Source: Citricoccus muralis
GTDB taxonomy: Bacteria; Actinomycetota; Actinomycetes; Actinomycetales; Micrococcaceae
DNA: 64,000 nt
Reading direction: 5' to 3'
Assembly (NCBI RefSeq): GCF_029637705.1
Contig: NZ_CP121252.1
Coordinates: 1,302,001 to 1,366,000 of the forward strand
A model generated the notes under the pieces. It saw nothing but the letters and a program-made list of their open reading frames with translations, was not told where the DNA came from and searched no databases. The position numbers were made by a program, and so were the translations under genes. This document shows, piece by piece, positions 1-64,000 of this stretch; within the stretch, counting starts at the first letter, position 1, and each line of letters starts with the position of its first letter.

Positions 1-757
1 AGCGTTCGATCTTTCCCTGCGTTTGCGGGTGGTTCGGGGACCCATTGATCTGCTGAACGTCCCACCGATGCAGGAGCTTTTCGAATTGGTTCTTTGCGGG
101 GTCTTCGTTGCCAGCGCGTCCTGCGAACCGAGTTGTGAAGACCAAGCCGTTGTCGGTGAGTGATTTCTGAGGGCGTCCGTGTTCTTCGCAAGCAGCGCTG
201 AATTGCTCGACGACGTTGCGCACTGTCACGCGGCGGTAAGCGCGCAGGCTGATGAGGAATCGTGAGTGATCGTCGATGAAGTCCAGTACCTCGGCGTCTG
301 TTCCATCGGCGAGTGTCCAATGGGTGAAATCGGCTTGCCACATCTCGTTGGGTAGAACGGCGACAAACCGATTCAATGAGGAATTAGGACGTTTCTGCGG
401 TTGATCGATCACAGTGTTGGCTTGGCGCAGAATTCGATGCACGGTCGATCGTGACGGCACCAGAATGCCTTCGTTTTCTAAGTAGGCGCGAATGGAATCT
501 GCGCCAGCGTCTAAGCCAGTGCTGACGAGATCGCTCCGTAGCTGCAGGATACGGTCCCGGGTCTCGGGAGGGGTTTGGTTTGGTGATGTCAGCGGTCGCT
601 TTGACCGAGATTCGAAAGCGTTGTCTCCTTCTTGGAGGTAGCGGCGGACCAGAGCTTGTACCCATCGTTCAGTCACATTGAAGTGCGCTGCGGTTGCCTT
701 GGTGGACATGGACCCTTGCGTGACGGCCAGGATGATGGCCTTATTTTTTATTTTCAC
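1..757 (-). CDS. IS481-family transposase, 3' part outside window
   Basis: DDE integrase-type transposase read from a GTG at 757 leftwards off the window edge (about 252 codons visible). The N-terminus is a helix-turn-helix region (KNKAIILAVTQGSMSTKAT), followed by the retroviral-integrase core. The first Asp lies in MWQADFTHW, the second in LTDNGLVF, and the Glu in QTQGKIER close to the edge. All three catalytic acidic residues are present and no stop interrupts the frame, so the visible part looks intact. The start is inferred: there is no convincing ribosome site, and the frame stays open a few codons upstream of 757. The protein moves its own element by cut/copy-and-paste; it says nothing about host function. 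Confidence 0.85.
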   Translation of the reverse strand, partial: MKIKNKAIILAVTQGSMSTKATAAHFNVTERWVQALVRRYLQEGDNAFESRSKRPLTSPNQTPPETRDRILQLRSDLVSTGLDAGADSIRAYLENEGILVPSRSTVHRILRQANTVIDQPQKRPNSSLNRFVAVLPNEMWQADFTHWTLADGTDAEVLDFIDDHSRFLISLRAYRRVTVRNVVEQFSAACEEHGRPQKSLTDNGLVFTTRFAGRAGNEDPAKNQFEKLLHRWDVQQINGSPNHPQTQGKIER

Positions 758-770
758 GCGTTTGAGCTTG

Positions 771-924
771 AACGATGTCTCAAGACATCTGATGAGGGCC
801 TGGGTGGCGAACGATGTCTGTGGACATTAGGTGAATGATCTCTACGCGCTTTTCGGTGCCCGGCCTGGTGGTCTTGGAAAGCGAAGGATGTCTCAGGACA
901 TGGGTGAACGATGTGTTGAGATCA
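771..924. repeat. four imperfect GATGTCT dyads at the IS end
   Basis: Copies are at about 771-789 (AACGATGTCTcaAGACATC), 810-828 (AACGATGTCTgtGGACATT), 884-902 (AAGGATGTCTcaGGACATG) and 906-924 (GAACGATGTGTTGAGATCA). Each reads as a short inverted repeat around GATGTCT. They sit just upstream of the transposase start and probably bind the transposase or act as its operator and terminal repeat. The function is inferred from position. Confidence 0.6.
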
Positions 925-946
925 CACACCCCCATCTCCACGGACC

Positions 947-978
947 AAGCCCGGAACCCTCGCGTTTCCGGGCTTTTT
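947..978. terminator. hairpin terminator, possibly bidirectional
   Basis: A 10-bp perfect stem AAGCCCGGAA (947-956) pairs with TTCCGGGCTT (966-975) around an 8-nt loop and runs into five Ts at 974-978. On the minus strand it would end the aroA-rsgA-hisN-fluC-fluC transcript; the plus-strand U-tract suits readthrough from the IS side. Confidence 0.7.
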
Positions 979-1057
979 CCTTGTCCGAGCACGAAACGTC
1001 AGTCGGTTCCTGATATGGGTGCTTGACTTTGTACCGGCGTTCTTAGGGGAGAACAAG

Positions 1058-1426
1058 TCACATAGCAGTCGACGTCAGCCAAGCGATAGCGAGATACCCG
1101 AGTGTGGCGGCCGTGAGGCTCGCGCCGTAGTGAAGCAACAGGGTGCTCAGTGTGGTGCGGTAGCGACGTTCGAGGAGGGCCTTGCCCGCGGCCAGCGAGA
1201 CGGTGGAGAACGTCGTCAGTGATCCGGCCAGCCCCGTGGCAAGGAACATAGTTGTCGATTCTGACGCACCTGCACCCCATACTGCAGCGAAGACGGCACC
1301 GGCGATCAATGAGCCGAGAACGTTGACGAGCAGGATACCGTGCGAGGGCAGTAATGTATCGGCCACGTAGCGCAGCGCCGCACCGAGGGCACAGCAACCG
1401 GCGAACATCAAGAGCACCAGAATCAT
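1058..1426 (-). CDS. fluC: fluoride channel subunit FluC/CrcB (second copy)
   Basis: Small four-helix membrane protein of 122 residues that exports fluoride and works as an antiparallel dimer. The sequence shows the hallmark GCCALGAALRYVAD opening, the VNVLGSLIAG segment and TGLAGSLTTFSTVS, which carries the Phe-box/threonine motif of the family. The ATG at 1426 follows AGGAAAGGAA and overlaps the stop of the preceding fluC by an ATGA junction, so the two subunits are translationally coupled. Longer upstream reading frames exist but lack homology. The tandem arrangement suggests a heterodimeric channel, as in other Gram-positive bacteria with paired genes. Confidence 0.9.
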   Translation of the reverse strand: MILVLLMFAGCCALGAALRYVADTLLPSHGILLVNVLGSLIAGAVFAAVWGAGASESTTMFLATGLAGSLTTFSTVSLAAGKALLERRYRTTLSTLLLHYGASLTAATLGYLAIAWLTSTAM

Positions 1427-1887
1427 TTTTCCTTTCCTGTGCGGCCGTCTGCCGAACGGATGCCTGCCGCGGCCAGCAGAGCACCGAGCATGGTGGATCC
1501 GAACAGCACCGCGAGCCCGAGTGCACCGGCCGTAGCGAGGGACGCCCCGGTGGCTGCGGAGGACGTGCTGAGCACGGCGAGGGCGGCGAGCCACGCCGTC
1601 GTGAGTGCCGAGAGCGTGGTGAACGAGCCCAAGACGCCCGTGCTGAGTCCGACGCGTGCCCATTCGGGCCAGGCCGCATGGGACGCGATACCGGAGACCC
1701 AGCCCAGGGCGAACGAGCCCACCAGATTGATCACGGTGAGTGTGAGAAATTCTCCCGACAGCGCCAGCCAGGTGTTCAGGGGCTCCTGTCCGAGGGGGAA
1801 CATTTCCATGGCGGCCAGACGCAGGCCACCGCCGAGCACGCCGCCGAGGGCAACGGCGAACAACGTGCGTGGAGAGACGCGAGCCAT
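1423..1887 (-). CDS. fluC: fluoride channel subunit FluC/CrcB (first copy)
   Basis: Fluoride exporter subunit of 154 residues, longer than its partner. Recognisable parts are LFAVALGGVLGGGLRLAAME, TVINLVGSFALGWVSG and LSTGVLGSFTTLSALT, equivalent to the conserved Gly/Asn and Phe-Thr motifs of FluC. The start MARVSPRT (1887) lies only 31 bp after the hisN stop; no strong ribosome site is visible, so coupling to hisN is possible. The gap is too short for a fluoride riboswitch. It forms a pair with the overlapping downstream copy; the two sequences differ clearly, which favours a heterodimer over recent duplication. Confidence 0.88.
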   Translation of the reverse strand: MARVSPRTLFAVALGGVLGGGLRLAAMEMFPLGQEPLNTWLALSGEFLTLTVINLVGSFALGWVSGIASHAAWPEWARVGLSTGVLGSFTTLSALTTAWLAALAVLSTSSAATGASLATAGALGLAVLFGSTMLGALLAAAGIRSADGRTGKEK

Positions 1888-1918
1888 GATCTGGTGGTTA
1901 TTGAGTGCTCTTCGAGAT

Positions 1919-2749
1919 TTATTGGGCGACGTGCTGCCCGCGCAGAGCCGGATTGAGACGCTCCAGCACCTCGGAGTGCAGCAGATCGTTGGTGGCCAGC
2001 GCGTTGCCGCCGAAGGGGCCGGGCTCGCCTTCGAGCGAGGTGAAACGCCCACCTGCCTCGGTGACAATCGGGACGAGCGCGGCCATGTCGTAGAGCTCGA
2101 GCTCCGGCTCGCAGGCGATGTCGATGGCGCCTTCGGCCACCATCATGTAGGACCAAAAGTCACCGTAGGCCCGGGTGCGCCACACATCCGAGGTCAGTTG
2201 AAGGAATTCGCGGATATTGCCGCGTTCGCGCCACCCTTCGAGGGAGGAGAACGACAGGGAAGCGTCCTCGAGCCGGGAAACATTCGAAGCGTGAATGCGC
2301 TTGGCATGGGCCAGCGACCGGCCGGTGTAGGCGCCGGCGCCGTTCATAGCCCACCAACGCCGGTGCAGGGCCGGAGCGGAGACCACACCGAGCACGGGGA
2401 CGCCGTCGTCGAGCAAGGAGATCAGGGTGGCCCAGACGGGCACGCCGCGGACGAAGTTCTTGGTGCCATCGATGGGATCGATCACCCAGCGTCGGGAACC
2501 CGAGCCCGAGGTGCCGAACTCTTCACCGAAGATGGCGTCGCGGGGGCGGGCACGGGAGAGCTGACCGCGGATGAGGTCTTCGGCCGAGCGGTCGGCGTCG
2601 GAGACCGGGGTGAGATCCGGTTTGGTGGAGACCTTCAGATCGACGGCGTTGAAACGGGACATGGTGACGGCATCGACGGCATCGGCCATGGCCAGAGCCA
2701 GATGCAGATCGTCCCGGTAGCCGCGCTGGAAGTTCTCGAGTGGAGTCAT
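1919..2749 (-). CDS. hisN: histidinol-phosphatase, inositol-monophosphatase family
   Basis: Magnesium-dependent phosphatase of 276 residues that converts L-histidinol phosphate to histidinol. Family motifs are visible: GEEFG (about residue 75), [17 protein letters not shown] (the DPxDGT metal site, about residue 90) and the late [19 protein letters not shown] motif. The position after rsgA and aroA matches other actinobacteria, where this paralogue is assigned to histidine synthesis. A generic inositol-phosphatase activity cannot be excluded. The ATG at 2749 is 9 bp after the rsgA stop, without a clear Shine-Dalgarno; TAGCCT six bases before the ATG could be a -10 box giving a leaderless internal transcript. 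Confidence 0.85.
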
Positions 2750-2758
2750 GCGTCTAGG

Positions 2759-3874
2759 CTACCCGCCGAGTGCGGTGCCGCCGGACTCTTGGTGCGGCGG
2801 GTCTGCCGTGGGACGTTCGTCGTGGTCGTTGGTGCCGCGGTTGCCGAGCAGGCGCCGCAATGAGGCCAGCCGGGCGGCACCGGACGAACCGGCCTGGCCG
2901 CCCGCCACCCAGGCGTCGAGGGCGCATCCAGGGGAGGCCTCGGTGTGTTCGCACCCTTTGGGACAGTCGGCGATAGCCGGTGCCAGTTCGTCGAAGGCTT
3001 CGACCAGGTGGTCGGGATCGACGAGTCCGAGCCCAAAGGAACGGATGCCGGGGGTGTCAATGAGCCAGGTGGCGTCGTCGTCCGAGAGCGGCAGTGCCAG
3101 CGCAGAAGAGGAGGTGTGTCGGCCGCGGCCGGTAACGGCGTTGACGTGACCGGTGGCACGATCCGCGCCGGTGAGCGCGTTGATCAGCGTAGATTTGCCG
3201 ACGCCGGAGGGGCCCACCAGGGCGCTGACGTGGCCGTGGAGGCGGTCCAGAATCTGTGCGAGCAGCGCGTTGTCGAGCAGCGCGTCGTCGTGCTCATCAG
3301 CGGACTGGGAGGTGAGGATCTCCAAGTCCACATCCGCGTAGTGGGCGATGAGTTCGCTGGGGTCACGCAAATCGGTTTTAGTGATGCACAGTAAGGGCGT
3401 GATCCCGGCATCATAAGCCGCGACGAGGGCGCGATCGATGAAACCGGTGCGTGGTTCCGGGTTGGCGGCGGCGACCATGATCACCAGTATGTCCACATTG
3501 GCCACCACCACGCGCTCGTAGGAATCGGTGTCGTCGGCGGAGCGGCGCAGCACCGTGGCGCGGTCCTCCACGCGGACCATGCGGGCGAGACTGCCTTCGT
3601 TGCCGGAGAGGTCTCCCACCAGGGCGACGCGGTCGCCGGTGACGACGGGGGTGCGGCGCAGTTCTTTAGCGCGCATGGCGGTGACCATCACGCCGTCGGG
3701 CAAGCGTACCCGGTAGCGACCACGGTCCACCGTGGTGACGCGACCAATGATGGCGTCCTCGTGGCTCGGACGCTCTTTGGTGCGCGGGCGGGAGCCACGC
3801 TTGCTGGGGCGGTCGCGAATGCGAGATTCGTCCCAGGCGTTCGGGTCGATCCCGCCGCGTCGGCCCGGCGTCAT
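2759..3874 (-). CDS. rsgA: ribosome biogenesis GTPase RsgA
   Basis: Circularly permuted GTPase (371 residues) that helps mature the 30S ribosomal subunit. Order of parts: basic N-terminal extension (1-40), OB-fold (about 40-110), G4 motif TKTD (166-169), P-loop GPSGVGKST (221-229), G3 DTPG (273-276), and a C-terminal zinc finger with C304, C308, H310 and C317. The G4-before-G1 order is the diagnostic permutation. Its ATG overlaps the aroA stop by an ATGA junction, so translation is coupled. The Gly/Thr-rich tail after residue 325 looks disordered. Confidence 0.95.
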   Translation of the reverse strand: MTPGRRGGIDPNAWDESRIRDRPSKRGSRPRTKERPSHEDAIIGRVTTVDRGRYRVRLPDGVMVTAMRAKELRRTPVVTGDRVALVGDLSGNEGSLARMVRVEDRATVLRRSADDTDSYERVVVANVDILVIMVAAANPEPRTGFIDRALVAAYDAGITPLLCITKTDLRDPSELIAHYADVDLEILTSQSADEHDDALLDNALLAQILDRLHGHVSALVGPSGVGKSTLINALTGADRATGHVNAVTGRGRHTSSSALALPLSDDDATWLIDTPGIRSFGLGLVDPDHLVEAFDELAPAIADCPKGCEHTEASPGCALDAWVAGGQAGSSGAARLASLRRLLGNRGTNDHDERPTADPPHQESGGTALGG

Positions 3875-5286
3875 CCGTGAATCACCGTGGTCGGTGCCGA
3901 GGTCTCAGCAGTTTCCGCCATCGTCGACCAGGCCTGGGGGAAACGGGGCATAGTCTTGGATGTGGTCCCCACGTTCTCGATGCTCACCCCGGGGACCACC
4001 AGGCCGATCACGGCGGCAAAGGTCGCCATGCGGTGATCGTGGTAGGTCTCCATCTGGGCTGCCGTGAGTCCGGAGGGTCCCGCGCCGGTGATGTCGAGCC
4101 GGTCCGGGTGTTCCTCGATGGTCCCGCCGAGCCGCCGGATTTCGGCGGTGAGGGCGGAGAGCCGGTCCGTCTCGTGACCGCGCAGGTGGCCGATCTTCGT
4201 CAGGTGAGTTTCTCCCTGCGCCAGTGCTGCCAGAGCAGCCACGGTGGGGGCCAGCTCGGCGGTGTCGGAAATCTCCCCGCCGCCGGTGACGACAGGAACT
4301 CCGGACTCATCCCGGGACCCGGCGACGGTGAGGGTGCCGTGCTCGGTTCCCGGGTCTGGAGTGAACGTGACGGTGGCACCGAAACGGGGCAGAATCTCCC
4401 GCCAGCGGTCACCAATCTGGGTAGTGTGGGCGGGCCAGTGTGGAATGCGCACGGTGCCGCCGGTGGCTACGGCAGCGCAGAGGTAGGGGCCGGCATTGGA
4501 GAGATCGGACTCCACGGTCCACTCACCGCCGCTGATCGGTCCCGGTGCGATGACCCACTGGCCCGGTGTGGTGTCATCGACGACGACGCCGGCCTGACGC
4601 AGCACGGATACGGTCATCCCCACGTGTTCGGGGCTGGGCGTGCGCTCACCGGTGTGCCGCAGGTGCAGCCCGTGGCGGAACCGGGCCCCGGCCAGCAGCA
4701 GCGCGGAGATGAACTGAGAGGAGCCACCGGCGTCGATGGTGACCTCGCCGCCGTTCACGAATCCGTTGCCGCGCACACGCAACGGCAACTGGGTGGGGGT
4801 GCCTGACACAGCGTCGAGGCGCTCCACGTGAGCCCCGGCTTGCACCAGACCCTCGAGCACGGGCGCCATGGGCCGCACGCGTGCCTCCGGGTCGCCGTCG
4901 ATGGTTACGGTGTAGCCAGTCAGCGCGGCCACAGGGGGAAGGAACCTCATCACGGTGCCGGCCAGACCGCAGTCCACCGTCCGTTCCATGGCGGTCTCAG
5001 CGTGTACCTCAGGCATGGGGGTGACCTGCACCGTGTCGGGACGATCCGCGTCAGGCTCGATGGCCACCCCTAAGGTGCGGAGGGCTTCGATCATCAGCCG
5101 AGAGTCCCGGGAATCCAACACCCCGTGCACGGTGCTGGGACGATCCGAGAGCGCGGCCAGCACCAGATAGCGATTCGTCAGGGACTTCGAACCCGGGATA
5201 TGCACCGTGGCGTCGACGGGCTGGGTAGGGGTGGGCGCGGGCCAGGGATCGAGGACCGGCGTATCGGTGTGGCGCATCGTGGTCAT
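3871..5286 (-). CDS. aroA: 3-phosphoshikimate 1-carboxyvinyltransferase (EPSP synthase)
   Basis: Sixth step of the shikimate pathway: joins phosphoenolpyruvate to shikimate 3-phosphate. With the start at 5286 the protein has 471 residues. The substrate-binding PGSKSLTNR motif (31-39), DCGLAGTVMRFL, the GGSSQFISALLL segment and GHETDRL/YHDHRMA near the end are all present. The start MTTMRHTD was chosen because GGGAGG precedes it by about ten bases; MSSPPHRN at 5328 is an alternative, and longer frames run into the divergent sigR promoter. First gene of the aroA-rsgA-hisN string, divergent from sigR. PGSKS and the neighbouring Gly-rich segment look like an ordinary enzyme; glyphosate response cannot be judged by eye. 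Confidence 0.95.
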   Translation of the reverse strand: MTTMRHTDTPVLDPWPAPTPTQPVDATVHIPGSKSLTNRYLVLAALSDRPSTVHGVLDSRDSRLMIEALRTLGVAIEPDADRPDTVQVTPMPEVHAETAMERTVDCGLAGTVMRFLPPVAALTGYTVTIDGDPEARVRPMAPVLEGLVQAGAHVERLDAVSGTPTQLPLRVRGNGFVNGGEVTIDAGGSSQFISALLLAGARFRHGLHLRHTGERTPSPEHVGMTVSVLRQAGVVVDDTTPGQWVIAPGPISGGEWTVESDLSNAGPYLCAAVATGGTVRIPHWPAHTTQIGDRWREILPRFGATVTFTPDPGTEHGTLTVAGSRDESGVPVVTGGGEISDTAELAPTVAALAALAQGETHLTKIGHLRGHETDRLSALTAEIRRLGGTIEEHPDRLDITGAGPSGLTAAQMETYHDHRMATFAAVIGLVVPGVSIENVGTTSKTMPRFPQAWSTMAETAETSAPTTVIHG

Positions 5287-5351
5287 CGGCTGCGGGACCT
5301 CCCGGTTGCGGTGTGGTGGCGAAGACATCTCCAAGATACCTTGACTAGCGC

Positions 5352-5377
5352 GGAATATCCGGGTGGAGTATCGCGCT
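5352..5377 (+). promoter_or_regulatory. candidate SigR-type promoter upstream of sigR
   Basis: GGAAT (5352-5356) and GCT (5375-5377) are separated by 18 bases, two thirds matching the GTT -10 of the SigR/SigH consensus GGAAT-N18-GTT. A start about seven bases further on would give a transcript with the strong AGGAGGG ribosome site (5391-5397) and ATG 5402. Autoregulation of sigR from such a promoter is established in Streptomyces; here it is only a sequence match with one mismatch. Confidence 0.4.
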
Positions 5378-5401
5378 ATGTCCGGTGAGAAGGAGGGACG
5401 C

Positions 5402-6160
5402 ATGACCGTACTTGCCCCGGAACAACGAGCTAGGTCACAGAGCTGGCTAGACTGGTCGGTGATGGACACTCACGAGACCACTGACCTGACAGCCGGCGCC
5501 GACGGCTCACGCGTTGACGCGGGAACCGAATCGGACGCCCAGAGGCGCGAGCGCTTCGAGCGTGACGCCCTGCAGTATGTTGACCAACTCTATGCTGCGG
5601 GACTGCGGATGACGCGGAATCCCTCTGACGCCGAGGATCTGGTGCAGGAGGCGTACACGAAGGCGTACTCCTCGTTCCACCAGTACAAGCCGGGCACCAA
5701 TTTGAAAGCCTGGCTGTACCGGATCCTCACGAATACCTACATCAACCTGTACCGGAAGCGTCAACGTCAGCCGCAGCAGACCAACACCGACACGGTGGAG
5801 GACTGGCAGATGGCACAGGCCGCCGAGCACACCTCTTCGGGGTTGCGGTCGGCGGAAACCGAGGCTTTGGACCGCTTGCCCGATAGTGACGTCAAGAACG
5901 CACTGCAGGCGATCCCGGAAGAATTCCGCTTGGCGGTGTATTTCGCCGATGTCGAGGGCTTCGCCTACAAGGAGATCGCGGAGATCTTGGGTGTGCCGAT
6001 CGGAACGGTCATGTCGCGCTTGCACCGTGGACGCAAACTGCTGAGGGATCTACTCACGGACTACGCCACCGATCGCGGCATCCGGGTACAGGGTAAAGCA
6101 GCTAGCACGGCGGGCACGCGCACCCGCCGCGGCGACGACACCGGCGCGAAGAAGGCTTGA
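5402..6160 (+). CDS. sigR: RNA polymerase sigma factor SigR (ECF, SigH/SigR group)
   Basis: ECF sigma factor that directs the thiol-oxidative stress response. Region 2 runs from [35 protein letters not shown]-like sequence through [19 protein letters not shown]. Region 4 is [46 protein letters not shown]. The longest well-supported start is ATG 5402 after AGGAGGG (252 residues). A second start cluster, GTG 5459/ATG 5462, lies 5-8 bases after TAGACT (5448-5453), a plausible -10 box for a leaderless transcript giving a protein 19-20 residues shorter. Two isoforms are known for Streptomyces SigR. The adjacent rsrA begins 8 bases after the stop. The basic tail after residue 220 is unusual but probably tolerated. 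Confidence 0.95.
5448..5453 (+). promoter_or_regulatory. candidate -10 box for short SigR isoform
   Basis: TAGACT ends five bases before GTG 5459 and eight before ATG 5462, both in the sigR frame. This spacing fits leaderless initiation. No good -35 is seen. The same TAGACT word precedes argS and the IS1634 transposase at comparable distance. Confidence 0.4.
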
Positions 6161-6168
6161 GGAGCACG

Positions 6169-6468
6169 ATGAGCGAGACACAAGGAGCAGCTCCGATGAA
6201 AGACGATCAGGACTGTCAAAAGATCGGGGACTGCCACGACGCCCGCGTCCAGCGGATCTACGAGTACCTTGACGGGGCCTTGAGCCACCACGATATCGAG
6301 GAAGTGCGTCTGCACCTGACCGAGTGCACCGACTGCAACGCCGAGCATGACCTGGAGTGCATCATCCGCTCCGTGGTGAAGCGTAGCTGCAGCGAAAAGG
6401 CCCCGGACCAGCTGAAGACCTCAATCATCACCCGCATTAGCGAGATTCGGGTCAAGGCCGGTCACTGA
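6169..6468 (+). CDS. rsrA: zinc-binding anti-sigma factor RsrA
   Basis: Redox-sensing partner of SigR, 99 residues. The zinc-anti-sigma motif H49-x3-C53-x2-C56 (HLTECTDC) is intact, and C22 in GDCHDARVQRIYEYLDG is the likely trigger cysteine corresponding to Streptomyces C11. Oxidation forms a disulphide, expels zinc and frees SigR. Extra cysteines at 16, 64 and 74 are present. The start is ATG 6169 behind GGAG at 6161-6164; MKDDQD (6196) is a weaker alternative. It is followed by a very stable hairpin. Confidence 0.93.
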   Translation: MSETQGAAPMKDDQDCQKIGDCHDARVQRIYEYLDGALSHHDIEEVRLHLTECTDCNAEHDLECIIRSVVKRSCSEKAPDQLKTSIITRISEIRVKAGH

Positions 6469-6500
6469 CGCCTGGTCCAGTGCCTGGCCCGGAACGCAAC

Positions 6501-6537
6501 GAGGCCCTGTGAACAACGACGTTGTTCACAGGGCCTC
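6501..6537 (+). terminator. strong hairpin after rsrA
   Basis: GAGGCCCTGTGAACAAC (6501-6517) pairs perfectly with GTTGTTCACAGGGCCTC (6521-6537) over 17 bp with a 3-nt loop. There is no U-tract, which is common for actinobacterial terminators. It probably separated rsrA from the convergent bL37 gene before the IS inserted between them. Confidence 0.75.
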
Positions 6538-6562
6538 GTGCTGTCACATCCTGGTCAAAGAC

Positions 6563-6567
6563 TCAGG
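6563..6567. repeat. target-site duplication, left copy (TCAGG)
   Basis: TCAGG immediately outside the left terminal repeat, repeated at 8241-8245 outside the right one. The preceding bases together with the IS end create the palindrome ACTCAGGCCTGAGT. Confidence 0.8.
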
Positions 6568-6682
6568 CCTGAGTCGTGCCATGTTTGGTGAGGATCAGTG
6601 GTTGAGGGGTCTGGATCGTTGATTTTCCGCGGTTCAGGTTCCGGAATCTACGCACTAATCGCGTGCCGACTAGACTGTGCGG

Positions 6683-8211
6683 GTGGGCTTGTTCGTGCGG
6701 AAGGTGAAGACCGCTTCAGGAGCGACCGCGGTCCAGATTGCTCATACCAAACGCGGTATCCAGAAGATCGTGGAACACATCGGCTCCGGTCATACAGAGG
6801 CCGAGATTGCGGCCCTCGTTCATATCGCGAAAACCAAGATCGCCGGTGATCAACAAGAACTCGACTCGAACTCCCCAGCGCCCAGGCCCAACCGGGTTCT
6901 CAGCCCAGCATCGCACCCGTCGGGCCCAGGGTGACTGGGTCCGCTGCTCAACTGCTTTGGAGCGTGCTGGAAGACGCCTATGAGCATCTCGGGTTCACCG
7001 AGGTAGGCAACGCGGTGTTCCAGAAACTCGTGCTAGCCCGACTAGTAGAGCCGACCTCGAAAACGGACACGATCCGTGTCCTCGAAGAACTCGGCGTCCA
7101 GGCTCCGTCATTGCGCACGATCTGGCGGACCCTAGCCGAGTCCATCAGCCAAGACTGGCGGGACGGATTCAGCAAGGCAGCCTACGCACACGCGCTGAAA
7201 ACCGCAGGCCATGCTGGCCTGTCTGTGGTGCTCTATGACGTCACGACGCTGTATTTTGAGGCTACTGATGAGGACGAGCTACGCAAAGTCGGGATGAGCA
7301 AAGAACGCAGAGTCGATCCACAGATCGTCGTCGGGCTACTGGTGGATCGGGATGGGTTCCCATTGGAGATTCACTGCTTCGAAGGCAACAAGGCAGAGAC
7401 CTTGACCCTGGTCCCGGTGTTGCGGTCTTTCCAAGAACGGCATCAGGTTCAGGATCTGGTGGTCGTCGCTGATGCTGGGATGCTCTCAGCGGCGAACCTC
7501 AACGCTTTGGAGGATGCGGGGTTCTCGTTCATTGTCGGCTCGAGGATCACCAAGGCCCCGTATGACCTGGCAGAGCATTTCGACCGTCATGGCACCTACT
7601 TCACCGACGGACAGATCCTAGAATCCACCCGCACCATGGGGGCCGGTGCTCAGGTCAGGCAGCGCCGGGTGGTGTATCAGTACTCGTTCAAGCGCGAGAA
7701 GCGCGATAACTACACTTTGAACAAGCAGATCGAGAAAGCCGAGAAAGTCGCGTCCGGGGCTCGGCCAGTGCGTAGAGACCGGTTCGTGAATCTCACCGGC
7801 AAGAAACCCGGGGTGGACTGGGCGCTGGTCGAGCGAGCCAGACAATTGTTGGGTTTGAAGGGGTACGTGACGAATATCAGCCCACACGTCTTGGATGGTG
7901 AAGCTGTCGTCGCCGCCTATCACGATCTCTGGCAGGTCGAGAAGTCGTTCCGGATGGCCAAGAGTGATATCCGGGCCCGGCCGATGTTCCATCATCAGCG
8001 TGATTCGATCGAGGCGCACTTGACGATCGTGTTCTGCGCGCTGGCCGTAGCTCGTCATCTGCAACACGTGACTGGGGTCAGTATCAAGAAGCTTGTTCAA
8101 GTACTACGACCGTTGCGAACGGTCACGATTGATATCAATGGGCAGCAACTCGCCGCGGCCCCGTCCATCCCCGTGGACGCTCAGAAACTGCTCGACTCGT
8201 TGGTCTCATAA
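6683..8211 (+). pseudogene. IS1634-family transposase, apparently frameshifted
   Basis: DDE transposase of the IS4 superfamily. The N-terminal part (GLFVRKVKTASGATAVQIAH) reads in one frame until a stop at 6932. The rest (GSAAQLLWSVLEDAY ... to the stop at 8209-8211) reads in the -1 frame, which is open from 6850. The body has LYDVTTLYFEA, VVADAGMLSAANLNALEDAGFSFIVGSR and AYHDLWQVEKSFRMAKSDIRARPMFH, i.e. the expected catalytic Asp, Asp and Glu blocks. In related elements these parts are one protein. Near 6866, QELDS would become QELDLELP with one extra base, so a one-base deletion is the simplest explanation; programmed frameshifting or internal start at GTG 6931 (426 residues) are alternatives. 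A TAGACT box (6671-6676) lies six bases before GTG 6683. Confidence 0.75.
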
Positions 8212-8226
8212 ACTACGCACTAAATC

Positions 8227-8240
8227 TGGCACGACTCAGG
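8227..8240. repeat. IS1634 right terminal inverted repeat core
   Basis: TGGCACGACTCAGG is the exact reverse complement of the left end CCTGAGTCGTGCCA at 6568-6581 (14 of 14). Confidence 0.85.
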
Positions 8241-8315
8241 TCAGGAGTTGGGGCGCTTCCCGGAGTTCGCCTTGTTCTTGCGGCGGTCCTTGCGCTTGCG
8301 TCCACGCTTGCTCAT
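8241..8315 (-). CDS. ribosomal protein bL37 (24-residue)
   Basis: Tiny, very basic protein beginning MSKRGRKRKDRRK and ending SGKRPNS, 24 codons. It matches the small actinobacterial 50S subunit protein bL37 known from mycobacterial ribosome structures, which has the same length, start and KRPN end. ATG 8315 follows AAGGAG at good distance. The stop codon TGA (8241-8243 on the minus strand) lies inside the IS1634 target duplication, so the coding sequence ends exactly where the IS begins and remains intact. A GATACCagGGTATC dyad (8352-8365) lies upstream. Proximity to sigR-rsrA is typical of actinobacteria. Its natural 3' untranslated region has been replaced by IS sequence. Confidence 0.85.
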   Translation of the reverse strand: MSKRGRKRKDRRKNKANSGKRPNS

Positions 8316-8374
8316 TGCGGGTCTCCTTCCCTCACATCCGTGTTTCGGCCGGATACCAGGGTATCACTGCTGGG

Positions 8375-8977
8375 TTAGCTCGTCGGCTCCGCGATGCCCA
8401 ACCACGGGTACCAGCCGCGATGTAGGACCAACCACGCCAGCAACCCGTAACCGGACTGACCGGGACGTCCCTGGCCGCCGGCCAGGTCACTGCGCCACTG
8501 CTCGTGTCCGAGCAATGGGGTGAAGGTGTCGACATAGGGGACGTCGCGTCGTTCGGCGACGTCGTGGTATGCCGAGTTCAGGGCGTCCAAACGGCGGTTG
8601 CGCTCTTCGTCCAACCCTGGAGGCGGTCCCACGACCAACACGGAAATGCCCTGCTGGCCAGCGCGGTCGAGGATGTTCGCGAGGTTGAGCCGTGCCCGGG
8701 CGGAGGAACCTTCGAGATTGGCGTCGTGTTCGGGCAAGGCGACCACAAGTCGATTGTCGGTATGGGCACTAAAACGGCTCAGCGCTTCGGTTTCCCACCG
8801 GTGGGAGAGGGCTTCTGTGGTGTCGCCGGGGGAAGCGAGAACATAGCTCTCGATCTCCACTTCTGGGGTCACGGTGCGGGCCAGGACGCGTCCCAGCCAC
8901 CCCAGGGCGCGCGAATCGCCGACGCCGGCCAGGGTTTCCGCGCCGATCGAGGCGATGCGAATTCTACGAATCTCCAC
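8375..8977 (-). CDS. SGNH/GDSL-family hydrolase
   Basis: Serine esterase-like protein of 200 residues. It opens with RIRIASIGAETLAGVGDSRALGW (the GDS block with the nucleophile Ser). VVALPEHDAN occupies the block III region, VVGPPPG follows, and LAGGQGRPGQSGYGLLAWLVLHRGWYPWL is the C-terminal block. The canonical DxxH dyad is not obvious; the last His lies in VLHRGW. No signal peptide is visible, so it is probably cytoplasmic. Substrate unknown. It stands alone between kgd and the bL37 gene, on the same strand. Confidence 0.75.
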   Translation of the reverse strand: MEIRRIRIASIGAETLAGVGDSRALGWLGRVLARTVTPEVEIESYVLASPGDTTEALSHRWETEALSRFSAHTDNRLVVALPEHDANLEGSSARARLNLANILDRAGQQGISVLVVGPPPGLDEERNRRLDALNSAYHDVAERRDVPYVDTFTPLLGHEQWRSDLAGGQGRPGQSGYGLLAWLVLHRGWYPWLGIAEPTS

Positions 8978-9043
8978 AGTTTGAGCCTTTCTCGATCATC
9001 GTGGGTTCCACTGTAGTCGGTGGGCTGTCTTCGGGTGAACACG

Positions 9044-9082
9044 CGCCGCGGCCCGGTCGCGAATCGCAACCGGGCCGCGGCG
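9044..9082 (-). terminator. hairpin downstream of kgd
   Basis: CGCCGCGGCCCGGT (9044-9057) pairs with ACCGGGCCGCGGCG (9069-9082), a perfect 14-bp GC stem with an 11-nt loop, about 30 bp after the kgd stop. No U-tract. Confidence 0.75.
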
Positions 9083-9111
9083 TATCAGGGAAGGCGAGCC
9101 CCAGAAACTGA

Positions 9112-12100
9112 TCAGCCTCCGAAGGCCTCCGTCAGCAACACGTCCAGCTCGTGGTCGTGCCGCGGCTTCATGCCAGCGGCCGGTGAGGCCGAAGCAGCGC
9201 GGGAGACCAGCTTGACCTTACGGTCCAGTTCCGGCAGCAGGTTGAGGGCCATGAAGGGCCATGGGCCCTGGTTGGCCGGCTCATCCTGCACCCACATCAC
9301 CTCGGCGTCGGGGTACTGGTTGAGTTGCTGGGTGATTTCCTCCAGCGGCAGCGGGTAGAGCTGCTCGACGCGGACGATGGCGGTCGAGGTGTCTTCCAGC
9401 TTCTCGCGGCGTGCCAGCAGGTCGTAGTAGAGACGGCCCGAGACCAGCATGACCTTCTTGGCGGAGGAGCCGATCTTGTCGTCTCCGACCACCTTCCGGA
9501 AGCCAACCTGGGTGAAGTCCGCCACCGAGGAAGCCGCAGCCTTCAGGCGCAGCAGCTGCTTCGGGGTGAACACCACCAGAGGGCGACGCGGGGTCGAGTA
9601 GGCCTGCTCACGCAACAGGTGGAAGTGGTTGGCACCGAACGACGGCTGCGCCACGCGCATGTTGTCCTCGGCACACATCTGCAGGAAGCGTTCGATGCGG
9701 GCGGAGGAGTGGTCCGGTCCCTGACCTTCGTAGCCGTGCGGCAGCAGCAGCACCACGGAGGAGTGTTGGTTCCACTTTTGTTCGGCCGAGGAGATGAACT
9801 CGTCGATGATGATCTGGGCGCCATTGACGAAGTCGCCGAACTGAGCCTCCCAAGCCACGAGCGCATCGGGGCGCTCCACCGAGTAGCCGTATTCGAAACC
9901 GAGTGCGGCGTACTCAGACAGCAGCGAGTTGTAGATCCACAGCTTGGCCTGATCCGCAGCCAGGTTGGAGATGGGGGTCCACTCGTCGCCGTTAATGCGG
10001 TCGTGGTACACGGCGTGGCGCTGCACGAAGGTGCCGCGCTGCGAGTCCTGACCCGCCAGACGGACGGACTTGCCCTCCATCAGCAACGAACCGAAGGCTG
10101 CCAGCTCCGCGAAGCCCCAGTCAATGTCGCCGTTGACGGCCATTTTCGCTCGGCGCTCCAGCAGCGCTTTGAGCTTGGGGTGAACGGTGAAGTCCTCCGG
10201 GATATCCAGGTGGGCCTCGCCGATGCGCTGGAGGGTCTCCTCCGTGATCGCGGTGGTCTCCGGGACGTACTGCTCGTCGGACTCCCTCGAGCCGTGAGCG
10301 GAGCCCACGGTGGGGATGGGCGAGGTTTCGGCCTCGTTCATCTCCGCGAAGGCACGCTCCAGGCGTGCCTGGTAGTCCTTCATGGCGTCGTCGGCTTCTT
10401 CCTGGGTGATGTCACCACGGCCGACGAGCGATTCCACGTAGAGCTTGCGCACGGAGCGCTTCTGTTCGATGAGGTTGTACATACGCGGCTGCGTCATCGA
10501 CGGATCGTCGCCCTCGTTGTGACCGCGACGGCGGTAGCAGATGAGGTCGATGACGACGTCCTTGTGGAAGCGCTGACGGTACTGATAGGCCAGCTGGGCC
10601 ACGCGTACCACGGACTCCGGGTCATCCCCGTTGACGTGGAAGATCGGGGCCTGGATGGTCCTCGCGACGTCGGTGGAGTACGTCGAGGAACGAGCCGACG
10701 ACGGCGGGGTGGTGAAGCCGACCTGGTTGTTCACGATCACGTGCAGAGTACCGCCGGTGCGGTAACCGCGTAGCTGCGAGAGGTTCAGGGTTTCGGCTAC
10801 GACACCCTGGCCTGCGAAGGCGGCGTCGCCGTGCACCAGGACGGGCATCACCGAGAAGGAGCCCACGGAATCGGCGCCTCGGTCGAGGCGGTCCTGCTTG
10901 GCACGTACGATGCCCTCGAGCACGGGGTTTACGGCTTCCAGGTGCGAGGGGTTCGCTGCCAGGGACACCTTGGTGGAGTTGCCGTGGTCAGAAACGAAGG
11001 TTCCCTCGGTGCCGAGGTGGTACTTCACGTCGCCGGAGCCCTGGTTGACGTCGCGGCTGCCGGTGCCGGCAAATTCGCGGAATACCTGGGAATAGGTCTT
11101 TCCAGCGATGTTAGTCAGCACGTTGAGGCGACCGCGGTGAGCCATACCAATGGCGACCTCGTCGAGTCCGTCATCGGCGGCGCCGGAAATGGCAGCGTCT
11201 AGCAGAGCGATCAGGGATTCGCCACCCTCCAGGGAGAAGCGCTTCTGGCCGACGAACTTCGTCTGCAGGAAGGTCTCGAAGGCCTCGGCAGCGTTGAGGC
11301 GGCCGAGAATACGCAGCTGCTCTTCGCGGGTCGGTTTGGCGTAGGGGTGCTCCAACTCATCCTGGAACCACTGGCGCTCCTCAGGCGAGTTGAGATGCAT
11401 GTACTCGATGCCGGTGTTGCGGCAGTAGGCATCGCGCAGCACTCCGAGGATGTCGCGCAGCGGCAGGGCGGACTTGCCGCCGAATCCGCCCGTGGGCCAT
11501 TCGCGATCCAGGTCCCAGAGGGTCAGGCCGTGCGAGAGGATATCCAGATCGGGGTGCTTGCGCATGGAGTATTCCAGCGGGTCCACATCCGCGATCAGGT
11601 GACCACGCACGCGGTAGGCGTGGATCATCTGCTGGATCCGGGCTACCTTGCCGATCTGGTCTTCCGGGTTGACCTGCACATCGGGTTTCCAGCGTACCGG
11701 CTCATACGGAATACGCAGGGACTCGAAGATCTCCTCGTAGAAACCGTCGGCCCCTAGCAGTAACTGGTGAACTTCCTTCAGGAATTCACCGGAGGAAGCG
11801 CCCTGGATCACGCGGTGATCGTAGGTGGAGGTCAGGGTGATGGTCTTGGAAATTGCCAGGCGGGCCAGCGTCTTCTCGGAAGAACCCTGGAACTCGGCCG
11901 GGTAGGTTAGGGCACCGACACCGATGATCGCGGCCTGGCCCTCAGATAGGCGGGCCACTGAGTGCACGGTGCCGATGCCGCCGGGGTTGGTCAGCGTGAC
12001 GGTGGTCCCGGCGTAGTCGTCTAGGCCTAGCTTGTTGTTACGGGCCTTTTTCACGAGGTCTTCATAGGCCTGCCAGAACTCGCGGAAGTCCAGAGACTCT

Positions 12101-12870
12101 GCGCCCTTGATGTTCGGGGCGACCAGGGTGCGCGAGCCATCGGGCTGGGGCAGGTCGATGGCCAGGCCGAAGTTGATGTGCGCCGGCTCCACCATGGTCG
12201 GCTTGTTGCCGTCCAGGCGATAGAGATTGTTCATCTCGGGGTGCTTCACCAGGGCACGGATCAGTGCGTAACCGATCAGGTGGGTGAACGACACCTTGCC
12301 ACCGCGGGAACGAGCCAGGTGGTTGTTGATGACGACCCGGTTGTCGATCAGCGCCTTGGCAGGCAGGTCACGGACGGTGGTTGCCGTCGGGACCGTCAGC
12401 GAGGCATCCATGTTTTTGGCCACGGCCCGTGCCATACCGCGCAACGGGGTGACCTTGTCCTCGGCCGGCTTGTCCTCGGCGGTCGGCTTCTTCTTTTTGG
12501 AGGACTTGGCCGGCTCGGAGGGAATCGCCTCGGTGGCGGTCGTGGACTTCTTCACCTTGGGTGCAGCCTTTTCGGCTGGCTCAGCGGGGGCCTTCTGTGC
12601 GCTCTGCTCGCTCGGAGCGGCGGCCTTGGGCGCCGACGCCTGCGCTGGGGCAGACTCTTTCGACGCGGAAGGGGAACTGGTACCGGCCGACGGTGCTGGC
12701 TTATCGCCGTTCGTCGTCGAGGACGAGGCACCTTCCAGGCGGGCAAAGATCTCAGCCCACTTGGGGTCTACCGAGGACTTGTCCGCTTTGTATTTGTCGT
12801 AGATATCCGCAACAAGCCATTCGTTTCCGGGGAATTCCTCGGAGAGCTGAGCGGACGTAAGTTCTGGCAC
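9112..12870 (-). CDS. kgd: multifunctional 2-oxoglutarate dehydrogenase/decarboxylase (E1 with E2-like domain)
   Basis: TCA-cycle enzyme that oxidatively decarboxylates 2-oxoglutarate. 1252 residues in the actinobacterial fused form. Order: short N-terminal helix with DIYDKYKADKSSVDPKW (about 20-40), an Ala/Lys/Pro-rich linker (50-140), an E2-type succinyltransferase domain with catalytic H352 in YDHRVIQGASSGEF, then the E1 dehydrogenase with IGMAHRGRLNVL, the thiamine-diphosphate site GDAAFAGQGVVAETLNL, and the C-terminal pyrimidine-binding part. There is no lipoyl domain; the fused protein borrows lipoyl groups from the pyruvate dehydrogenase complex. The GTG start at 12870 is preceded by GGAAGAGGC. 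Transcribed alone, with guaB1 divergent. In relatives activity is controlled by the FHA protein GarA/OdhI, not encoded here. Confidence 0.97.
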   Translation of the reverse strand: MPELTSAQLSEEFPGNEWLVADIYDKYKADKSSVDPKWAEIFARLEGASSSTTNGDKPAPSAGTSSPSASKESAPAQASAPKAAAPSEQSAQKAPAEPAEKAAPKVKKSTTATEAIPSEPAKSSKKKKPTAEDKPAEDKVTPLRGMARAVAKNMDASLTVPTATTVRDLPAKALIDNRVVINNHLARSRGGKVSFTHLIGYALIRALVKHPEMNNLYRLDGNKPTMVEPAHINFGLAIDLPQPDGSRTLVAPNIKGAESLDFREFWQAYEDLVKKARNNKLGLDDYAGTTVTLTNPGGIGTVHSVARLSEGQAAIIGVGALTYPAEFQGSSEKTLARLAISKTITLTSTYDHRVIQGASSGEFLKEVHQLLLGADGFYEEIFESLRIPYEPVRWKPDVQVNPEDQIGKVARIQQMIHAYRVRGHLIADVDPLEYSMRKHPDLDILSHGLTLWDLDREWPTGGFGGKSALPLRDILGVLRDAYCRNTGIEYMHLNSPEERQWFQDELEHPYAKPTREEQLRILGRLNAAEAFETFLQTKFVGQKRFSLEGGESLIALLDAAISGAADDGLDEVAIGMAHRGRLNVLTNIAGKTYSQVFREFAGTGSRDVNQGSGDVKYHLGTEGTFVSDHGNSTKVSLAANPSHLEAVNPVLEGIVRAKQDRLDRGADSVGSFSVMPVLVHGDAAFAGQGVVAETLNLSQLRGYRTGGTLHVIVNNQVGFTTPPSSARSSTYSTDVARTIQAPIFHVNGDDPESVVRVAQLAYQYRQRFHKDVVIDLICYRRRGHNEGDDPSMTQPRMYNLIEQKRSVRKLYVESLVGRGDITQEEADDAMKDYQARLERAFAEMNEAETSPIPTVGSAHGSRESDEQYVPETTAITEETLQRIGEAHLDIPEDFTVHPKLKALLERRAKMAVNGDIDWGFAELAAFGSLLMEGKSVRLAGQDSQRGTFVQRHAVYHDRINGDEWTPISNLAADQAKLWIYNSLLSEYAALGFEYGYSVERPDALVAWEAQFGDFVNGAQIIIDEFISSAEQKWNQHSSVVLLLPHGYEGQGPDHSSARIERFLQMCAEDNMRVAQPSFGANHFHLLREQAYSTPRRPLVVFTPKQLLRLKAAASSVADFTQVGFRKVVGDDKIGSSAKKVMLVSGRLYYDLLARREKLEDTSTAIVRVEQLYPLPLEEITQQLNQYPDAEVMWVQDEPANQGPWPFMALNLLPELDRKVKLVSRAASASPAAGMKPRHDHELDVLLTEAFGG

Positions 12871-13126
12871 GGTGAAACGCCTCTTCCGTAATCAGGATGT
12901 TGATCTGTTGGCGAGGGCGAACCATCAAGCCGGAAGTGGAGGCCCTCAACCTCTATGGTGTTCTCCACCTGACTCGTGAGTCACCCGGAGAACGGCTCCC
13001 TCCAGCATAGTGATGTTTTGCGCCGAATCTCCACATAACATCGGGGTGGACGCGAAAAAACTTCGAACCCTCGAAGGTCGCTGATTGAACGGTTCCTCCG
13101 AGCGCCAGAGATGACAGGATGAAGAA
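12871..13126. other. divergent kgd/guaB1 intergenic region
   Basis: 256 bp without a gene. It should hold both promoters. For kgd a candidate minus-strand -10 TATGCT lies near 13006-13011, with only a weak -35 (TGGAGA). For guaB1, TTGAAC near 13086 and AGATGA about 18 bases downstream are possible elements. CTTCGAacccTCGAAG forms a small hairpin near 13060-13076. Nothing here resembles a riboswitch. Confidence 0.35.
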
Positions 13127-14587
13127 ATGAAGTTCTTGACTCAGCCGATGACCGATCTCACCTATTCGGACGTTTTCCTTGTACCGTCGCGGTCCGAACT
13201 GACCAGCCGCATGGACGTCGACATCTCCGCTGACGACGGCACCGGCTCGACGATCCCGCTTGTTGCCGCCAACATGAACGGCGTGACGGGACGACGCATG
13301 GCTGAGACGATGGCCCGGCGCGGGGGACTCGCGGTGCTTCCTCAGGACGTTCCCGTCGAGCTGATCCAGGATGTGACCTCCTGGGTGAAGTCCCGACACG
13401 CCGTCGTGGAGACCCCGCTGACCCTGAGTGAAGACGACCGGGTGCTGGATGTTCACCACCTTTCCTCTAAGCGCAATCACGATTCGGTGTGCATCGTGCG
13501 CCAGACCGAGACCGGAGCGACGCTGGTGGGTGTCGTACGCGTCAAAGACTGTGAAGAACTGGATCATTTTGCGTCCATCGCCTCCGTGATGCGCCAGCCA
13601 GCTCTCACCCTCGAGGTGTCAGAGCTCGACGGCGGTGCGGGCGAGGAGTCGGTCTTTGAGACCCTGTACGAACGCTTCCACGCTGCCCAGGCCACCTATG
13701 TGCCGGTGCTGGACGGCGAAAACCTGGTGGGTGTGCTCACCCCGGGTGGGGTCTTGCGTTCGGGTATCTTCGAGCCCACGCTGGATCAGGCCGGAGCGCT
13801 GCGGGTGGCTGCGGCGGTCGGCATCAATGGTGACGTGCGCGGTAAGGCTGAGGCCCTGGTCTCCGGCGGCGTCGACGTGCTCGTGGTCGACACAGCTCAC
13901 GGCCACCAGGCGAAAATGTTGGAAGCGCTGCGCACGGTCCGGGATCTGCCCGTGCCGATCGTGGCCGGGAACGTAGTCTCGGCGGATGGCGTCCGAGATC
14001 TCGTGGAGGCCGGTGCCGACATTCTGAAGGTCGGTGTCGGCCCGGGCGCCATGTGCACCACCCGCATGATGACGGCGGTGGGACGTCCCCAGTTCTCGGC
14101 CGTCTATGAATGCGCCCAAGCCGCAGCCGAACTCGGCAAGCACGTGTGGGCGGACGGGGGAGTGCGCTACCCCCGCGACGTCGCCCTGGCCCTGGCCGCT
14201 GGCGCCTCCCAGGTGATGATTGGCTCCTGGTTCGCCGGTACCTATGAGTCACCCGGCGACTTGTTCACCGACAGTGATGGGCGCCGATACAAGGAGAACT
14301 TCGGGATGGCTTCGGCCCGCGCGGTACAGAACCGTACCCGCAGCGAGGGCGCCTACGACCGGGCCCGAAAGGCACTGTTTGAAGAAGGGATTTCCTCCTC
14401 CAAGATGTATCTGGACCCGCAGCGTCCCTCGGTGGAGGACCTGCTGGACGGCATCACCGCCGGGTTGCGCTCCTCGATGACCTACGCCGGTGCAACCAAC
14501 CTCTCGGAATTCCGGGATCGTGCCGTCGTCGGCGTCCAATCGGCGGCCGGATACGAAGAGGGTCGCCCCGTGGTGCAATCCTGGTGA
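13127..14587 (+). CDS. guaB1: GuaB1 family IMPDH-like protein, probable GMP reductase
   Basis: IMP dehydrogenase/GMP reductase family enzyme of 486 residues. The TIM barrel is split by a CBS pair (about 95-215). The catalytic loop is [13 protein letters not shown] with Cys310, and the flap region [16 protein letters not shown] follows. In actinobacteria this GuaB1 clade was shown in Mycobacterium to be a GMP reductase returning GMP to IMP, not a true IMP dehydrogenase; annotation as guaB would mislead. The CBS domains are the likely site of ATP/GTP control. ATG 13127 follows AGGATGAAGAA. Divergent from kgd. Confidence 0.88.
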
Positions 14588-14724
14588 TCACCCCCCGGAT
14601 CCGGCGTGTATCATTCTGCTATGCATAGACACCGATCTGGTGCCTCCGCACATGGCCGCAGCGCTTCCGCTGCGGGAACGGAGCCCTCTAGTTGCCCCTG
14701 CTTGTATCTTTCTAGCCAAGGCAG
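14588..14724 (+). other. structured leader before the CNNM operon
   Basis: 137-nt leader. It holds a perfect hairpin CCGCAGCG-cttc-CGCTGCGG (14656-14675), and CTAG words at 14689 and 14713 could bracket a second fold ending close to the start codon. It matches no riboswitch I can name; the magnesium M-box and Mn yybP consensus cores are absent. Regulation by metal is inferred only from the downstream genes. Confidence 0.3.
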
Positions 14725-16083
14725 GTGGTGACGGTGGAATGGATACTCCTCGCCGTCGGCCTCCTGCTGATATTCGGTAACGGGTTCTTCGTTGCCGTTG
14801 AATTCTCCATGATCGCGCTGGACGTTCCGACCGTCCAGCGCCTCGTGGATGACGGGGATAAAGGTGCTGAGCCCCTGCTTAAGTGCTTGAAGACCCTTTC
14901 CACTCAGCTCTCCGCATGTCAGCTTGGTATCACCCTGACCGTGTTGCTCACCGGCTACATGATGGAGCCCTCCCTGGGGCGGCTGCTCGCCGGGCCGCTG
15001 GAGAATGCTGGCCTCACTGGTGTTGCGGCGTCGTCCGTATCGCTGGTGATCGCCATGATCGTGGCGACCTTCCTGTCGATGCTGATCGGCGAGCTGATCC
15101 CCAAGAACCTGGCCATCGCCCGTGCGATGTCGGTGGGTCGCGCCCTGGCCCGTCCGCAGCTGGTCTTCACCGCCGTGTTCAAGCCCGCGATCTTCCTGCT
15201 CAACGGCTTCTCCAACCGAGTCCTGCACACCATGGGCCTGGAAGCCAAGGAAGAAATCTCCGGAGCGCGTACCCCGGAGGAGCTGTCCTCGTTGGTGCGA
15301 CGTTCGGCCGAAATGGGCACGCTGGATGTCAAGACGGCGACGTTCGTTGACCGTACGCTGCGGTTCTCCGAGCGCTCGGCCGCCGACGTGATGACACCGC
15401 GTATCCGCATGGAGACCGTGGAAACCGGCGACAACATCGACGCCGTCCTGGAAGTGGCTCGCCGCACCGGGTACTCCCGTTTCCCGGTGATCAATGACTC
15501 ATCAGACGACATCCGCGGCGTCTTGCACGTCAAGAAGGCCGTGGCCGTGCCGCGTGAGAAGCGCGGTGAGGTGATGGCGGCAGCGATCATGACCGACGTC
15601 GCCCGCGTCCCCGAAACCGTGCACTTGGATCAGCTGCTCACCGAACTACGCCAGGCCAGCCTGCAGATGGCCGTGGTGGAAGACGAATACGGTGGCACCG
15701 CCGGTGTGGTGACACTGGAGGATCTCGTGGAGGAGATCGTCGGCGAGGTGTCCGACGAGCACGACCGCATTACCCCCGGGGTGCTTCAGACGGCGTCCGG
15801 CAAGTGGTACTTCCCGGCGTTGTTGCGTCCGGATGAAGTGGGCACGCAGATTTCTGGTCTGACCATCCCCGAAGACGGATCCTATGAAACCGTCGGCGGC
15901 TACATCATGGCCCAGCTGGGTCGGGTGGCCTCGGTCGGTGACGTGGTCGACGTCGATGGTGGTCGGCTGCGGGTGGAGCGGATGGACGGTCGGCGTATTG
16001 ACCGGGTGAAGTTCATTCCGGACTCCGGCCCGGATTCTGACGACGCCCACGGTGATCACGGCAGCAAGGAGGTCGCCCGATGA
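14725..16083 (+). CDS. CNNM/CorC-type membrane protein with CBS domains (first copy)
   Basis: 452-residue integral membrane protein of the hemolysin-C/CorC/CNNM family. A DUF21 membrane domain opens with WILLAVGLLLIFGNGFFVAVEFSMIAL and contains TLTVLLTGYMMEPSLG and GELIPKNLAIA. A CBS pair follows (ADVMTPRI ... GYSRFPVINDSSDDIRGVLHVK; VVEDEYGGTAGVVTLEDLVEEIVGEV). A CorC_HlyC domain ends the protein. The family is linked to magnesium/cobalt efflux or resistance. Start GTG 14725 or 14728; AAGGCAGG lies close upstream. Coupled to the second copy by ATGA overlap. Confidence 0.88.
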   Translation: MVTVEWILLAVGLLLIFGNGFFVAVEFSMIALDVPTVQRLVDDGDKGAEPLLKCLKTLSTQLSACQLGITLTVLLTGYMMEPSLGRLLAGPLENAGLTGVAASSVSLVIAMIVATFLSMLIGELIPKNLAIARAMSVGRALARPQLVFTAVFKPAIFLLNGFSNRVLHTMGLEAKEEISGARTPEELSSLVRRSAEMGTLDVKTATFVDRTLRFSERSAADVMTPRIRMETVETGDNIDAVLEVARRTGYSRFPVINDSSDDIRGVLHVKKAVAVPREKRGEVMAAAIMTDVARVPETVHLDQLLTELRQASLQMAVVEDEYGGTAGVVTLEDLVEEIVGEVSDEHDRITPGVLQTASGKWYFPALLRPDEVGTQISGLTIPEDGSYETVGGYIMAQLGRVASVGDVVDVDGGRLRVERMDGRRIDRVKFIPDSGPDSDDAHGDHGSKEVAR

Positions 16084-17138
16084 GCTCCGATCTGATGGGA
16101 CTGATCTGGCTGGTCGTGCTGCTGATAGGCAACGCGTTCTTCGTTGGCGGCGAATTCGCCGTCATGGGGGCGCGCCGTTCGCAGATCGAGCCGCGTGCTG
16201 AGGCTGGCCACAAGCGGGCGAAGACGGCCCTGTTCGCCATGGAGCATGTCTCCCAGATGCTGGCGATCTGTCAGCTCGGCATCACCGTCTGCTCCCTGCT
16301 GATTCTGAACATCTCCGAACCGGCGATTCACCACCTGTTTGTGATTCCGCTGGAGGCCATCGGCATTCCGGCAGCCGCGGCGGATATCACCGCGTTCGTG
16401 TTCGCCCTGCTGATCGTGACCTTCCTGCATGTGACCTTCGGAGAGATGGTGCCCAAGAACGCCGCCGTCTCCATGGCCGATAAAGCCGTGATGTTGCTGG
16501 CTCCGCCGCTGGTGTGGTTGGAGAAGGCGCTGCGCCCGGTGATCTGGTTTATGAACTGGATGGCCAACATTGTGCTGCGGGCCATGCGCGTGGAACCCAA
16601 GGACGAAGTGAATTCCAGCTTTACTCTCGAGGAGGTCCAGTCCATTGTGGCCGAGTCCACGCGGACCGGTCTCGTGGAGGACAGTTCGGGCCTCTTGGCC
16701 GGCGCCCTGGAATTCACCGCCCACACCGCCGGGTCGGTGATGGTCCCCGACTCTGGGGTGATCACCTTGCCTGCGGGTGGCACCCCGGCCGACTTCGAAG
16801 AAGCCGTGCGCAAGACCGGCTTCTCCCGGTTTGTGCTGGAGAACGACGATGGGACCTACCTGGGCTATCTGCACCTGAAAGACGTGATGACGATCTCGGC
16901 GGAACGCAGCCGGGAACCGATTCCGCTGACCAAGGTGCGCTCGATGGCCAATGTGGATGCCTCCGAGGAGATCGAGGACGCGCTGAGTTTGATGCAGCGC
17001 ACCGGATCGCATATGGCTCGGGTGATTTCGGCCGACGGCCAGACCGTGGGCGTGCTCTTCTTGGAGGACGTCCTGGAAATCCTGGTCGGCGAAATCCACG
17101 ATGCGACGCAAGCCAACGCGCCCCGCAGGCGTTATTGA
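16080..17138 (+). CDS. CNNM/CorC-type membrane protein with CBS domains (second copy)
   Basis: 352-residue paralogue of the preceding protein. It has a DUF21 membrane domain (LIWLVVLLIGNAFFVGGEFAVMGARRSQIE ... VTFGEMVPKNAAVSMADKA) and a degenerate CBS pair (GSVMVPDSGVITL; GQTVGVLFLEDVLEILVGEI). It lacks the C-terminal CorC_HlyC domain of its partner. Where the partner has VMTPRI this copy has VMVPDS. Long-short CNNM pairs are common in actinobacteria, suggesting a heteromeric transporter. ATG 16080 overlaps the upstream stop. Confidence 0.87.
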   Translation: MSSDLMGLIWLVVLLIGNAFFVGGEFAVMGARRSQIEPRAEAGHKRAKTALFAMEHVSQMLAICQLGITVCSLLILNISEPAIHHLFVIPLEAIGIPAAAADITAFVFALLIVTFLHVTFGEMVPKNAAVSMADKAVMLLAPPLVWLEKALRPVIWFMNWMANIVLRAMRVEPKDEVNSSFTLEEVQSIVAESTRTGLVEDSSGLLAGALEFTAHTAGSVMVPDSGVITLPAGGTPADFEEAVRKTGFSRFVLENDDGTYLGYLHLKDVMTISAERSREPIPLTKVRSMANVDASEEIEDALSLMQRTGSHMARVISADGQTVGVLFLEDVLEILVGEIHDATQANAPRRRY

Positions 17139-17162
17139 GAACCGTTCGCAGTGTGATAGCTT
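17135..17162 (+). promoter_or_regulatory. predicted znuA promoter with overlapping dyad
   Basis: TTGAGA (17135-17140), 16-base spacer and TAGCTT (17157-17162) with an upstream TG (extended -10). GAGAACcgTTCgC over the -35 is a short imperfect dyad and the obvious place for Zur to bind, but it does not match the published Streptomyces Zur box well. Confidence 0.5.
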
Positions 17163-17165
17163 AGG

Positions 17166-17194
17166 ATCGGCCCGCGGAGGTACCGCGGGCCGAT
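17166..17194 (+). terminator. GC hairpin between CNNM pair and znuA
   Basis: ATCGGCCCGCGG (17166-17177) pairs perfectly with CCGCGGGCCGAT (17183-17194) around 5 nt. It could end the CNNM transcript, but it lies downstream of the predicted znuA promoter, so it may instead be a 5' leader hairpin of znuA. Confidence 0.5.
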
Positions 17195-17217
17195 TCGTTC
17201 GTACAGGAGCTGACGTC

Positions 17218-18237
17218 ATGACCATCTCTCGTCCACGGTGGGGAATCACCCTCGGAGGTGCCACGATCGGTGCCCTGCTGCTGGCGGGGTGTGGCGGCGG
17301 TTCCGGTGATGCTGGCAGCGAAGCCGAAGGCGAGACCGTGGCCTACGCGACGACAACGCAGCTGGGCTCGATCACCTCCGAGATCACCGAATGCGCGGAC
17401 GCCCAGACCCAGACGCTGATGGGCCCCGGCGACGATCCTCACGTCTTCGCGCCCAGCTCCTCGGAAATCGCCGAGATGTCACAGGCACCGCTGGTGGTGG
17501 CCAACGGTCTCGGACTCGAGGCCAGCATGGTGTCCGCGTTGGATACCGCCGTGGAGGATGGCGTGAACGTGGTGGAGGTAGCTCCGCAGCTGGATCCGCT
17601 ACCCTTCGCGTCCCATGACGGTCATAGCCACGATGAAGACGACCATCGCCACGAGGACGAGGACGAGGACGAAGGCGAGGTGGGGCACAACCATTCGGGC
17701 ACGGATCCTCACGTCTGGATGGATGTGTCCCGGATGGCCACCGCCGCCGAGCTGATCGGCGACGAGCTGGCCGAGGCTACCGGCGATGACACCTACCGCG
17801 ACTGTGCCACCGAGACCTCTGCGCAGCTCATGGAGACCCACGAATCGATCATCGAGATGTTCAGCGAGATACCGGAAGATCAGCGCACGCTGATGACCGA
17901 CCACGCTGCTTACAACTACTTCGCTGACGCCTACGGCCTGGAGATCACTGCCGTCGTTGTGCCCGGTGGCTCCACTGACGGCGAGCCGTCGTCTCAGGAC
18001 CTGGCCCGGCTCTCGGCAGAGATTGATGCCGAGGGCGTGGACGCGCTGATCACCTCAGTGCAGACCTCCAACCGGCTGATCGAAACCCTGGCCGACGAGA
18101 GTGGCGGGGAGGCGCCGCTGGTCCAGCTCTATGAAGGTGGCCTGGGCGAGCCCGGCTCCGAGGCAGAGACCTACGCGGAAGCCCTGGAATACAATGCACG
18201 CACCCTGGCCGAGGCCCTGGGCGCGGCACAGGACTGA
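17218..18237 (+). CDS. znuA: zinc ABC transporter substrate-binding lipoprotein ZnuA
   Basis: Metal-binding component of a high-affinity zinc importer, 339 residues from ATG 17218 (GGAGC upstream). Signal peptide with lipobox LLAGC, Cys25 lipidated. It has the cluster A-I fold: DPHVFAPSSSEI, a long His/Asp/Glu-rich loop (about residues 126-160) typical of zinc- rather than manganese-specific members, DPHVWMDVSRM, DHAAYNYFADAYGLE and the final LIETLADE region. The charged loop probably captures zinc. Followed 3 bp later by the permease gene; regulation by the nearby Zur is expected. Confidence 0.93.
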   Translation: MTISRPRWGITLGGATIGALLLAGCGGGSGDAGSEAEGETVAYATTTQLGSITSEITECADAQTQTLMGPGDDPHVFAPSSSEIAEMSQAPLVVANGLGLEASMVSALDTAVEDGVNVVEVAPQLDPLPFASHDGHSHDEDDHRHEDEDEDEGEVGHNHSGTDPHVWMDVSRMATAAELIGDELAEATGDDTYRDCATETSAQLMETHESIIEMFSEIPEDQRTLMTDHAAYNYFADAYGLEITAVVVPGGSTDGEPSSQDLARLSAEIDAEGVDALITSVQTSNRLIETLADESGGEAPLVQLYEGGLGEPGSEAETYAEALEYNARTLAEALGAAQD

Positions 18238-18243
18238 GGCTCG

Positions 18244-19185
18244 ATGGATCTGATCACCTGGCTCACCGAGCCCTTCACCCTCGGCTTCCAACAGCGCGCC
18301 CTGTGGGGCGGAATGATCGCGGCCCTGATGTGCTCGATCGTCGGGGTGTGGCTGGTGCTGCGCGGCATGAGCTTCTTCGGCGACGCGTTCGTTCACGGTG
18401 TGGTGCCCGGGCTCGCGGCGGCGGTGCTGTTCGATTTCTCCCCGTATCTCGGCGCGGGTATTGCCGCGCTGGTGATGGTGGCGGGGATGGAGCTGATCTA
18501 CCGGTCCACCTCGCTGAAGGAGGACACCTCCATTGGTTTGCTCTTCGTCGGCATGATGGCCCTGGGCGTGGTGATCATCTCGAAGGCAGATTCCTACACC
18601 GGTTCGCTGACCTCCATACTCTTCGGTGATGCCCTGGGGGTCAGCTGGGACGACATCGCGATTCAGGCGGTGTTCGCCGGAATCGTGGTGGTGTTGTCGC
18701 TGTTGCTCTACCGGCCGCTGATGGTGTTGTCGTTCTCGCCAGCAAAATCCCAGTCGCTGGGGATGCGCCCGCAGTTCACTCACTGGATGCTGTTGATGCT
18801 CATCGCCACCGCGGTGATCGGCTCCTACCAGGCGGTGGGCACCCTGTTGGTCTTTGGTTTGCTCGTGGGCCCGGCGGCCACTGCGGCGCTGGTGTCGCGC
18901 ACCGTGCCCATCATGATCGCCGTCTCGGTGGCTATCGGCCTGCTCGCGGTGTGGGTCGGGTTGCTGATCAGCTTCTACGCGGGTACCGCCGCCTCGGCGT
19001 CGATGTCGCTGGTGCCGGTGGTGCTGTTCTTCGTGGTGCTGGCGGTGCGCGAGGTGGTGCGGCTGGTGCGCCGTCGTCGTTTTTCGAACGGTGCTGGTGG
19101 ACGCCGTCTCTTGAGCGACCGTTCCCCGGTGGCGCAACCGGTGGACCAGCGCGAAAATCCGACTCACGGAGAGGTAGTCTCATGA
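18244..19185 (+). CDS. znuB: zinc ABC transporter permease ZnuB
   Basis: Integral membrane permease of the ABC-3 family, 313 residues, with about eight hydrophobic segments from WGGMIAALMCSIVGVWLVLRGMSF to SLVPVVLFFVVLAVREVV. The conserved GDAFVHGVVPGLAAA and TSIGLLFVGMMALGVVI motifs are present. A polar C-terminal tail of about 45 residues (RRRRFSNGAGG...) extends into the cytoplasm and is longer than usual. Its stop overlaps the znuC start by ATGA. Confidence 0.93.
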   Translation: MDLITWLTEPFTLGFQQRALWGGMIAALMCSIVGVWLVLRGMSFFGDAFVHGVVPGLAAAVLFDFSPYLGAGIAALVMVAGMELIYRSTSLKEDTSIGLLFVGMMALGVVIISKADSYTGSLTSILFGDALGVSWDDIAIQAVFAGIVVVLSLLLYRPLMVLSFSPAKSQSLGMRPQFTHWMLLMLIATAVIGSYQAVGTLLVFGLLVGPAATAALVSRTVPIMIAVSVAIGLLAVWVGLLISFYAGTAASASMSLVPVVLFFVVLAVREVVRLVRRRRFSNGAGGRRLLSDRSPVAQPVDQRENPTHGEVVS

Positions 19186-19946
19186 GCACGCAGCACCTAG
19201 TGCAGGCCGAAGACATCGTTTTGATGCACGGTAGCCACCTGGCCCTGGACTCCAGCTCCTTCACCCTGCCCGCTGGTGGGGTGACCGCGGTCATCGGCCC
19301 CAACGGCTCCGGTAAGTCCACCCTGCTGCAGGCGATTGCCGGCATTCTGGAGCCGTCGGCGGGACGGATTCAGGTGCTGGGAGCCTCCGTGGAACAGATG
19401 CGCCCCCGGATCTCCTACGTGATGCAGTCCGTGGTGTACCCGGTGGGCACGCCGCTCACCGTGCGCGATGTGGTGCGCATGGGGCGTTTCTCCACCCGCG
19501 GCTGGTTCAAACCTTTCGGCGCGGACGACCGCAAGGCCGTGAAGGATGCGATGGGGCTGATGAATATTGAGGACCTGGCGCACCGGCATTTAGAAGAGCT
19601 TTCCGGCGGGCAGCGGCAGCGCGTGTACGTGGCGCAGGGAGTGGCCCAGGGGCACGAGATTCTGATGCTGGATGAACCGATGACCGGGCTGGATATCGTC
19701 TCCAAGCGAATTATCGACGACGTCGTGCACGCCGAAACCGAGCACGGCCACTCAGTGGTGCTCACCACCCATGACTTGGATGAAGCGGCAGCGGCCGATC
19801 ATGTGCTGTTGCTCAACGGCTCCGTGGTGGCCTCCGGCCCCCCTGAACAGGTCTTGACCCGCGAGCACCTGGAGACGGTGTACGGGCTGGGGGCGCTGCA
19901 CTCACCGGCCTCGGCGTTGGTGGACCCGCCGCACGAGAACTGCTAG
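19182..19946 (+). CDS. znuC: zinc ABC transporter ATPase ZnuC
   Basis: ATP-binding component of the zinc importer, 254 residues. Walker A GPNGSGKST, signature LSGGQRQRVYVAQG, Walker B EILMLDEP, D-loop and switch TTHDLDEA are all intact. The start ATG 19182 lies in the ATGA overlap with znuB. Gene order binding protein-permease-ATPase differs from the more common order with the ATPase second. The stop codon TAG shares the CTAG palindrome with the convergent zur stop. Confidence 0.94.
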   Translation: MSTQHLVQAEDIVLMHGSHLALDSSSFTLPAGGVTAVIGPNGSGKSTLLQAIAGILEPSAGRIQVLGASVEQMRPRISYVMQSVVYPVGTPLTVRDVVRMGRFSTRGWFKPFGADDRKAVKDAMGLMNIEDLAHRHLEELSGGQRQRVYVAQGVAQGHEILMLDEPMTGLDIVSKRIIDDVVHAETEHGHSVVLTTHDLDEAAAADHVLLLNGSVVASGPPEQVLTREHLETVYGLGALHSPASALVDPPHENC

Positions 19947-20380
19947 TTCGAGGAGTCCCGGGGCAGGGCCGCGCAGGCGGGGCAAAGCCCGTAGATTTCC
20001 AGGGTGTGTTCGACCTCGGTGTAGCCGTGCTCATCGGCCACCCGTGAGGCCCAGTGCTCCACAGTCGGGGCTTCGATTTCCACGGTGGCTCCACAACGGC
20101 GGCACACCAGATGATGGTGATGCCCCGTGGAAGCGCACTGGCGGAACAGAGCTTCACCGTCGTCCTGAGGGAGAATATCCACCTCGCCGGCCGCGACCAT
20201 CTGCTGCAGCACCCGATACACGGTGGCCAGCGACACGGAATCGCCGCGCTCGCGGAGCAAACCATGCAGCTCTTGGGCGGTCAGGAAATCGGTGGACGAC
20301 TCCAGCCCCGCGAGGATGGCTTTCTTCTGGCGGGTCACGCGGCCGGTGATGGCCGAACGCTCGCCGGAACCTGTGGTCAT
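19943..20380 (-). CDS. zur: zinc uptake regulator Zur (Fur family)
   Basis: 145-residue Fur-family repressor. Winged helix with TAQELHGLLRERGDSVSLATVYRVLQQM recognition region, sensory-site residues around GHHHHLVC, and structural zinc cysteines C93/C96 and C133/C136. Its position convergent with znuABC makes Zur far likelier than Fur or PerR. ATG 20380 follows AGAAGGGG. The 3' end overlaps znuC by 4 bp, so the two mRNAs are complementary at their ends. Probably represses znuABC when zinc is plentiful. Confidence 0.9.
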   Translation of the reverse strand: MTTGSGERSAITGRVTRQKKAILAGLESSTDFLTAQELHGLLRERGDSVSLATVYRVLQQMVAAGEVDILPQDDGEALFRQCASTGHHHHLVCRRCGATVEIEAPTVEHWASRVADEHGYTEVEHTLEIYGLCPACAALPRDSSN

Positions 20381-20468
20381 CGGTGGTGTGGCCCCTTCTG
20401 TTTGGTCGACCACCAGGCTACCAGTCAGAGACGTACCACGATCGGGAATCTCGCGATAATGTAGGGGA

Positions 20469-21158
20469 GTGCTTCCACCTTCGACGTCGTCGCCCCCGCA
20501 CATCACCAAGCACGGGCACGCTTGTATCAGCCTGCACCGTGATGGGCGAAGCCTGGTCATCGACCCCGGGGCGTTCACCGACCTCTCCGTGGCCCTGGAC
20601 GGCGCCGAGCATGTGCTGGTGACTCACGAGCACGCAGACCACCTTGATGCGGCGCCGGTGTTGCAGTGGCTGAATGACCACCCGGAGGCCACGCTCACCG
20701 CCCCGCCCGCGGTGATCAGCGCACTGGGTGCGGCGAGCGAAAACGAGCTCTCCGCCCAGCTGCTGGTGGCCGAACCCGGCGACGAGCTGGAGCGGGCTGG
20801 ATTCCGCATTCGGGTGCTCGGCGGTCAGCACGCCGTCATCCACCCCCAGATTCCGGTGGTGGCCAACCTCGGCTACCTCATCGACGAGCGGCTCTATCAC
20901 CCCGGCGACGCCTATGTGGTGCCGGAACTGACCGGGCTGGACACGTTGCTGGTCCCGGTCAGCGCGCCCTGGGCCCGGCTCGCCGAGACCCTGGACTTCA
21001 TCATCGCCGTCCGCCCCCGCCAGGTGATCCCGATCCACGATGCGCTGCTCAGCGGCGTCGGCCGTGGGGTTTACCTGAAGCAGGTGGAGGCTTTCGCGCA
21101 GCGCTATGGCGCGGAACTGACCGTGCTGACCGAGGGGGAGAAGACATGGATGAGGTGA
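20469..21158 (+). CDS. MBL-fold metallo-hydrolase
   Basis: Metallo-beta-lactamase superfamily protein of 229 residues. Metal motif VLVTHEHADHLD (about 50-61), later His in HPGDAY, and PIHDALL near the end. Resembles the UlaG-like group of small cytoplasmic hydrolases whose substrates are mostly unknown. The start is GTG 20469, the only in-frame start before the conserved ITKHGHACISL segment. No ribosome site; GATAAT (20455-20460) lies eight bases upstream, so a leaderless mRNA is likely. Overlaps the rhodanese gene by 13 bp. Confidence 0.82.
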   Translation: MLPPSTSSPPHITKHGHACISLHRDGRSLVIDPGAFTDLSVALDGAEHVLVTHEHADHLDAAPVLQWLNDHPEATLTAPPAVISALGAASENELSAQLLVAEPGDELERAGFRIRVLGGQHAVIHPQIPVVANLGYLIDERLYHPGDAYVVPELTGLDTLLVPVSAPWARLAETLDFIIAVRPRQVIPIHDALLSGVGRGVYLKQVEAFAQRYGAELTVLTEGEKTWMR

Positions 21159-22120
21159 GTTCGACGAGCGGACGGCGGCGCAGCAAGCCGCCGGCGGTGC
21201 TGATCGATGCCCACACCCTGGCCGGCTGGTTGGGGATGGCCCCTCCCGGTGAGCCCGCCGCGCAGCCGGCCACCGGTTTCGCTGCGTCCGAGGCCATCCC
21301 GGAGCCCGGCCATCTGGTGATTCTGGACGTGCGCTGGTCGGTGCAGGCCCCGGGGCAGGGCCACGAGCAGTACCGGCAGGGTCATATTCCGGGCGCGGTG
21401 TTCGTCTCGATGTCGGGCCAACTCTCCGGTCACGGCGCCCCCACCCTGGGACGGCACCCGCTGCCGGACCCGGTGCGCTTCACGGATTCGGCCCGCATGC
21501 TCGGGATCAACGACGGCGACACCGTGGTGGTCTACGACGACGTCTTCTCTGCGGCCGCACCGCGGGCCTGGTGGCTGCTGCGCCACGCCGGCTTCGATAA
21601 GGTCTACGTGCTTGACGGCGGTTTGGCCGCCTGGCGCGACGCCGATCTGCCACAGCAGGCCGGTGAGGTGCTTCCTGTGCTGGGCGATGCTCACACCTCC
21701 TGGGGCAAGATGCCGGTGGTTGACACCGACGAAGTTGAGGCCGTGGCGGAGACCGGTGTGGTGATGGACGCTCGCACTGCTGAGCGGTTCCGCGGCGAAT
21801 CCGAGCCCATGGACCCGGTGGCAGGCCACATTCCCAGCGCGATCTCGGTGCCGATCGCTGAACTGATGACGCCTGAGGGCAGGTTCCGCCCCGCCGAGGA
21901 GTTGCGCGAGCATTTCGCCCGGCTGAACGTGGACGAATCCACCCCGGTGGTGTCCTACTGCGGTTCCGGTGTCACCGCCGCCGCAGAGATTCTGGCCCTG
22001 AACCTGGCCGGCATTGAGGCCGCACTGTATCCGGGGTCCTGGTCGGCCTGGTGCAACACCTCGGGGCGTCCGGTCGCCACCGGCGATGACTCCCAGCCTG
22101 CCACCATCAACCAACCCTGA
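21146..22120 (+). CDS. sseA: two-domain sulfurtransferase (rhodanese)
   Basis: 324-residue protein with two rhodanese domains, moving sulfane sulfur from thiosulfate or 3-mercaptopyruvate to an acceptor. The N-terminal inactive domain has HIPGAVFVSM, YDDVFSAAAPRAWWLLRHAG and VLDGGLAAW. The catalytic domain has VVMDARTAERFRGE, GHIPSAISVP and the active Cys loop YCGSGVTAA. Loop CGSGVT is of the mercaptopyruvate/thiosulfate type. ATG 21146 follows GAGGGGGAG and overlaps the MBL gene, suggesting coupling; persulfide chemistry could link the two. A 30-residue Pro/Ala insert near the start is unusual. Confidence 0.9.
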   Translation: MDEVSSTSGRRRSKPPAVLIDAHTLAGWLGMAPPGEPAAQPATGFAASEAIPEPGHLVILDVRWSVQAPGQGHEQYRQGHIPGAVFVSMSGQLSGHGAPTLGRHPLPDPVRFTDSARMLGINDGDTVVVYDDVFSAAAPRAWWLLRHAGFDKVYVLDGGLAAWRDADLPQQAGEVLPVLGDAHTSWGKMPVVDTDEVEAVAETGVVMDARTAERFRGESEPMDPVAGHIPSAISVPIAELMTPEGRFRPAEELREHFARLNVDESTPVVSYCGSGVTAAAEILALNLAGIEAALYPGSWSAWCNTSGRPVATGDDSQPATINQP

Positions 22121-22184
22121 CGCACCGGCACCGGATTTGAGACACTGAGAGCGATCACCGAAGCCACGATCCAGGAGGTACCTC

Positions 22185-22613
22185 ATGCCCACCGTGTTCA
22201 CCCGCATCATCGACGGCGACCTGCCGGGCCGGTTCGTCTGGAAAGACGAGACCTGCGTGGCGTTCCTCTCCATCGGCCCGCTCGCGGCCGGACACACCCT
22301 GGTGGTGCCGCGCGAGGAGATCGACCTTTGGACTGACGCCAGCCCCGAGCTGGTCCAGCACCTGATGACGGTGGCGCACACCATCGGTGCGGCCCAGCGC
22401 ACCGCTTTCGGTGCGGCTCGAGCCGGCCTGATGCTGGCTGGCTACGAGGTGCCGCACCTGCACGTGCACGTTTGGCCCTCGAACTCCCTGTCCGACTTCG
22501 ACCTGGACACCGTGGACAACCACCCGGACCCGGCTGATCTGGACGCCGCCGCCGAGAAACTGCGCGCCCAACTGCGGGCGGAGGGCCACGAAGCCACCGT
22601 CCCGCAGGCCTAA
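22185..22613 (+). CDS. HIT-family nucleotide-binding protein
   Basis: 142-residue histidine-triad protein. The catalytic motif HLHVHVWP (HxHxH) follows GYEVP, and AGHTLVVPREEIDLW is the family substrate loop. HIT enzymes hydrolyse nucleotide phosphoramidates or dinucleotides. Start ATG 22185 behind AGGAGG. Possibly co-transcribed with the MBL and rhodanese genes (65-bp gap); convergent with hrpA. Confidence 0.9.
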   Translation: MPTVFTRIIDGDLPGRFVWKDETCVAFLSIGPLAAGHTLVVPREEIDLWTDASPELVQHLMTVAHTIGAAQRTAFGAARAGLMLAGYEVPHLHVHVWPSNSLSDFDLDTVDNHPDPADLDAAAEKLRAQLRAEGHEATVPQA

Positions 22614-22631
22614 GCCCGCAGGCTGAGCCGG

Positions 22632-25600
22632 TCAGCTACGCTGGGCCCCCTGCAGGGCCTGGCGTACCCGTTTTTCTGACACCGAGACGGCGGTGCCCAG
22701 ATTCTGGGCGAAGAAGCTGACCCGTAGCTCCTCGATGAGCCAGCGCACCTCGGCAAGCTCGTTCGGCACCGGGATGGACTCGGGCACGGCGGCGACGGCG
22801 TCGTCGAACTGATCTTCCAGCCCCTGGACCACCTGCATGTTCAGCCCGTCGCGCTGCAACTGACCGCCGGCATCCAGCCGGTCCAACCGGGTGAGCATGG
22901 CCTGTAAGTACCGGGGCAGATGCTGTAGATGCCGCCAGCCCGTCTCCGCCACGAATCCCGGATAGATCAGCTGATCCACCTGAGCACGCAGATCCGACAC
23001 CGCCGCCGCCAGCGATAGCGAGCGCGTGGCCTTCACCCGTTTGCGCACCTGAGCTGCCAGCCGCAAGGACTGCTCGACGACGCGGGTGACCGCGAAGACC
23101 TTCTCGATCAGCTCGGCCCGCACCTGCTCACCTAGGGCCGAGAAGTCCCGTTCCGTGAACGGCAGCGCATCATCAGCGGGCAACAGCGCGTCGATAGCTG
23201 CCGTGGTGCAGTCCGCAATCAACGAATCGACGGAGCCGTGCGGGCTCTGGGAAAAGGTGAGCTTCTCCTGGTGGTTGAGGTGATCAAGCACGTACCGCTG
23301 TGGATTCGGCACGGTGGCCCGCAGTAGGGCGGTCACCCCGCGGCGGTGCACCTGGCGCTGCTCGCCTGTGGTGCGGGTGATGATCAGCCCCGCCGCCGGG
23401 GAACCATCCTCGAGGGTTTCCGCGCGCAGCGCCGGGTAGCCGGTGATTTCCTGGGTGCCGGAGCCGGCGGGGACCGACGTTTTCACGCTGCGCGAGAGAT
23501 CGCCCACGTCCCAGGAGGTCAGCCCGTGCCGCGGAGTATAGGCGGGCGTCCCGGCTCGGCTGTTGGTGTTGCCCTTGCTCCGCTTCTGTGCGCCGCGCTG
23601 AGCCGCAGCGCCCGGGGTCGGTCGGGGCGCGGAAGACTGAGCTGGGCCACGGGTGCCGTCGCGCGTCGCCAGGCCCGCCTCGGCTAGGGATGCGGCAATG
23701 GCGGTGCGGTTGGCATTGGAAAGCCGGGCCTGCAGGTCTTCGAGATTCTCGCCCACGCCGACCACCGCGGAGCGATCATCCACCACGCGGTAGGTCATGC
23801 GCAGATGCTCCGGCACCGCCGCCGGATTCCACTGATCTTTACTGATCACCACCGATTTCAGCCGACGCAGTACGGTGCTCAGCGACGCAAGGAGCTCATC
23901 ATGGGCCGGGTCGAACTCGGCGTCGAGTATCGCTACGGCGCGCGCGGCGACGTCGGGAGCGGGCACCACCTGTTTGCGCACCGCCTTGGGCAGGGCACGG
24001 ATGAGTGCGGTGACCAGTTCGACGCGCAGGCCCGGGATCAGCCAAGCGAAGCGCTGCGGGTCCATCTGGTTGAGCAACACCACCGGGATGGTGACCGTCA
24101 CCCCGTCGGTGCCGGATCCTTCCGTGGTCACGCTGGGATTGAACGCGTAGTCCAGTGCGAGCTCCACGTCACCCGAGCCGGTGGGATGGGTGAACACGGT
24201 CGGAAAGAGATCGGTGTCGAGGTCTTCTGGCTCGGCCTGGATGAGTGCCTTCGGATCCAGATCCAGCAACTCAGGATTCCGGTGGCGTTCCTTCTTCCAC
24301 CAGGAATCGAAGTGACGCTGTGAGACCACGGAGGCCGGAACCCGCTCGTCGTAGAACCGGAACAGGTCCTCGTCGCTGATGCGCAGGTCCCGACGGCGCA
24401 GTCGGGTTTCCAACTCCTCTACCTCGCGTAGCGCCTGTTCGTTGCGCGCCACGAAATGGTGTCGACTCTGCCAGTCACCCTCCACCAGCGCGTGCTGGAT
24501 GAACATCGCGCGAGCCTCGGTGCGGTCAACACGGGAGAAACGCACCAGCCGGTCCACCGCGATGGTCACCCCCAGGACGGTGACGCGCTCGCGGGCCATG
24601 GCGGCACCCTGACGACGAGACCAGTGTGGTTCGGAGTAGGTGTGCTTGGCCAGGGAGCCGGCGGCCTGTTCGATCCATTCCGGTTCGATCGCGGCCACCA
24701 TGCGGGCCCACAACCGGGAGGTTTCCACCAGCTCGGCGGCCATCACAAAGGCGTGGCGCTTCTTGAACAGCCCGGAGCCGGGGAACACTGCGAACCGGGT
24801 GCCGCGGGCTCCCTGGTATTCCCGTTTGCGCTCATCCCAGGAGCCAATGTGGGAGAGCAGTCCAGTGAGCAGCGCCCGGTGCACTGGTTCGTGCATTGCC
24901 ACCGCGTCGAGGGGGCCGGGGGAGACCTTGATGCCGATCTGTGAGGCCAACTGGCGCAACTGCTGCACCAGGTCCTGCCATTCGCGCACCCGCAGGTAGT
25001 TGATGAACTCGGCCCGGCACATCTTGCGGAACTGGTTGCCGGAGAGCTCCTTCTGCTGGGTGCGCAGATACGACCACAGATTCAAGACCGAGGAGAAATC
25101 CGAGGCATCGTCTCGGAACCGGGCGTGGAGCTCATCGGCCTGGGCCCGGTGTTCGGTGGGACGCTCGCGGGGATCCTGAATGGTCAGCGCGGCGGCGAGG
25201 ACCATGACCTCGCGGGTGCAGCCCAGCTCGTGGGCGGCCAAGATCATTCGGCCCAGTCGCGGATCCACGGGTAGCCGGGCCAGGGAACGGCCCAGGGAGG
25301 TGATGGTGCCTTGGGACCCTGACCCGGGTGCTCCCGAGTTCAGCGCGCCCAGTTCGGTGAGCAGCGTGGCGCCGTCGGTGATTTGGCGGGTGTCCGGGGG
25401 CTGTAGGAAGGGGAAGTCGGCGATGTCTTTCGGGGTTTTTGCCACCCCCAGGTGCAGCATCTGCAGGATGACGGCGGCCAGGTTGGTGCGCAGAATCTCC
25501 GGATCGGTGAACTCGGCGCGCGCCTCGAAATCCTCTTGAGAGTACAGGCGGATGGCAATGCCGTCGCTGGTACGCCCGGACCGCCCGGAACGCTGAGCCG

Positions 25601-26714
25601 CGCTGGCCTGGGAGATGCGTTCGATGGGCAGCCGCTGCACCTTCGTGCGGTGGGAGTACCGGGAAATGCGGGCGGTGCCGGTGTCGACGACATATTTGAT
25701 GCCGGGTACGGTCAGCGACGTCTCCGCCACATTGGTGGCCAATACGATCCGTCGCTTGCCTCCGCGACGGAACACCCGGTGCTGCTCGGCCATCGACAGC
25801 CGACCGTACAGGGGCAGAATCTCGGTGGTGGACAGGCGCGGATGTGCTGCCAGCCGCGGCGCCAGCGCTTCGGCCGCATCGCGGATTTCGCGCTCGCCCG
25901 GGAAGAACACCAGAATGTCGCCATCCGGTTCGGCGGCGAGCTCCTCGACGGCGTCGCCCACGGCGTCCACCGGATCGCGGGATTCCTCGTCGTGGCCGCC
26001 GCCACGCTCTGCAGCGTCGTCGTCACCGTGAGGAGAATCAGACTCAGTGAGCGGCCGGTACCGGATCTCCACTGGAAAGGTTCGCCCGGAGACTTCGATA
26101 ATGGGTGCCGGTTCCGGTTCGCCTTCCGCATCCACGCCGGTGGCGAAGTGCGCGGCGAACGATTCTGGGTCGATCGTGGCCGAGGTGACAATGACTTTCA
26201 GGTCCGGGCGTTGCGGCAGGATCCGCTTGAGATAGCCCAGGAGGAAGTCGATGTTGAGGCTGCGCTCGTGGGCCTCGTCGATGATGATCACCGAGTAGCG
26301 CTTTAGCAGCGGATCATGCGGGATCTCGGCCAGCAGAATGCCGTCGGTCATCACCTTGACCCGGGTGTCCTCGGACGTTTCGGCGGTAAAACGCACCTGG
26401 TATCCCACGGTGGATCCGATGTCCTCACCGAGCTCCTCGGCGATGCGTTCGGCCACCGAGCGGGCAGCGATGCGGCGCGGCTGGGTGTGTCCGATGATCC
26501 CGTGTTCGTCCAGGCCCAAGGCAAGACACATTTTGGGCAACTGGGTGGTCTTGCCCGATCCGGTCTCGCCGGCCACGATGATCACCTGGTGCTCGGCCAA
26601 GGCGGCGATGATGTCGTCACGCCGAGCAGAGACGGGCAGATGCTCGGGAAAGGTGATGCTGCGCGACGGGGCGGGGGCGGAGCCGTGGTTCGGCTGGGCT
26701 GCGGAATCGGACAT
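22632..26714 (-). CDS. hrpA: ATP-dependent RNA helicase HrpA
   Basis: Very large DEAH-box helicase, 1360 residues, the usual size for HrpA. P-loop GETGSGKTT (49-57), IIIDEAHERSLN (motif II), TSATID (III), ATNVAETSLTVPG and QRSGRSGRTSDG (V and VI), then HA2/OB regions and the long C-terminal DUF3418 domain characteristic of HrpA. In E. coli it acts in mRNA processing and rescue of stalled ribosomes. An acidic insert (about residues 225-245) interrupts the first RecA domains. Monocistronic; convergent with the HIT gene with 18 bp between stops. Confidence 0.95.
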   Translation of the reverse strand: MSDSAAQPNHGSAPAPSRSITFPEHLPVSARRDDIIAALAEHQVIIVAGETGSGKTTQLPKMCLALGLDEHGIIGHTQPRRIAARSVAERIAEELGEDIGSTVGYQVRFTAETSEDTRVKVMTDGILLAEIPHDPLLKRYSVIIIDEAHERSLNIDFLLGYLKRILPQRPDLKVIVTSATIDPESFAAHFATGVDAEGEPEPAPIIEVSGRTFPVEIRYRPLTESDSPHGDDDAAERGGGHDEESRDPVDAVGDAVEELAAEPDGDILVFFPGEREIRDAAEALAPRLAAHPRLSTTEILPLYGRLSMAEQHRVFRRGGKRRIVLATNVAETSLTVPGIKYVVDTGTARISRYSHRTKVQRLPIERISQASAAQRSGRSGRTSDGIAIRLYSQEDFEARAEFTDPEILRTNLAAVILQMLHLGVAKTPKDIADFPFLQPPDTRQITDGATLLTELGALNSGAPGSGSQGTITSLGRSLARLPVDPRLGRMILAAHELGCTREVMVLAAALTIQDPRERPTEHRAQADELHARFRDDASDFSSVLNLWSYLRTQQKELSGNQFRKMCRAEFINYLRVREWQDLVQQLRQLASQIGIKVSPGPLDAVAMHEPVHRALLTGLLSHIGSWDERKREYQGARGTRFAVFPGSGLFKKRHAFVMAAELVETSRLWARMVAAIEPEWIEQAAGSLAKHTYSEPHWSRRQGAAMARERVTVLGVTIAVDRLVRFSRVDRTEARAMFIQHALVEGDWQSRHHFVARNEQALREVEELETRLRRRDLRISDEDLFRFYDERVPASVVSQRHFDSWWKKERHRNPELLDLDPKALIQAEPEDLDTDLFPTVFTHPTGSGDVELALDYAFNPSVTTEGSGTDGVTVTIPVVLLNQMDPQRFAWLIPGLRVELVTALIRALPKAVRKQVVPAPDVAARAVAILDAEFDPAHDELLASLSTVLRRLKSVVISKDQWNPAAVPEHLRMTYRVVDDRSAVVGVGENLEDLQARLSNANRTAIAASLAEAGLATRDGTRGPAQSSAPRPTPGAAAQRGAQKRSKGNTNSRAGTPAYTPRHGLTSWDVGDLSRSVKTSVPAGSGTQEITGYPALRAETLEDGSPAAGLIITRTTGEQRQVHRRGVTALLRATVPNPQRYVLDHLNHQEKLTFSQSPHGSVDSLIADCTTAAIDALLPADDALPFTERDFSALGEQVRAELIEKVFAVTRVVEQSLRLAAQVRKRVKATRSLSLAAAVSDLRAQVDQLIYPGFVAETGWRHLQHLPRYLQAMLTRLDRLDAGGQLQRDGLNMQVVQGLEDQFDDAVAAVPESIPVPNELAEVRWLIEELRVSFFAQNLGTAVSVSEKRVRQALQGAQRS

Positions 26715-26757
26715 GATGACCCCGATTCTACCGAGTGTGGCGCGTCGTCAACGTCGT

Positions 26758-27777
26758 TCAGCCCGCTGGAGCTGGTCCGGTGGAGCCACGCACCCGCAAG
26801 GGGGAAGGGAGCCGGATGGTGCGGGGCCGGGTGTCCCCGCCGATCTGGGTCAACAACAAATCCACCGCGGCCCGACCAGCCTCCTCAACGGGTGCGTCCA
26901 AGCAGGTCAGCCCCGAATGTACGAAGCTCGCCCCGTAGGTGTTGTCGTAGCCGGTAATGGAGAGGTCCTCGGGTACCTGTACCCCGCGGCGCACGAAGTG
27001 GCGGATCATCCCAATCGCCAGTTGATCATTGAACGCCACGATCGCGGTGGGACGGTGCGCAGCGGCGATCTCTCCGGCCACTGGCCCCTGATCGTAGTTG
27101 GGAGAGAAAGGTCCGGTGCGGATGATCGTCATACCGAGTTTCCGCGCTCCGTGATGCAGTGCACGCCAGCGTTGTAGATTGGTCCAGCTATTGTTCGGCC
27201 CGGCGCAGTACACCACGCGACGGTGCCCCAAGGCGTGCAGGTGCTCGATGAGCTGATGCGAACTTTCGGAGGTACCGGCGATGACCGAACTGACACCGAC
27301 CACCTCCCGGTTGAACATCACCAGGGGTTGGTGACGAGCCAGTTCGCGCATTTCTGTATCCGAAGTGGACCGTGCCGAGGTAATGATGCCGTCGACGGCA
27401 CGCGATACCCGCTCGATGAGGACCTGTTCCATGGCCGGAGTTTCTTCGGCGTCACCAACGACAGCCAGATAGCCAGCGGCCTTGGCTTGACGGACCACGC
27501 CTTTGACCAGATCCGTGAAGAACGGATTAGCGCTGTCCTGCACGAGCAGATACAGGGTGCGCGACATGGTGCGGGCCGGCGTCACCCGTGCAGGTTCGCG
27601 GCGATATCCCAACCGGGCGGCGACGGCCATAATGTGCTCGACGGTCTGAAAGTTCACCCGGTCCGGCTGGGTGAAGGCCCGAGACGCCGTGGACAGCGCC
27701 ACCCCGGCGGCGTCGGCGACATCGCGCAACAGTACCCGTTCGGCTGCGGAGGGATCCTGATCGGCTGTGCGTGTCAT
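26758..27777 (-). CDS. LacI-family transcriptional regulator
   Basis: 339-residue repressor or activator. N-terminal HTH and hinge helix at about 15-60 (LRDVADAAGVALSTASRAF ... AVAARLGYRR). A periplasmic-binding-like ligand domain follows (LVQDSANPFFTDLVKGV, DGIITSARST, AIVAFNDQLAIGMIR, SITGYDN). Divergent from tctCBA with 336 bp between, in which CAACCGGTTG is a good LacI-type operator; it therefore probably senses the carboxylate imported by Tct. The ligand-binding domain gives no clue to the substrate. ATG 27777 follows AAGGG. Confidence 0.9.
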   Translation of the reverse strand: MTRTADQDPSAAERVLLRDVADAAGVALSTASRAFTQPDRVNFQTVEHIMAVAARLGYRREPARVTPARTMSRTLYLLVQDSANPFFTDLVKGVVRQAKAAGYLAVVGDAEETPAMEQVLIERVSRAVDGIITSARSTSDTEMRELARHQPLVMFNREVVGVSSVIAGTSESSHQLIEHLHALGHRRVVYCAGPNNSWTNLQRWRALHHGARKLGMTIIRTGPFSPNYDQGPVAGEIAAAHRPTAIVAFNDQLAIGMIRHFVRRGVQVPEDLSITGYDNTYGASFVHSGLTCLDAPVEEAGRAAVDLLLTQIGGDTRPRTIRLPSPLRVRGSTGPAPAG

Positions 27778-27845
27778 CTCCGGTGACCCTTCCCGGGCGA
27801 GCGGTGGTGGTAGCGGTGTGACGCGCCTAACTCAGTTGAGTGGAT

Positions 27846-27938
27846 ATTGCCATGCGTTGCCAGGATCTGTCCATTCCGCCGGGAACAGCGCGGAGTGGCG
27901 GCCGTCACAATCGGTCATGCTTGGCAACTTTTGGCAAT
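27846..27938. repeat. inverted pair of ATTGCCAnnnGTTGCCA elements
   Basis: The plus strand reads ATTGCCAtgcGTTGCCA at 27846-27862; the minus strand reads ATTGCCAaaaGTTGCCA for 27922-27938. All 14 specified positions match and only the 3-bp spacers differ. The half-sites repeat with a 10-bp period, one helical turn, as expected for tandem binding of a dimeric regulator. This is distinct from the CAACCGGTTG operator. Confidence 0.7.
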
Positions 27939-28006
27939 TGTGTGACCTGACCCGGGTGGTCGTGGCAAGCTGGTTCATCATCATGTTGTGACTCAGATCA
28001 CGTTTG

Positions 28007-28016
28007 CAACCGGTTG
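28007..28016. promoter_or_regulatory. LacI-type operator CAACCGGTTG
   Basis: Perfect 10-bp palindrome with central CG, within TTTGCAACCGGTTGTATT (28003-28020). LacI-family sites usually have this AAnCGnTT-like core. It is about 100 bp upstream of the tctC start and is the likely target of the divergent LacI protein. Confidence 0.6.
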
Positions 28017-28113
28017 TATTGGATGTTCATTCATACCGATGGCACAGCGTAGGCGGGGTCAGACACGCGACAACACACCCACACATCACATCGCCCTTTC
28101 TTGGAGGAACGTC

Positions 28114-29115
28114 ATGTTGAATCGCACATCGCGCCGGGGCCGGTCCCTGATCACCACCATCGCTCTGGCAGCCACCGCCGGCCTGGCTCTGAGCGCCTGC
28201 GCCAGCAATAACGGCGGTGGGGAAGAAGACTCCGAATTTCCCACGAAGGATCTGCGCCTGATCGTGCCATGGCAGGCCGGTGGCTCCGGTGACCTCTCGG
28301 CACGCACCATCGCCCCACTGCTCGAGGACGAGCTCGGCGTCAACGTCGTCGTCGAGAACCGTCCGGGTGCCAATGGCTCCGTCGGCTACAACTGGCTGAA
28401 GGAACAGGAACCGGACGGCTACAACATGTCCATGGTCGGGGCCGAGGTTGCCACTCTGCAGTTCATGGACTACGACATCTCTCCGGATGACTATGAGTTC
28501 CTCTCTCAGATCATCTCCGGCCCGGGCGCCATTGCCGTGCGCTCGGACAGTCCCTACGAGACCCTGCAGGATCTCATCGACGATGCCAAGGAGCGTCCGG
28601 GCGAGGTCACTTACTCATCTCCCGGTGTGGGCTCGGTGTGGGACAACCCGGCCCAAGGGCTGCAGGAATTGGCCGACATTGAGCTGACCAACGTCCCCTT
28701 CGACGGTTCGGCTCCCTCCATTGCCGCTGCTGCGGCCGGTGACGTGGACTTCTCCATCGACGCCGTGGGCTCCCAGAAGGCCCAGGTCGACGGCGGAGAA
28801 ATGCGTTACCTCGCCGTGCTCACCGAGGAGCGGCTGGAAGAGCTACCTGACGTGCCCACCGCCGCTGAAGAGGGCGTAGACCTGCAGAACGCTTCCTTCA
28901 CCGGAATCGTGGTGCCGGCTGGCACTCCCGAGGACGTCGTGACGGTGCTCAGCGAAGCCATCCAGGCTGCCGCGCAGGATCCCGCCTACACCGACGTGAT
29001 CGAAAGTTCCAACCTCATCCCGCTGGGCACCTCCGCCGAGGAATTCGACGCCTTCATCCAGGAAGAAGAAGAGCGTCACGGCCGCTGGATCGAATTGGCA
29101 CAGTCCACCGAGTGA
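28114..29115 (+). CDS. tctC: tripartite tricarboxylate transporter substrate-binding lipoprotein TctC
   Basis: Extracytoplasmic binding protein of a TTT-type secondary transporter, 333 residues. Signal peptide with lipobox LALSAC (Cys29). The mature part carries DLRLIVPWQAGGSGDLSARTIAPLLE, VENRPGANGSVGYNWL, GPGAIAVRSDSPYETLQDLIDDAK and VTYSSPGVGS, all classical Bug/TctC features. The start is ATG 28114 behind GGAGG; the frame is open further upstream without a start signal. The ligand is a carboxylate, not further definable. First gene of tctCBA. Confidence 0.93.
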   Translation: MLNRTSRRGRSLITTIALAATAGLALSACASNNGGGEEDSEFPTKDLRLIVPWQAGGSGDLSARTIAPLLEDELGVNVVVENRPGANGSVGYNWLKEQEPDGYNMSMVGAEVATLQFMDYDISPDDYEFLSQIISGPGAIAVRSDSPYETLQDLIDDAKERPGEVTYSSPGVGSVWDNPAQGLQELADIELTNVPFDGSAPSIAAAAAGDVDFSIDAVGSQKAQVDGGEMRYLAVLTEERLEELPDVPTAAEEGVDLQNASFTGIVVPAGTPEDVVTVLSEAIQAAAQDPAYTDVIESSNLIPLGTSAEEFDAFIQEEEERHGRWIELAQSTE

Positions 29116-29128
29116 AAGCGAGAAGACG

Positions 29129-29692
29129 ATGACTGACTCGCCCCGCGAGTCCGTCGTCCGAGATGCTGACGCCGACGTCGCCCCCTCCGAGGAGGGGGCG
29201 ACGCTGGCAGAACTTCGGCATCCGGAGGCGGAACCTCTCCTGAAGAATCTCCCCTATCGGCTCCGTGAGCTGATCCCGGTGGCCGCCGCCGTGGGCGTGG
29301 GCATCTGGGTGCTGGTGATGACTGGCAATATCCAGGCACACAACCGCGGCGAACTGGGGCCGCAATTCTGGCCGACGATGCTCGCTACCGCGATGATCGT
29401 GATGGGCGGGCTGCTCATCCTGACCAACGTGATGCGCGGTGTACGGCCCGCCGACATTCCTGATCACATGACCTGGTGGGGCATAAGCCGCCTGCTGATC
29501 TCCGGCGCGGTGCTGGTCGGATACGTCTTGCTGTTTAACGTGCTGCAGTTCTGGTTGATTACCATCGCCGCGACCGCCCTGCTCGTGGCCCTCTACGGGT
29601 TGCGCGGCTGGCGGGCGCTGGTGGTATTTCCGATCATTATCGGAGCCGTGTTGCATCTGCTGTTCATTACTTTCTTGGGGGTTCCGCTATGA
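29129..29692 (+). CDS. tctB: tripartite tricarboxylate transporter small membrane subunit TctB
   Basis: 187 residues: a 45-residue acidic cytoplasmic N-terminus followed by four hydrophobic segments (IPVAAAVGVGIWVLVMT, FWPTMLATAMIVMGGLLIL, ISRLLISGAVLVGYVLLF, ALVVFPIIIGAVLHLLFI). GPQFWP is typical of TctB. It sits 13 bp after tctC and overlaps tctA by ATGA, so stoichiometric coupling with the large subunit is likely. Confidence 0.9.
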   Translation: MTDSPRESVVRDADADVAPSEEGATLAELRHPEAEPLLKNLPYRLRELIPVAAAVGVGIWVLVMTGNIQAHNRGELGPQFWPTMLATAMIVMGGLLILTNVMRGVRPADIPDHMTWWGISRLLISGAVLVGYVLLFNVLQFWLITIAATALLVALYGLRGWRALVVFPIIIGAVLHLLFITFLGVPL

Positions 29693-31281
29693 TCGAGCCA
29701 CTCATGACGGGGATGCTCCCCGATCTCTTCCACGCCGCCAGCTCGCAGCTGGTACTGGCGAATTCGGTGCTGGACGGCGCCTCCGTGGTGTTGCGCTGGG
29801 ACACTTTGATCTACATCGGCTTGGGCATGCTCGTCGGCATGCTGGTGGGTGCCTTCCCCGGCGTGACCGCCACCATGGCGGTCGCTCTGGCCTCCGGGTT
29901 CACCCTGACCATGGAACCGCTGCAGGGCCTGGCCGTGTTGCTGACCATCTACGTGGCCGCCCAGTTCGGTGACCGGGTACCCGCCATTCTGATCAACACC
30001 CCGGGCACGCCGTCATCGATTTCCACCACTTTTGATGGCTACCCGATGGCGAAGAACGGTCAGGCCGGCCTAGCGATGACCGTCTCTGCCTTCGGCTCGG
30101 CGTTCGGCATGGTTTTCGGCACGATCCTGTTGGCCCTGTTCGCGATCCCGATCGCCGGCCTGGCTCGTGAATTCGGTCCACCGGAGCTTTTCGCTCTGGT
30201 GGTCTTCGGCCTGACCATGATGATTGGTGTGTCGTCCGGACGCATCACCAAGGGCCTGATCGCCGGCATGTTTGGATTGTTCCTCGCCACCGTAGGGCGT
30301 GATCCGATCACCGGTGACCAGCGTTTCACCCTGGGCATCCTTGAGCTCAACGGCGGGGTTCCGTTCATTCCGGTGATTATTGGTCTGTTTGGTCTGGCCG
30401 AGGTGCTCAACCAGATGATCACGCACCGACGCAACGAAAAGCAGATCAAGCCGATTCAGCAGCTGGGCCGCTGGTTCCCTGATGGAGCTACCTTCCGCCG
30501 CATACTCAAGCCCATGGGTGTCGGTGCTGGTACCGGCTCCGTGGTGGGTCTCGTGCCCGCCGTCGGTGGTGACATTGCCGGCATCATCGCCTGGGACAAC
30601 GCCAAGCGCGTGTCCAAAAACAAGCACGAGTTCGGTAAGGGTTCTATTGAAGGGCTTACGGCGGGGGATACCTCCTCCACCGCCACCATTGGTGGCTCGG
30701 TGACGACCACGATGGCGCTGGGTATTCCCGGTGACTCCGTGATGGCGGTGCTGATCGGATCCATGATGATCTGGGGCATCCAGCCCGGACCGGCGCTGTT
30801 CGCGAACGATCCCTCGCTGGTTTACTCGCTGGCCATGATTCTGCTGATCGCGACCGTGTTGTCGCTGGCGGTCTCCCTGGTGCGCATGAAGTCGATGGTG
30901 AAGCTGCTGGAACTGAAGAACCAGTACCTGTGGGTGATCATCCTCGTGTTCTGTATCGTGGGCACCTTCTCGATCAACAACTCTGTCTTCGACGTGATGG
31001 TGATGCTGATCATGGGCCTGGTTGGACTGTTCATGCTCCGCTTCGGATTCCCGCCCGGCCCGGCTGTGCTGGGACTCATCTTGGGCCCGCTGGCTGAATC
31101 CAACCTGCGTCGAACGCTCATCGGTGGCGGATGGGAGGCATTCCTCGGTTCGCCGATTGCCCTGGTGCTTTTCGCCATCTCGGCGGCGGCACTCATTCTG
31201 CCTCCGCTGCGGGCTATGCGCGCTCGCCGTAAGGCAGCCATGGCTGGCAAAGACGAGGGTATGTCCGTGCTGATTCCCTGA
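29689..31281 (+). CDS. tctA: tripartite tricarboxylate transporter large permease TctA
   Basis: 530-residue membrane protein with about 11-12 hydrophobic segments. Signature regions GAFPGVTATMAVALA (about 55) and GDRVPAILINTPGTPSSISTTFDGYPMAKNGQA (about 95-125), the duplicated Gly/Pro motifs of the transport path, and the later TAGDTSSTATIGGSVTTTMALGIPGDSVMAVLIG. Imports a carboxylate with H+ or Na+. Last gene of the operon, followed by a bidirectional terminator. Confidence 0.94.
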   Translation: MIEPLMTGMLPDLFHAASSQLVLANSVLDGASVVLRWDTLIYIGLGMLVGMLVGAFPGVTATMAVALASGFTLTMEPLQGLAVLLTIYVAAQFGDRVPAILINTPGTPSSISTTFDGYPMAKNGQAGLAMTVSAFGSAFGMVFGTILLALFAIPIAGLAREFGPPELFALVVFGLTMMIGVSSGRITKGLIAGMFGLFLATVGRDPITGDQRFTLGILELNGGVPFIPVIIGLFGLAEVLNQMITHRRNEKQIKPIQQLGRWFPDGATFRRILKPMGVGAGTGSVVGLVPAVGGDIAGIIAWDNAKRVSKNKHEFGKGSIEGLTAGDTSSTATIGGSVTTTMALGIPGDSVMAVLIGSMMIWGIQPGPALFANDPSLVYSLAMILLIATVLSLAVSLVRMKSMVKLLELKNQYLWVIILVFCIVGTFSINNSVFDVMVMLIMGLVGLFMLRFGFPPGPAVLGLILGPLAESNLRRTLIGGGWEAFLGSPIALVLFAISAAALILPPLRAMRARRKAAMAGKDEGMSVLIP

Positions 31282-31312
31282 TCAACAGGGAAGAACATCG
31301 CTCCACCACGAC

Positions 31313-31362
31313 ATCGGCCCGGTCGGTGCACTGCTTCTCAGCAGCGCACCGACCGGGCCGAT
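31313..31362. terminator. bidirectional terminator between tctA and gabD
   Basis: A 17-bp perfect stem ATCGGCCCGGTCGGTGC (31313-31329) / GCACCGACCGGGCCGAT (31346-31362), with an inner CTGCT-tctc-AGCAG fold in the loop. It lies between the convergent stops at 31281 and 31384 and serves both genes. No U-tracts. Confidence 0.85.
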
Positions 31363-31383
31363 GCGTTTCGGGCCTACCGAAGG

Positions 31384-32760
31384 TCAGGACTCACGGATGG
31401 TGAACAACCGCTTGTTCACGAATTCGTCCATGCCCAGCGGGCCCAACTCGCGCCCATAGCCGGAGCGCTTGACCCCGCCGAAGGGCAAGTCGGCCCCGGA
31501 GGTGTTGTACCCGTTCACATGAGACATGCCAACCTCCAGCTGCTCTGCCAGCCGTGTGGCTTGCTCGACGTCCGTGGAAAACACCGAGCCGCCCAGACCG
31601 TACGCAGAGTCGTTGGCCAGTGTGAGTGCTTCTTCTTCCGAAGACACCTTGTAGACCATGGCCACCGGACCGAAGAGCTCCTCCTGGTAGGCGCGTGCAG
31701 CCGGAGTGATGTCGGTCATTACCGTCGGCTGGACGTAGTACCCATCTCGTGCCTCGCGCTGTCCGCCCACGCGGATCGTGGCGCCGTTCTGTGCGGCGTC
31801 GGCGATCTGGCTCAGCAGCCCTTCTACGGCCGACTCCGATGAGACCGGGGGATAGGTGCCACGTTCCGAGGCGGCAGGATCACCGGCGGTCAGCGATTCG
31901 GCTTCGGCAACGAGTGATTCGACGAACTCGTCGTAGATATCCTCCATCACGATCATCCGCTTATTGGAGGTGCAGGCCTGGCCGGCGTTGGAGAGCCGGG
32001 TGCGCAGCGCGGTCTTCGCGGACTTGGCCACATCGTCCGAGCTGAGGATGATGTATGGGTCGGAGCCACCGAGTTCCAGTACGACCTTCTTGAGATGCCT
32101 GCCGGCCTGTTCGGCCACAATGGCGCCGGCCCGCTCGGACCCGGTCAGCGACACCCCCTGGATCTGAGGCGCGGCGATGATGGTGGAGATTTGCTCGTGG
32201 GTAGCGAAGACGTTCTGGTAGACGCCCTCAGGCACTCCTGCTTCGTGGAGCAGCTCGGCGATCGCGAGCGCGGAGGCCGCGCAGATTTCAGCGTGCTTGA
32301 GGATGATGGTGTTGCCCAGCATCAGGTTCGGCGCGGCGAATCGGGCCACCTGGTAGTACGGGAAGTTCCAGGGCATAATGCCCAGCAACCCGCCGACCGG
32401 ACGGCGCTGAATCAGACACCGGGTGCCGTCGATATTGCGCAGCTCTTGGTCTTTGCTAAGCTCTTCGCCTTCGGTGGCGTAATAGCGGAAGATCTGGGCC
32501 ACGTACTTGACCTCGCCGACGGCTTCGCGCAACGGTTTTCCCATCTCGCGGGTGGCGATGGCGGCCAGGTCCTCTGCGCGTTCGTCAAAGAGATCGGCGA
32601 CCCGCTGCAGGATAGTTCCCCGCTCGGACATGGGCCGAGCCGACCATGCGCGATAGGCCCGCTCGGTGGTGGTCAGTGCCTGTTCGATTTGCTCGTCGGT
32701 GGCGTTGTCGAACTCGCGCTCAATCACGCCGGTGCTTGGATTCTGTGTGCGGAAGCCCAC
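31384..32760 (-). CDS. gabD: NAD(P)-dependent succinate-semialdehyde dehydrogenase-like aldehyde dehydrogenase
   Basis: 458-residue aldehyde dehydrogenase oxidising an aldehyde to a carboxylate. Active-site Asn132 (PWNFPYYQ), general base Glu229 (ELGGSDPYI) and nucleophile Cys263 (GQACTSNKR) are present. Length and NTGxIEREF-like opening fit the GabD1 subgroup that lacks an N-terminal extension. Succinic semialdehyde is the likely but unproven substrate. It is convergent with the carboxylate transporter; whether they share a pathway is open. Start ATG 32760 behind AAGGAGGAT-like sequence. Confidence 0.88.
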
Positions 32761-32878
32761 GGAGATCCTCCTTCGCGTCTGTCGGGGTCATTAGTGAGTC
32801 AGGGAACCTCAGCTGCTGACTCGTGATCGCCGCACGGCGACCGGTGCCTCCACTGTAACGACGAGCAGGCGAGATGTG

Positions 32879-33517
32879 TCAGCCCTGAGGCTCGCCCAGG
32901 GCAGGGTCGAAGGTAGACAGCGATTGCTTCCAGAATGATTTCCACTCTGCCATGGCTTCGGCCTGGGTGATCTTGGAATGGGCAACCACCACGGCGGTAC
33001 GCTCGCCCTGTTTCGCGGTGCGGGACTCGACGCTGACCAGCACGGCGGTTCCGTCTGTGAGGGATACGCGCCAATTATCGCGCTTCTCTGTGGAGGAGAC
33101 GCGGGGTTCACCGGCCGGGGCACTGGGAAATTCGGGAGATTTCAACAACGTCTCCAACCAGCTCAGTATCTCGGGCAACAGTGCTTCGCGAAGGACAGGC
33201 AACGTCCTGGATGCAGATGCTTCGAAGGTTCCGTCGGCACGCTGCCCCGGAGCTCGGCGACCGATGTGCTGTTCATACGCGACCGTGACGCCTTGAGCCC
33301 ACCAACCCGGGCTGCTGTGAATTTTCGCATCCTCTGGAATGCTCAGATGGGTATCGGGATCATCGCCGGTGATCATGTGTTGCGCCAGCTGTGCAATCTC
33401 GGCGTGGGGTTTATCCCGAGCGCCATGATGGTCGAGGGCGGAAACCCAGTCATCCCAGGCCACATGCGAGGCTTCGACGATGCTGGAGGTGCTGGTACCA
33501 GAAACAGGTGTGGCCAT
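32879..33517 (-). CDS. DUF4287 domain protein with SRPBCC-like C-terminus
   Basis: 212 residues from ATG 33517. The N-terminal half has WDDWVSALDHHGARDKPHAEIAQL and SPGWWAQGVTVAYEQHIGRRAPGQRADGTF, the DUF4287 pattern. The second half (EASASRTLPVLREALL ... WRVSLTDGTAVLVSVESRTAKQGERTAVVVAHSKI) resembles the START/AHSA1-like fold seen in two-domain actinobacterial members. Function unknown. Longer in-frame extension upstream overlaps the tRNA gene and is not coding. Same strand as the tRNA; 72 bp separate them. Confidence 0.7.
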   Translation of the reverse strand: MATPVSGTSTSSIVEASHVAWDDWVSALDHHGARDKPHAEIAQLAQHMITGDDPDTHLSIPEDAKIHSSPGWWAQGVTVAYEQHIGRRAPGQRADGTFEASASRTLPVLREALLPEILSWLETLLKSPEFPSAPAGEPRVSSTEKRDNWRVSLTDGTAVLVSVESRTAKQGERTAVVVAHSKITQAEAMAEWKSFWKQSLSTFDPALGEPQG

Positions 33518-33588
33518 GCTCACAGCATAGCGGGATTCCTCGTAGCAGAAGCGGGGAGTGAAAAACAGAACGCCAGACGCAAGAGAGG

Positions 33589-33664
33589 TGGTGCCCCCAG
33601 TAGGATTCGAACCTACGGCCTTCTGCTCCGGAGGCAGACGCTCTATCCCCTGAGCTATGGAGGC
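33589..33664 (-). tRNA. tRNA-Arg (anticodon CCG)
   Basis: A 76-nt cloverleaf on the minus strand. Acceptor GCCTCCA/TGGGGGC (one T-G wobble), D-arm GCTCAGGGGATAGAGC, anticodon arm TCTGC-CTCCGGA-GCAGA giving CCG (reads CGG), T-arm GTAGG-TTCGAAT-CCTAC. The discriminator A and CCA end are encoded. Divergent from the arginyl-tRNA synthetase gene argS. Confidence 0.95.
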
Positions 33665-33804
33665 GGGGGTCCCGGTGGGACCTGAATACTCTATCGCACT
33701 TTCGCTCCCATTGCAGACGCGCGGATCCACACCAGCGGCATGACGGCTGTCACGAGGTGTCGTGAAATGTAGTGACAACGCTTCGGGTGACTAGACTGGG
33801 GCGG

Positions 33805-35451
33805 GTGACTCCAGAAGAACTTTCCGCAGTGATCGTGGCCTGCCTTCAAGACGCCGTTTCCGCCGGTGATATCACCGTCGACGTACCCGCAACGGTCAAG
33901 GTGGAGCGACCCAAGAACCGCGACCACGGCGACTGGGCCACCAACATTGCACTGCAGCTGGGCAAGCGGGCCGGAATGAACCCGCGAGACTTCGCTGGTG
34001 CACTGGCCGAGCGTCTGACCGCCCAGGAAGGAATCGAATCCGTGGACATTGCCGGGCCCGGGTTCATCAACATCACACTGGCCGCCGGCGCTGCCGGACA
34101 GCTGGCCCGGACCATCGTCGAGGCCGGGGCGGCGTTCGGCACCAACGACACCTTGCGCGGCGAGACAGTGAATATGGAGTTCGTCTCAGCCAATCCCACC
34201 GGTCCATTGCACATCGGACACACCCGCTGGGCCGCCCTGGGCGACGCCATCGCCCGCCTGCTGCGCGCCTCGGGTGCCACGCTGACCACCGAGTACTACA
34301 TCAACGACGCCGGCAGTCAGATGAATACTTTCGCCGCCTCCGTCTATGCCCGCCTGCACGGACACGACGTGCCCGAGGGCGGGTACCCCGGCCAGTACGT
34401 TCAGGACCTGGCAGACAGCATCGTCGCCGAGCATCCAGAGGTCCGTGACCTGTCGGAAGCCGACGCTTTGCCGGTGCTGCGCGAGCACGCCTACCGGCTG
34501 CAGCTGGCCGACATCGAGACCACCCTCGATGACTTCGGTGTGGACTTTGACGTCTGGTTCTCCGAAACCGAGCTGCACACCTCCGGCGCCATCGGCACTG
34601 CTGTGGATCGGCTGCGCGAGCAAGGCCACATCCTGGACCAGGACGACGCCGTGTGGTTGCGCACGACCGACTTCGGTGACGACAAGGATCGAGTGCTGAT
34701 CCGCGCCAACGGCGAGCCCACCTACTTTGCCGCCGATGCCGCCTACTACCTGTCGAAGAAGGACCGCGGCTTCGACCGGAAGATCTACCTGCTCGGAGCC
34801 GACCACCACGGCTACGTGGGCCGTCTCAAGGCCATCGCGGCTTGCGCTGGTGACGACCCCGAGAAAAACATCGAGATCCTCATCGGCCAGCTGATCTCCG
34901 TCAACGGAGCGAAGCTCTCCAAGCGCGCCGGCAACATCATCGAGCTCAAGGACCTCATCGAATGGCTGGGCAAAGACGCGCTGCGCTACTCGTTAGCGCG
35001 ATTCCCCGCCGACTCGCCGATGGCTATTGATCCGGAGCTGCTGCGCTCGCGGTCCAACGACAACCCGGTCTACTACGTCCAATACGCCCACGCTCGGTCG
35101 CGCAACGCCTCCCGCACCGCGGAAGCACACGAGATCACCCGGGAGCTGTTTGACTTCGATGCCACCACGTTGACCCACGACACCGAGTCGGCACTGCTGG
35201 CCCACCTGGGGGAGTTCCCCTCGATCGTGGCCATGGCTGCATCGATGCGCGAACCACACCGCGTGGCACGCCACCTCGAAGTCATCGCTGGCGCCTACCA
35301 CTCCTGGTATGCCGCGTGTCGCATCATCCCGTTGCAAGGTGAACAGCCCGGCCCGGTGAACGTGGCCCGACTGTGGCTGAACGACGCCACCAGCCAGGTG
35401 CTGGCCAACGGGCTGGCCCTGCTGGGTGTCGATGCGCCGGAGAAGATGTGA
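33805..35451 (+). CDS. argS: arginyl-tRNA synthetase
   Basis: Class I synthetase charging tRNA-Arg, 548 residues from GTG 33805 (MTPEELS, the usual family N-terminus). Motifs: VERPKNRDHGDWATNIALQLG, the HIGH box in NPTGPLHIGHTRWAALGDA, and a KMSKS equivalent in NGAKLSKRAGNI. The C-terminal DALR anticodon domain ends VLANGLALLGVDAPEKM. No ribosome site; TAGACT (33792-33797) is seven bases before the GTG, so a leaderless transcript is likely. Start of the argS-lysA-hom-thrC-thrB string. Confidence 0.96.
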   Translation: MTPEELSAVIVACLQDAVSAGDITVDVPATVKVERPKNRDHGDWATNIALQLGKRAGMNPRDFAGALAERLTAQEGIESVDIAGPGFINITLAAGAAGQLARTIVEAGAAFGTNDTLRGETVNMEFVSANPTGPLHIGHTRWAALGDAIARLLRASGATLTTEYYINDAGSQMNTFAASVYARLHGHDVPEGGYPGQYVQDLADSIVAEHPEVRDLSEADALPVLREHAYRLQLADIETTLDDFGVDFDVWFSETELHTSGAIGTAVDRLREQGHILDQDDAVWLRTTDFGDDKDRVLIRANGEPTYFAADAAYYLSKKDRGFDRKIYLLGADHHGYVGRLKAIAACAGDDPEKNIEILIGQLISVNGAKLSKRAGNIIELKDLIEWLGKDALRYSLARFPADSPMAIDPELLRSRSNDNPVYYVQYAHARSRNASRTAEAHEITRELFDFDATTLTHDTESALLAHLGEFPSIVAMAASMREPHRVARHLEVIAGAYHSWYAACRIIPLQGEQPGPVNVARLWLNDATSQVLANGLALLGVDAPEKM

Positions 35452-36920
35452 TGGCGCGCTCCGCACTGGCGCCAGCGTGGCTTCCCTACCCGGAGTCGGT
35501 CTCTGACGCTCATCACATCGACCCGGTGATGTGGGCTGACGGCGTGGAACGCGGGGGCGACGGTGTCGTTACCGTGCACGGTGTTTCTGTGGCGAAACTC
35601 GCCGAGGACTACGGCACCCCGCTGCTGGTGCTCGACGAAGACGACTTCCGCGCTCGGGCCCGGGCGTTTCGTACTGCGTTCAACGCCGCGTTCGACCAGC
35701 TCTGCGGCGGAGTCGACGTCTACTACGCCTCCAAGTCACTGCTCACGGTTGACGTGGCACGCTGGGCACGGGAAGAAGGCCTGCGGGTTGACACCGCTTC
35801 CGGTGGCGAGCTGGCGCTGGCACTGCGCGGCGGCGTTGATCCCGCAGACATCGGACTGCACGGGAACAACAAGTCCGATGCCGAAATCCACCGTGCTCTC
35901 GAGGTGGGGGTCGGACGCATCGTCGTCGACTCTCTCGACGAACTCAACCGTGTGGCAGAACTGGCCGGTGAGACGGGGCAACAGGCTCCGGTGATGCTGC
36001 GGCTCACCCCCGGTGTTCACGCCCACACCCACGACTACATCGCCACCGCACACGAAGACCAGAAATTCGGTCTCTCCATGGCCACTGGGCGTAACGGTGA
36101 GGACTCACCGGCGCTGGAAGCCGTGCGGTTCGCGGCTGAATCTGCGTCGATTGAATTCCTCGGGTTGCATTGCCACATCGGCTCGCAGATCTTTGAAGCG
36201 GCTGGTTTTGGGGCCGCGGCGGAGAAACTCCTGACCTTTATCGCAGAGATTCGGAACGACGCTGGCATCGTTGTGAAGGAACTCGACCTCGGTGGCGGTC
36301 ACGGCATCGCGTACACCCCGGCCGATACCCCGCGTCACCCGGAAGAAATCGCTGAGACGCTGGCCGCACTGATGCGTGCGGTGGTCGACCGTCTGGGCAT
36401 CGACTGCCCACGGGTCTCCATCGAGCCCGGCCGTGCGATTTCCGGTCCGCCAGGATTCACCCTCTACACCGTGGGTGTGACCAAGACCGTGCAAGTGGAC
36501 GACGACCACTCGCGCCGCTATGTTGCCGTCGACGGCGGGATGAGTGACAACCCGCGACCGGTGCTCTACGACGCTGACTACACCGCCATGTTGGCCTCGC
36601 GCGTCTCCGAGGCGTCGGCTACGCTATCGCGAGTGGTGGGCAAGCACTGCGAATCAGGTGACATCGTGGTTCGCGACGGCTACCTGCCCGATGATGTGGG
36701 CCGCGGCGACCTGCTGGCCGTTCCCGCTACCGGGGCATACACCCACGTGATGAGTTCCAACTACAACATGCTGCCCCGACCCGCGATCGTGGCGGTGTCC
36801 CATAGCGGCCCCCGATTGATCATCCGCCGAGAATCCGAAGCGGATCTGTTTGCCCGCGAAGTCGGCCTCGCCGACGTACCCGCATCCACCCCGACCACGA
36901 CCGACAACGGAGGATCATGA
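35451..36920 (+). CDS. lysA: diaminopimelate decarboxylase
   Basis: PLP enzyme making L-lysine from meso-diaminopimelate, 489 residues. PLP lysine in YYASK (K95), GLHCHIGSQIF, GGGHGIAYT, EPGRAISGPPG, CESGD and the YNMLPRPA end are conserved. ATG 35451 shares one base with the argS stop (TGATG), so translation is coupled. Overlaps hom by ATGA. Confidence 0.97.
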   Translation: MARSALAPAWLPYPESVSDAHHIDPVMWADGVERGGDGVVTVHGVSVAKLAEDYGTPLLVLDEDDFRARARAFRTAFNAAFDQLCGGVDVYYASKSLLTVDVARWAREEGLRVDTASGGELALALRGGVDPADIGLHGNNKSDAEIHRALEVGVGRIVVDSLDELNRVAELAGETGQQAPVMLRLTPGVHAHTHDYIATAHEDQKFGLSMATGRNGEDSPALEAVRFAAESASIEFLGLHCHIGSQIFEAAGFGAAAEKLLTFIAEIRNDAGIVVKELDLGGGHGIAYTPADTPRHPEEIAETLAALMRAVVDRLGIDCPRVSIEPGRAISGPPGFTLYTVGVTKTVQVDDDHSRRYVAVDGGMSDNPRPVLYDADYTAMLASRVSEASATLSRVVGKHCESGDIVVRDGYLPDDVGRGDLLAVPATGAYTHVMSSNYNMLPRPAIVAVSHSGPRLIIRRESEADLFAREVGLADVPASTPTTTDNGGS

Positions 36921-38272
36921 CCACCGTCTCCCACCACGACACCCCCGTGCTCAACGTTGCCTTGCTGGGCGGCGGCACCGTCGGATCACAGGTCGCACGC
37001 ATTCTGACCGAAGACTCCGAGCTGCTCACTGAGCGCATCGGCGCCCGCCTGAACCTCGCCGGGGTCTTCGTCCGCAACACCGCCGCCCAGCGTGACTACC
37101 AGTTGCCGTCCTTGCTCTACACCACCGACGCGGAAGAGCTGATCTCCCGAGCCGACATCGTCATCGAGCTCATGGGTGGCATTGACCCGGCCCGTGAGCT
37201 CATCCTGGCCGCCATCAACCGCGGTGCTGCTGTGGTCACCGGCAACAAAGCCCTGTTGGCCACCCACGGAACCGAGCTCTTCACCGCCGCCGCGGATCAA
37301 GGCGTGCAACTGAGCTTCGAAGCCTCCGTCTGCGGCGCTATCCCGATTCTGCGCCCGCTGCGGGACTCGCTCTCCGGTGACCGCGTCACCCGCGTCATGG
37401 GTATTGCCAATGGCACCACCAACTACATCCTCGACCAGATGGACACCACCGGAATCTCCTTCGGTGACGCCCTGGCCGAGGCCCAGCGCCTGGGCTACGC
37501 CGAAGCGGACCCAACCGCCGACATCGCCGGACACGACGCTGCCGCCAAAGTCGCCATTCTTGCCTCGCTCGCATTCCAGGCACCCTTTACCTTGGACCAG
37601 GTCGACTGCCAGGGCATCACGACCATCACCGCAGAAGACAACGAAGCCGCTGCTGCCGCCGGGTTCGTCATCAAGCTGCTGGCCATCGCCGAACGCGTCA
37701 GCACCAACGGCGACGACGGTGTGGTCCTGCGTGTGCACCCCACCTTGCTGCCGCGCGAACACCCCCTGGCCGCTGTCCGCGGGGCCTACAACGCGGTGTT
37801 CGTCGAGGCCGAGAACGCCGGGGAGCTCATGTTCTACGGGGCGGGCGCCGGCGGCGAGGCCACCGCAAGTGCGGTGATGGGTGACGTCGTCTCCATCGCC
37901 AAGCGACTGCAGCACGGGGGGCCGGGACGCCCCCACACCCCCAAGACGAGCCTGGACGCACTCGAGATCGGCCACACCACCACCAGCTACATGATCGTGG
38001 TGCACGCCGCAGATCAGCCCGGCGTGCTGGCCACCGTGGCCAGCCTGTTCGCCGAGCAGGGCGTCTCCATCGAGACCATGCAACAGGCCCCGGCCGAGCT
38101 CACCCCGCTCGAAGCCGAACGTGCCGCAGCGGCGGGGGAGACCCCGCAGGCGGTGCTGCGCTTCATCACACACCGAGGATTGGAACAGCGGCTGGCAGAC
38201 ACCGTCGCCGCGATCGAAGAGCTGGACGTGGTCTCTGCCGTGACCTCCGTCCTGCGCGTGGAAGGAAACTGA
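36917..38272 (+). CDS. hom: homoserine dehydrogenase
   Basis: 451 residues. NAD(P)-binding GGGTVGSQV (18-26), TGNKALLATHG, catalytic region GIANGTTNYILDQM and FGDALAEAQRLGYAEADPTADIAGHDAAAK. A C-terminal ACT domain (about 355-445, TTTSYMIVVHAADQPGVLATVASLFAEQGVSIETM) is the probable site of threonine feedback inhibition. Reduces aspartate semialdehyde to homoserine, entry to threonine and methionine. Coupled to lysA by ATGA overlap. Confidence 0.97.
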   Translation: MTTVSHHDTPVLNVALLGGGTVGSQVARILTEDSELLTERIGARLNLAGVFVRNTAAQRDYQLPSLLYTTDAEELISRADIVIELMGGIDPARELILAAINRGAAVVTGNKALLATHGTELFTAAADQGVQLSFEASVCGAIPILRPLRDSLSGDRVTRVMGIANGTTNYILDQMDTTGISFGDALAEAQRLGYAEADPTADIAGHDAAAKVAILASLAFQAPFTLDQVDCQGITTITAEDNEAAAAAGFVIKLLAIAERVSTNGDDGVVLRVHPTLLPREHPLAAVRGAYNAVFVEAENAGELMFYGAGAGGEATASAVMGDVVSIAKRLQHGGPGRPHTPKTSLDALEIGHTTTSYMIVVHAADQPGVLATVASLFAEQGVSIETMQQAPAELTPLEAERAAAAGETPQAVLRFITHRGLEQRLADTVAAIEELDVVSAVTSVLRVEGN

Positions 38273-38278
38273 TCAACC

Positions 38279-39388
38279 GTGGCACACCAGTGGCGTGGAG
38301 TCATCCACGAATACAGCGATCGTCTGCCCGTCACCGAGAATACCCGCGTGGTGACCCTCGGTGAGGGCGGGACCCCGCTCATCAACGCCCCAAAGCTCTC
38401 GGCACTCGTCGAGGGCGAGGTCTGGCTTAAATTCGAGGGCATGAACCCCACTGGGTCCTTCAAGGACCGCGGCATGACCATGGCGATCACCGCTGCGGTC
38501 GAACAGGGCGCCAAAGCCGTGGTCTGCGCCTCCACCGGCAATACCTCGGCCTCCGCCGCCGCCTACGCCACCCAAGCCGGGCTGACCTGCGCGGTGCTGG
38601 TACCGGACGGCAAGATCGCCATGGGTAAGCTCTCTCAGGCCATCGCTCACGGCGCGGAACTGCTGCAGGTCGACGGCAACTTCGACAACTGCCTCGATGT
38701 CGCCCGCAAGCTCTCCGAAAACTACCCGGTGTTCCTGGTGAATTCCGTGAACCCAGCCCGCATCGAAGGTCAGAAGACCGGCGCCTTCGAGGTGGTGGAC
38801 TTTTTGGGCGACGCCCCGGACTATCACCTGCTGCCCGTGGGCAACGCGGGCAACATCACCGCGTACTGGAAGGGCTACCAGGAGTACGCGGCACCCTATG
38901 TGAACCCGCACCCGGGCACTTCGGATGAGGAACTGCCCGCTGTGGCCACCAAGACCCCCATCATGTGGGGCTTCCAGGCCGAAGGTGCCGCCCCCATCGT
39001 CAAGGGCCACCCGGTGACCGAACCTGAGACGGTCGCAACCGCTATTCGCATCGGTAACCCCGCCTCCTGGGAGCAGGCCGAAGCCGCCCGTGACGCCTCT
39101 GGCGGCCAGATCGACTCCGTCACCGATGAGGAGATCCTCGACGCTCACCGCTGGCTGTCGTCCAAGGAAGGCGTGTTCGTGGAGCCGGCGTCGGCCGCCG
39201 GTGTGGCCGGACTGATCAAGCACCATGGCCTGGGCAACGTTCCCGCAGGTAAGCGCTGGGTGATCACAGTGACCGGTCACGGCCTCAAGGACCCCCAGTG
39301 GGCGCTGAAGAGTGCCGACGGGTCCGACATCACCCCGAAGCAGGTACCCTTCGACGTCGTGTCCGTCGCCGAAGCTTTGGGCCTGTGA
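38279..39388 (+). CDS. thrC: threonine synthase
   Basis: PLP enzyme converting O-phosphohomoserine to threonine, 369 residues, the short form. PLP lysine K62 in [39 protein letters not shown] and the late [14 protein letters not shown] are present. GTG 38279 is six bases after the hom stop, with AAGGAAAC further upstream as ribosome site. Its stop shares one base with the thrB start. Confidence 0.96.
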
Positions 39389-40332
39389 TGCCCCGACTGC
39401 GCACGCTGGAACCGGGTACCACGGTCCGGGTCACGGTACCCGCCACCTCGGCCAACCTGGGCCCCGGTTTCGACACCATGGGGTTGGCGCTCAGCCTCTT
39501 CGACGACGTCGAAGCGCGCACCGTTGAAAAGGGCTTCCGCGCCGAGATTACCGGTGAGGGCGCGAAAACTCTGCCCACCGACGGCCGCCATCTAGTGATC
39601 TCCCAGGTACGCACCCACCTGGCACGGTTCGGTTGGGACGCCCCCGGGTTGACGCTCACCGCGCACAACCGGATCCCGCATTCCCGGGGTCTGGGCTCGT
39701 CGGCGGCCGCTTATGTCACGGCGGTGCTCATCGCCAACGCGTTGCTTCCCGCCGAAGAGCAGGCCAGCGCCGACGAGTTATTGCAGTACACGGCGAGCCT
39801 GGAAGGTCACCCTGACAACGTGGCTCCCGCGCTCACCGGGGGACTGGCGGTCTCTTGGGCCGACGACGCGGACCACTACCGCACCGTGCGCATTGCACCG
39901 CACGCGTCAATCACCCCGGTGGTCGCCATCCCCGAGTTGCCGCTGAGCACCGAAACGGCCCGTGGACTGTTGCCGCAGCAGGTGAATCACTCGCAGGCCG
40001 CGGCCAATGCCGGCAGGGCCGCACTGCTGACACATGCACTGTCCGAGGACCCCTCGGTGTTGCTTCCCGCCACCCGCGACCTGCTCCACCAGGACTTCCG
40101 CGAGCCGGCCATGCCGGAATCCCTGGCCCTGATGAATGCGTTGCGTGCCGAAGGCAAGGCCGCCGTCGTCTCCGGCGCCGGGCCCACCGTCATGGCGTTG
40201 GCCGTTTCACCCATCGAGGCGGAATCCGTGCGAGATACGATTTCTGCGCACATCCAATCCTCGACACAACGGTGGACGGTGGAGATTCTGCCGGTGGCCA
40301 CAGAAGGTGCTAAGGTGGAGGTGTTCCGCTGA
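39388..40332 (+). CDS. thrB: homoserine kinase
   Basis: GHMP-family kinase phosphorylating homoserine, 314 residues. VTVPATSANLGPGFDTMGLAL and the ATP-binding IPHSRGLGSSAAAYV are diagnostic; VVSGAGPTVMAL is the third GHMP motif. ATG 39388 overlaps the thrC stop by one base (TGATG). The frame is open farther upstream inside thrC but without homology. Order thrC-thrB is the reverse of the biochemical order, as usual in actinobacteria. Confidence 0.96.
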   Translation: MPRLRTLEPGTTVRVTVPATSANLGPGFDTMGLALSLFDDVEARTVEKGFRAEITGEGAKTLPTDGRHLVISQVRTHLARFGWDAPGLTLTAHNRIPHSRGLGSSAAAYVTAVLIANALLPAEEQASADELLQYTASLEGHPDNVAPALTGGLAVSWADDADHYRTVRIAPHASITPVVAIPELPLSTETARGLLPQQVNHSQAAANAGRAALLTHALSEDPSVLLPATRDLLHQDFREPAMPESLALMNALRAEGKAAVVSGAGPTVMALAVSPIEAESVRDTISAHIQSSTQRWTVEILPVATEGAKVEVFR

Positions 40333-40582
40333 GGAAGCCACACTTCCTTTCTAATTGCGGATCAGCTCCTCTCTTCTTGAGGTAGTTCCCCCGAATGATG
40401 ACGCAGATCGTTGCGCGACATTCGGTTGGCACGGGCACGTGCCAGAAGTAGCCCTTTCATGGGAATGAACATGCACATTCGTTCGCGCCACCGTGCGCAC
40501 AGTCGTGCAACGAACGCGAATGCACACCAGCAGGACGCCATTCTGTCAGCGCGCCCTGCCTGACGAGGGAGAAGGAACCTTC
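40333..40582 (+). other. thrB-rho intergenic region and rho leader
   Basis: 250 bp without a gene. GGAAG-ccaca-CTTCC-TTTCT (40333-40352) directly after the thrB stop is a weak terminator. A possible rho promoter is TTGGCA (40426-40431), 17 bases, TAGCCC (40449-40454), with the perfect palindrome GGCACGTGCC (40434-40443) in its spacer. The following transcript leader (about 120 nt) contains GAATG/CATTC repeats that can pair. Rho autoregulation through its leader is known in other bacteria; here it is a guess. Confidence 0.4.
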
Positions 40583-42631
40583 GTGACCGAAACCAAAGAA
40601 AACACGACTTCCGCAGGTGGCGGCCTCGCCAGCCTGAAGCTGGCACAGCTGCAGGCACTGGCCTCACAGCTCGGCATCACCGGCGGATCAAGGATGCGCA
40701 AGGCCGATCTGGTCGCAGCCATCTCCAACCACCAGCGCGGCGGTGCCGTGGCCAGCCGTGACTCCGAGTCCGGATCGTCCGAGAAGCCCGCGCAGAAGAA
40801 CGACGACGCTGCCAACCAGGGTGGCGACGACGCCGCACCGGCAGCCCCGGCCCGCCGGTCCCGCTCACGCCGCGCCGACTCTCAGGTCTCCGCCGATCAG
40901 TCCAACGCCGGGCAGGACGCCAACGACAACTCCGCAGAGAAGTCCGAGAAGTCCGAGCATGCTGAAAAGTCTGATCAGAACGCGTCATCCGAGCAGTCCG
41001 CTTCGGCTCAGGAATCTGGCTCCCAGGATGAGCAGGAAGGCAACCGCCGTCGCTCCCGCGGTGGCCGTGGCCGCGGCGGACGCGACGACAAGCAGCCCAG
41101 CGACCGCTCGGATAACCAGCAGAACAAGCAGTCTGAGGGATCCGAGTCTTCGGATCGTTCGCAGAAGAACGACCGTACGGACGAGGGGCGACGCGACAAC
41201 CGCGACAATAATCGCGATAACAACCGCGACAACCGTGGTGGACGTGACAACCGCGACAACAAAGATTCCAAGGACGGAAACCGGGATAACGACAACCGCG
41301 ATCAGCGCGGCAATCGGGACAACCGCGATCAGGATGGCGACGACGATCGCCAGGATCGCGGATCGCGCCGCAACCGTCGCAACCGCAACCGTAATGACCG
41401 TAACAACCGTCGCACCAACCGCCGAGGTGGGCCCGAGGTCGACGAGACCGAGCTGAGCGAGGACGACGTGCTCGTCCCCGTCGCCGGTATTCTCGACGTC
41501 CTCGATAACTATGCGTTCGTCCGCACCTCCGGCTACCTGCCCGGTCCCAAGGACGTGTACGTCTCGCTGTCACTCGTCAAAAAGTACGGCCTGCGTAAGG
41601 GCGACGCCGTCGTTGGTGCCATCCGTGCTCCCCGCGAAGGTGAAGAATTCTCCGGTGGCGGCAAGGGCACTAACCGTCAGAAGTTCAACGCCCTGGTCAA
41701 GCTGGACACCGTCAACGGCCAGCCCGCCGGCGAATCCGGTCCCCGCGTCGAGTTCTCCAAACTGGTGCCACTGTACCCGCAGGAGCGCCTGCGCCTGGAA
41801 ACCGATCCCAAGGCCATGGGACCTCGTATCATCGACCTGGTCTCGCCGATCGGCAAGGGCCAGCGCGGTCTGATCGTGTCCCCGCCGAAGGCCGGTAAGA
41901 CCATGGTGCTGCAGTCCATCGCCAACGCCATCACCACAAACAACCCCGAGGTGAAGCTCATGATGGTCCTCGTGGACGAACGTCCCGAGGAAGTCACCGA
42001 CATGCAGCGCTCCGTGCGCGGCGAAGTCATCGCCTCCACCTTCGACCGTCCGGCCGAAGACCACACCACCGTCGCCGAGCTCGCCATCGAGCGTGCCAAG
42101 CGCCTGGTGGAGATGGGCCATGACGTCGTCGTGCTACTCGACTCCATGACCCGTCTGGGCCGCGCCTACAACCTGGCCGCCCCGGCCTCCGGTCGTATTC
42201 TCTCCGGTGGTGTCGACTCCTCGGCGCTGTACCCGCCAAAGCGCTTCTTCGGTGCCGCCCGCAACATCGAGAACGGCGGTTCGCTGACCATTCTCGCCAC
42301 GGCACTGGTGGAAACCGGATCCCGCATGGACGAGGTGATCTTCGAGGAGTTCAAGGGCACCGGCAACATGGAGCTGCGTCTGTCGCGTCAGCTCGCCGAA
42401 CGCCGCATCTTCCCGGCGGTCGACGTCAACGCCTCCGGCACCCGCCGCGAGGAAAACCTGCTCTCCGCAGAAGAGATCAAGATCATGTGGAAGCTGCGCC
42501 GCGTGCTTTCCGGCCTGGACACCCAGCAGGCCCTCGAAACGCTCACGCACAAGCTCAAGGACACCCAGTCCAACGCAGAGTTCTTGATGCTCGTCTCTAA
42601 GACGACCCTGGGTTCCAAGGGCGACGACTAG
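40583..42631 (+). CDS. rho: transcription termination factor Rho
   Basis: Hexameric RNA helicase, 682 residues from GTG 40583 (GAAGGAA upstream). A Rho_N domain (about 14-50) is followed by a very long insertion (about 51-290) rich in Asp, Asn, Arg, Ser and Gln with many NRDN/RDNR repeats, typical of high-GC actinobacteria and implicated in RNA binding and condensate formation. Then comes the cold-shock-like primary RNA site ([25 protein letters not shown]), Walker A in SPPKAGKT (about 433-440), Walker [11 protein letters not shown], and the Q/R-loop region. Actinobacterial Rho is usually less sensitive to bicyclomycin. Confidence 0.97.
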
Positions 42632-42640
42632 CACGATGAC

Positions 42641-42686
42641 GACCACCGCGCCTTCCGCACAACTTCGTGTGGAGGGCGCGGTGGTC
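42641..42686 (+). terminator. hairpin terminator after rho
   Basis: GACCACCGCGCC (42641-42652) pairs with GGCGCGGTGGTC (42675-42686); an inner CCGCAC/GTGTGG stem extends it after a two-base mismatch. Lies 10 bp after the rho stop. Confidence 0.8.
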
Positions 42687-42744
42687 TCTGTGTATCCTCT
42701 TCCCGCAGGCTCGTTGTCTGCCCTGACCCTCGAAGGAACCCAGG

Positions 42745-43818
42745 ATGTTCGAATCCGTCGACTCGCTCCTTGAAGAACACGCCGAGATCACCAAGGCCCT
42801 CGCCGACCCGGAGGTGCACGGTGACCAAGCACGCTCCCGGAAACTCGGACGACGCTTCGCCGAGCTCAACGGCATCGTGGCCGCCCACCACCGCTGGAAC
42901 CAACTCTCCGACGACCTCGAGACCGCCGAAGAGTTGGCCGCCGATGACGAGGAATTCGCCGCCGAAGTACCGCGTCTGAAGGAACAATTGACTGAGGCCG
43001 AAGAGCGCCTGCGCCGGCTGCTCATCCCGCGCGATCCCGACGACGCCCGCGACGCCATCCTGGAGATCAAGGGCGGTGAAGGGGGAGAGGAAGCGGCTCT
43101 GTTCGCCGGTGACCTACTCCGGATGTACCTTCGCTTTGCCGAATCCAAGGGCTGGAAAACCGAGATTATCTCGTCCACCGAATCCGATCTGGGCGGCTAC
43201 AAAGACGTTCATGTCGCGGTCAAGGGATCCTCCTCCGACCCGGCCGAAGGGGTCTACGCCCACCTGAAATTCGAGGGCGGTGTCCACCGCGTCCAGCGGG
43301 TGCCCGTCACCGAATCCCAGGGCCGGATCCACACCTCGGCCGCGGGAGTGCTCGTCTTCCCCGAAGTCGACGCTCCCGATGAGATCGAGATCAGTCAGAA
43401 CGACCTCAAGATCGACGTCTACCGTTCCTCTGGACCCGGCGGACAGTCGGTGAACACCACCGACTCGGCGGTGCGCATCACCCACGTGCCCACCGGCATC
43501 GTGGTGTCCATGCAGAACGAGAAATCGCAGATCCAGAACCGCGAAGCCGCCATGCGCGTCCTGCGGTCCCGACTGCTGGCCCACCAGCAGGAACAGATCG
43601 ACGCCGAAAACGCCGCCACGCGTGCCTCGCAGGTGCGCACCATGGACCGTTCCGAGCGCATCCGCACCTACAACTACCCGGAGAACCGGATTGCCGATCA
43701 CCGCACCGGCTACAAGGCCTACAACTTGGACCACGTGCTCGACGGCGGACTGGGACCGGTGATCGAATCCTGCATCCAGATGGACGAAGCCGATCGGCTG
43801 GCCGCCCTTGGCGAGTGA
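42745..43818 (+). CDS. prfA: peptide chain release factor 1
   Basis: RF1, 357 residues, terminates translation at UAA and UAG. The codon-recognition tripeptide PVT is at 187-189 and the catalytic GGQ at 232-234 ([17 protein letters not shown]). Full length. ATG 42745 follows AAGGAACCCAGG. Overlaps prmC, whose product methylates the GGQ glutamine. Confidence 0.97.
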
Positions 43819-44737
43819 TCTGGGGCAGATTCTGTCCCAGGCAACGGCCCGCCTCTCGACAGCTGGTGTTGATTCACCGCGTTACGACGCACGGGTGCTC
43901 GCCGCCCATGTTCTCAACATTGAACTCGGGCGGCTCGAAGTGCTCCTCGCACTGGGGCACACCCTCACCGACGACGAAACCTCGAGCTTGAATTCACTGC
44001 TGTCACAGCGTGAGCAGCGGGTGCCATTACAGCTGATCCTGGGGCGCATGGAATTCGCGGGGGTAGAGCTCGACGTCGCTAGCGGCGTGTTCATCCCGCG
44101 CCCGGAAACCGAGCTGCTGGCCGAGGAAGCACTGAAGCGCATGGCAGCAGAGCCGTATGATGATGAGCTCATCGTGATCGACCTGTGTACGGGCACCGGC
44201 GCCCTCGCCGCCGCCCTCGTCCACGGACTGCGCACCCATGCAGGTCAGCGGTCGATCCAGGTCCATGCCGTCGAGATCGACCCGCACGCTCACACACTGG
44301 CTCGACGGAATCTGGATCGTTGGGACGTCGAGGTACATCTCGGCGACGCCACAGCACCGGAGTCTCTCCCGCGGCTAGTTCCCCTGCTGGGCACCGTGGA
44401 CGCTGTCGTTAGCAATCCGCCCTACGTTCCCGAGCGGCAGCTGGTCACCCAGCTCGAAGCCCAGGCCGACCCGGCCCTGGCGCTCTACGGTGGTAGCCCT
44501 GACGGAACACTGATTCCGCTGCGCATCGCCGATGCCGCCGCTCGGCTGCTGCAGCCTGGGGGACTGTTCCTGATGGAACACGATGAAACCCACGCAACGG
44601 CACTTGTCGAGGCCTTGCAAACCTCAGGATTCTGGGACGCGGTCACCGTGCACCTCGACCTTGCTGACCGGCCACGGTTCCTGTCTGCCCGCCGTGCTGA
44701 CCTCGTCGTTCCACGACCAGGCCCTGTTGAGGTGTAA
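43808..44737 (+). CDS. prmC: release factor glutamine methyltransferase PrmC
   Basis: SAM-dependent N5-glutamine methyltransferase acting on the GGQ of RF1/RF2, 309 residues. SAM motif [15 protein letters not shown] (124-137) and catalytic NPPY (203-206) are intact, with FIPRPETE before them. The likely start is TTG 43808, 11 bp inside prfA; this rare codon and the overlap suggest translational coupling. Confidence 0.94.
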
Positions 44738-44747
44738 GAATAGAGCC

Positions 44748-45437
44748 GTGAGCGAGCTGTTTGACTGCACCGATGAGACCACCCGCGCCGAAGGCATCGC
44801 TGCCGCTGTCGAAGCGGTGGGCCGTCGCGGATGCGTGGTGCTCCCCACCGACACCGTCTACGGCATTGGTGCCGACGCATTTTCCCCGCAGGCTGTTGCC
44901 GTGCTCCTTGCTGCTAAGGGCCGCGGACGCACCATGCCACCGCCGGTGCTGATCGCCCACCCGCGGGTGCTGGATGGTCTGGCCATTGACGTCACCGAAC
45001 AGACCCGCGCGCTGGCCGAGGCTTTCTGGCCCGGTGGACTGACCCTCATCGTGGTTGCGCAACCCTCACTCACCTGGGATCTGGGGGAGACCCGGGGTAC
45101 CGTCGCGCTGCGCGTTCCTGACGACGAGATTGCCCGCACGCTCCTGGAACAGACTGGTCCGCTGGCGGTTTCCTCGGCGAATCGTCACGGGCAAGAAGCC
45201 GCGCACACCGCCGAACAAGCCCGCGAAGCACTCGCCGAATCCGTGGAGGTTTACCTCGACGGCGGCGAACGCTCCGACTCAGCCTCCTCTACCATCATCG
45301 ACTGCACCGTGGTGCCCCCGCGCGTGGTGCGCTCCGGTGCGATCAGCATCGAACGGATCCGCGAAGTGGTCCCCGAGGTCCTGGATCTCTGCGACGACGA
45401 GCCCTGCGAGGACGACGAGGGTACGCCTACCGCATGA
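44748..45437 (+). CDS. tsaC: L-threonylcarbamoyladenylate synthase (TsaC/Sua5 family)
   Basis: Makes threonylcarbamoyl-AMP for the universal t6A37 tRNA modification. 229 residues, YrdC fold: CVVLPTDTVYGIGADAFS, KGRGRTMPPPVLIAHP, FWPGGLTLIV, VALRVPDD and PLAVSSANRHGQ. No Sua5 C-terminal domain, so it is the short TsaC type with an acidic tail. GTG 44748 lacks a ribosome site; AAGAAT ending at 44741 is six bases upstream, overlapping the prmC stop, which suggests a leaderless internal promoter. Overlaps wecA by ATGA. Confidence 0.92.
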   Translation: MSELFDCTDETTRAEGIAAAVEAVGRRGCVVLPTDTVYGIGADAFSPQAVAVLLAAKGRGRTMPPPVLIAHPRVLDGLAIDVTEQTRALAEAFWPGGLTLIVVAQPSLTWDLGETRGTVALRVPDDEIARTLLEQTGPLAVSSANRHGQEAAHTAEQAREALAESVEVYLDGGERSDSASSTIIDCTVVPPRVVRSGAISIERIREVVPEVLDLCDDEPCEDDEGTPTA

Positions 45438-46645
45438 AGGTCTATCTCCTCCTGATGCTGATGGCAGCTCTGATGAGCTTCGTCATCACGCCTGCCGTGC
45501 GGGTGATCGGCGTTCGCGGCCGGGTCTACACCCCGCGGCGGAAACGCGATATGCACCGCGAGCCGATCCCTAAACTCGGGGGAGTGGCGATGGCGGCCGC
45601 GGTGTTGGGCGGGCTTTGTATCGCCGGAACCATTCCCTTTCTTGACGGCATCTTCATGAACCCGGATCCCATTCGCGGATTGCTGGTGGCGCTGCTGATC
45701 ATCATCGTGGTCGGCGTCGCCGATGACCTCTGGGATTTGCACTGGACCATGAAACTGGCCGGCCAGGTCAGCGCCGGGCTCATGGTGGCCCTGGGCGGAA
45801 TCCGCGTCGAAGCTATGCCCGTGGGGTGGATTCCCGTCGGGAATGAAGCCGCGCAAATCATTCTTACCGTGTTCGTGGTGGTGCTGACCATGAACGCCTT
45901 CAACTTTATCGACGGTCTCGACGGACTCGCCGCTGGTGTTGCGGTGATCGGCGGCTCGGCCTTCTTCCTGTACAGCTATCTGCTCACCCGCACGATCAAT
46001 GCCTACGACTACTCCAATATGGCCACCATGCTGATGGCACTACTGGTGGGTGCCTGCGCCGGATTCTTGCCGCATAACTTCCAACCCGCGCGTATCTTCA
46101 TGGGTGAGGTGGGCGCCCTGCTCATCGGTCTGCTGATGGCTACCGCGGCCGTCGCAGTCACCGCTGATGTGGGTGCCCTGGCCGGGTTCCGTTTCCGGAA
46201 CGTGCCTGCCTATATGCCGATTCTGTTGCCCCTGGCCGTCATGCTGCTGCCGCTGCTCGATCTGCTGATGGCGGTGATCCGCCGCACCGCACGACGCAGT
46301 AGTCCGTTCTCTGCGGACCGCGGGCACATTCACCACAAACTCGTCGACGGCGGCTACACCCATCGTCAGGCGGTGTTGCTGCTATACCTGTGGGCTTTTG
46401 TGGTCGCCTACGGTGTGGTTGCTCTGAACTACTTCCGATCCGACGTGGTGCTCATCGTCATCGGTGTCGCGTTGGTGGCCATGCTCGTGTTGACCCTGTG
46501 GCCGTGGATCGTGCGCCGGCTGTACTACCGAAAATTGCGGCAGTTACGCGCCGCCCGAGCCGCCAAAACGGCCCAGCTGTTGGATGCTGAACAAGCGTCT
46601 TTGACCAAGACGGAACAACGGAGAGTGACCCGTGAAAGACAATAA
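45434..46645 (+). CDS. wecA: undecaprenyl-phosphate GlcNAc-1-phosphate transferase (WecA/MraY family)
   Basis: Polyprenol-phosphate sugar-1-phosphate transferase starting cell-wall glycopolymer synthesis; in mycobacteria the homologue starts the arabinogalactan linker. 403 residues, about 11 membrane segments. IPKLGGVAMAA, VVGVADDLWDL (DD motif), NAFNFIDGLDGLAAG and the cytosolic RGHIHHKLVDGGYTHRQAV (HIHH) loop are conserved. ATG 45434 overlaps tsaC. The basic/coiled C-terminal tail (about 370-403) extends over the atpI start. Confidence 0.92.
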   Translation: MKVYLLLMLMAALMSFVITPAVRVIGVRGRVYTPRRKRDMHREPIPKLGGVAMAAAVLGGLCIAGTIPFLDGIFMNPDPIRGLLVALLIIIVVGVADDLWDLHWTMKLAGQVSAGLMVALGGIRVEAMPVGWIPVGNEAAQIILTVFVVVLTMNAFNFIDGLDGLAAGVAVIGGSAFFLYSYLLTRTINAYDYSNMATMLMALLVGACAGFLPHNFQPARIFMGEVGALLIGLLMATAAVAVTADVGALAGFRFRNVPAYMPILLPLAVMLLPLLDLLMAVIRRTARRSSPFSADRGHIHHKLVDGGYTHRQAVLLLYLWAFVVAYGVVALNYFRSDVVLIVIGVALVAMLVLTLWPWIVRRLYYRKLRQLRAARAAKTAQLLDAEQASLTKTEQRRVTRERQ

Positions 46646-47033
46646 GCACGGCTGGTGGGGCATCCTGCGTGACGCAGCAATCTGGAGCCTGGCGGGGGTA
46701 GCCATCACCGCCATCGTTTTTGCCGTCCTCCAGGGCGGTGCGGCCGTTGCCTCCGTGGCCGTGGGTGGTCTGGCCATCATCGTGTTGTCGTCACTGACCC
46801 TTGTGGGAATTGCCGCCGTCTGGCGACAGCACCGCAACGCCGCTGTTCCCCTGGCGATGGGGTTGTTCATCCTGAAGATTGTGCTCTTTGGCATGGCTCT
46901 CACCATGATTCCGGCACCAGGCTGGCTCGAAACCGTTCCGGCGGCCATTGGAGCGATCGTCGCCATCGTGGCGTGGCAAGCCGGGGAAGTGCTTGCGTTC
47001 GCGCGAACGCGCCATCAGCTCTACAATGTGTAG
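46632..47033 (+). CDS. atpI: AtpI-like small membrane protein
   Basis: 133 residues with four hydrophobic segments (AAIWSLAGVAITAIVFAVL, AVGGLAIIVLSSLTLVGIAAV, AVPLAMGLFILKIVLFGMALTMI, VPAAIGAIVAIVAWQAGEVLAF). Topology, length and position before atpB fit the poorly conserved AtpI/subunit I, linked to c-ring assembly or Mg2+ handling. GTG 46632 lies 14 bp inside wecA, with GGAGAG upstream. A perfect 16-bp palindrome (46995-47010) lies in its last codons. Confidence 0.75.
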   Translation: MKDNKHGWWGILRDAAIWSLAGVAITAIVFAVLQGGAAVASVAVGGLAIIVLSSLTLVGIAAVWRQHRNAAVPLAMGLFILKIVLFGMALTMIPAPGWLETVPAAIGAIVAIVAWQAGEVLAFARTRHQLYNV

Positions 47034-47314
47034 AAAAGAACCAACCTGGTTCTCTTTGATCGAATCCTCGTGATCCGCGCACCGCGCGATACTTCGGATC
47101 CATTGGTGACCCTCAATAACCTTCAGATCCGAAACAAATAGGAAAATCTTCCTGACGAAACTGGTCTCAAGACAACGTGGAGCCCCAGTGTTTGGTAGGG
47201 TGAACGAGGATCAAATACGACATCGTCGAGGCTTTGGTTCATCCGTGCCAGCTTGCTCGCTACCTCCTGCTCATGATGAGGGGAAGAGTCGCGAAGACTG
47301 TAGAGAGGAAAAGC
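47034..47314 (+). other. atpI-atpB intergenic region
   Basis: 281 bp without a gene. AGAACCA-acc-TGGTTCT followed by CTTTGA (47037-47058) may be a weak terminator or attenuator. TTCGGATC (47093-47100) and GATCCGAA (47126-47133) form an inverted repeat with a 25-nt loop. A promoter for the main atp operon is expected downstream, but no clear pair of hexamers was found. Confidence 0.4.
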
Positions 47315-48127
47315 GTGCTTCCGCTCCTGCTCGCCAGCTCCACCACCGACGGTGGCTTCTCCGCCCCCACGATCAGCGAAACCCATCTTCCGGAAATCAT
47401 TCCGTGGGCAGCCGAATGGGGCACCGGTTTCGGTAAGCAGATGCTGATGATCATCCTCTCGGTGATCCTCATCTCCGCGTTCTTCATGATCGCGATGCGC
47501 AAGCCCAACCTCGTTCCCGGCAAGATTCAGTGGTTGGCTGAGTCAGGCTACGCATTCGTGCGTAACTCCATCGCCCGGGACATCATCGGTGAGAAGCAAT
47601 TCAAGGCCTGGGTGCCGTTGCTCTTCGGACTGTTCTTCTTCGTCCTTCTGAACAACCTCTTCGGAGCGATTCCGTTCCTTCAGCTGCCGAGCTTCTCTCA
47701 TGCCGGCGCTGCCTACGCCCTGGCCGTGATCGTCTACATCATCTGGATCGGCGTCGGTGTCCGTCACCATGGCATCAAGTACTTCAAGCTGGCTGTTGTA
47801 CCTTCCGGTGTTCCCGGCTGGATCCTCCCGCTGCTGGTGCCGCTGGAGATCATCTCGAATTTCATCGTCCGTCCGCTTACGCATTCCCTGCGTCTGATGG
47901 CCACCATGCTCTCGGGCCACATGATCGTGATGCTGGCTGGCTCGGGCGCCGCCTACCTGATCACCGAATCTGGAAGCCTTGCCATGCAGGGAACCGGTGT
48001 GCTCGTGATCATCGGCTCGGTGGCCCTGTACTTCCTGGAACTGCTGATCATGTACCTCCAGGCTTTCGTCTTCACCCTGTTGACTGCGATCTACATTCAG
48101 GGTGCTCTAGCGGCCAACGACCACTAG
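47315..48127 (+). CDS. atpB: ATP synthase Fo subunit a
   Basis: Proton-channel subunit, 270 residues from GTG 47315 (GAGAGGA six bases upstream). Six membrane segments. The essential Arg is in LTHSLRLMATMLSGHMIV, and LELLIMYLQAFVFTLLTAIYI closes the channel half. Alternative in-frame ATGs at 47273/47276 lack a ribosome site. First of the conserved atpBEFHAGDC block. Confidence 0.95.
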   Translation: MLPLLLASSTTDGGFSAPTISETHLPEIIPWAAEWGTGFGKQMLMIILSVILISAFFMIAMRKPNLVPGKIQWLAESGYAFVRNSIARDIIGEKQFKAWVPLLFGLFFFVLLNNLFGAIPFLQLPSFSHAGAAYALAVIVYIIWIGVGVRHHGIKYFKLAVVPSGVPGWILPLLVPLEIISNFIVRPLTHSLRLMATMLSGHMIVMLAGSGAAYLITESGSLAMQGTGVLVIIGSVALYFLELLIMYLQAFVFTLLTAIYIQGALAANDH

Positions 48128-48314
48128 TTTCCGAAGCCGGGTGTCACCCCTGCGGTGCATTGGGCCTCGATACAACTGAAAAGCTCTGTCGCTCTGCTTG
48201 CAGATCGACGAAGGTGAGTTCAACACCCACCAATCTTCTCGGGCCGGTACCCTCCGGAATCTGCCGGGAATACCTCCGCAACCTGCCGAACATCGGCATC
48301 TTGAAAGGAACACC

Positions 48315-48530
48315 ATGGAACTGCACGGTTCACTGAACATGATCGGCTACGGCCTGGCATCCATCGGCTCCGCCATCGGCGTGGGTCTGATCTTCGCTGC
48401 TTACATCAACGGCGTTGCACGTCAGCCTGAGGCACAGCGCATCCTGCAGCCGATCGCCCTGCTGGGCTTCGCTCTGGCAGAAGCACTGGCCATCCTTGGC
48501 CTGGTGTTCGCCTTCGTTATCGGCGCCTGA
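48315..48530 (+). CDS. atpE: ATP synthase Fo subunit c
   Basis: 71-residue proteolipid hairpin forming the rotor ring. Helix 1 is [26 protein letters not shown] with a Gly-rich face, the polar loop is ARQPE (35-39), and helix 2 carries the proton-binding Glu56 in FALAEALAI. Glu rather than Asp and no sodium-binding Gln/Ser pattern favour protons. ATG 48315 follows GAAAGGAA; the open upstream codons are not part of the protein. This subunit is the bedaquiline target in mycobacteria. Confidence 0.97.
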
Positions 48531-48602
48531 CACAACGGCCATCCACGGTCGAGTTCGCTCGGCCACCCATGACTGGAAATTCACCTAAAGGATGGTTGAT
48601 TC

Positions 48603-49178
48603 ATGATCAGGTCTGAAATGGTCATTGCAGCCGCCGAGGGCGCCAACCCACTGATCCCCAACTGGTGGGAAGTGCTTGTCACGGCGACCGGCTTCGCTGT
48701 GCTGATGTTCATCGTGGTCAAGTTCGTCGTACCGGCACTTGAGAAGTCCTACCAGGACCGCGTCGATGCCATCGAGGGCGGACTGGAGCGTGCCGAGGCC
48801 GCTCAGGCTGAAGCAAATGCAATGAAGGCTGATTACCAGCAGCAGTTGCAGGACGCTCGCGCTGAGGCCAGCCAGGTGCGCGAGGAAGCTCGCATTGAAG
48901 CGGCCCAGATCGTTGCTGAGGCACGTGAGCGCGCGTCCGAAGAGGCGGCTCGCATCACCGAACAGGCATCGGTTCAGATTGCTGCGGAGCGCAACCAGGC
49001 TGTGTCCTCGTTGCGTACCGAGGTCGGCACGCTGGCTAGTTCTCTCGCTGCCAAGATCATCGGCGAATCCCTCGATGACGACGAGCGTTCGCGCCGTGTT
49101 GTTGATCGGTTCCTCGCAGATCTCGAGCGCGATCAGGCAGTACAGTCCACCGCTTCGAGTGCAGGTGCATCTGAGTAA
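48603..49178 (+). CDS. atpF: ATP synthase Fo subunit b
   Basis: Peripheral stalk, 191 residues. One N-terminal membrane helix (WWEVLVTATGFAVLMFIVVKFVVPAL), then a long Ala/Glu/Arg coiled coil (about 45-150) and a C-terminal delta-contact helix. ATG 48603 lies behind AAAGGATGG. The stop shares one base with the atpH start (TAATG). Confidence 0.95.
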   Translation: MIRSEMVIAAAEGANPLIPNWWEVLVTATGFAVLMFIVVKFVVPALEKSYQDRVDAIEGGLERAEAAQAEANAMKADYQQQLQDARAEASQVREEARIEAAQIVAEARERASEEAARITEQASVQIAAERNQAVSSLRTEVGTLASSLAAKIIGESLDDDERSRRVVDRFLADLERDQAVQSTASSAGASE

Positions 49179-49990
49179 TGGCTGGAGCATCACGCGATTC
49201 ATTGGCACAGGTCAAGACTGAGGCCGAACAGGCGCTGTCGACCGGAGGCATCGAACTGTCCGAGCAGCTCTTTGCAGCGTTGGCAGTGATAGACGACAAC
49301 GGTTCGTTGCGGCGTTCACTGACGGACCCCACGTGGGAACCGGCGAAGCGCCGTGCTCTGGCGGCACAGGTTTTCGGTGCGCACGTGAGTGACGCCACTC
49401 GTCAGGTACTGGAGGCAGCTGTCGCTGCCCGGTGGTCTCACGAGCGCGACCTCGGCGATGCACTGGAGCACCTGGCTGTGCTGGCTGCGGCTGGTGCCGC
49501 TGAACGTGGCGGTCTTGACGGGTTGAAGAATCTGGTAGCCGAGCTGCTGGGTTTCCGTACCGCTGTGGAGTCCTCCCACGACGTTCAGCGTGCACTGACG
49601 GAGCAACAGGCACCCGCTAGCGCACGTGGTGATCTTGCTGTGCGTCTGCTGCCCGCGTCCGCAAGCCCGGAAGCCCAGCTCTTGGTTCGCCAGGCAACGG
49701 AGCACCCACGCGGAGCTAAGCCGGTCGACCTCGTCCGCCGCTTTGCTGACGTGATCTCCGATCGCCAGCGTCGCTGGATCGCTGATGTTACTGTCGCGCG
49801 GCCGCTCGATAAAGCACAGCTGGAGCGTCTCGAGCGTGGGCTGTCCTCGGCATTTGGCCGGGATCTCACACTCAACGTGAACGTCGACCCCGAGCTGGTT
49901 GGTGGTATTCGGGTGCAGGTTGGCGACGACGTCGTCGACTCCTCGATCGCTACTCGACTGAACGATTTGCAACGGAAGATGGCCGGCTGA
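49178..49990 (+). CDS. atpH: ATP synthase F1 subunit delta
   Basis: Connects F1 to the stalk. 270 residues, longer than the ~180 of E. coli because of the actinobacterial N-terminal extension. The C-terminal half has VTVARPLDKAQLERLERGLSSAFGRDLTLNVNVDPELVGGIRVQVGDDVVDSS, the conserved OSCP/delta end. The middle is poorly conserved. Confidence 0.94.
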   Translation: MAGASRDSLAQVKTEAEQALSTGGIELSEQLFAALAVIDDNGSLRRSLTDPTWEPAKRRALAAQVFGAHVSDATRQVLEAAVAARWSHERDLGDALEHLAVLAAAGAAERGGLDGLKNLVAELLGFRTAVESSHDVQRALTEQQAPASARGDLAVRLLPASASPEAQLLVRQATEHPRGAKPVDLVRRFADVISDRQRRWIADVTVARPLDKAQLERLERGLSSAFGRDLTLNVNVDPELVGGIRVQVGDDVVDSSIATRLNDLQRKMAG

Positions 49991-50069
49991 CGACCGGCAC
50001 TCGAACTAGTACACATTTACGGTCATCGTGAGCCACGATGATCAACACTGAAGAGAGCAGGGACTGCAG

Positions 50070-51707
50070 ATGGCCGACTTGACCATCAACGCTGATGATG
50101 TCCGCAATGCCTTGAACGACTTCGCGGCGTCGTACGAACCCTCCGGCACCGAGCGTGTCGAGGTCGGCTACGTCGTCTCCGCAGCAGACGGTATCGCCCG
50201 TGTCGAGGGTTTGCCCTCGGTCATGGCCAACGAGCTGCTGACGTTCGCGAACGGCGTGTTCGGGCTTGCTCAGAACCTCGACCCCCGTGAAATCGGCGTC
50301 GTGGTTCTGGGTGAATTCCAGGGCATCGAAGAAGGAATGGAAGTACGCCGCACCGGAGAGGTTCTTTCCGTGCCGGTGGGCGACGGATTCATGGGTCGCG
50401 TGGTCGACCCTCTGGGTGCGCCGCTGGACAACCTTGGCCCCATCGAAGCCGAAGGACGTCGCGCACTGGAGCTGCAGGCTCCCGGCGTGACCCAGCGCAA
50501 GTCGGTTGAAGAGCCGCTGCAGACCGGGATGAAGGCTATCGACGCCATGATTCCGATCGGTCGCGGACAGCGCCAGCTGATCATTGGTGACCGTCAGACC
50601 GGTAAGACTGCCATCGCTGTCGACACCATCCTGAACCAGAAGGCCAACTGGGAGTCTGGCGATGCTTCCAAGCAGGTTCGCTGCGTGTACGTCGCTGTGG
50701 GCCAGAAGGCTTCCACCATCGCCTCGGTGCGTTCCACCCTTGAAGAGCACGGCGCCCTGGAGTACACCACCATTGTGGCTTCGCCCGCGTCCGACCCGGC
50801 CGGCTTCAAGTACTTGGCGCCCTACGCAGGCTCGGCCATCGGCCAGCACTGGATGTACGGCGGCAAGCACGTTCTGATCATCTTCGACGACCTGTCCAAG
50901 CAGGCAGAGGCTTACCGTGCGGTCTCGCTGCTTCTGCGTCGTCCTCCGGGCCGCGAGGCATACCCCGGCGACGTGTTCTACTTGCACTCCCGGTTGCTCG
51001 AGCGTTGCGCGAAGCTCTCCGATGACCTCGGCGGCGGTTCGATGACCGGTCTGCCGATCATCGAGACCAAGGCCAATGACGTATCCGCCTATATTCCGAC
51101 CAACGTCATCTCCATTACGGACGGTCAGATCTTCCTGCAGTCCGACCTCTTCAACGCCAACCAGCGTCCCGCTGTGGACGTGGGTATCTCCGTGTCCCGC
51201 GTGGGTGGTGCTGCACAGGTGAAGGCCATGAAGAAGGTCTCCGGTACGTTGAAGCTGGACCTGGCTCAGTACCGCGACATGCAGGCGTTCTCCATGTTCG
51301 CCTCCGACCTGGATCCGGCGACCCGTCGTCAGCTGGCTCGGGGTGAACGTCTGATGGAGCTGCTGAAGCAGCCCCAGTACACTCCGTACCCCGTTGAGGA
51401 GCAGGTCGTGTCGATCTGGGCTGGTTCGAAGGGCCACCTTGACGATGTGCCGGTCTCGGATGTTCTGCGCTTCGAGCGCGACTTCCTGGATCACCTGCGT
51501 CGCAAGGACATCGTGCTGGCGTCGATCGCCGATACCGGCAAGCTGGAAGATTCGACTCTGGAAGCCCTCGAGAACGAGATCTCGTCCTTCAAGAAGAATT
51601 TCCTGGCCGAAGGCGATGATCACCTGGTGCATGCAGGCCACGAAGAGCACGATGCTCTTGAGGCCGAGAATGTCACCCAGGAGAAGATCGTCAAGCAGAA
51701 GCGCTGA
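50070..51707 (+). CDS. atpA: ATP synthase F1 subunit alpha
   Basis: 545 residues. Non-catalytic nucleotide site with P-loop GDRQTGKT (173-180), [46 protein letters not shown] and [21 protein letters not shown]. The C-terminal extension (about 515-545, [26 protein letters not shown]) is the actinobacterial alpha tail that in mycobacteria suppresses ATP hydrolysis. ATG 50070 follows AGAGAGCAGGG-like sequence. Confidence 0.97.
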
Positions 51708-51776
51708 CGCCCGGACGGTGGCGGCTGACCGGTTCACGACAAGTCGCCGCCGTTCTGGACGAAGGAAAGGACAACC

Positions 51777-52673
51777 ATGGGAGCAGCCGATATTCGGGTG
51801 TATCGCCAGAAGATCAATTCGACCACGTCGATGCAGAAGATCTTCAAGGCGATGGAGCTCATCGCGACGTCTCGAATCACCAAGGCTCGTGCCCGCGTGA
51901 GCGCGTCGTTGCCCTACGCTAACGCGATTACGCGTGCCGTCTCGGCCGTGTCATCGCAGCAGGACATCGAGCATGTCCTCACCTCCGAGGTGGAGAACCC
52001 GCGTCGGTCGGCCGTACTGATCATGTCTTCGGACCGTGGCATGGCCGGCGCGTACTCGGCCAATATTCTCCGTCACGCCGAAGGGCTGCTGGAGAAGCTG
52101 CGCGAAGAGGGCAAAGAGCCTGAGGTCTACTTGATGGGCCGCAAGGCACAGAGCTACTTCGACTTCCGGAACCGGGAGTACAAGCAGGTCTGGACCGGTA
52201 ACACGGACAACCCGGAATTCCAGGTGGCCCGCGAAGTCGGCGAGACGTTGGTCGACGCCTTCCTCAAGGACACCGATGAGGGCGGAGTCGATGAGATCCA
52301 CGTGGTCTTCACCGAATTCCGTTCGCTGGTCACGCAGGTGCCTGCCGTCGTCCGTCTACTTCCATTGGAGGTAGTCGAGGAGGAAGTCACCGAGACGACC
52401 GAGCTGCTTCCGCTCTACCAGTACGAGCCGGATCCCGACCAGGTGCTGGATGCGCTGCTGCCGAAGTACATCGAGTCGCGCATCTTCTCGGCCATGCTGC
52501 AGGCAGCCGCATCGGAGTTGGCCAACCGTCAGCGGGCAATGAAGTCTGCCGGCGACAACGCCTCCGATCTGATCAAGGAATACACGCTGCTGATGAACAA
52601 CGCTCGTCAGGCATCCATCACCCAGGAGCTCACCGAGCTCATCGCGGGTGCGGATGCTTTGAGCGCGTCCTGA
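51777..52673 (+). CDS. atpG: ATP synthase F1 subunit gamma
   Basis: Central rotor shaft, 298 residues. N-terminal helix [32 protein letters not shown] and C-terminal helix [34 protein letters not shown] form the coiled coil; the Rossmann-like body carries [21 protein letters not shown] 51777 follows GAAAGGACAACC. Confidence 0.97.
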
Positions 52674-54185
<1,512 letters not shown>

Positions 54186-54188
54186 TTC

Positions 54189-54482
54189 ATGGCTGCCAAC
54201 GAACTCGAAGTAGAGATCGTCGCTGAGGACCGTTTCGTATGGTCTGGCCCGGCTCGATCCGTTTCGGCACGCACCATCGAAGGTGAGATTGGGATTCTTC
54301 CTGGTCACACCCCGTTGCTCGCCGTTCTCGGCGACGGTGAAGTCGTGGTCGAGTCCGGAGACGGAACGGCCGTAACCGTTCGCGCCGAAGGCGGGTTCTT
54401 CTCCGTGGACAATAACCGCGTGGTGATTGCTGCCGGTGCTGCAACGCTGGAGGGTGAAGCCTCACACGGGTCTGTAGCCTGA
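54189..54482 (+). CDS. atpC: ATP synthase F1 subunit epsilon
   Basis: 97 residues. Only the beta-sandwich N-terminal domain is present (ELEVEIVAEDRFVWSGPA, GEIGILPGHTPLLAVL, GGFFSVDNNRVVIAAGAA). The two-helix inhibitory C-terminal domain of E. coli-type epsilon is almost absent, so hydrolysis control must rest elsewhere, probably on the alpha tail. Confidence 0.95.
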   Translation: MAANELEVEIVAEDRFVWSGPARSVSARTIEGEIGILPGHTPLLAVLGDGEVVVESGDGTAVTVRAEGGFFSVDNNRVVIAAGAATLEGEASHGSVA

Positions 54483-54483
54483 C

Positions 54484-54957
54484 ATGACGTCCGGGTGGTT
54501 CGTAGGAACCGTACTGAGTATCCTCGCCATCGTGGCGCTGATCGTCCTGATCGTGGGCGCAGTGCTCTGGTGGAGGAGACGTACGCTCCTACGGACCCCT
54601 GGCACGTTTAAGGCCAGATTCGTGGCTTCCCCGGATCAGATCGACTCACAGGGGCAAGGTGCCCGCGTGATCCTCTGCTACAACGAGACCACGGTAGAAC
54701 TGATGACAGTATTCTCCGTGAGTCCGTTGCCTCGCTGGACGGCTCCACGCCATCGTTTGGACATTAAGCGTCTCGGACCAGCGCGCAAAGAAGGCTGGGT
54801 CCGCGTGCGTTTAGAAGACGGTGCGAAGGCGCAGGAACTGCTCATGGATGAGATCAACGTCTCCGAATTGGCTACGTGGTTGGAGTCCGGCCCGTCCATC
54901 GGAATCGGTATCTGGCGGGATGAACCGATCCGACGGCAACGGCGTCGTTTCTTCTGA
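54484..54957 (+). CDS. DUF2550 family membrane-anchored protein
   Basis: 157 residues: an N-terminal membrane helix (VGTVLSILAIVALIVLIVGAVLWW), basic stop-transfer RRRTLLRTPGTFKARF, then a soluble domain with PRHRLDIKRLGPARKEGWVRVRL. Conserved immediately downstream of atpC across actinobacteria; function unknown. One base separates it from atpC, so it is part of the atp operon. Followed by the operon terminator. Confidence 0.88.
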   Translation: MTSGWFVGTVLSILAIVALIVLIVGAVLWWRRRTLLRTPGTFKARFVASPDQIDSQGQGARVILCYNETTVELMTVFSVSPLPRWTAPRHRLDIKRLGPARKEGWVRVRLEDGAKAQELLMDEINVSELATWLESGPSIGIGIWRDEPIRRQRRRFF

Positions 54958-55008
54958 CTCGGTCAGCCGGTGTCGGACGACCTCGGACACTCAACACACA
55001 ACTACACA

Positions 55009-55056
55009 GAAGCCGCTGGGTGAGGGAACGTGGATGGTCCCTCGCCCGGCGGCTTC
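55009..55056 (+). terminator. terminator of the atp operon
   Basis: GAAGCCGC (55009-55016) with GGTGAGGGA (55019-55027) pairs with TCCCTCGCC (55038-55046) and GGCGGCTTC-type sequence (55048-55056), broken by a small bulge. Followed by TCGTCGTTT. Confidence 0.8.
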
Positions 55057-55078
55057 GTCGTTTAGCAAAGTGCGCTCC

Positions 55079-55126
55079 TAGCCTGCTATTGCGTCAGAAG
55101 ACTAGCCCGCTACTGCGTCAGAAGAG
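55079..55126. repeat. 24-bp tandem duplication at the nucS 3' end
   Basis: Two adjacent copies, 55079-55102 and 55103-55126, differ at three positions (two T/C, one C/G). Each contains TGCGTCAGAAGA. The right copy contains the nucS stop codon and last codons; the left copy lies beyond the stop. Confidence 0.85.
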
Positions 55127-55813
55127 TCGAGCATCGGCGTCGTCAACACCGCGTAGCGCATCGTAGTCCAGCGTCACGCACCGGAAACCGCGGTCCTCGG
55201 CAAGAGTGCGGGCCTGCGGTTTGATCTGCTGTGCGGCGAACACCCCTTGGACGGGCGCCAGCAGGGGATCGCGATTCAGCAGCTCGACATAGCGGGTGAG
55301 CTGCTCCACGCCGTCGATGTCACCGCGCCGTTTCAGCTCCACGGCCACGGTGGCGCCTTCGGCATTCCGGGCCACAATATCGACCGGACCAATAGCGGTC
55401 ATGTACTCGCGGCGGACCAAGCTGTAGCCATCACCCAGGGTAGTGATCTGCTCGGCCAGCAATCGCTGCAGGTCGGCTTCCACACCGTCCTTGATCAGTC
55501 CCGGGTCCTGTCCCAGTTCGTGGGAAGAATCATGATGGGTCGCGAAAAGATGGATGATCAGTTGGTCATCGGTTTTCTGTGCGGAGACGGTCCAGACCGA
55601 CTGGACGCCTTGTCCAGATAATGCTTCATCGGGTTCAGTTTCGCGCAAGGTGGCCGGAGGGCTCATCCAGTTCAGCGGCTTGTAGGAACCGCCGTCGGAG
55701 TGCACCAGGACAGCGCCGTCTGCCTTGATCATCAACAGGCGACTTGCCCGTGGAAGATGGGCGTTGAGTCGGCCTCGATACGTCACTGAACAGTCTGCTA
55801 TCACCAATCGCAC
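55118..55813 (-). CDS. nucS: mismatch-specific endonuclease NucS/EndoMS
   Basis: Key enzyme of the MutS/MutL-independent mismatch repair of actinobacteria and archaea; cuts both strands at mismatches. 231 residues from GTG 55813 (MRLVIADC, the family N-terminus). An N-terminal dimerisation domain ([42 protein letters not shown]) precedes a RecB-like nuclease with GPVDIVARN and [19 protein letters not shown]. The terminal DADARLF resembles a sliding-clamp-binding tail. No ribosome site: TAAACT (55821-55826 on the minus strand) is seven bases upstream, so it is probably leaderless. Confidence 0.95.
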
Positions 55814-55895
55814 ACCGGAGAGTTTACCCGGTATCGGTCCTCTCCGAGTCTGCCGAGGCCGAGGGTGGGGGAAGTCGATATGCGAAAATGGTGGC

Positions 55896-56255
55896 ATGCC
55901 CCGTTCCAACCGTCCCCGCCGTTCGTCGTCGTCACGACGTCGCGGGGCCTCTCCGGACCGTGGCCAGGGGACCTCGCGTCCGGGAATGCCTGACGGGTTG
56001 AATCTGCGTCTGGGAATGGATCCCGGATACCACCACGAATCTGCCGCCGATGGGGACTGGCACGTGCGTAAGATCCCGGCCTGGCGTGCCGTGAAGGATT
56101 ACACCTGCCCGGGTTGTTTCCGTACGATCATCACTGGCCAGGCACATCTGGTGGCCTGGCGCAGTGACCATCTCTTCGGGGACGAAGCCGCCGGTGAAGA
56201 ACGCCGGCACTGGCATCTGAAATGCTGGGAGAACCGGCGTCAAGATCGCCGTTGA
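55896..56255 (+). CDS. conserved actinobacterial zinc-motif protein (often misnamed ATP/GTP-binding)
   Basis: 119 residues. The basic, Ser/Arg-rich first 30 residues look disordered. The conserved core is [32 protein letters not shown], then [14 protein letters not shown]: a CxxC ... HxxxC arrangement suggesting a zinc-binding treble-clef or HNH-like fold, though no HNH catalytic set is clear. ATG 55896; GAAAAT (55884-55889) six bases upstream suggests a leaderless transcript. Divergent from nucS. Confidence 0.75.
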
Positions 56256-56269
56256 GCGGTTGCCTGCGG

Positions 56270-57517
56270 CTATCGCGAATCCTGATACGGCAGCAATACT
56301 TCTCGAAGTATCAAGAGCACCGCCGCAGCGGTAGGGATAGCTATCAGAGCTCCGAGAACCCCCAGCATGGTGCCGCCAGCGATGACGGCGATAACCGCCA
56401 CGGAACTGGGGACGGCCACCGCACGAGTCATCACGCGCGGGGAGACGAAGTAAGCCTCGACCTGCAAGTAGATGAAGTAGATGGCGGCGAAGATGAGTGT
56501 GGCCTGCCAACCAACAGCCAGGCTGATGAGGCTGATGATGATCCCGCCGATCATGGCCCCGACCAGCGGGATGAACGCCATCAGGCCGGCAAAGAATGCC
56601 ATCAGTGTGGCAAACGGGATTCCGGCAAGGGAGACGGCGATGAAGGCAACGCAGCCGTTGAGCACGGCGACGATGGACTGTCCGATGACGTAGTGGCCGA
56701 CGGAGGTGGTGATCTGCTCCGAGAGGGTTTCCACGCGAGTCCGGCGGCTGCGGGGGACCAGGTGGTACATCCACTGTTTCATGGTCGGTAACGAGACCAG
56801 GAAGTACAGGGTGAGCACGAAAATCACGAGAGCGCTGAACCCGGTGGTGATGATCGCCGTGCCCACACCGAAGATGCCGCCGAAGAGGTTGGTGACATTG
56901 GACGTATCGGAAACGAACCGATTCAGTTCGGTGTTGACCCAATCCTGAACGTCATAGCGGGCGTCAAGATCCTGGAAGAACTCGGAGCCAATGAACTGGT
57001 CGACGAGATTGGGCAGGTCGTTGATGAACTGGGTGGTCTGCTGGGCGACGATCGGGATGAGCTGGGAAAAGAACAATCCCAGAATTCCGCCGAAGATGGC
57101 CAGGGCGCCGAGGACACCGACGCCGCGCGGGGCGCCCCAGCTCTCAACCTTGCGCACGATCGGATCCAGCCCAAGGGCGATAAACAGCGCCGCCCCGATC
57201 CAGGCCAGCAGCGATGAGTTGACGGTAAGCACCATGTACAAGAACAGCGCCAGACCGATGCCCACGGCCAAGAGGAACCCGGTACGAATAGGGTGCTGCA
57301 TGACAATGTCGACGCTGGACGACGTCGCTTCGGCGGTCATGGTGTCGCGGGTGACCGGCTGATCGGTGGATTCCGGAATGCTGAACTGATGCCGTGGGCG
57401 CGCACCCGGAACGCGGAACCCACTGAGTCGCCGCCGAAGAGCGCGCACGCGATCCGCGCCTCGGGGAGAGGTCGGTGCGGGGGTCAATTCGCCGGATACG
57501 TCGTCGTTGTCTGCCAC
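56270..57517 (-). CDS. AI-2E family transporter (UPF0118)
   Basis: Membrane protein of 415 residues with about eight helices. A Pro/Arg-rich cytoplasmic N-terminus of about 75 residues precedes RTGFLLAVGIGLALFLYMVL. The periplasmic-like loop TTQFINDLPNLVDQFI and the conserved ISLAVGWQATLIFAAIYFIYLQVEAYFVSPRVMTRAVAVP are family marks. Members export diverse small molecules; AI-2 transport is not implied. Start GTG 57517 is inferred, with TACGCT six bases upstream; an internal ATG about 58 codons later is the alternative. Confidence 0.82.
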   Translation of the reverse strand: MADNDDVSGELTPAPTSPRGADRVRALRRRLSGFRVPGARPRHQFSIPESTDQPVTRDTMTAEATSSSVDIVMQHPIRTGFLLAVGIGLALFLYMVLTVNSSLLAWIGAALFIALGLDPIVRKVESWGAPRGVGVLGALAIFGGILGLFFSQLIPIVAQQTTQFINDLPNLVDQFIGSEFFQDLDARYDVQDWVNTELNRFVSDTSNVTNLFGGIFGVGTAIITTGFSALVIFVLTLYFLVSLPTMKQWMYHLVPRSRRTRVETLSEQITTSVGHYVIGQSIVAVLNGCVAFIAVSLAGIPFATLMAFFAGLMAFIPLVGAMIGGIIISLISLAVGWQATLIFAAIYFIYLQVEAYFVSPRVMTRAVAVPSSVAVIAVIAGGTMLGVLGALIAIPTAAAVLLILREVLLPYQDSR

Positions 57518-57676
57518 AAACACAGCGTACGTCAGCGCCTTCTCGGACCGGCAGTGCCCGTGTCCGCGGCGTCGTAGAGACCGTCCGTTATCGAAAAGTG
57601 ACCATTCTCGGTACAATGAGTGCCCGTCCGGTTCACCGGTTTCTGTCACCTCGTTCTCGATTCAAGAAGGTTCTGC

Positions 57677-59674
57677 GTGAAAGCATTCTCAGGAGTCATC
57701 GCGATACTGCTCGGTCTTGGCGCGATCTTCGCTGCCCTGGGCCTGCAGACCGTTTGGGCTCCACCGGAGCGGGTGACCGCGGGCGTGGCAGCCGAGGGCG
57801 AGGGGGCCCCTGGAGAGGCTCCGCTGACGATCATTACCGGCGGAATCACCGAGGTCGATGACGAGAACATCGAGTACACCCTGACGGGCGAGGGTGACTA
57901 CACCTTGATGCTCGGTCAGACCCGCGATATCGAGGCATGGGTGGGCGACGCCGCCCACAACACGATCACCGGTGTGAACACCGATGTACCTCGCGGCGAG
58001 AGCCCCGTAGTGACGGTGGAACACACCGAGGGTGAGTCCACCGTGCCCAGCCCCGTGAGCTCAGATCTCTGGGTAGACATTCAAGAAGCTGAAGGCACTA
58101 TCACTCAGCGCTGGTCCACGCCAGCCGAAGGCGAATGGGCGCTACTTGTGGTGGCCGACGGCACCGAATCGGCTCCCACGGACTTCTCGGTGACTTGGGT
58201 GAACCAGGAAGGCAATTCGCCCTGGATCGTGCCGCTGTACGTGATCGGCTCCCTGCTGGTGTTGCTCGGCGTGCTGGTGCTGATCTGGCTGGCAGTCGTC
58301 TTCCAGCGCAAGCGGAAGCGGCCTTCGGGCCGTCGCGTGGCCGGTCGAGATGCCCTCGGTCCGGCCACCGCGACCACCGCGGTCGCAGCCCCCGCTCCTG
58401 ACGCCAACGATGTCGAACCTGATGTCGAACCCGAGTCGACTGATGAAAAAGCCACTGACGAATCTGACGAGACTGTAGAACCTGATGACACTGTAGAACC
58501 AGATGACACCACCGACATCGATGATGATGTGGATGGGGGAGAAGCCGTGGACGAGCCGGAGCAGGAACAGAATGGCAAAGACCGTCCGGAGTCTCCGTTC
58601 CTGAAACGGGTCGTAGCTGGTCTGGGAACCGTGGGACTGTCAGCCGGTCTGCTTTGGGGCGGCGTGGGCCCGGCAACGGCCGACACCGCGGAAGACGCCT
58701 CGGAACCCGCCGCGAGCACCGACAGCGATATCAGCGAGGCCCCGGATGCCGGCTCCGACGCCGAAGAGGCTGGTTCCGAAGAGTACCCTGTCGTCGTCGA
58801 GCAGCAGCTCGAGCAGATTCTTACACGTGTAGGTGCCACGGTAGCCCGCGGCGATGAAGAACAAGATGCTGACGTGTTGTCCTCGCGCATGATGTCTCAG
58901 GCACTTCAGGCCCGCAAAGACAATTATCGCAACCGCGCCATCGATGATGAGACGCGCGCTGTGGCTGCGCTGCCCGCCGAGCCGGTGCTGGCCGCGTGGT
59001 CGGATGCCTCCGAGGAGTTCCCTCGCAACCTGGTGGCTGTCGTCGGTGGGGAGGATGACCAGATCCCACAGCTGGTGCTGTTGCGTCAGGAGGATGCCCG
59101 CAGTCAGTACAAGGTGGCTTACACCGCCGCGATGATTCAGGGCACCGAATTCCCGGTGTCTTCCGTGATGGACTCCGGAATTGAGCAGATCAACGTCACC
59201 GATGACACCGGCCTAGCGATGAGTCCTCAGGCTGCGCTACAGGGGCTGGGCGACTACCTTTCGGACCCCGAGGACGACTTCGGCGATCAGGTGGGGGAGA
59301 ACGTCACCATTGATGCTCTGCACACCTTCCAGACCGAGCGCCAGGAATCGCTGGAGGAAGCCACCGCCGAATACAGTCGTACCCCCGTGCAGAACGGCTA
59401 CACGTCGGTGCGCATGCCCGATGGCTCGGCGTTGGTGATCGGCTCGCTGAACGCTGAGACCCGGATGTCACCGAACGAGGAAGGCGCGGGCATCGAGGTC
59501 AGCGAGCTGTCCGCTGAGCTGGCTGGTGAGGATTCGCGCAACCACGAGGGCGAAGTCGTGGAGATTTATCGCGAATCGGTCGCCGTGCTGGTGCCCTCGG
59601 CTGAGGACGAGGACGCGCAGGTTCGGCTCGTGGCGATGAGCGACGATATCGCCTCCGTGGAGTACATAGACTAA
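57677..59674 (+). CDS. large membrane protein of unknown function
   Basis: 665 residues, not recognised. Parts from GTG 57677 (AAGAAGG upstream): a membrane anchor (about 2-27), an external beta-rich domain (about 50-180), a second membrane helix (about 183-208, IVPLYVIGSLLVLLGVLVLIWLAVV) and basic stop-transfer. Then comes an acidic Asp/Glu/Val/Thr linker (about 245-305, including VEPDDTVEPDDTTD), a third hydrophobic segment ending GPATADTAED that looks like a signal peptide, and a 330-residue external domain. The internal signal-like segment suggests fusion of two exported proteins. Followed at 70 bp by a thioredoxin/TPR gene. Confidence 0.7.
   Translation: MKAFSGVIAILLGLGAIFAALGLQTVWAPPERVTAGVAAEGEGAPGEAPLTIITGGITEVDDENIEYTLTGEGDYTLMLGQTRDIEAWVGDAAHNTITGVNTDVPRGESPVVTVEHTEGESTVPSPVSSDLWVDIQEAEGTITQRWSTPAEGEWALLVVADGTESAPTDFSVTWVNQEGNSPWIVPLYVIGSLLVLLGVLVLIWLAVVFQRKRKRPSGRRVAGRDALGPATATTAVAAPAPDANDVEPDVEPESTDEKATDESDETVEPDDTVEPDDTTDIDDDVDGGEAVDEPEQEQNGKDRPESPFLKRVVAGLGTVGLSAGLLWGGVGPATADTAEDASEPAASTDSDISEAPDAGSDAEEAGSEEYPVVVEQQLEQILTRVGATVARGDEEQDADVLSSRMMSQALQARKDNYRNRAIDDETRAVAALPAEPVLAAWSDASEEFPRNLVAVVGGEDDQIPQLVLLRQEDARSQYKVAYTAAMIQGTEFPVSSVMDSGIEQINVTDDTGLAMSPQAALQGLGDYLSDPEDDFGDQVGENVTIDALHTFQTERQESLEEATAEYSRTPVQNGYTSVRMPDGSALVIGSLNAETRMSPNEEGAGIEVSELSAELAGEDSRNHEGEVVEIYRESVAVLVPSAEDEDAQVRLVAMSDDIASVEYID
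58472..58507 (+). repeat. 18-bp tandem repeat in the acidic linker
   Basis: ACTGTAGAACCTGATGAC (58472-58489) is repeated as ACTGTAGAACCAGATGAC (58490-58507), one mismatch, coding TVEPDD twice. In frame, so it lengthens the linker without harm. Confidence 0.85.
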
Positions 59675-59744
59675 GTACGAAACGTCCCGTCCCGGGGGTG
59701 AACCCGGATCAGCATCCCGGCCGCGTGCCGGGGGAGGAGTGATG

Positions 59745-60683
59745 ATGACCGAGCAGCCAGATCGTTCCCAGCCTGCCGCAACGCCACAGCAACGTGGCGC
59801 CGTGGATCTCTCCGCCCTGGCCAACAGCGCCAGCGCACCGGAGTCGGGTGCTTCCGGAGGCTCAACCTGGGTCACGCGCATCGCCAGCGAGGCCGAGCTG
59901 CAGCAAGTGTTGCAGCTGGGTGCGCAGGTTCCGGTGCTGATCCACCTGGCTGCTCCGTCGAATCCGGCTTCGGCCCAAATCGATCAGGCCCTCGTCCCGG
60001 CCGTTGACGCCCGCCAGGGACGCCTCGTGCTGGCCCAGGCCGATACGGAAGCCAACCCCGCGCTGCTGCAGATCTTCGGTGTGCCGGCCGGTCCGGTCGT
60101 CGTTGCCGTGGTCGGTGGGCAAGCTATTCCATTGCTGAACCAGCCGGCCCCGGCCGAACAGATCTCCGCTGTCTTGGACGAAGTCCAGAAGATCGCCGTA
60201 CAGAATGGTCTCTCCGGTACGGTGGCCCCGTTCGCTGCCGGGCCAGCGGAGGAATCAAACGAACCGGCGCTGCCGCCGCTGCACGCTCAGGCTGAGACGG
60301 CACTGGGCGAGCGGGATTACGAGGGTGCCCTGGCCGCGTATCAGCAAGCGCTGAAGGAAAACCCCGGTGATGACCTGGCGAAGAACGGGATTTCCCGTGT
60401 TCAATTGATCCAGCGTACCCAGGCCATGGACCCCCAGGCCGTGCGTGCTCATGCGGCCGAAAACCCGGAAGACGTCCAGGCACAGATCGACGTGGCCGAC
60501 CTGGATCTGCTCGGCGGACATGTGGAGGACGCCTTCGCCCGGTTGGTGAGATTCATCGCATCTCATCGCGACGAATCCCGGGAGCCAGCTCGCGCTCATC
60601 TGGTGGATCTCTACGCCGTGGTGGGCGAAAATGATCCGCGGGTCGCCGCCTCGCGCCGCCAATTGGCGATGGCCCTGTTCTAA
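59745..60683 (+). CDS. ybbN: thioredoxin-fold/TPR protein, YbbN-like co-chaperone
   Basis: 312 residues. A thioredoxin-like domain (about 40-150) has WVTRIASEAELQQVL, VPVLIHLAAPSNPASAQI and FGVPAGPVVVAVVGG, but the CxxC site is replaced by PSNPAS, so it has no redox activity. A TPR region follows (AQAETALGERDYEGALAAYQQALKENPGDDLAKNGI and beyond). This is the layout of YbbN/CnoX, a co-chaperone. GGAGGAGT before three consecutive start codons favours ATG 59745. Located between the unknown membrane protein and an ABC exporter. Confidence 0.85.
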   Translation: MTEQPDRSQPAATPQQRGAVDLSALANSASAPESGASGGSTWVTRIASEAELQQVLQLGAQVPVLIHLAAPSNPASAQIDQALVPAVDARQGRLVLAQADTEANPALLQIFGVPAGPVVVAVVGGQAIPLLNQPAPAEQISAVLDEVQKIAVQNGLSGTVAPFAAGPAEESNEPALPPLHAQAETALGERDYEGALAAYQQALKENPGDDLAKNGISRVQLIQRTQAMDPQAVRAHAAENPEDVQAQIDVADLDLLGGHVEDAFARLVRFIASHRDESREPARAHLVDLYAVVGENDPRVAASRRQLAMALF

Positions 60684-60771
60684 TCAGTGTGCCTATGCTG
60701 GGGCACGTCCCGGATCTGCGCCGCTGTCGAGAACGGGGTCCGTGACCGCTCATGGAAAGGACACTTCGACC

Positions 60772-61581
60772 GTGGCCGACGCATCTTCACCCCAGCCTTC
60801 GTCACCGCAGCCGGTCGCTCCGAGCGACGACCAGCACGCTTTCGTCGTCCGGCAGCTAGGCAAACAATTTGGCCCCAAGATCGCCGTCAACGGCATCGAC
60901 CTGGACATCCCCGCCGGATCGTTCTACGGACTGGTCGGGCCCAACGGAGCCGGCAAGACCACCGCGATGTCGATGATGACGGGGCTCTTGCGCCCGGACC
61001 ACGGCAAAGTGTGGGTGCACGGTATCGAGGTGTGGGAACAGCCCGGCGCTGCCAAACGCATCATGGGCGTTCTCGCCGACGGTGTGCGCCTTTTCGACCG
61101 GCTCAGCGGTGAGCAACTGGTGACCTACTCCGGGCTGCTGCGCGGCATGGACCGTGAGTTGGTGGCCGAGCGTACCCGTGACCTCTTGCGGGTCATGGAC
61201 CTCAATGAGGACGCCGGCAAACCTGTGGTGGATTACTCGGCCGGTATGACGAAGAAAATCGCCTTGGCCGCAGCCATGATCCACGTGCCGAAGGTGCTGG
61301 TGCTCGACGAGCCTTTCGAAGCAGTCGACCCGGTCTCGGCGGCGAACATTCGCCAGATCCTCCAGCAATACGTAGCTTCCGGCGGCACCGTCATCGTCTC
61401 CTCGCACGTGATGGACCTCGTGCAGCGGATGTGCGACCACGTCGCGATCATCGCGCAGGGTAACGTCCTGGCCGCCGGTACGGTGGACGAGGTACGCGGT
61501 GAGCGCTCCCTGGACGAGACGTTCGTCGAGCTGGTGGGCGGAGACGGCCCTGGAGAGGGGCTCACGTGGTTGCGCACCTGA
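60772..61581 (+). CDS. ABC transporter ATP-binding protein
   Basis: 269 residues. Walker A GPNGAGKTT, Q-loop VLADGVRLFDRLSGEQ, signature YSAGMTKKIALAAA (SAGM variant of LSGGQ), Walker B VLVLDEPFEAVDP and H-loop VSSHVMD. The DrrA/CcmA-like export ATPase type. GTG 60772 after AAAGGA; GTG 60742 is an alternative. Overlaps the permease gene by 16 bp. Confidence 0.9.
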   Translation: MADASSPQPSSPQPVAPSDDQHAFVVRQLGKQFGPKIAVNGIDLDIPAGSFYGLVGPNGAGKTTAMSMMTGLLRPDHGKVWVHGIEVWEQPGAAKRIMGVLADGVRLFDRLSGEQLVTYSGLLRGMDRELVAERTRDLLRVMDLNEDAGKPVVDYSAGMTKKIALAAAMIHVPKVLVLDEPFEAVDPVSAANIRQILQQYVASGGTVIVSSHVMDLVQRMCDHVAIIAQGNVLAAGTVDEVRGERSLDETFVELVGGDGPGEGLTWLRT

Positions 61582-63146
61582 TCTCTCTGCGCTTCCGGCT
61601 GACGATCGCCGGATGGAAACGCTCGACCATGGTGCTGGTGATGACGCTGATCGGCGTCGTCTACGCACTGGGCCTCCTGTTCGCAATGATTCTTGGGATG
61701 ACCGCGCTCGGCTCCGCCGACACCGAACTGCGCGGCACCGTCGTCGTCCTGATCGGCGCCGTCCTGGTGCTCGCATGGTTGGTGGTGCCCCTGTTTGCCT
61801 CGGGTATGGACCAATCCATGGAGCCGCGAAACTTTGTCACCTATGGCATTCAGACACCCGTCTTGATCACCGGGCTGGGGCTGGGAGCGCTGACCACGAT
61901 GACCGGTGCGTTCACGCTGTTAGCGAGTATCGCAATGATCCTGCCCTGGCGCGACAACGTGGTGGTGATGCTGACCGCCCTAGTGGGTGCACTGCTGGGA
62001 ACGGTGTTCTGTATCTGCCTTGCCCACGGGGTCACCGGTCTGCTAAGCGCGATGACCGGTCGACGTCGGGTCCGCGAGACGCTTTCGCTGATTGCGTTCA
62101 TCCCGCTCATGCTCGCCGGCGTTATTTTCGGAACAGCGGTCGAGAGCATTCCGGGCCTGATCGAGCAGTTGCCGGGCGTACTGGGCGTGCTGGTGTGGAC
62201 GCCGCTGGGTAGCTTCACCGGGTCCGCCTGGACGGCATCGCAGGGCGACCTTGGACTGGCAGCGGCCCAGTTGGGAGTCAGCCTCGTCTGGGTCCTCGGT
62301 GCCATCTGGCTGTGGGTGACGGCCGTGCGGCGCAGCATCGATCGCGCACCAAGCTCCGGCACGAGCAGCCGTAGCACTCGCGGCACGGGGCTGTTCGCCC
62401 GTTTTCCGGCCACCCCCGCCGGTGCGATTGCGGCGCGGTCGATCATTTACTGGCTCAAGGACCCGCGCTATTCGGCGAGCCTCATCATGGTGCCGCTCAT
62501 GGTGGTCGTGTTGATATTCCTGGGCGCGCAATCGGGCAGCTCCGTGATCGTGCTCCTGATCGGCCCCCTGGTCGGCTTGCTGTTGGGATTCGCGATTCAG
62601 GCGGACCTCTCCTATGACGGCGCTGCTCTGTCCATGCACATCACCACCGGAGTCACCGGTCAAGACGACCGACGGGGTCGCGTCTCGGCGCTGCTGATCT
62701 GGGCGGTGCCGGCCACCATCGGCGCCACCGTGATCGGTGCAGCCGTGACCGGGGCGTGGAACCTGCTGCCTGCAGCCTTGGGCCTGGGCATGACGCTGTT
62801 GCTGGGCGGTGCCGGACTCTCCGCGCTCATTTCAGCGCGATTCGTGTACCCGGTGCCAGCCCCCGGGGCGAGCCCGTTTGCCACACCGCAGGGTTCGATG
62901 ATGCGCACCGCCATGGTGCAGATGGTGTCCCTGCTCGCCACCGTGGTGGTCACCCTGCCGGCCGTGGTGCTCTCCATCGTGGCGCTGGTCAACGGGGATA
63001 CCCTGTGGAACCTCATCGCCTTGGCGGTGGGCCTGGTCAACGGGGTGATCGTGCTGTGGATCGGTATGAAGCTCGGAGCCGCCTGGTATGACAGCACCAG
63101 CGACAAGACCTACCAGCAAGTGCTGCGCTACGTGTCCAGCCAGTAG
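61566..63146 (+). CDS. ABC transporter permease, 12-helix type
   Basis: 526 residues with about 12 hydrophobic segments in two halves joined by a polar loop (RRSIDRAPSSGTSSRSTRGTG, about 258-278). The conserved RFRLTIAGWKRS start and AIAARSIIYWLKDPRYSASL after the loop are typical of uncharacterised actinobacterial export permeases. Substrate unknown. GTG 61566 overlaps the ATPase gene, so they form one transporter. Confidence 0.85.
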   Translation: MVAHLISLRFRLTIAGWKRSTMVLVMTLIGVVYALGLLFAMILGMTALGSADTELRGTVVVLIGAVLVLAWLVVPLFASGMDQSMEPRNFVTYGIQTPVLITGLGLGALTTMTGAFTLLASIAMILPWRDNVVVMLTALVGALLGTVFCICLAHGVTGLLSAMTGRRRVRETLSLIAFIPLMLAGVIFGTAVESIPGLIEQLPGVLGVLVWTPLGSFTGSAWTASQGDLGLAAAQLGVSLVWVLGAIWLWVTAVRRSIDRAPSSGTSSRSTRGTGLFARFPATPAGAIAARSIIYWLKDPRYSASLIMVPLMVVVLIFLGAQSGSSVIVLLIGPLVGLLLGFAIQADLSYDGAALSMHITTGVTGQDDRRGRVSALLIWAVPATIGATVIGAAVTGAWNLLPAALGLGMTLLLGGAGLSALISARFVYPVPAPGASPFATPQGSMMRTAMVQMVSLLATVVVTLPAVVLSIVALVNGDTLWNLIALAVGLVNGVIVLWIGMKLGAAWYDSTSDKTYQQVLRYVSSQ

Positions 63147-63167
63147 CCAGCCGACTGAAGGAGTAGA

Positions 63168-63527
63168 ATGGCCACCATGACGTCTTCCGTTCACGCCTCC
63201 CAGCAGGATCCCTACGGTCAGCCCGGCTCTCCGAGCGGAGCCGGATCCAGCGTTCTGGAACGTGAGGAGCAGCTCCAGGAAATAGAGCCAGGCGACCACG
63301 AGCGCTTCGCACACTACGTGCGCAAGGAAAAGATCATGGAGTCCGCCATGACCGGCGAGCCCGTGATCGCCCTGTGTGGCAAGGTCTGGACGCCGGGCAG
63401 GGATCCCCAGCGGTTCCCCGTGTGCCCCGAGTGCAAAGAGATCTACGAAGGTTTCAGTTCTGGCGACGAAGGCTCCTCGGGATCCGGTGGCAAAGGACGC
63501 GGCTGGTTCGGCCGTGGCAAGTCCTAA
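63168..63527 (+). CDS. DUF3039 domain protein
   Basis: 119 residues. Core ERFAHYVRKEKIMESAMTGEPVIALCGKVWTPGRDPQRFPVCPECKEIYEGF has a Cys and a CPEC pair that could bind zinc. Flanks are Gly/Ser-rich. Start ATG 63168 behind GAAGGAG. DUF3039 genes are regularly followed by the helicase found next here; function unknown. Confidence 0.88.
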   Translation: MATMTSSVHASQQDPYGQPGSPSGAGSSVLEREEQLQEIEPGDHERFAHYVRKEKIMESAMTGEPVIALCGKVWTPGRDPQRFPVCPECKEIYEGFSSGDEGSSGSGGKGRGWFGRGKS

Positions 63528-63563
63528 CTCGACCGCCTGAATTCCCAGACCAAAGTGACTGTC

Positions 63564-63602
63564 CCCGCAGGTGCGGGTTTGCTCGCCGCGCGTACGCGGC
63601 GA
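63564..63602 (+). other. two stacked hairpins before the helicase gene
   Basis: CCCGC-aggt-GCGGG followed by TTT (63564-63580), then TCGCCGCG-cgta-CGCGGCGA (63583-63602), ending just before the GAGGAGG ribosome site (63604-63611). Could terminate or attenuate transcription between DUF3039 and the helicase. Confidence 0.5.
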
Positions 63603-63623
63603 TAGAGGAGGTGTCCTGCACCC

Positions 63624-64000
63624 GTGTCGGATGCACTGTTCCAGATCGGCGAGAATCTGCCCCCAGCGATGCCCGAACGCGCCGCCTGGGGTACGGCAAC
63701 GAAGCTTCGTCAGTGGCAGCAGGAGGCCCTGGAACGGTACTTTTCGGCACCACATCGGGACTTCCTCACCGTGGCAACCCCCGGCGCAGGTAAGACCACC
63801 TTCGCGCTACGCGTGGCCAAAATGCTCAAAGAATCCGGCGTGATTAGCCGGATCACCGTGGTGGCACCCACCGATCACTTGAAGAAGCAGTGGGCCGATT
63901 CTGCCGCTCGCGTGGGGCTGGCGATCGACCCTAACTTCAAGAACTCCGACGGTCGCCACGGCGACGAGTACCTCGGCGTGGCTCTCACCTACGCTCAGGT
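63624..64000 (+). CDS. DEAD/DEAH-box helicase, N-terminal part
   Basis: 125 codons to the window edge from GTG 63624, preceded by GAGGAGG. TKLRQWQQEALERYF is a Q-motif-like opening, ATPGAGKTTFALRVAKML is Walker A, ITVVAPTDHLKKQW is motif Ia. This is the superfamily 2 helicase that commonly accompanies DUF3039 in actinobacteria. The rest lies outside the window. Confidence 0.88.
   Translation, partial: MSDALFQIGENLPPAMPERAAWGTATKLRQWQQEALERYFSAPHRDFLTVATPGAGKTTFALRVAKMLKESGVISRITVVAPTDHLKKQWADSAARVGLAIDPNFKNSDGRHGDEYLGVALTYAQ

Follow-up and report, generated by a model that had tools for sequence, protein, structure and literature searches.

The divergent genes lacI and tctC of the window (the whole 64,000-nucleotide stretch analyzed here, G000:C1:1302001-1366000) are separated by a short region in which two identical elements face each other, and the question is which protein reads them and how. 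According to the original prediction, a second regulator besides LacI may act on the elements, and two dimers may loop the DNA between them. Tct operons are classically controlled by the TctDE two-component pair. The predicted lack of such a pair was borne out for the TctE-type sensor: PF08521, which we take to be the TctE sensor domain, gave no matches in the whole G000 genome, while a control search found this domain in E. coli. TctDE was thus set aside as the regulator here.

The gene adjacent to tctC encodes a protein with an N-terminal helix-turn-helix domain (PF00356; 40.3 bits, cut-off 27) and a periplasmic-binding-protein-like effector domain (PF13377; 107.2 bits, cut-off 26.5). This protein is a member of the LacI/GalR family; the loss of its hinge motif, described below, lowers the expectation that it binds like LacI, not its membership. 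The features of the locus are listed in Table 1.

Table 1. Features of the lacI-tctC locus and related sites (window positions unless a contig is given)
Feature	Position	Strand	Remarks
lacI, LacI-family repressor, 339 aa	26758..27777	-	start at 27777; PF00356, PF13377; canonical hinge motif absent; proposed reader of both elements
Possible lacI promoter, TGGCAA-N17-TAGGCG	27824..27852	-	proposed by eye; putative -35 overlaps distal operator
Element copy 1, ATTGCCATGCGTTGCCA	27846..27862	+	
Distal candidate operator	27846..27862	-	exact tandem pair; half-sites 27847-27852 and 27857-27862; TGGCAACGCATGGCAA towards lacI
Proximal candidate operator	27921..27938	+	TTGGCAA half-sites 27921-27927 and 27931-27937; towards tctC
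Element copy 2, ATTGCCAAAAGTTGCCA	27922..27938	-	
Possible tctC promoter, GTGACC-N18-CAAGCT	27942..27971	+	tentatively proposed by eye
TGTGA-N6-TCACG (TGTGA-CTCAGA-TCACG)	27987..28002	+	position checked; just downstream of possible tctC promoter
TGCAACCGGTTGTA, originally predicted LacI box	28005..28018	.	CG-centred palindrome; probably not a conserved operator of the window LacI; TGCAACCGGTTGYA site
tctC, transporter substrate-binding protein	28114..29115	+	start codon ATG at 28114; PF03401, 181.4 bits
tctB and tctA	29129..31281	+	PF07331 and PF01970
TGCAACCGGTTGYA site (L209)	G000:C1:419129-419142		
TGCAACCGGTTGYA site (L210)	G000:C1:1947056-1947069		
TGCAACCGGTTGYA site (L211)	G000:C1:2961901-2961914		

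Paired elements between lacI and tctC

The observation of two facing elements was confirmed. Both 17-bp copies match ATTGCCANNNGTTGCCA exactly, with identity at all 14 defined positions, and within each copy the starts of the TTGCCA half-sites are separated by 10 bp, i.e., one helical turn, as had been predicted. The predicted distance of 76 bp is correct when measured from start to start and incorrect as a gap, the true gap between the elements being 59 bp. When up to three mismatches were allowed, the element pattern gave 4 matches in the window, where 4.27 would be expected by chance; the two exact copies are therefore the only informative matches there. Nine matches with at most two mismatches were found in the whole genome (G000, 3,129,675 bp); these two copies are the only exact ones among them, and exact TGGCAA-N4-TGGCAA likewise occurs at these two places only. 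Of 20,000 dinucleotide shuffles of the 336-bp intergenic region, 6 contained an inverted pair of identical, non-overlapping 7-3-7 elements; in further sets of the same size, a single shuffle had at least one tandem TGGCAA pair and none had two. The complete facing pair was found in the window genome only among the 296 genomes searched, of which G000 is the sole member of its genus.

Conservation of the elements at tctC loci

Relatives of tctC were sought in 176 genomes of the family and in named genomes. Among the loci fetched, an orthologous divergent lacI-tctC pair was present in six other genomes, namely Yaniella (L010), Enteractinococcus (L011), Citricoccus zhacaiensis (L012), two more Citricoccus (L021 and L023) and the genome G010 (L025). 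The original prediction regarded absence of the motif from orthologous regions as a sign of chance. The tctC-side element is present in all six regions as an exact tandem TGGCAA-N4/5-TGGCAA, with GCAA-N5-GGCAA common to all of them at the aligned place. Yaniella and Enteractinococcus carry an exact TTGGCAA-N3-TTGGCAA, from which G010 deviates at one position, and the sequence of the proximal element in the Citricoccus group is CCGCAA-TTT-TTGGCAA-N4-CTGGCAA. Of the distal element, an exact copy was seen in the window alone; TTTCCA-N4-TTGCCG is aligned with it in three genomes of the Citricoccus group, and nothing clear was found at the aligned place in the remaining three orthologous genomes.

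At loci without an adjacent lacI, the tandem repeat was found in none of nine tctC upstream stretches, which were drawn from 11 such tct loci, some sharing one genome, and which include two (L013 and L031) with a gene close upstream and perhaps no promoter there. A different upstream palindrome, e.g., TGTGCGCATTACGCACA, was seen at lacI-less tctC homologues (L014, L015, L016, L017, L026, L027 and L030); TGTGCG-N5-CGCACA is an example, and palindromes of the TGTGCGCATTACGCACA type are perhaps IclR-type sites.

As would be expected of a chance repeat, both elements are exact in one genome only, but the low frequency of the inverted pair among the shuffles, the conservation and the tracking of the regulator described in the following section make such an origin hardly credible, and for the proximal element it is contradicted.

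Distribution of the repeat among LacI homologues

When 295 genomes of the family were searched with the LacI protein, 89 of them contained a total of 100 matches with E values of 1e-60 or lower. An exact TGGCAA tandem was located near the 5' end of lacI in 25 of the 30 best loci, the window's own counted, and was absent from the other five (L053, L055, L074, L077 and L078). The loci bearing the tandem adjoin various operons, not just tct. Thus, in L190 the neighbor of lacI encodes an ABC solute-binding protein, and the cluster also contains genes for glucuronate isomerase and beta-glucuronidase; in L193, where the pair has one mismatch, lacI is situated next to a shikimate-transporter gene and a Gfo/Idh-like gene (by eye).

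The pattern TTGGCAANNNTTGGCAA was found at 16 sites in 13 of 174 genomes of the family, compared with 2 sites for the reversed control pattern. By coordinates, all 16 sites lie no more than 14 kb from a lacI gene of the subfamily match list. Three genomes (G017, G103 and G136) contain two sites each, and the L190 example precedes the beta-glucuronidase gene. The stricter pattern TTGGCAANNNTTGGCAANCGNTTGCC was detected in 2 of 396 order-level genomes, both from the window's family. As a control, LacI-domain genes in five genomes were considered (30 of 33 examined), and the exact tandem was found at 6 of the 7 subfamily members and at 0 of the 23 others; the single exception, L097, is the same gene as L178. 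One misfit is the genome G023, where a CG-type site lies 5.5 kb from a hinge-lost LacI gene and is adjoined by a second LacI homologue (34% identical, with a canonical-like hinge). Judging from this layout, another LacI homologue may be the reader of some of the sites that lie several kb away from a lacI of the match list.

Separately, the canonical-hinge LacI proteins of L190, L191 and L195 appear to control a glucuronate/glucuronide regulon in which several genes have their own TTGGCAANNNTTGGCAANCGN site; the genes include those for glucuronate isomerase, beta-glucuronidase, KDPG aldolase, a KDG kinase-like protein and an ABC transporter.

The second regulator that was originally predicted is unnecessary, since in different genomes and beside different operons the repeat accompanies the subfamily of the neighboring LacI. 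Response regulators commonly recognize direct repeats with a period of one turn, and a regulator of the OmpR type, for example, might occupy the elements while LacI binds CAACCGGTTG. Against this, the repeat follows one LacI subfamily beside unrelated operons and is missing from the 23 other LacI-type neighborhoods examined; the evidence from the operators of relatives and from CAACCGGTTG itself is given below.

Hinge motif and operator type

Ninety of the 100 subfamily matches (the 30 best loci and 60 more) were classified according to the hinge motif ARxL(R/S)xG and to the sites within 400 bp upstream. Two TTGGCAA copies counted as a direct pair if they showed at most 3 mismatches of 14 and if each half had G at position 4; for a CG-centred palindrome, at most 4 mismatches of 14 were accepted. 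The canonical hinge motif is absent from the window LacI and present in 55 of the 90 homologues. The palindrome was detected at 54 of the 55 canonical-hinge loci and at 1 of the 35 hinge-lost loci (L052, where the CG falls in the spacer of the direct pair); 33 of the hinge-lost loci had a direct pair. When identical operators were removed, the palindrome was present in 45 of 46 canonical versus 1 of 30 hinge-lost cases (Fisher p about 1e-18, relatedness ignored) and the direct pair in 29 of 46 versus 28 of 30. Both tests failed at 3 of the 90 loci (L175, L178 and L184), and the rule of G at position 4 dropped 17 canonical loci and no hinge-lost ones. A CG-centred palindrome was not found by this test at positions 27846-27938 of the window.

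Canonical relatives with both features carry TTGGCAA-N3-TTGGCAA-NCGN-TTGCC, in which an ordinary LacI palindrome is preceded by an additional half-site one turn away. The second half-site of the pair is the left arm of the CG-centred palindrome in these relatives, which is a further point against a second regulator. The NCGN-TTG arm is present at 12 of the 16 TTGGCAANNNTTGGCAA sites; the four sites without it belong to the window, Enteractinococcus, Yaniella and G047, and the LacI proteins at all four have lost the hinge motif. The pair alone needs no lost hinge, because 37 of the 55 canonical relatives also have a direct pair.

In a tree built without the hinge columns, four changes were needed for the hinge type and four for the CG centre. 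Two independent contrasts were supported, although parts of the tree are unsure owing to long branches (L175, L178, L054 and L182 among others); the CG centre shifts with the hinge in one contrast and stays the same in the other. The association between hinge type and operator type is tight in these sequences, but it comprises few events and is not proof. We regard it as a tentative proposal, with slightly less than an even chance of being right, that the hinge helix was lost more than once in the subfamily and that the operator each time passed from a CG palindrome with an additional half-site to a head-to-tail form. The symmetry of the operator would then have co-evolved with the linker, and the window would represent the end state, with one direct-repeat operator per divergent promoter.

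More distant homologues were considered on plasmids, where 12 of 15 matches were inspected. A Microvirga plasmid (Alphaproteobacteria; L197, 40% identical, canonical hinge) contains TTGACAA-GGT-TTGGCAA-TCGG-TTGCA (L197:1110-1126 and the following bases) approximately 90 bp upstream of a divergent gene for a sugar ABC transporter, the layout being as in the canonical relatives. An Arthrobacter plasmid homologue (L202) has a pair with three mismatches followed by TCGG-TTGTC. No clear pair was seen in six other inspected plasmid homologues. The direct-plus-palindrome layout thus extends outside the window's family and, as L197 shows, beyond the Actinobacteria as well.

Orientation of the half-sites and protein model

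TTGGCAA differs from its own reverse complement (TTGCCAA) at one position only, and the head-to-tail appearance might arise from this near self-complementarity, with LacI binding the elements as imperfect mirror-image sites. With a 4-bp spacer the pair is indeed one mismatch from a palindrome, e.g., in L144, L166 and L171. This reading was judged unlikely from the letters of the half-sites. All 33 hinge-lost pairs with at most 3 mismatches have G at position 4 in both halves. Among the 28 distinct hinge-lost pairs, position 1, at the 5' end, is variable in each half (T in 15 and 16) and position 7 is nearly fixed in each (A in 26 and 27); the choice of pairs for likeness to TTGGCAA favors such letters, but not this asymmetry between positions 1 and 7. 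The halves thus appear to have the same sense, because in an inverted arrangement position 4 would not be the same in the two halves and the variable letter would stand at opposite ends. The spacer between the TTGGCAA copies in the hinge-lost clades is 3 or 4 bp, and the usual spacing is 3 bp, versus 4 bp in the canonical palindrome. The best pair points away from lacI in 88 of the 90 loci.

AlphaFold2 modeling (26 sequences) of the canonical relative L061 placed a helix at residues 52-59, corresponding to the hinge, with pLDDT below 50 at residues 54-60. The model of the window LacI has no helix between residues 56 and 85, with pLDDT below 50 at residues 63-70. The model thus agrees, weakly, with the loss of the hinge helix in the window LacI, and the low pLDDT at 63-70 is at most a hint of a flexible linker, L061 being of low confidence there too.

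E. coli LacI has a C-terminal tetramerisation helix, and DNA looping is known for this protein. The two identical elements, with starts 76 bp apart, could similarly be joined by a loop held by a tetramer or by two interacting dimers, as was originally predicted for two dimers, and looping was proposed for AcrC (PMC5526262). The model of the window LacI ends at residue 339 and shows no helix after the last core strand, making a LacI-like tetramerisation helix unlikely. In addition, the distal element is exact in the window alone, and the orientation of the elements is accounted for by divergent promoters. The prediction of looping therefore found no support, and we consider a loop improbable.

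The CAACCGGTTG palindrome downstream of the elements

The CG-centred palindrome CAACCGGTTG had been predicted to be the LacI operator. It is not conserved: AACCGGTT is absent from all six orthologous intergenic regions, and CAACCGGTTG was therefore rejected as a conserved operator of the window LacI. With at most one mismatch, TGCAACCGGTTGYA occurs at four places in the genome (Table 1), compared with none for the reversed control. Of the other three sites, one precedes a shikimate dehydrogenase-like gene and another a gene for class II DAHP synthase, each at a distance of approximately 45-50 bp, and because of this recurrence the palindrome may belong to another factor. The arrangement suggests a small shikimate-related regulon, including tctCBA, that would be read by a factor other than the window LacI. 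A candidate reader is the paralogue L096 (G000:634363), which has a canonical hinge; the palindrome was not found in the 400 bp before L096.

Perfect TGCAACCGGTTGCA was observed before lacI on four alphaproteobacterial plasmids (L199, L200, L201 and L207; 33-37% identical, canonical hinge), where the neighboring genes encode 6-phosphogluconolactonase or glucosamine-6-phosphate deaminase and SIS/sugar isomerase-domain proteins. L096 is about as similar to these four homologues (34-37%) as the window LacI is (33-37%). Exact TGCAACCGGTTGCA was also tried as a family-wide regulon mark and rejected, as it was present in 3 of 174 genomes only, with no clear common target. One of the three exact TGCAACCGGTTGCA sites from this search is in an Enteractinococcus genome (G109, L213) and sits there, by eye, between an argS-like gene and a look-alike of the aldehyde dehydrogenase gene found downstream of tctA in the window (31384-32760).

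The resemblance of CAACCGGTTG to a standard LacI-type box and the four homologues with TGCAACCGGTTGCA before lacI agree with LacI binding at CAACCGGTTG and a second regulator binding at the elements. Taken with the points given above, the lack of conservation of CAACCGGTTG and of any TctE-type domain in the genome makes this arrangement a doubtful one, about as improbable as the loop.

Proposed regulation and possible effector

The reading that we prefer, with a probability of about 0.78, is that both elements are operators of the divergently encoded CytR-like LacI-family repressor, which would repress tctCBA and its own gene through one operator per divergent promoter. Each operator would consist of head-to-tail TTGGCAA half-sites 10 bp apart that read towards the gene they precede, the proximal operator serving tctCBA and the distal one lacI. 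The inverted layout of the elements follows from this arrangement, because each reads 5'-TGGCAA..TGGCAA-3' towards its own gene. In the effector-free state, the dimer would occupy both half-sites of an operator that adjoins or covers the -35 region, and tctCBA and lacI would thereby be repressed; effector binding would release the repressor. Since the hinge motif and the CG-centred palindrome are lost in this clade and the direct repeat is kept, the linker is probably so flexible that the two heads can bind with the same orientation, of which CytR is a described example.

In canonical relatives, the right arm TTGCCG is followed 17 bp on by TAGACT, a good -10 hexamer, at several loci (by eye). 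The operator would thus cover the -35 region in these relatives, because the TTGCCG arm stands 17 bp before TAGACT. The possible tctC promoter of the window is situated where they carry TTGCCG-N17-TAGACT, and the proximal operator stops 4 bp short of the equivalent place. A block of polymerase at both promoters, together with autoregulation, is the simplest reading. The TGTGA-N6-TCACG site of the window is presumably CRP/GlxR-like, and GTGA-N6-TCAC sites are visible at a similar place in several relatives (uncounted). The CytR mode of binding includes cooperation with a CRP-type protein at flanking sites, and the window sequence at 27987-28002 might be a candidate for such a site.

Some indication of the effector is provided by the gene neighborhoods. 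Homologues in G162 and G175 (53-55% identical) are found in clusters with a shikimate transporter gene (NF007414, 659 bits, cut-off 538 in G162; the G175 counterpart looks alike) and with a TIM-barrel gene weakly similar to QuiC (36 bits, cut-off 1200). In G175, a gene for shikimate dehydrogenase (NF009201, 405.5 bits, cut-off 235) and tctCBA are also located approximately 8 kb away. The canonical-hinge relatives instead sit with glucuronate genes. As a best guess of low confidence, both the transported compound and the effector may be a shikimate- or quinate-like acid.

Comparison with known systems

LacI-type repressors are the textbook example of symmetry in both the protein and its binding site. 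Most LacI-family dimers bind a mirror-image site with a central CG, the hinge helix lying in the minor groove. For E. coli LacI, the hinge helix in the minor groove is described as folding along with DNA bending (PMC9743208). Close relatives of the window LacI, members of the same protein family, carry operators of this canonical kind (TTGGCAA-NCGN-TTGCC), whereas the operators proposed for the window have no CG-centred mirror-image site. The hinge motif and the matching CG-centred site are present in some relatives and missing from others, which provides a natural series suited to testing how mirror-image recognition becomes head-to-tail recognition. No report on this LacI subfamily, the TTGGCAA half-site or the hinge-operator series was found in the open-access literature searched. 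In a survey of LacI-family operators, palindromes were sought and described, with a central CG in 1173 of 1303, and the term "direct repeat" is absent from the portion of its main text available (PMC4052901); palindrome-restricted motif searches such as this one can miss direct-repeat operators.

For the tct operon, the likely regulator can now be named as the neighboring LacI protein. The tctCBA transporter is common to this locus and to the TctDE-controlled operons, and the window has a LacI-type gene beside the operon, with no TctE-type sensor domain found in the genome.

Direct-repeat operators are already known in the LacI family, namely for CytR and for MalR of S. lividans (PMC5526262 for MalR). 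MalR (Streptomyces) and AcrC (Actinoplanes) are, like the window LacI, actinobacterial LacI-type repressors; they differ in the half-site (CTTGCAG) and in the genes involved, and direct repeats occur there among several arrangements.

The closest parallel is CytR of E. coli. In a 1998 paper its relaxed spacing was reportedly credited to a flexible, unstructured interdomain linker. The half-sites of CytR may be inverted or direct with relaxed spacing, direct repeats are conserved at cytR and cdd, and its heads are said to be able to bind half-sites in the same direction (PMC3454398). CytR is also the best-scoring NCBIfam model for the window LacI, yet at 159.2 bits versus a cut-off of 436 the protein is not CytR. 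The likeness, at the level of sequence, lies in the LacI family and in direct repeats with variable spacing, whereas the half-site TTGGCAA with a period of 10-11 bp differs from the CytR octamers with their 1-bp spacer, and the genes concerned are different.
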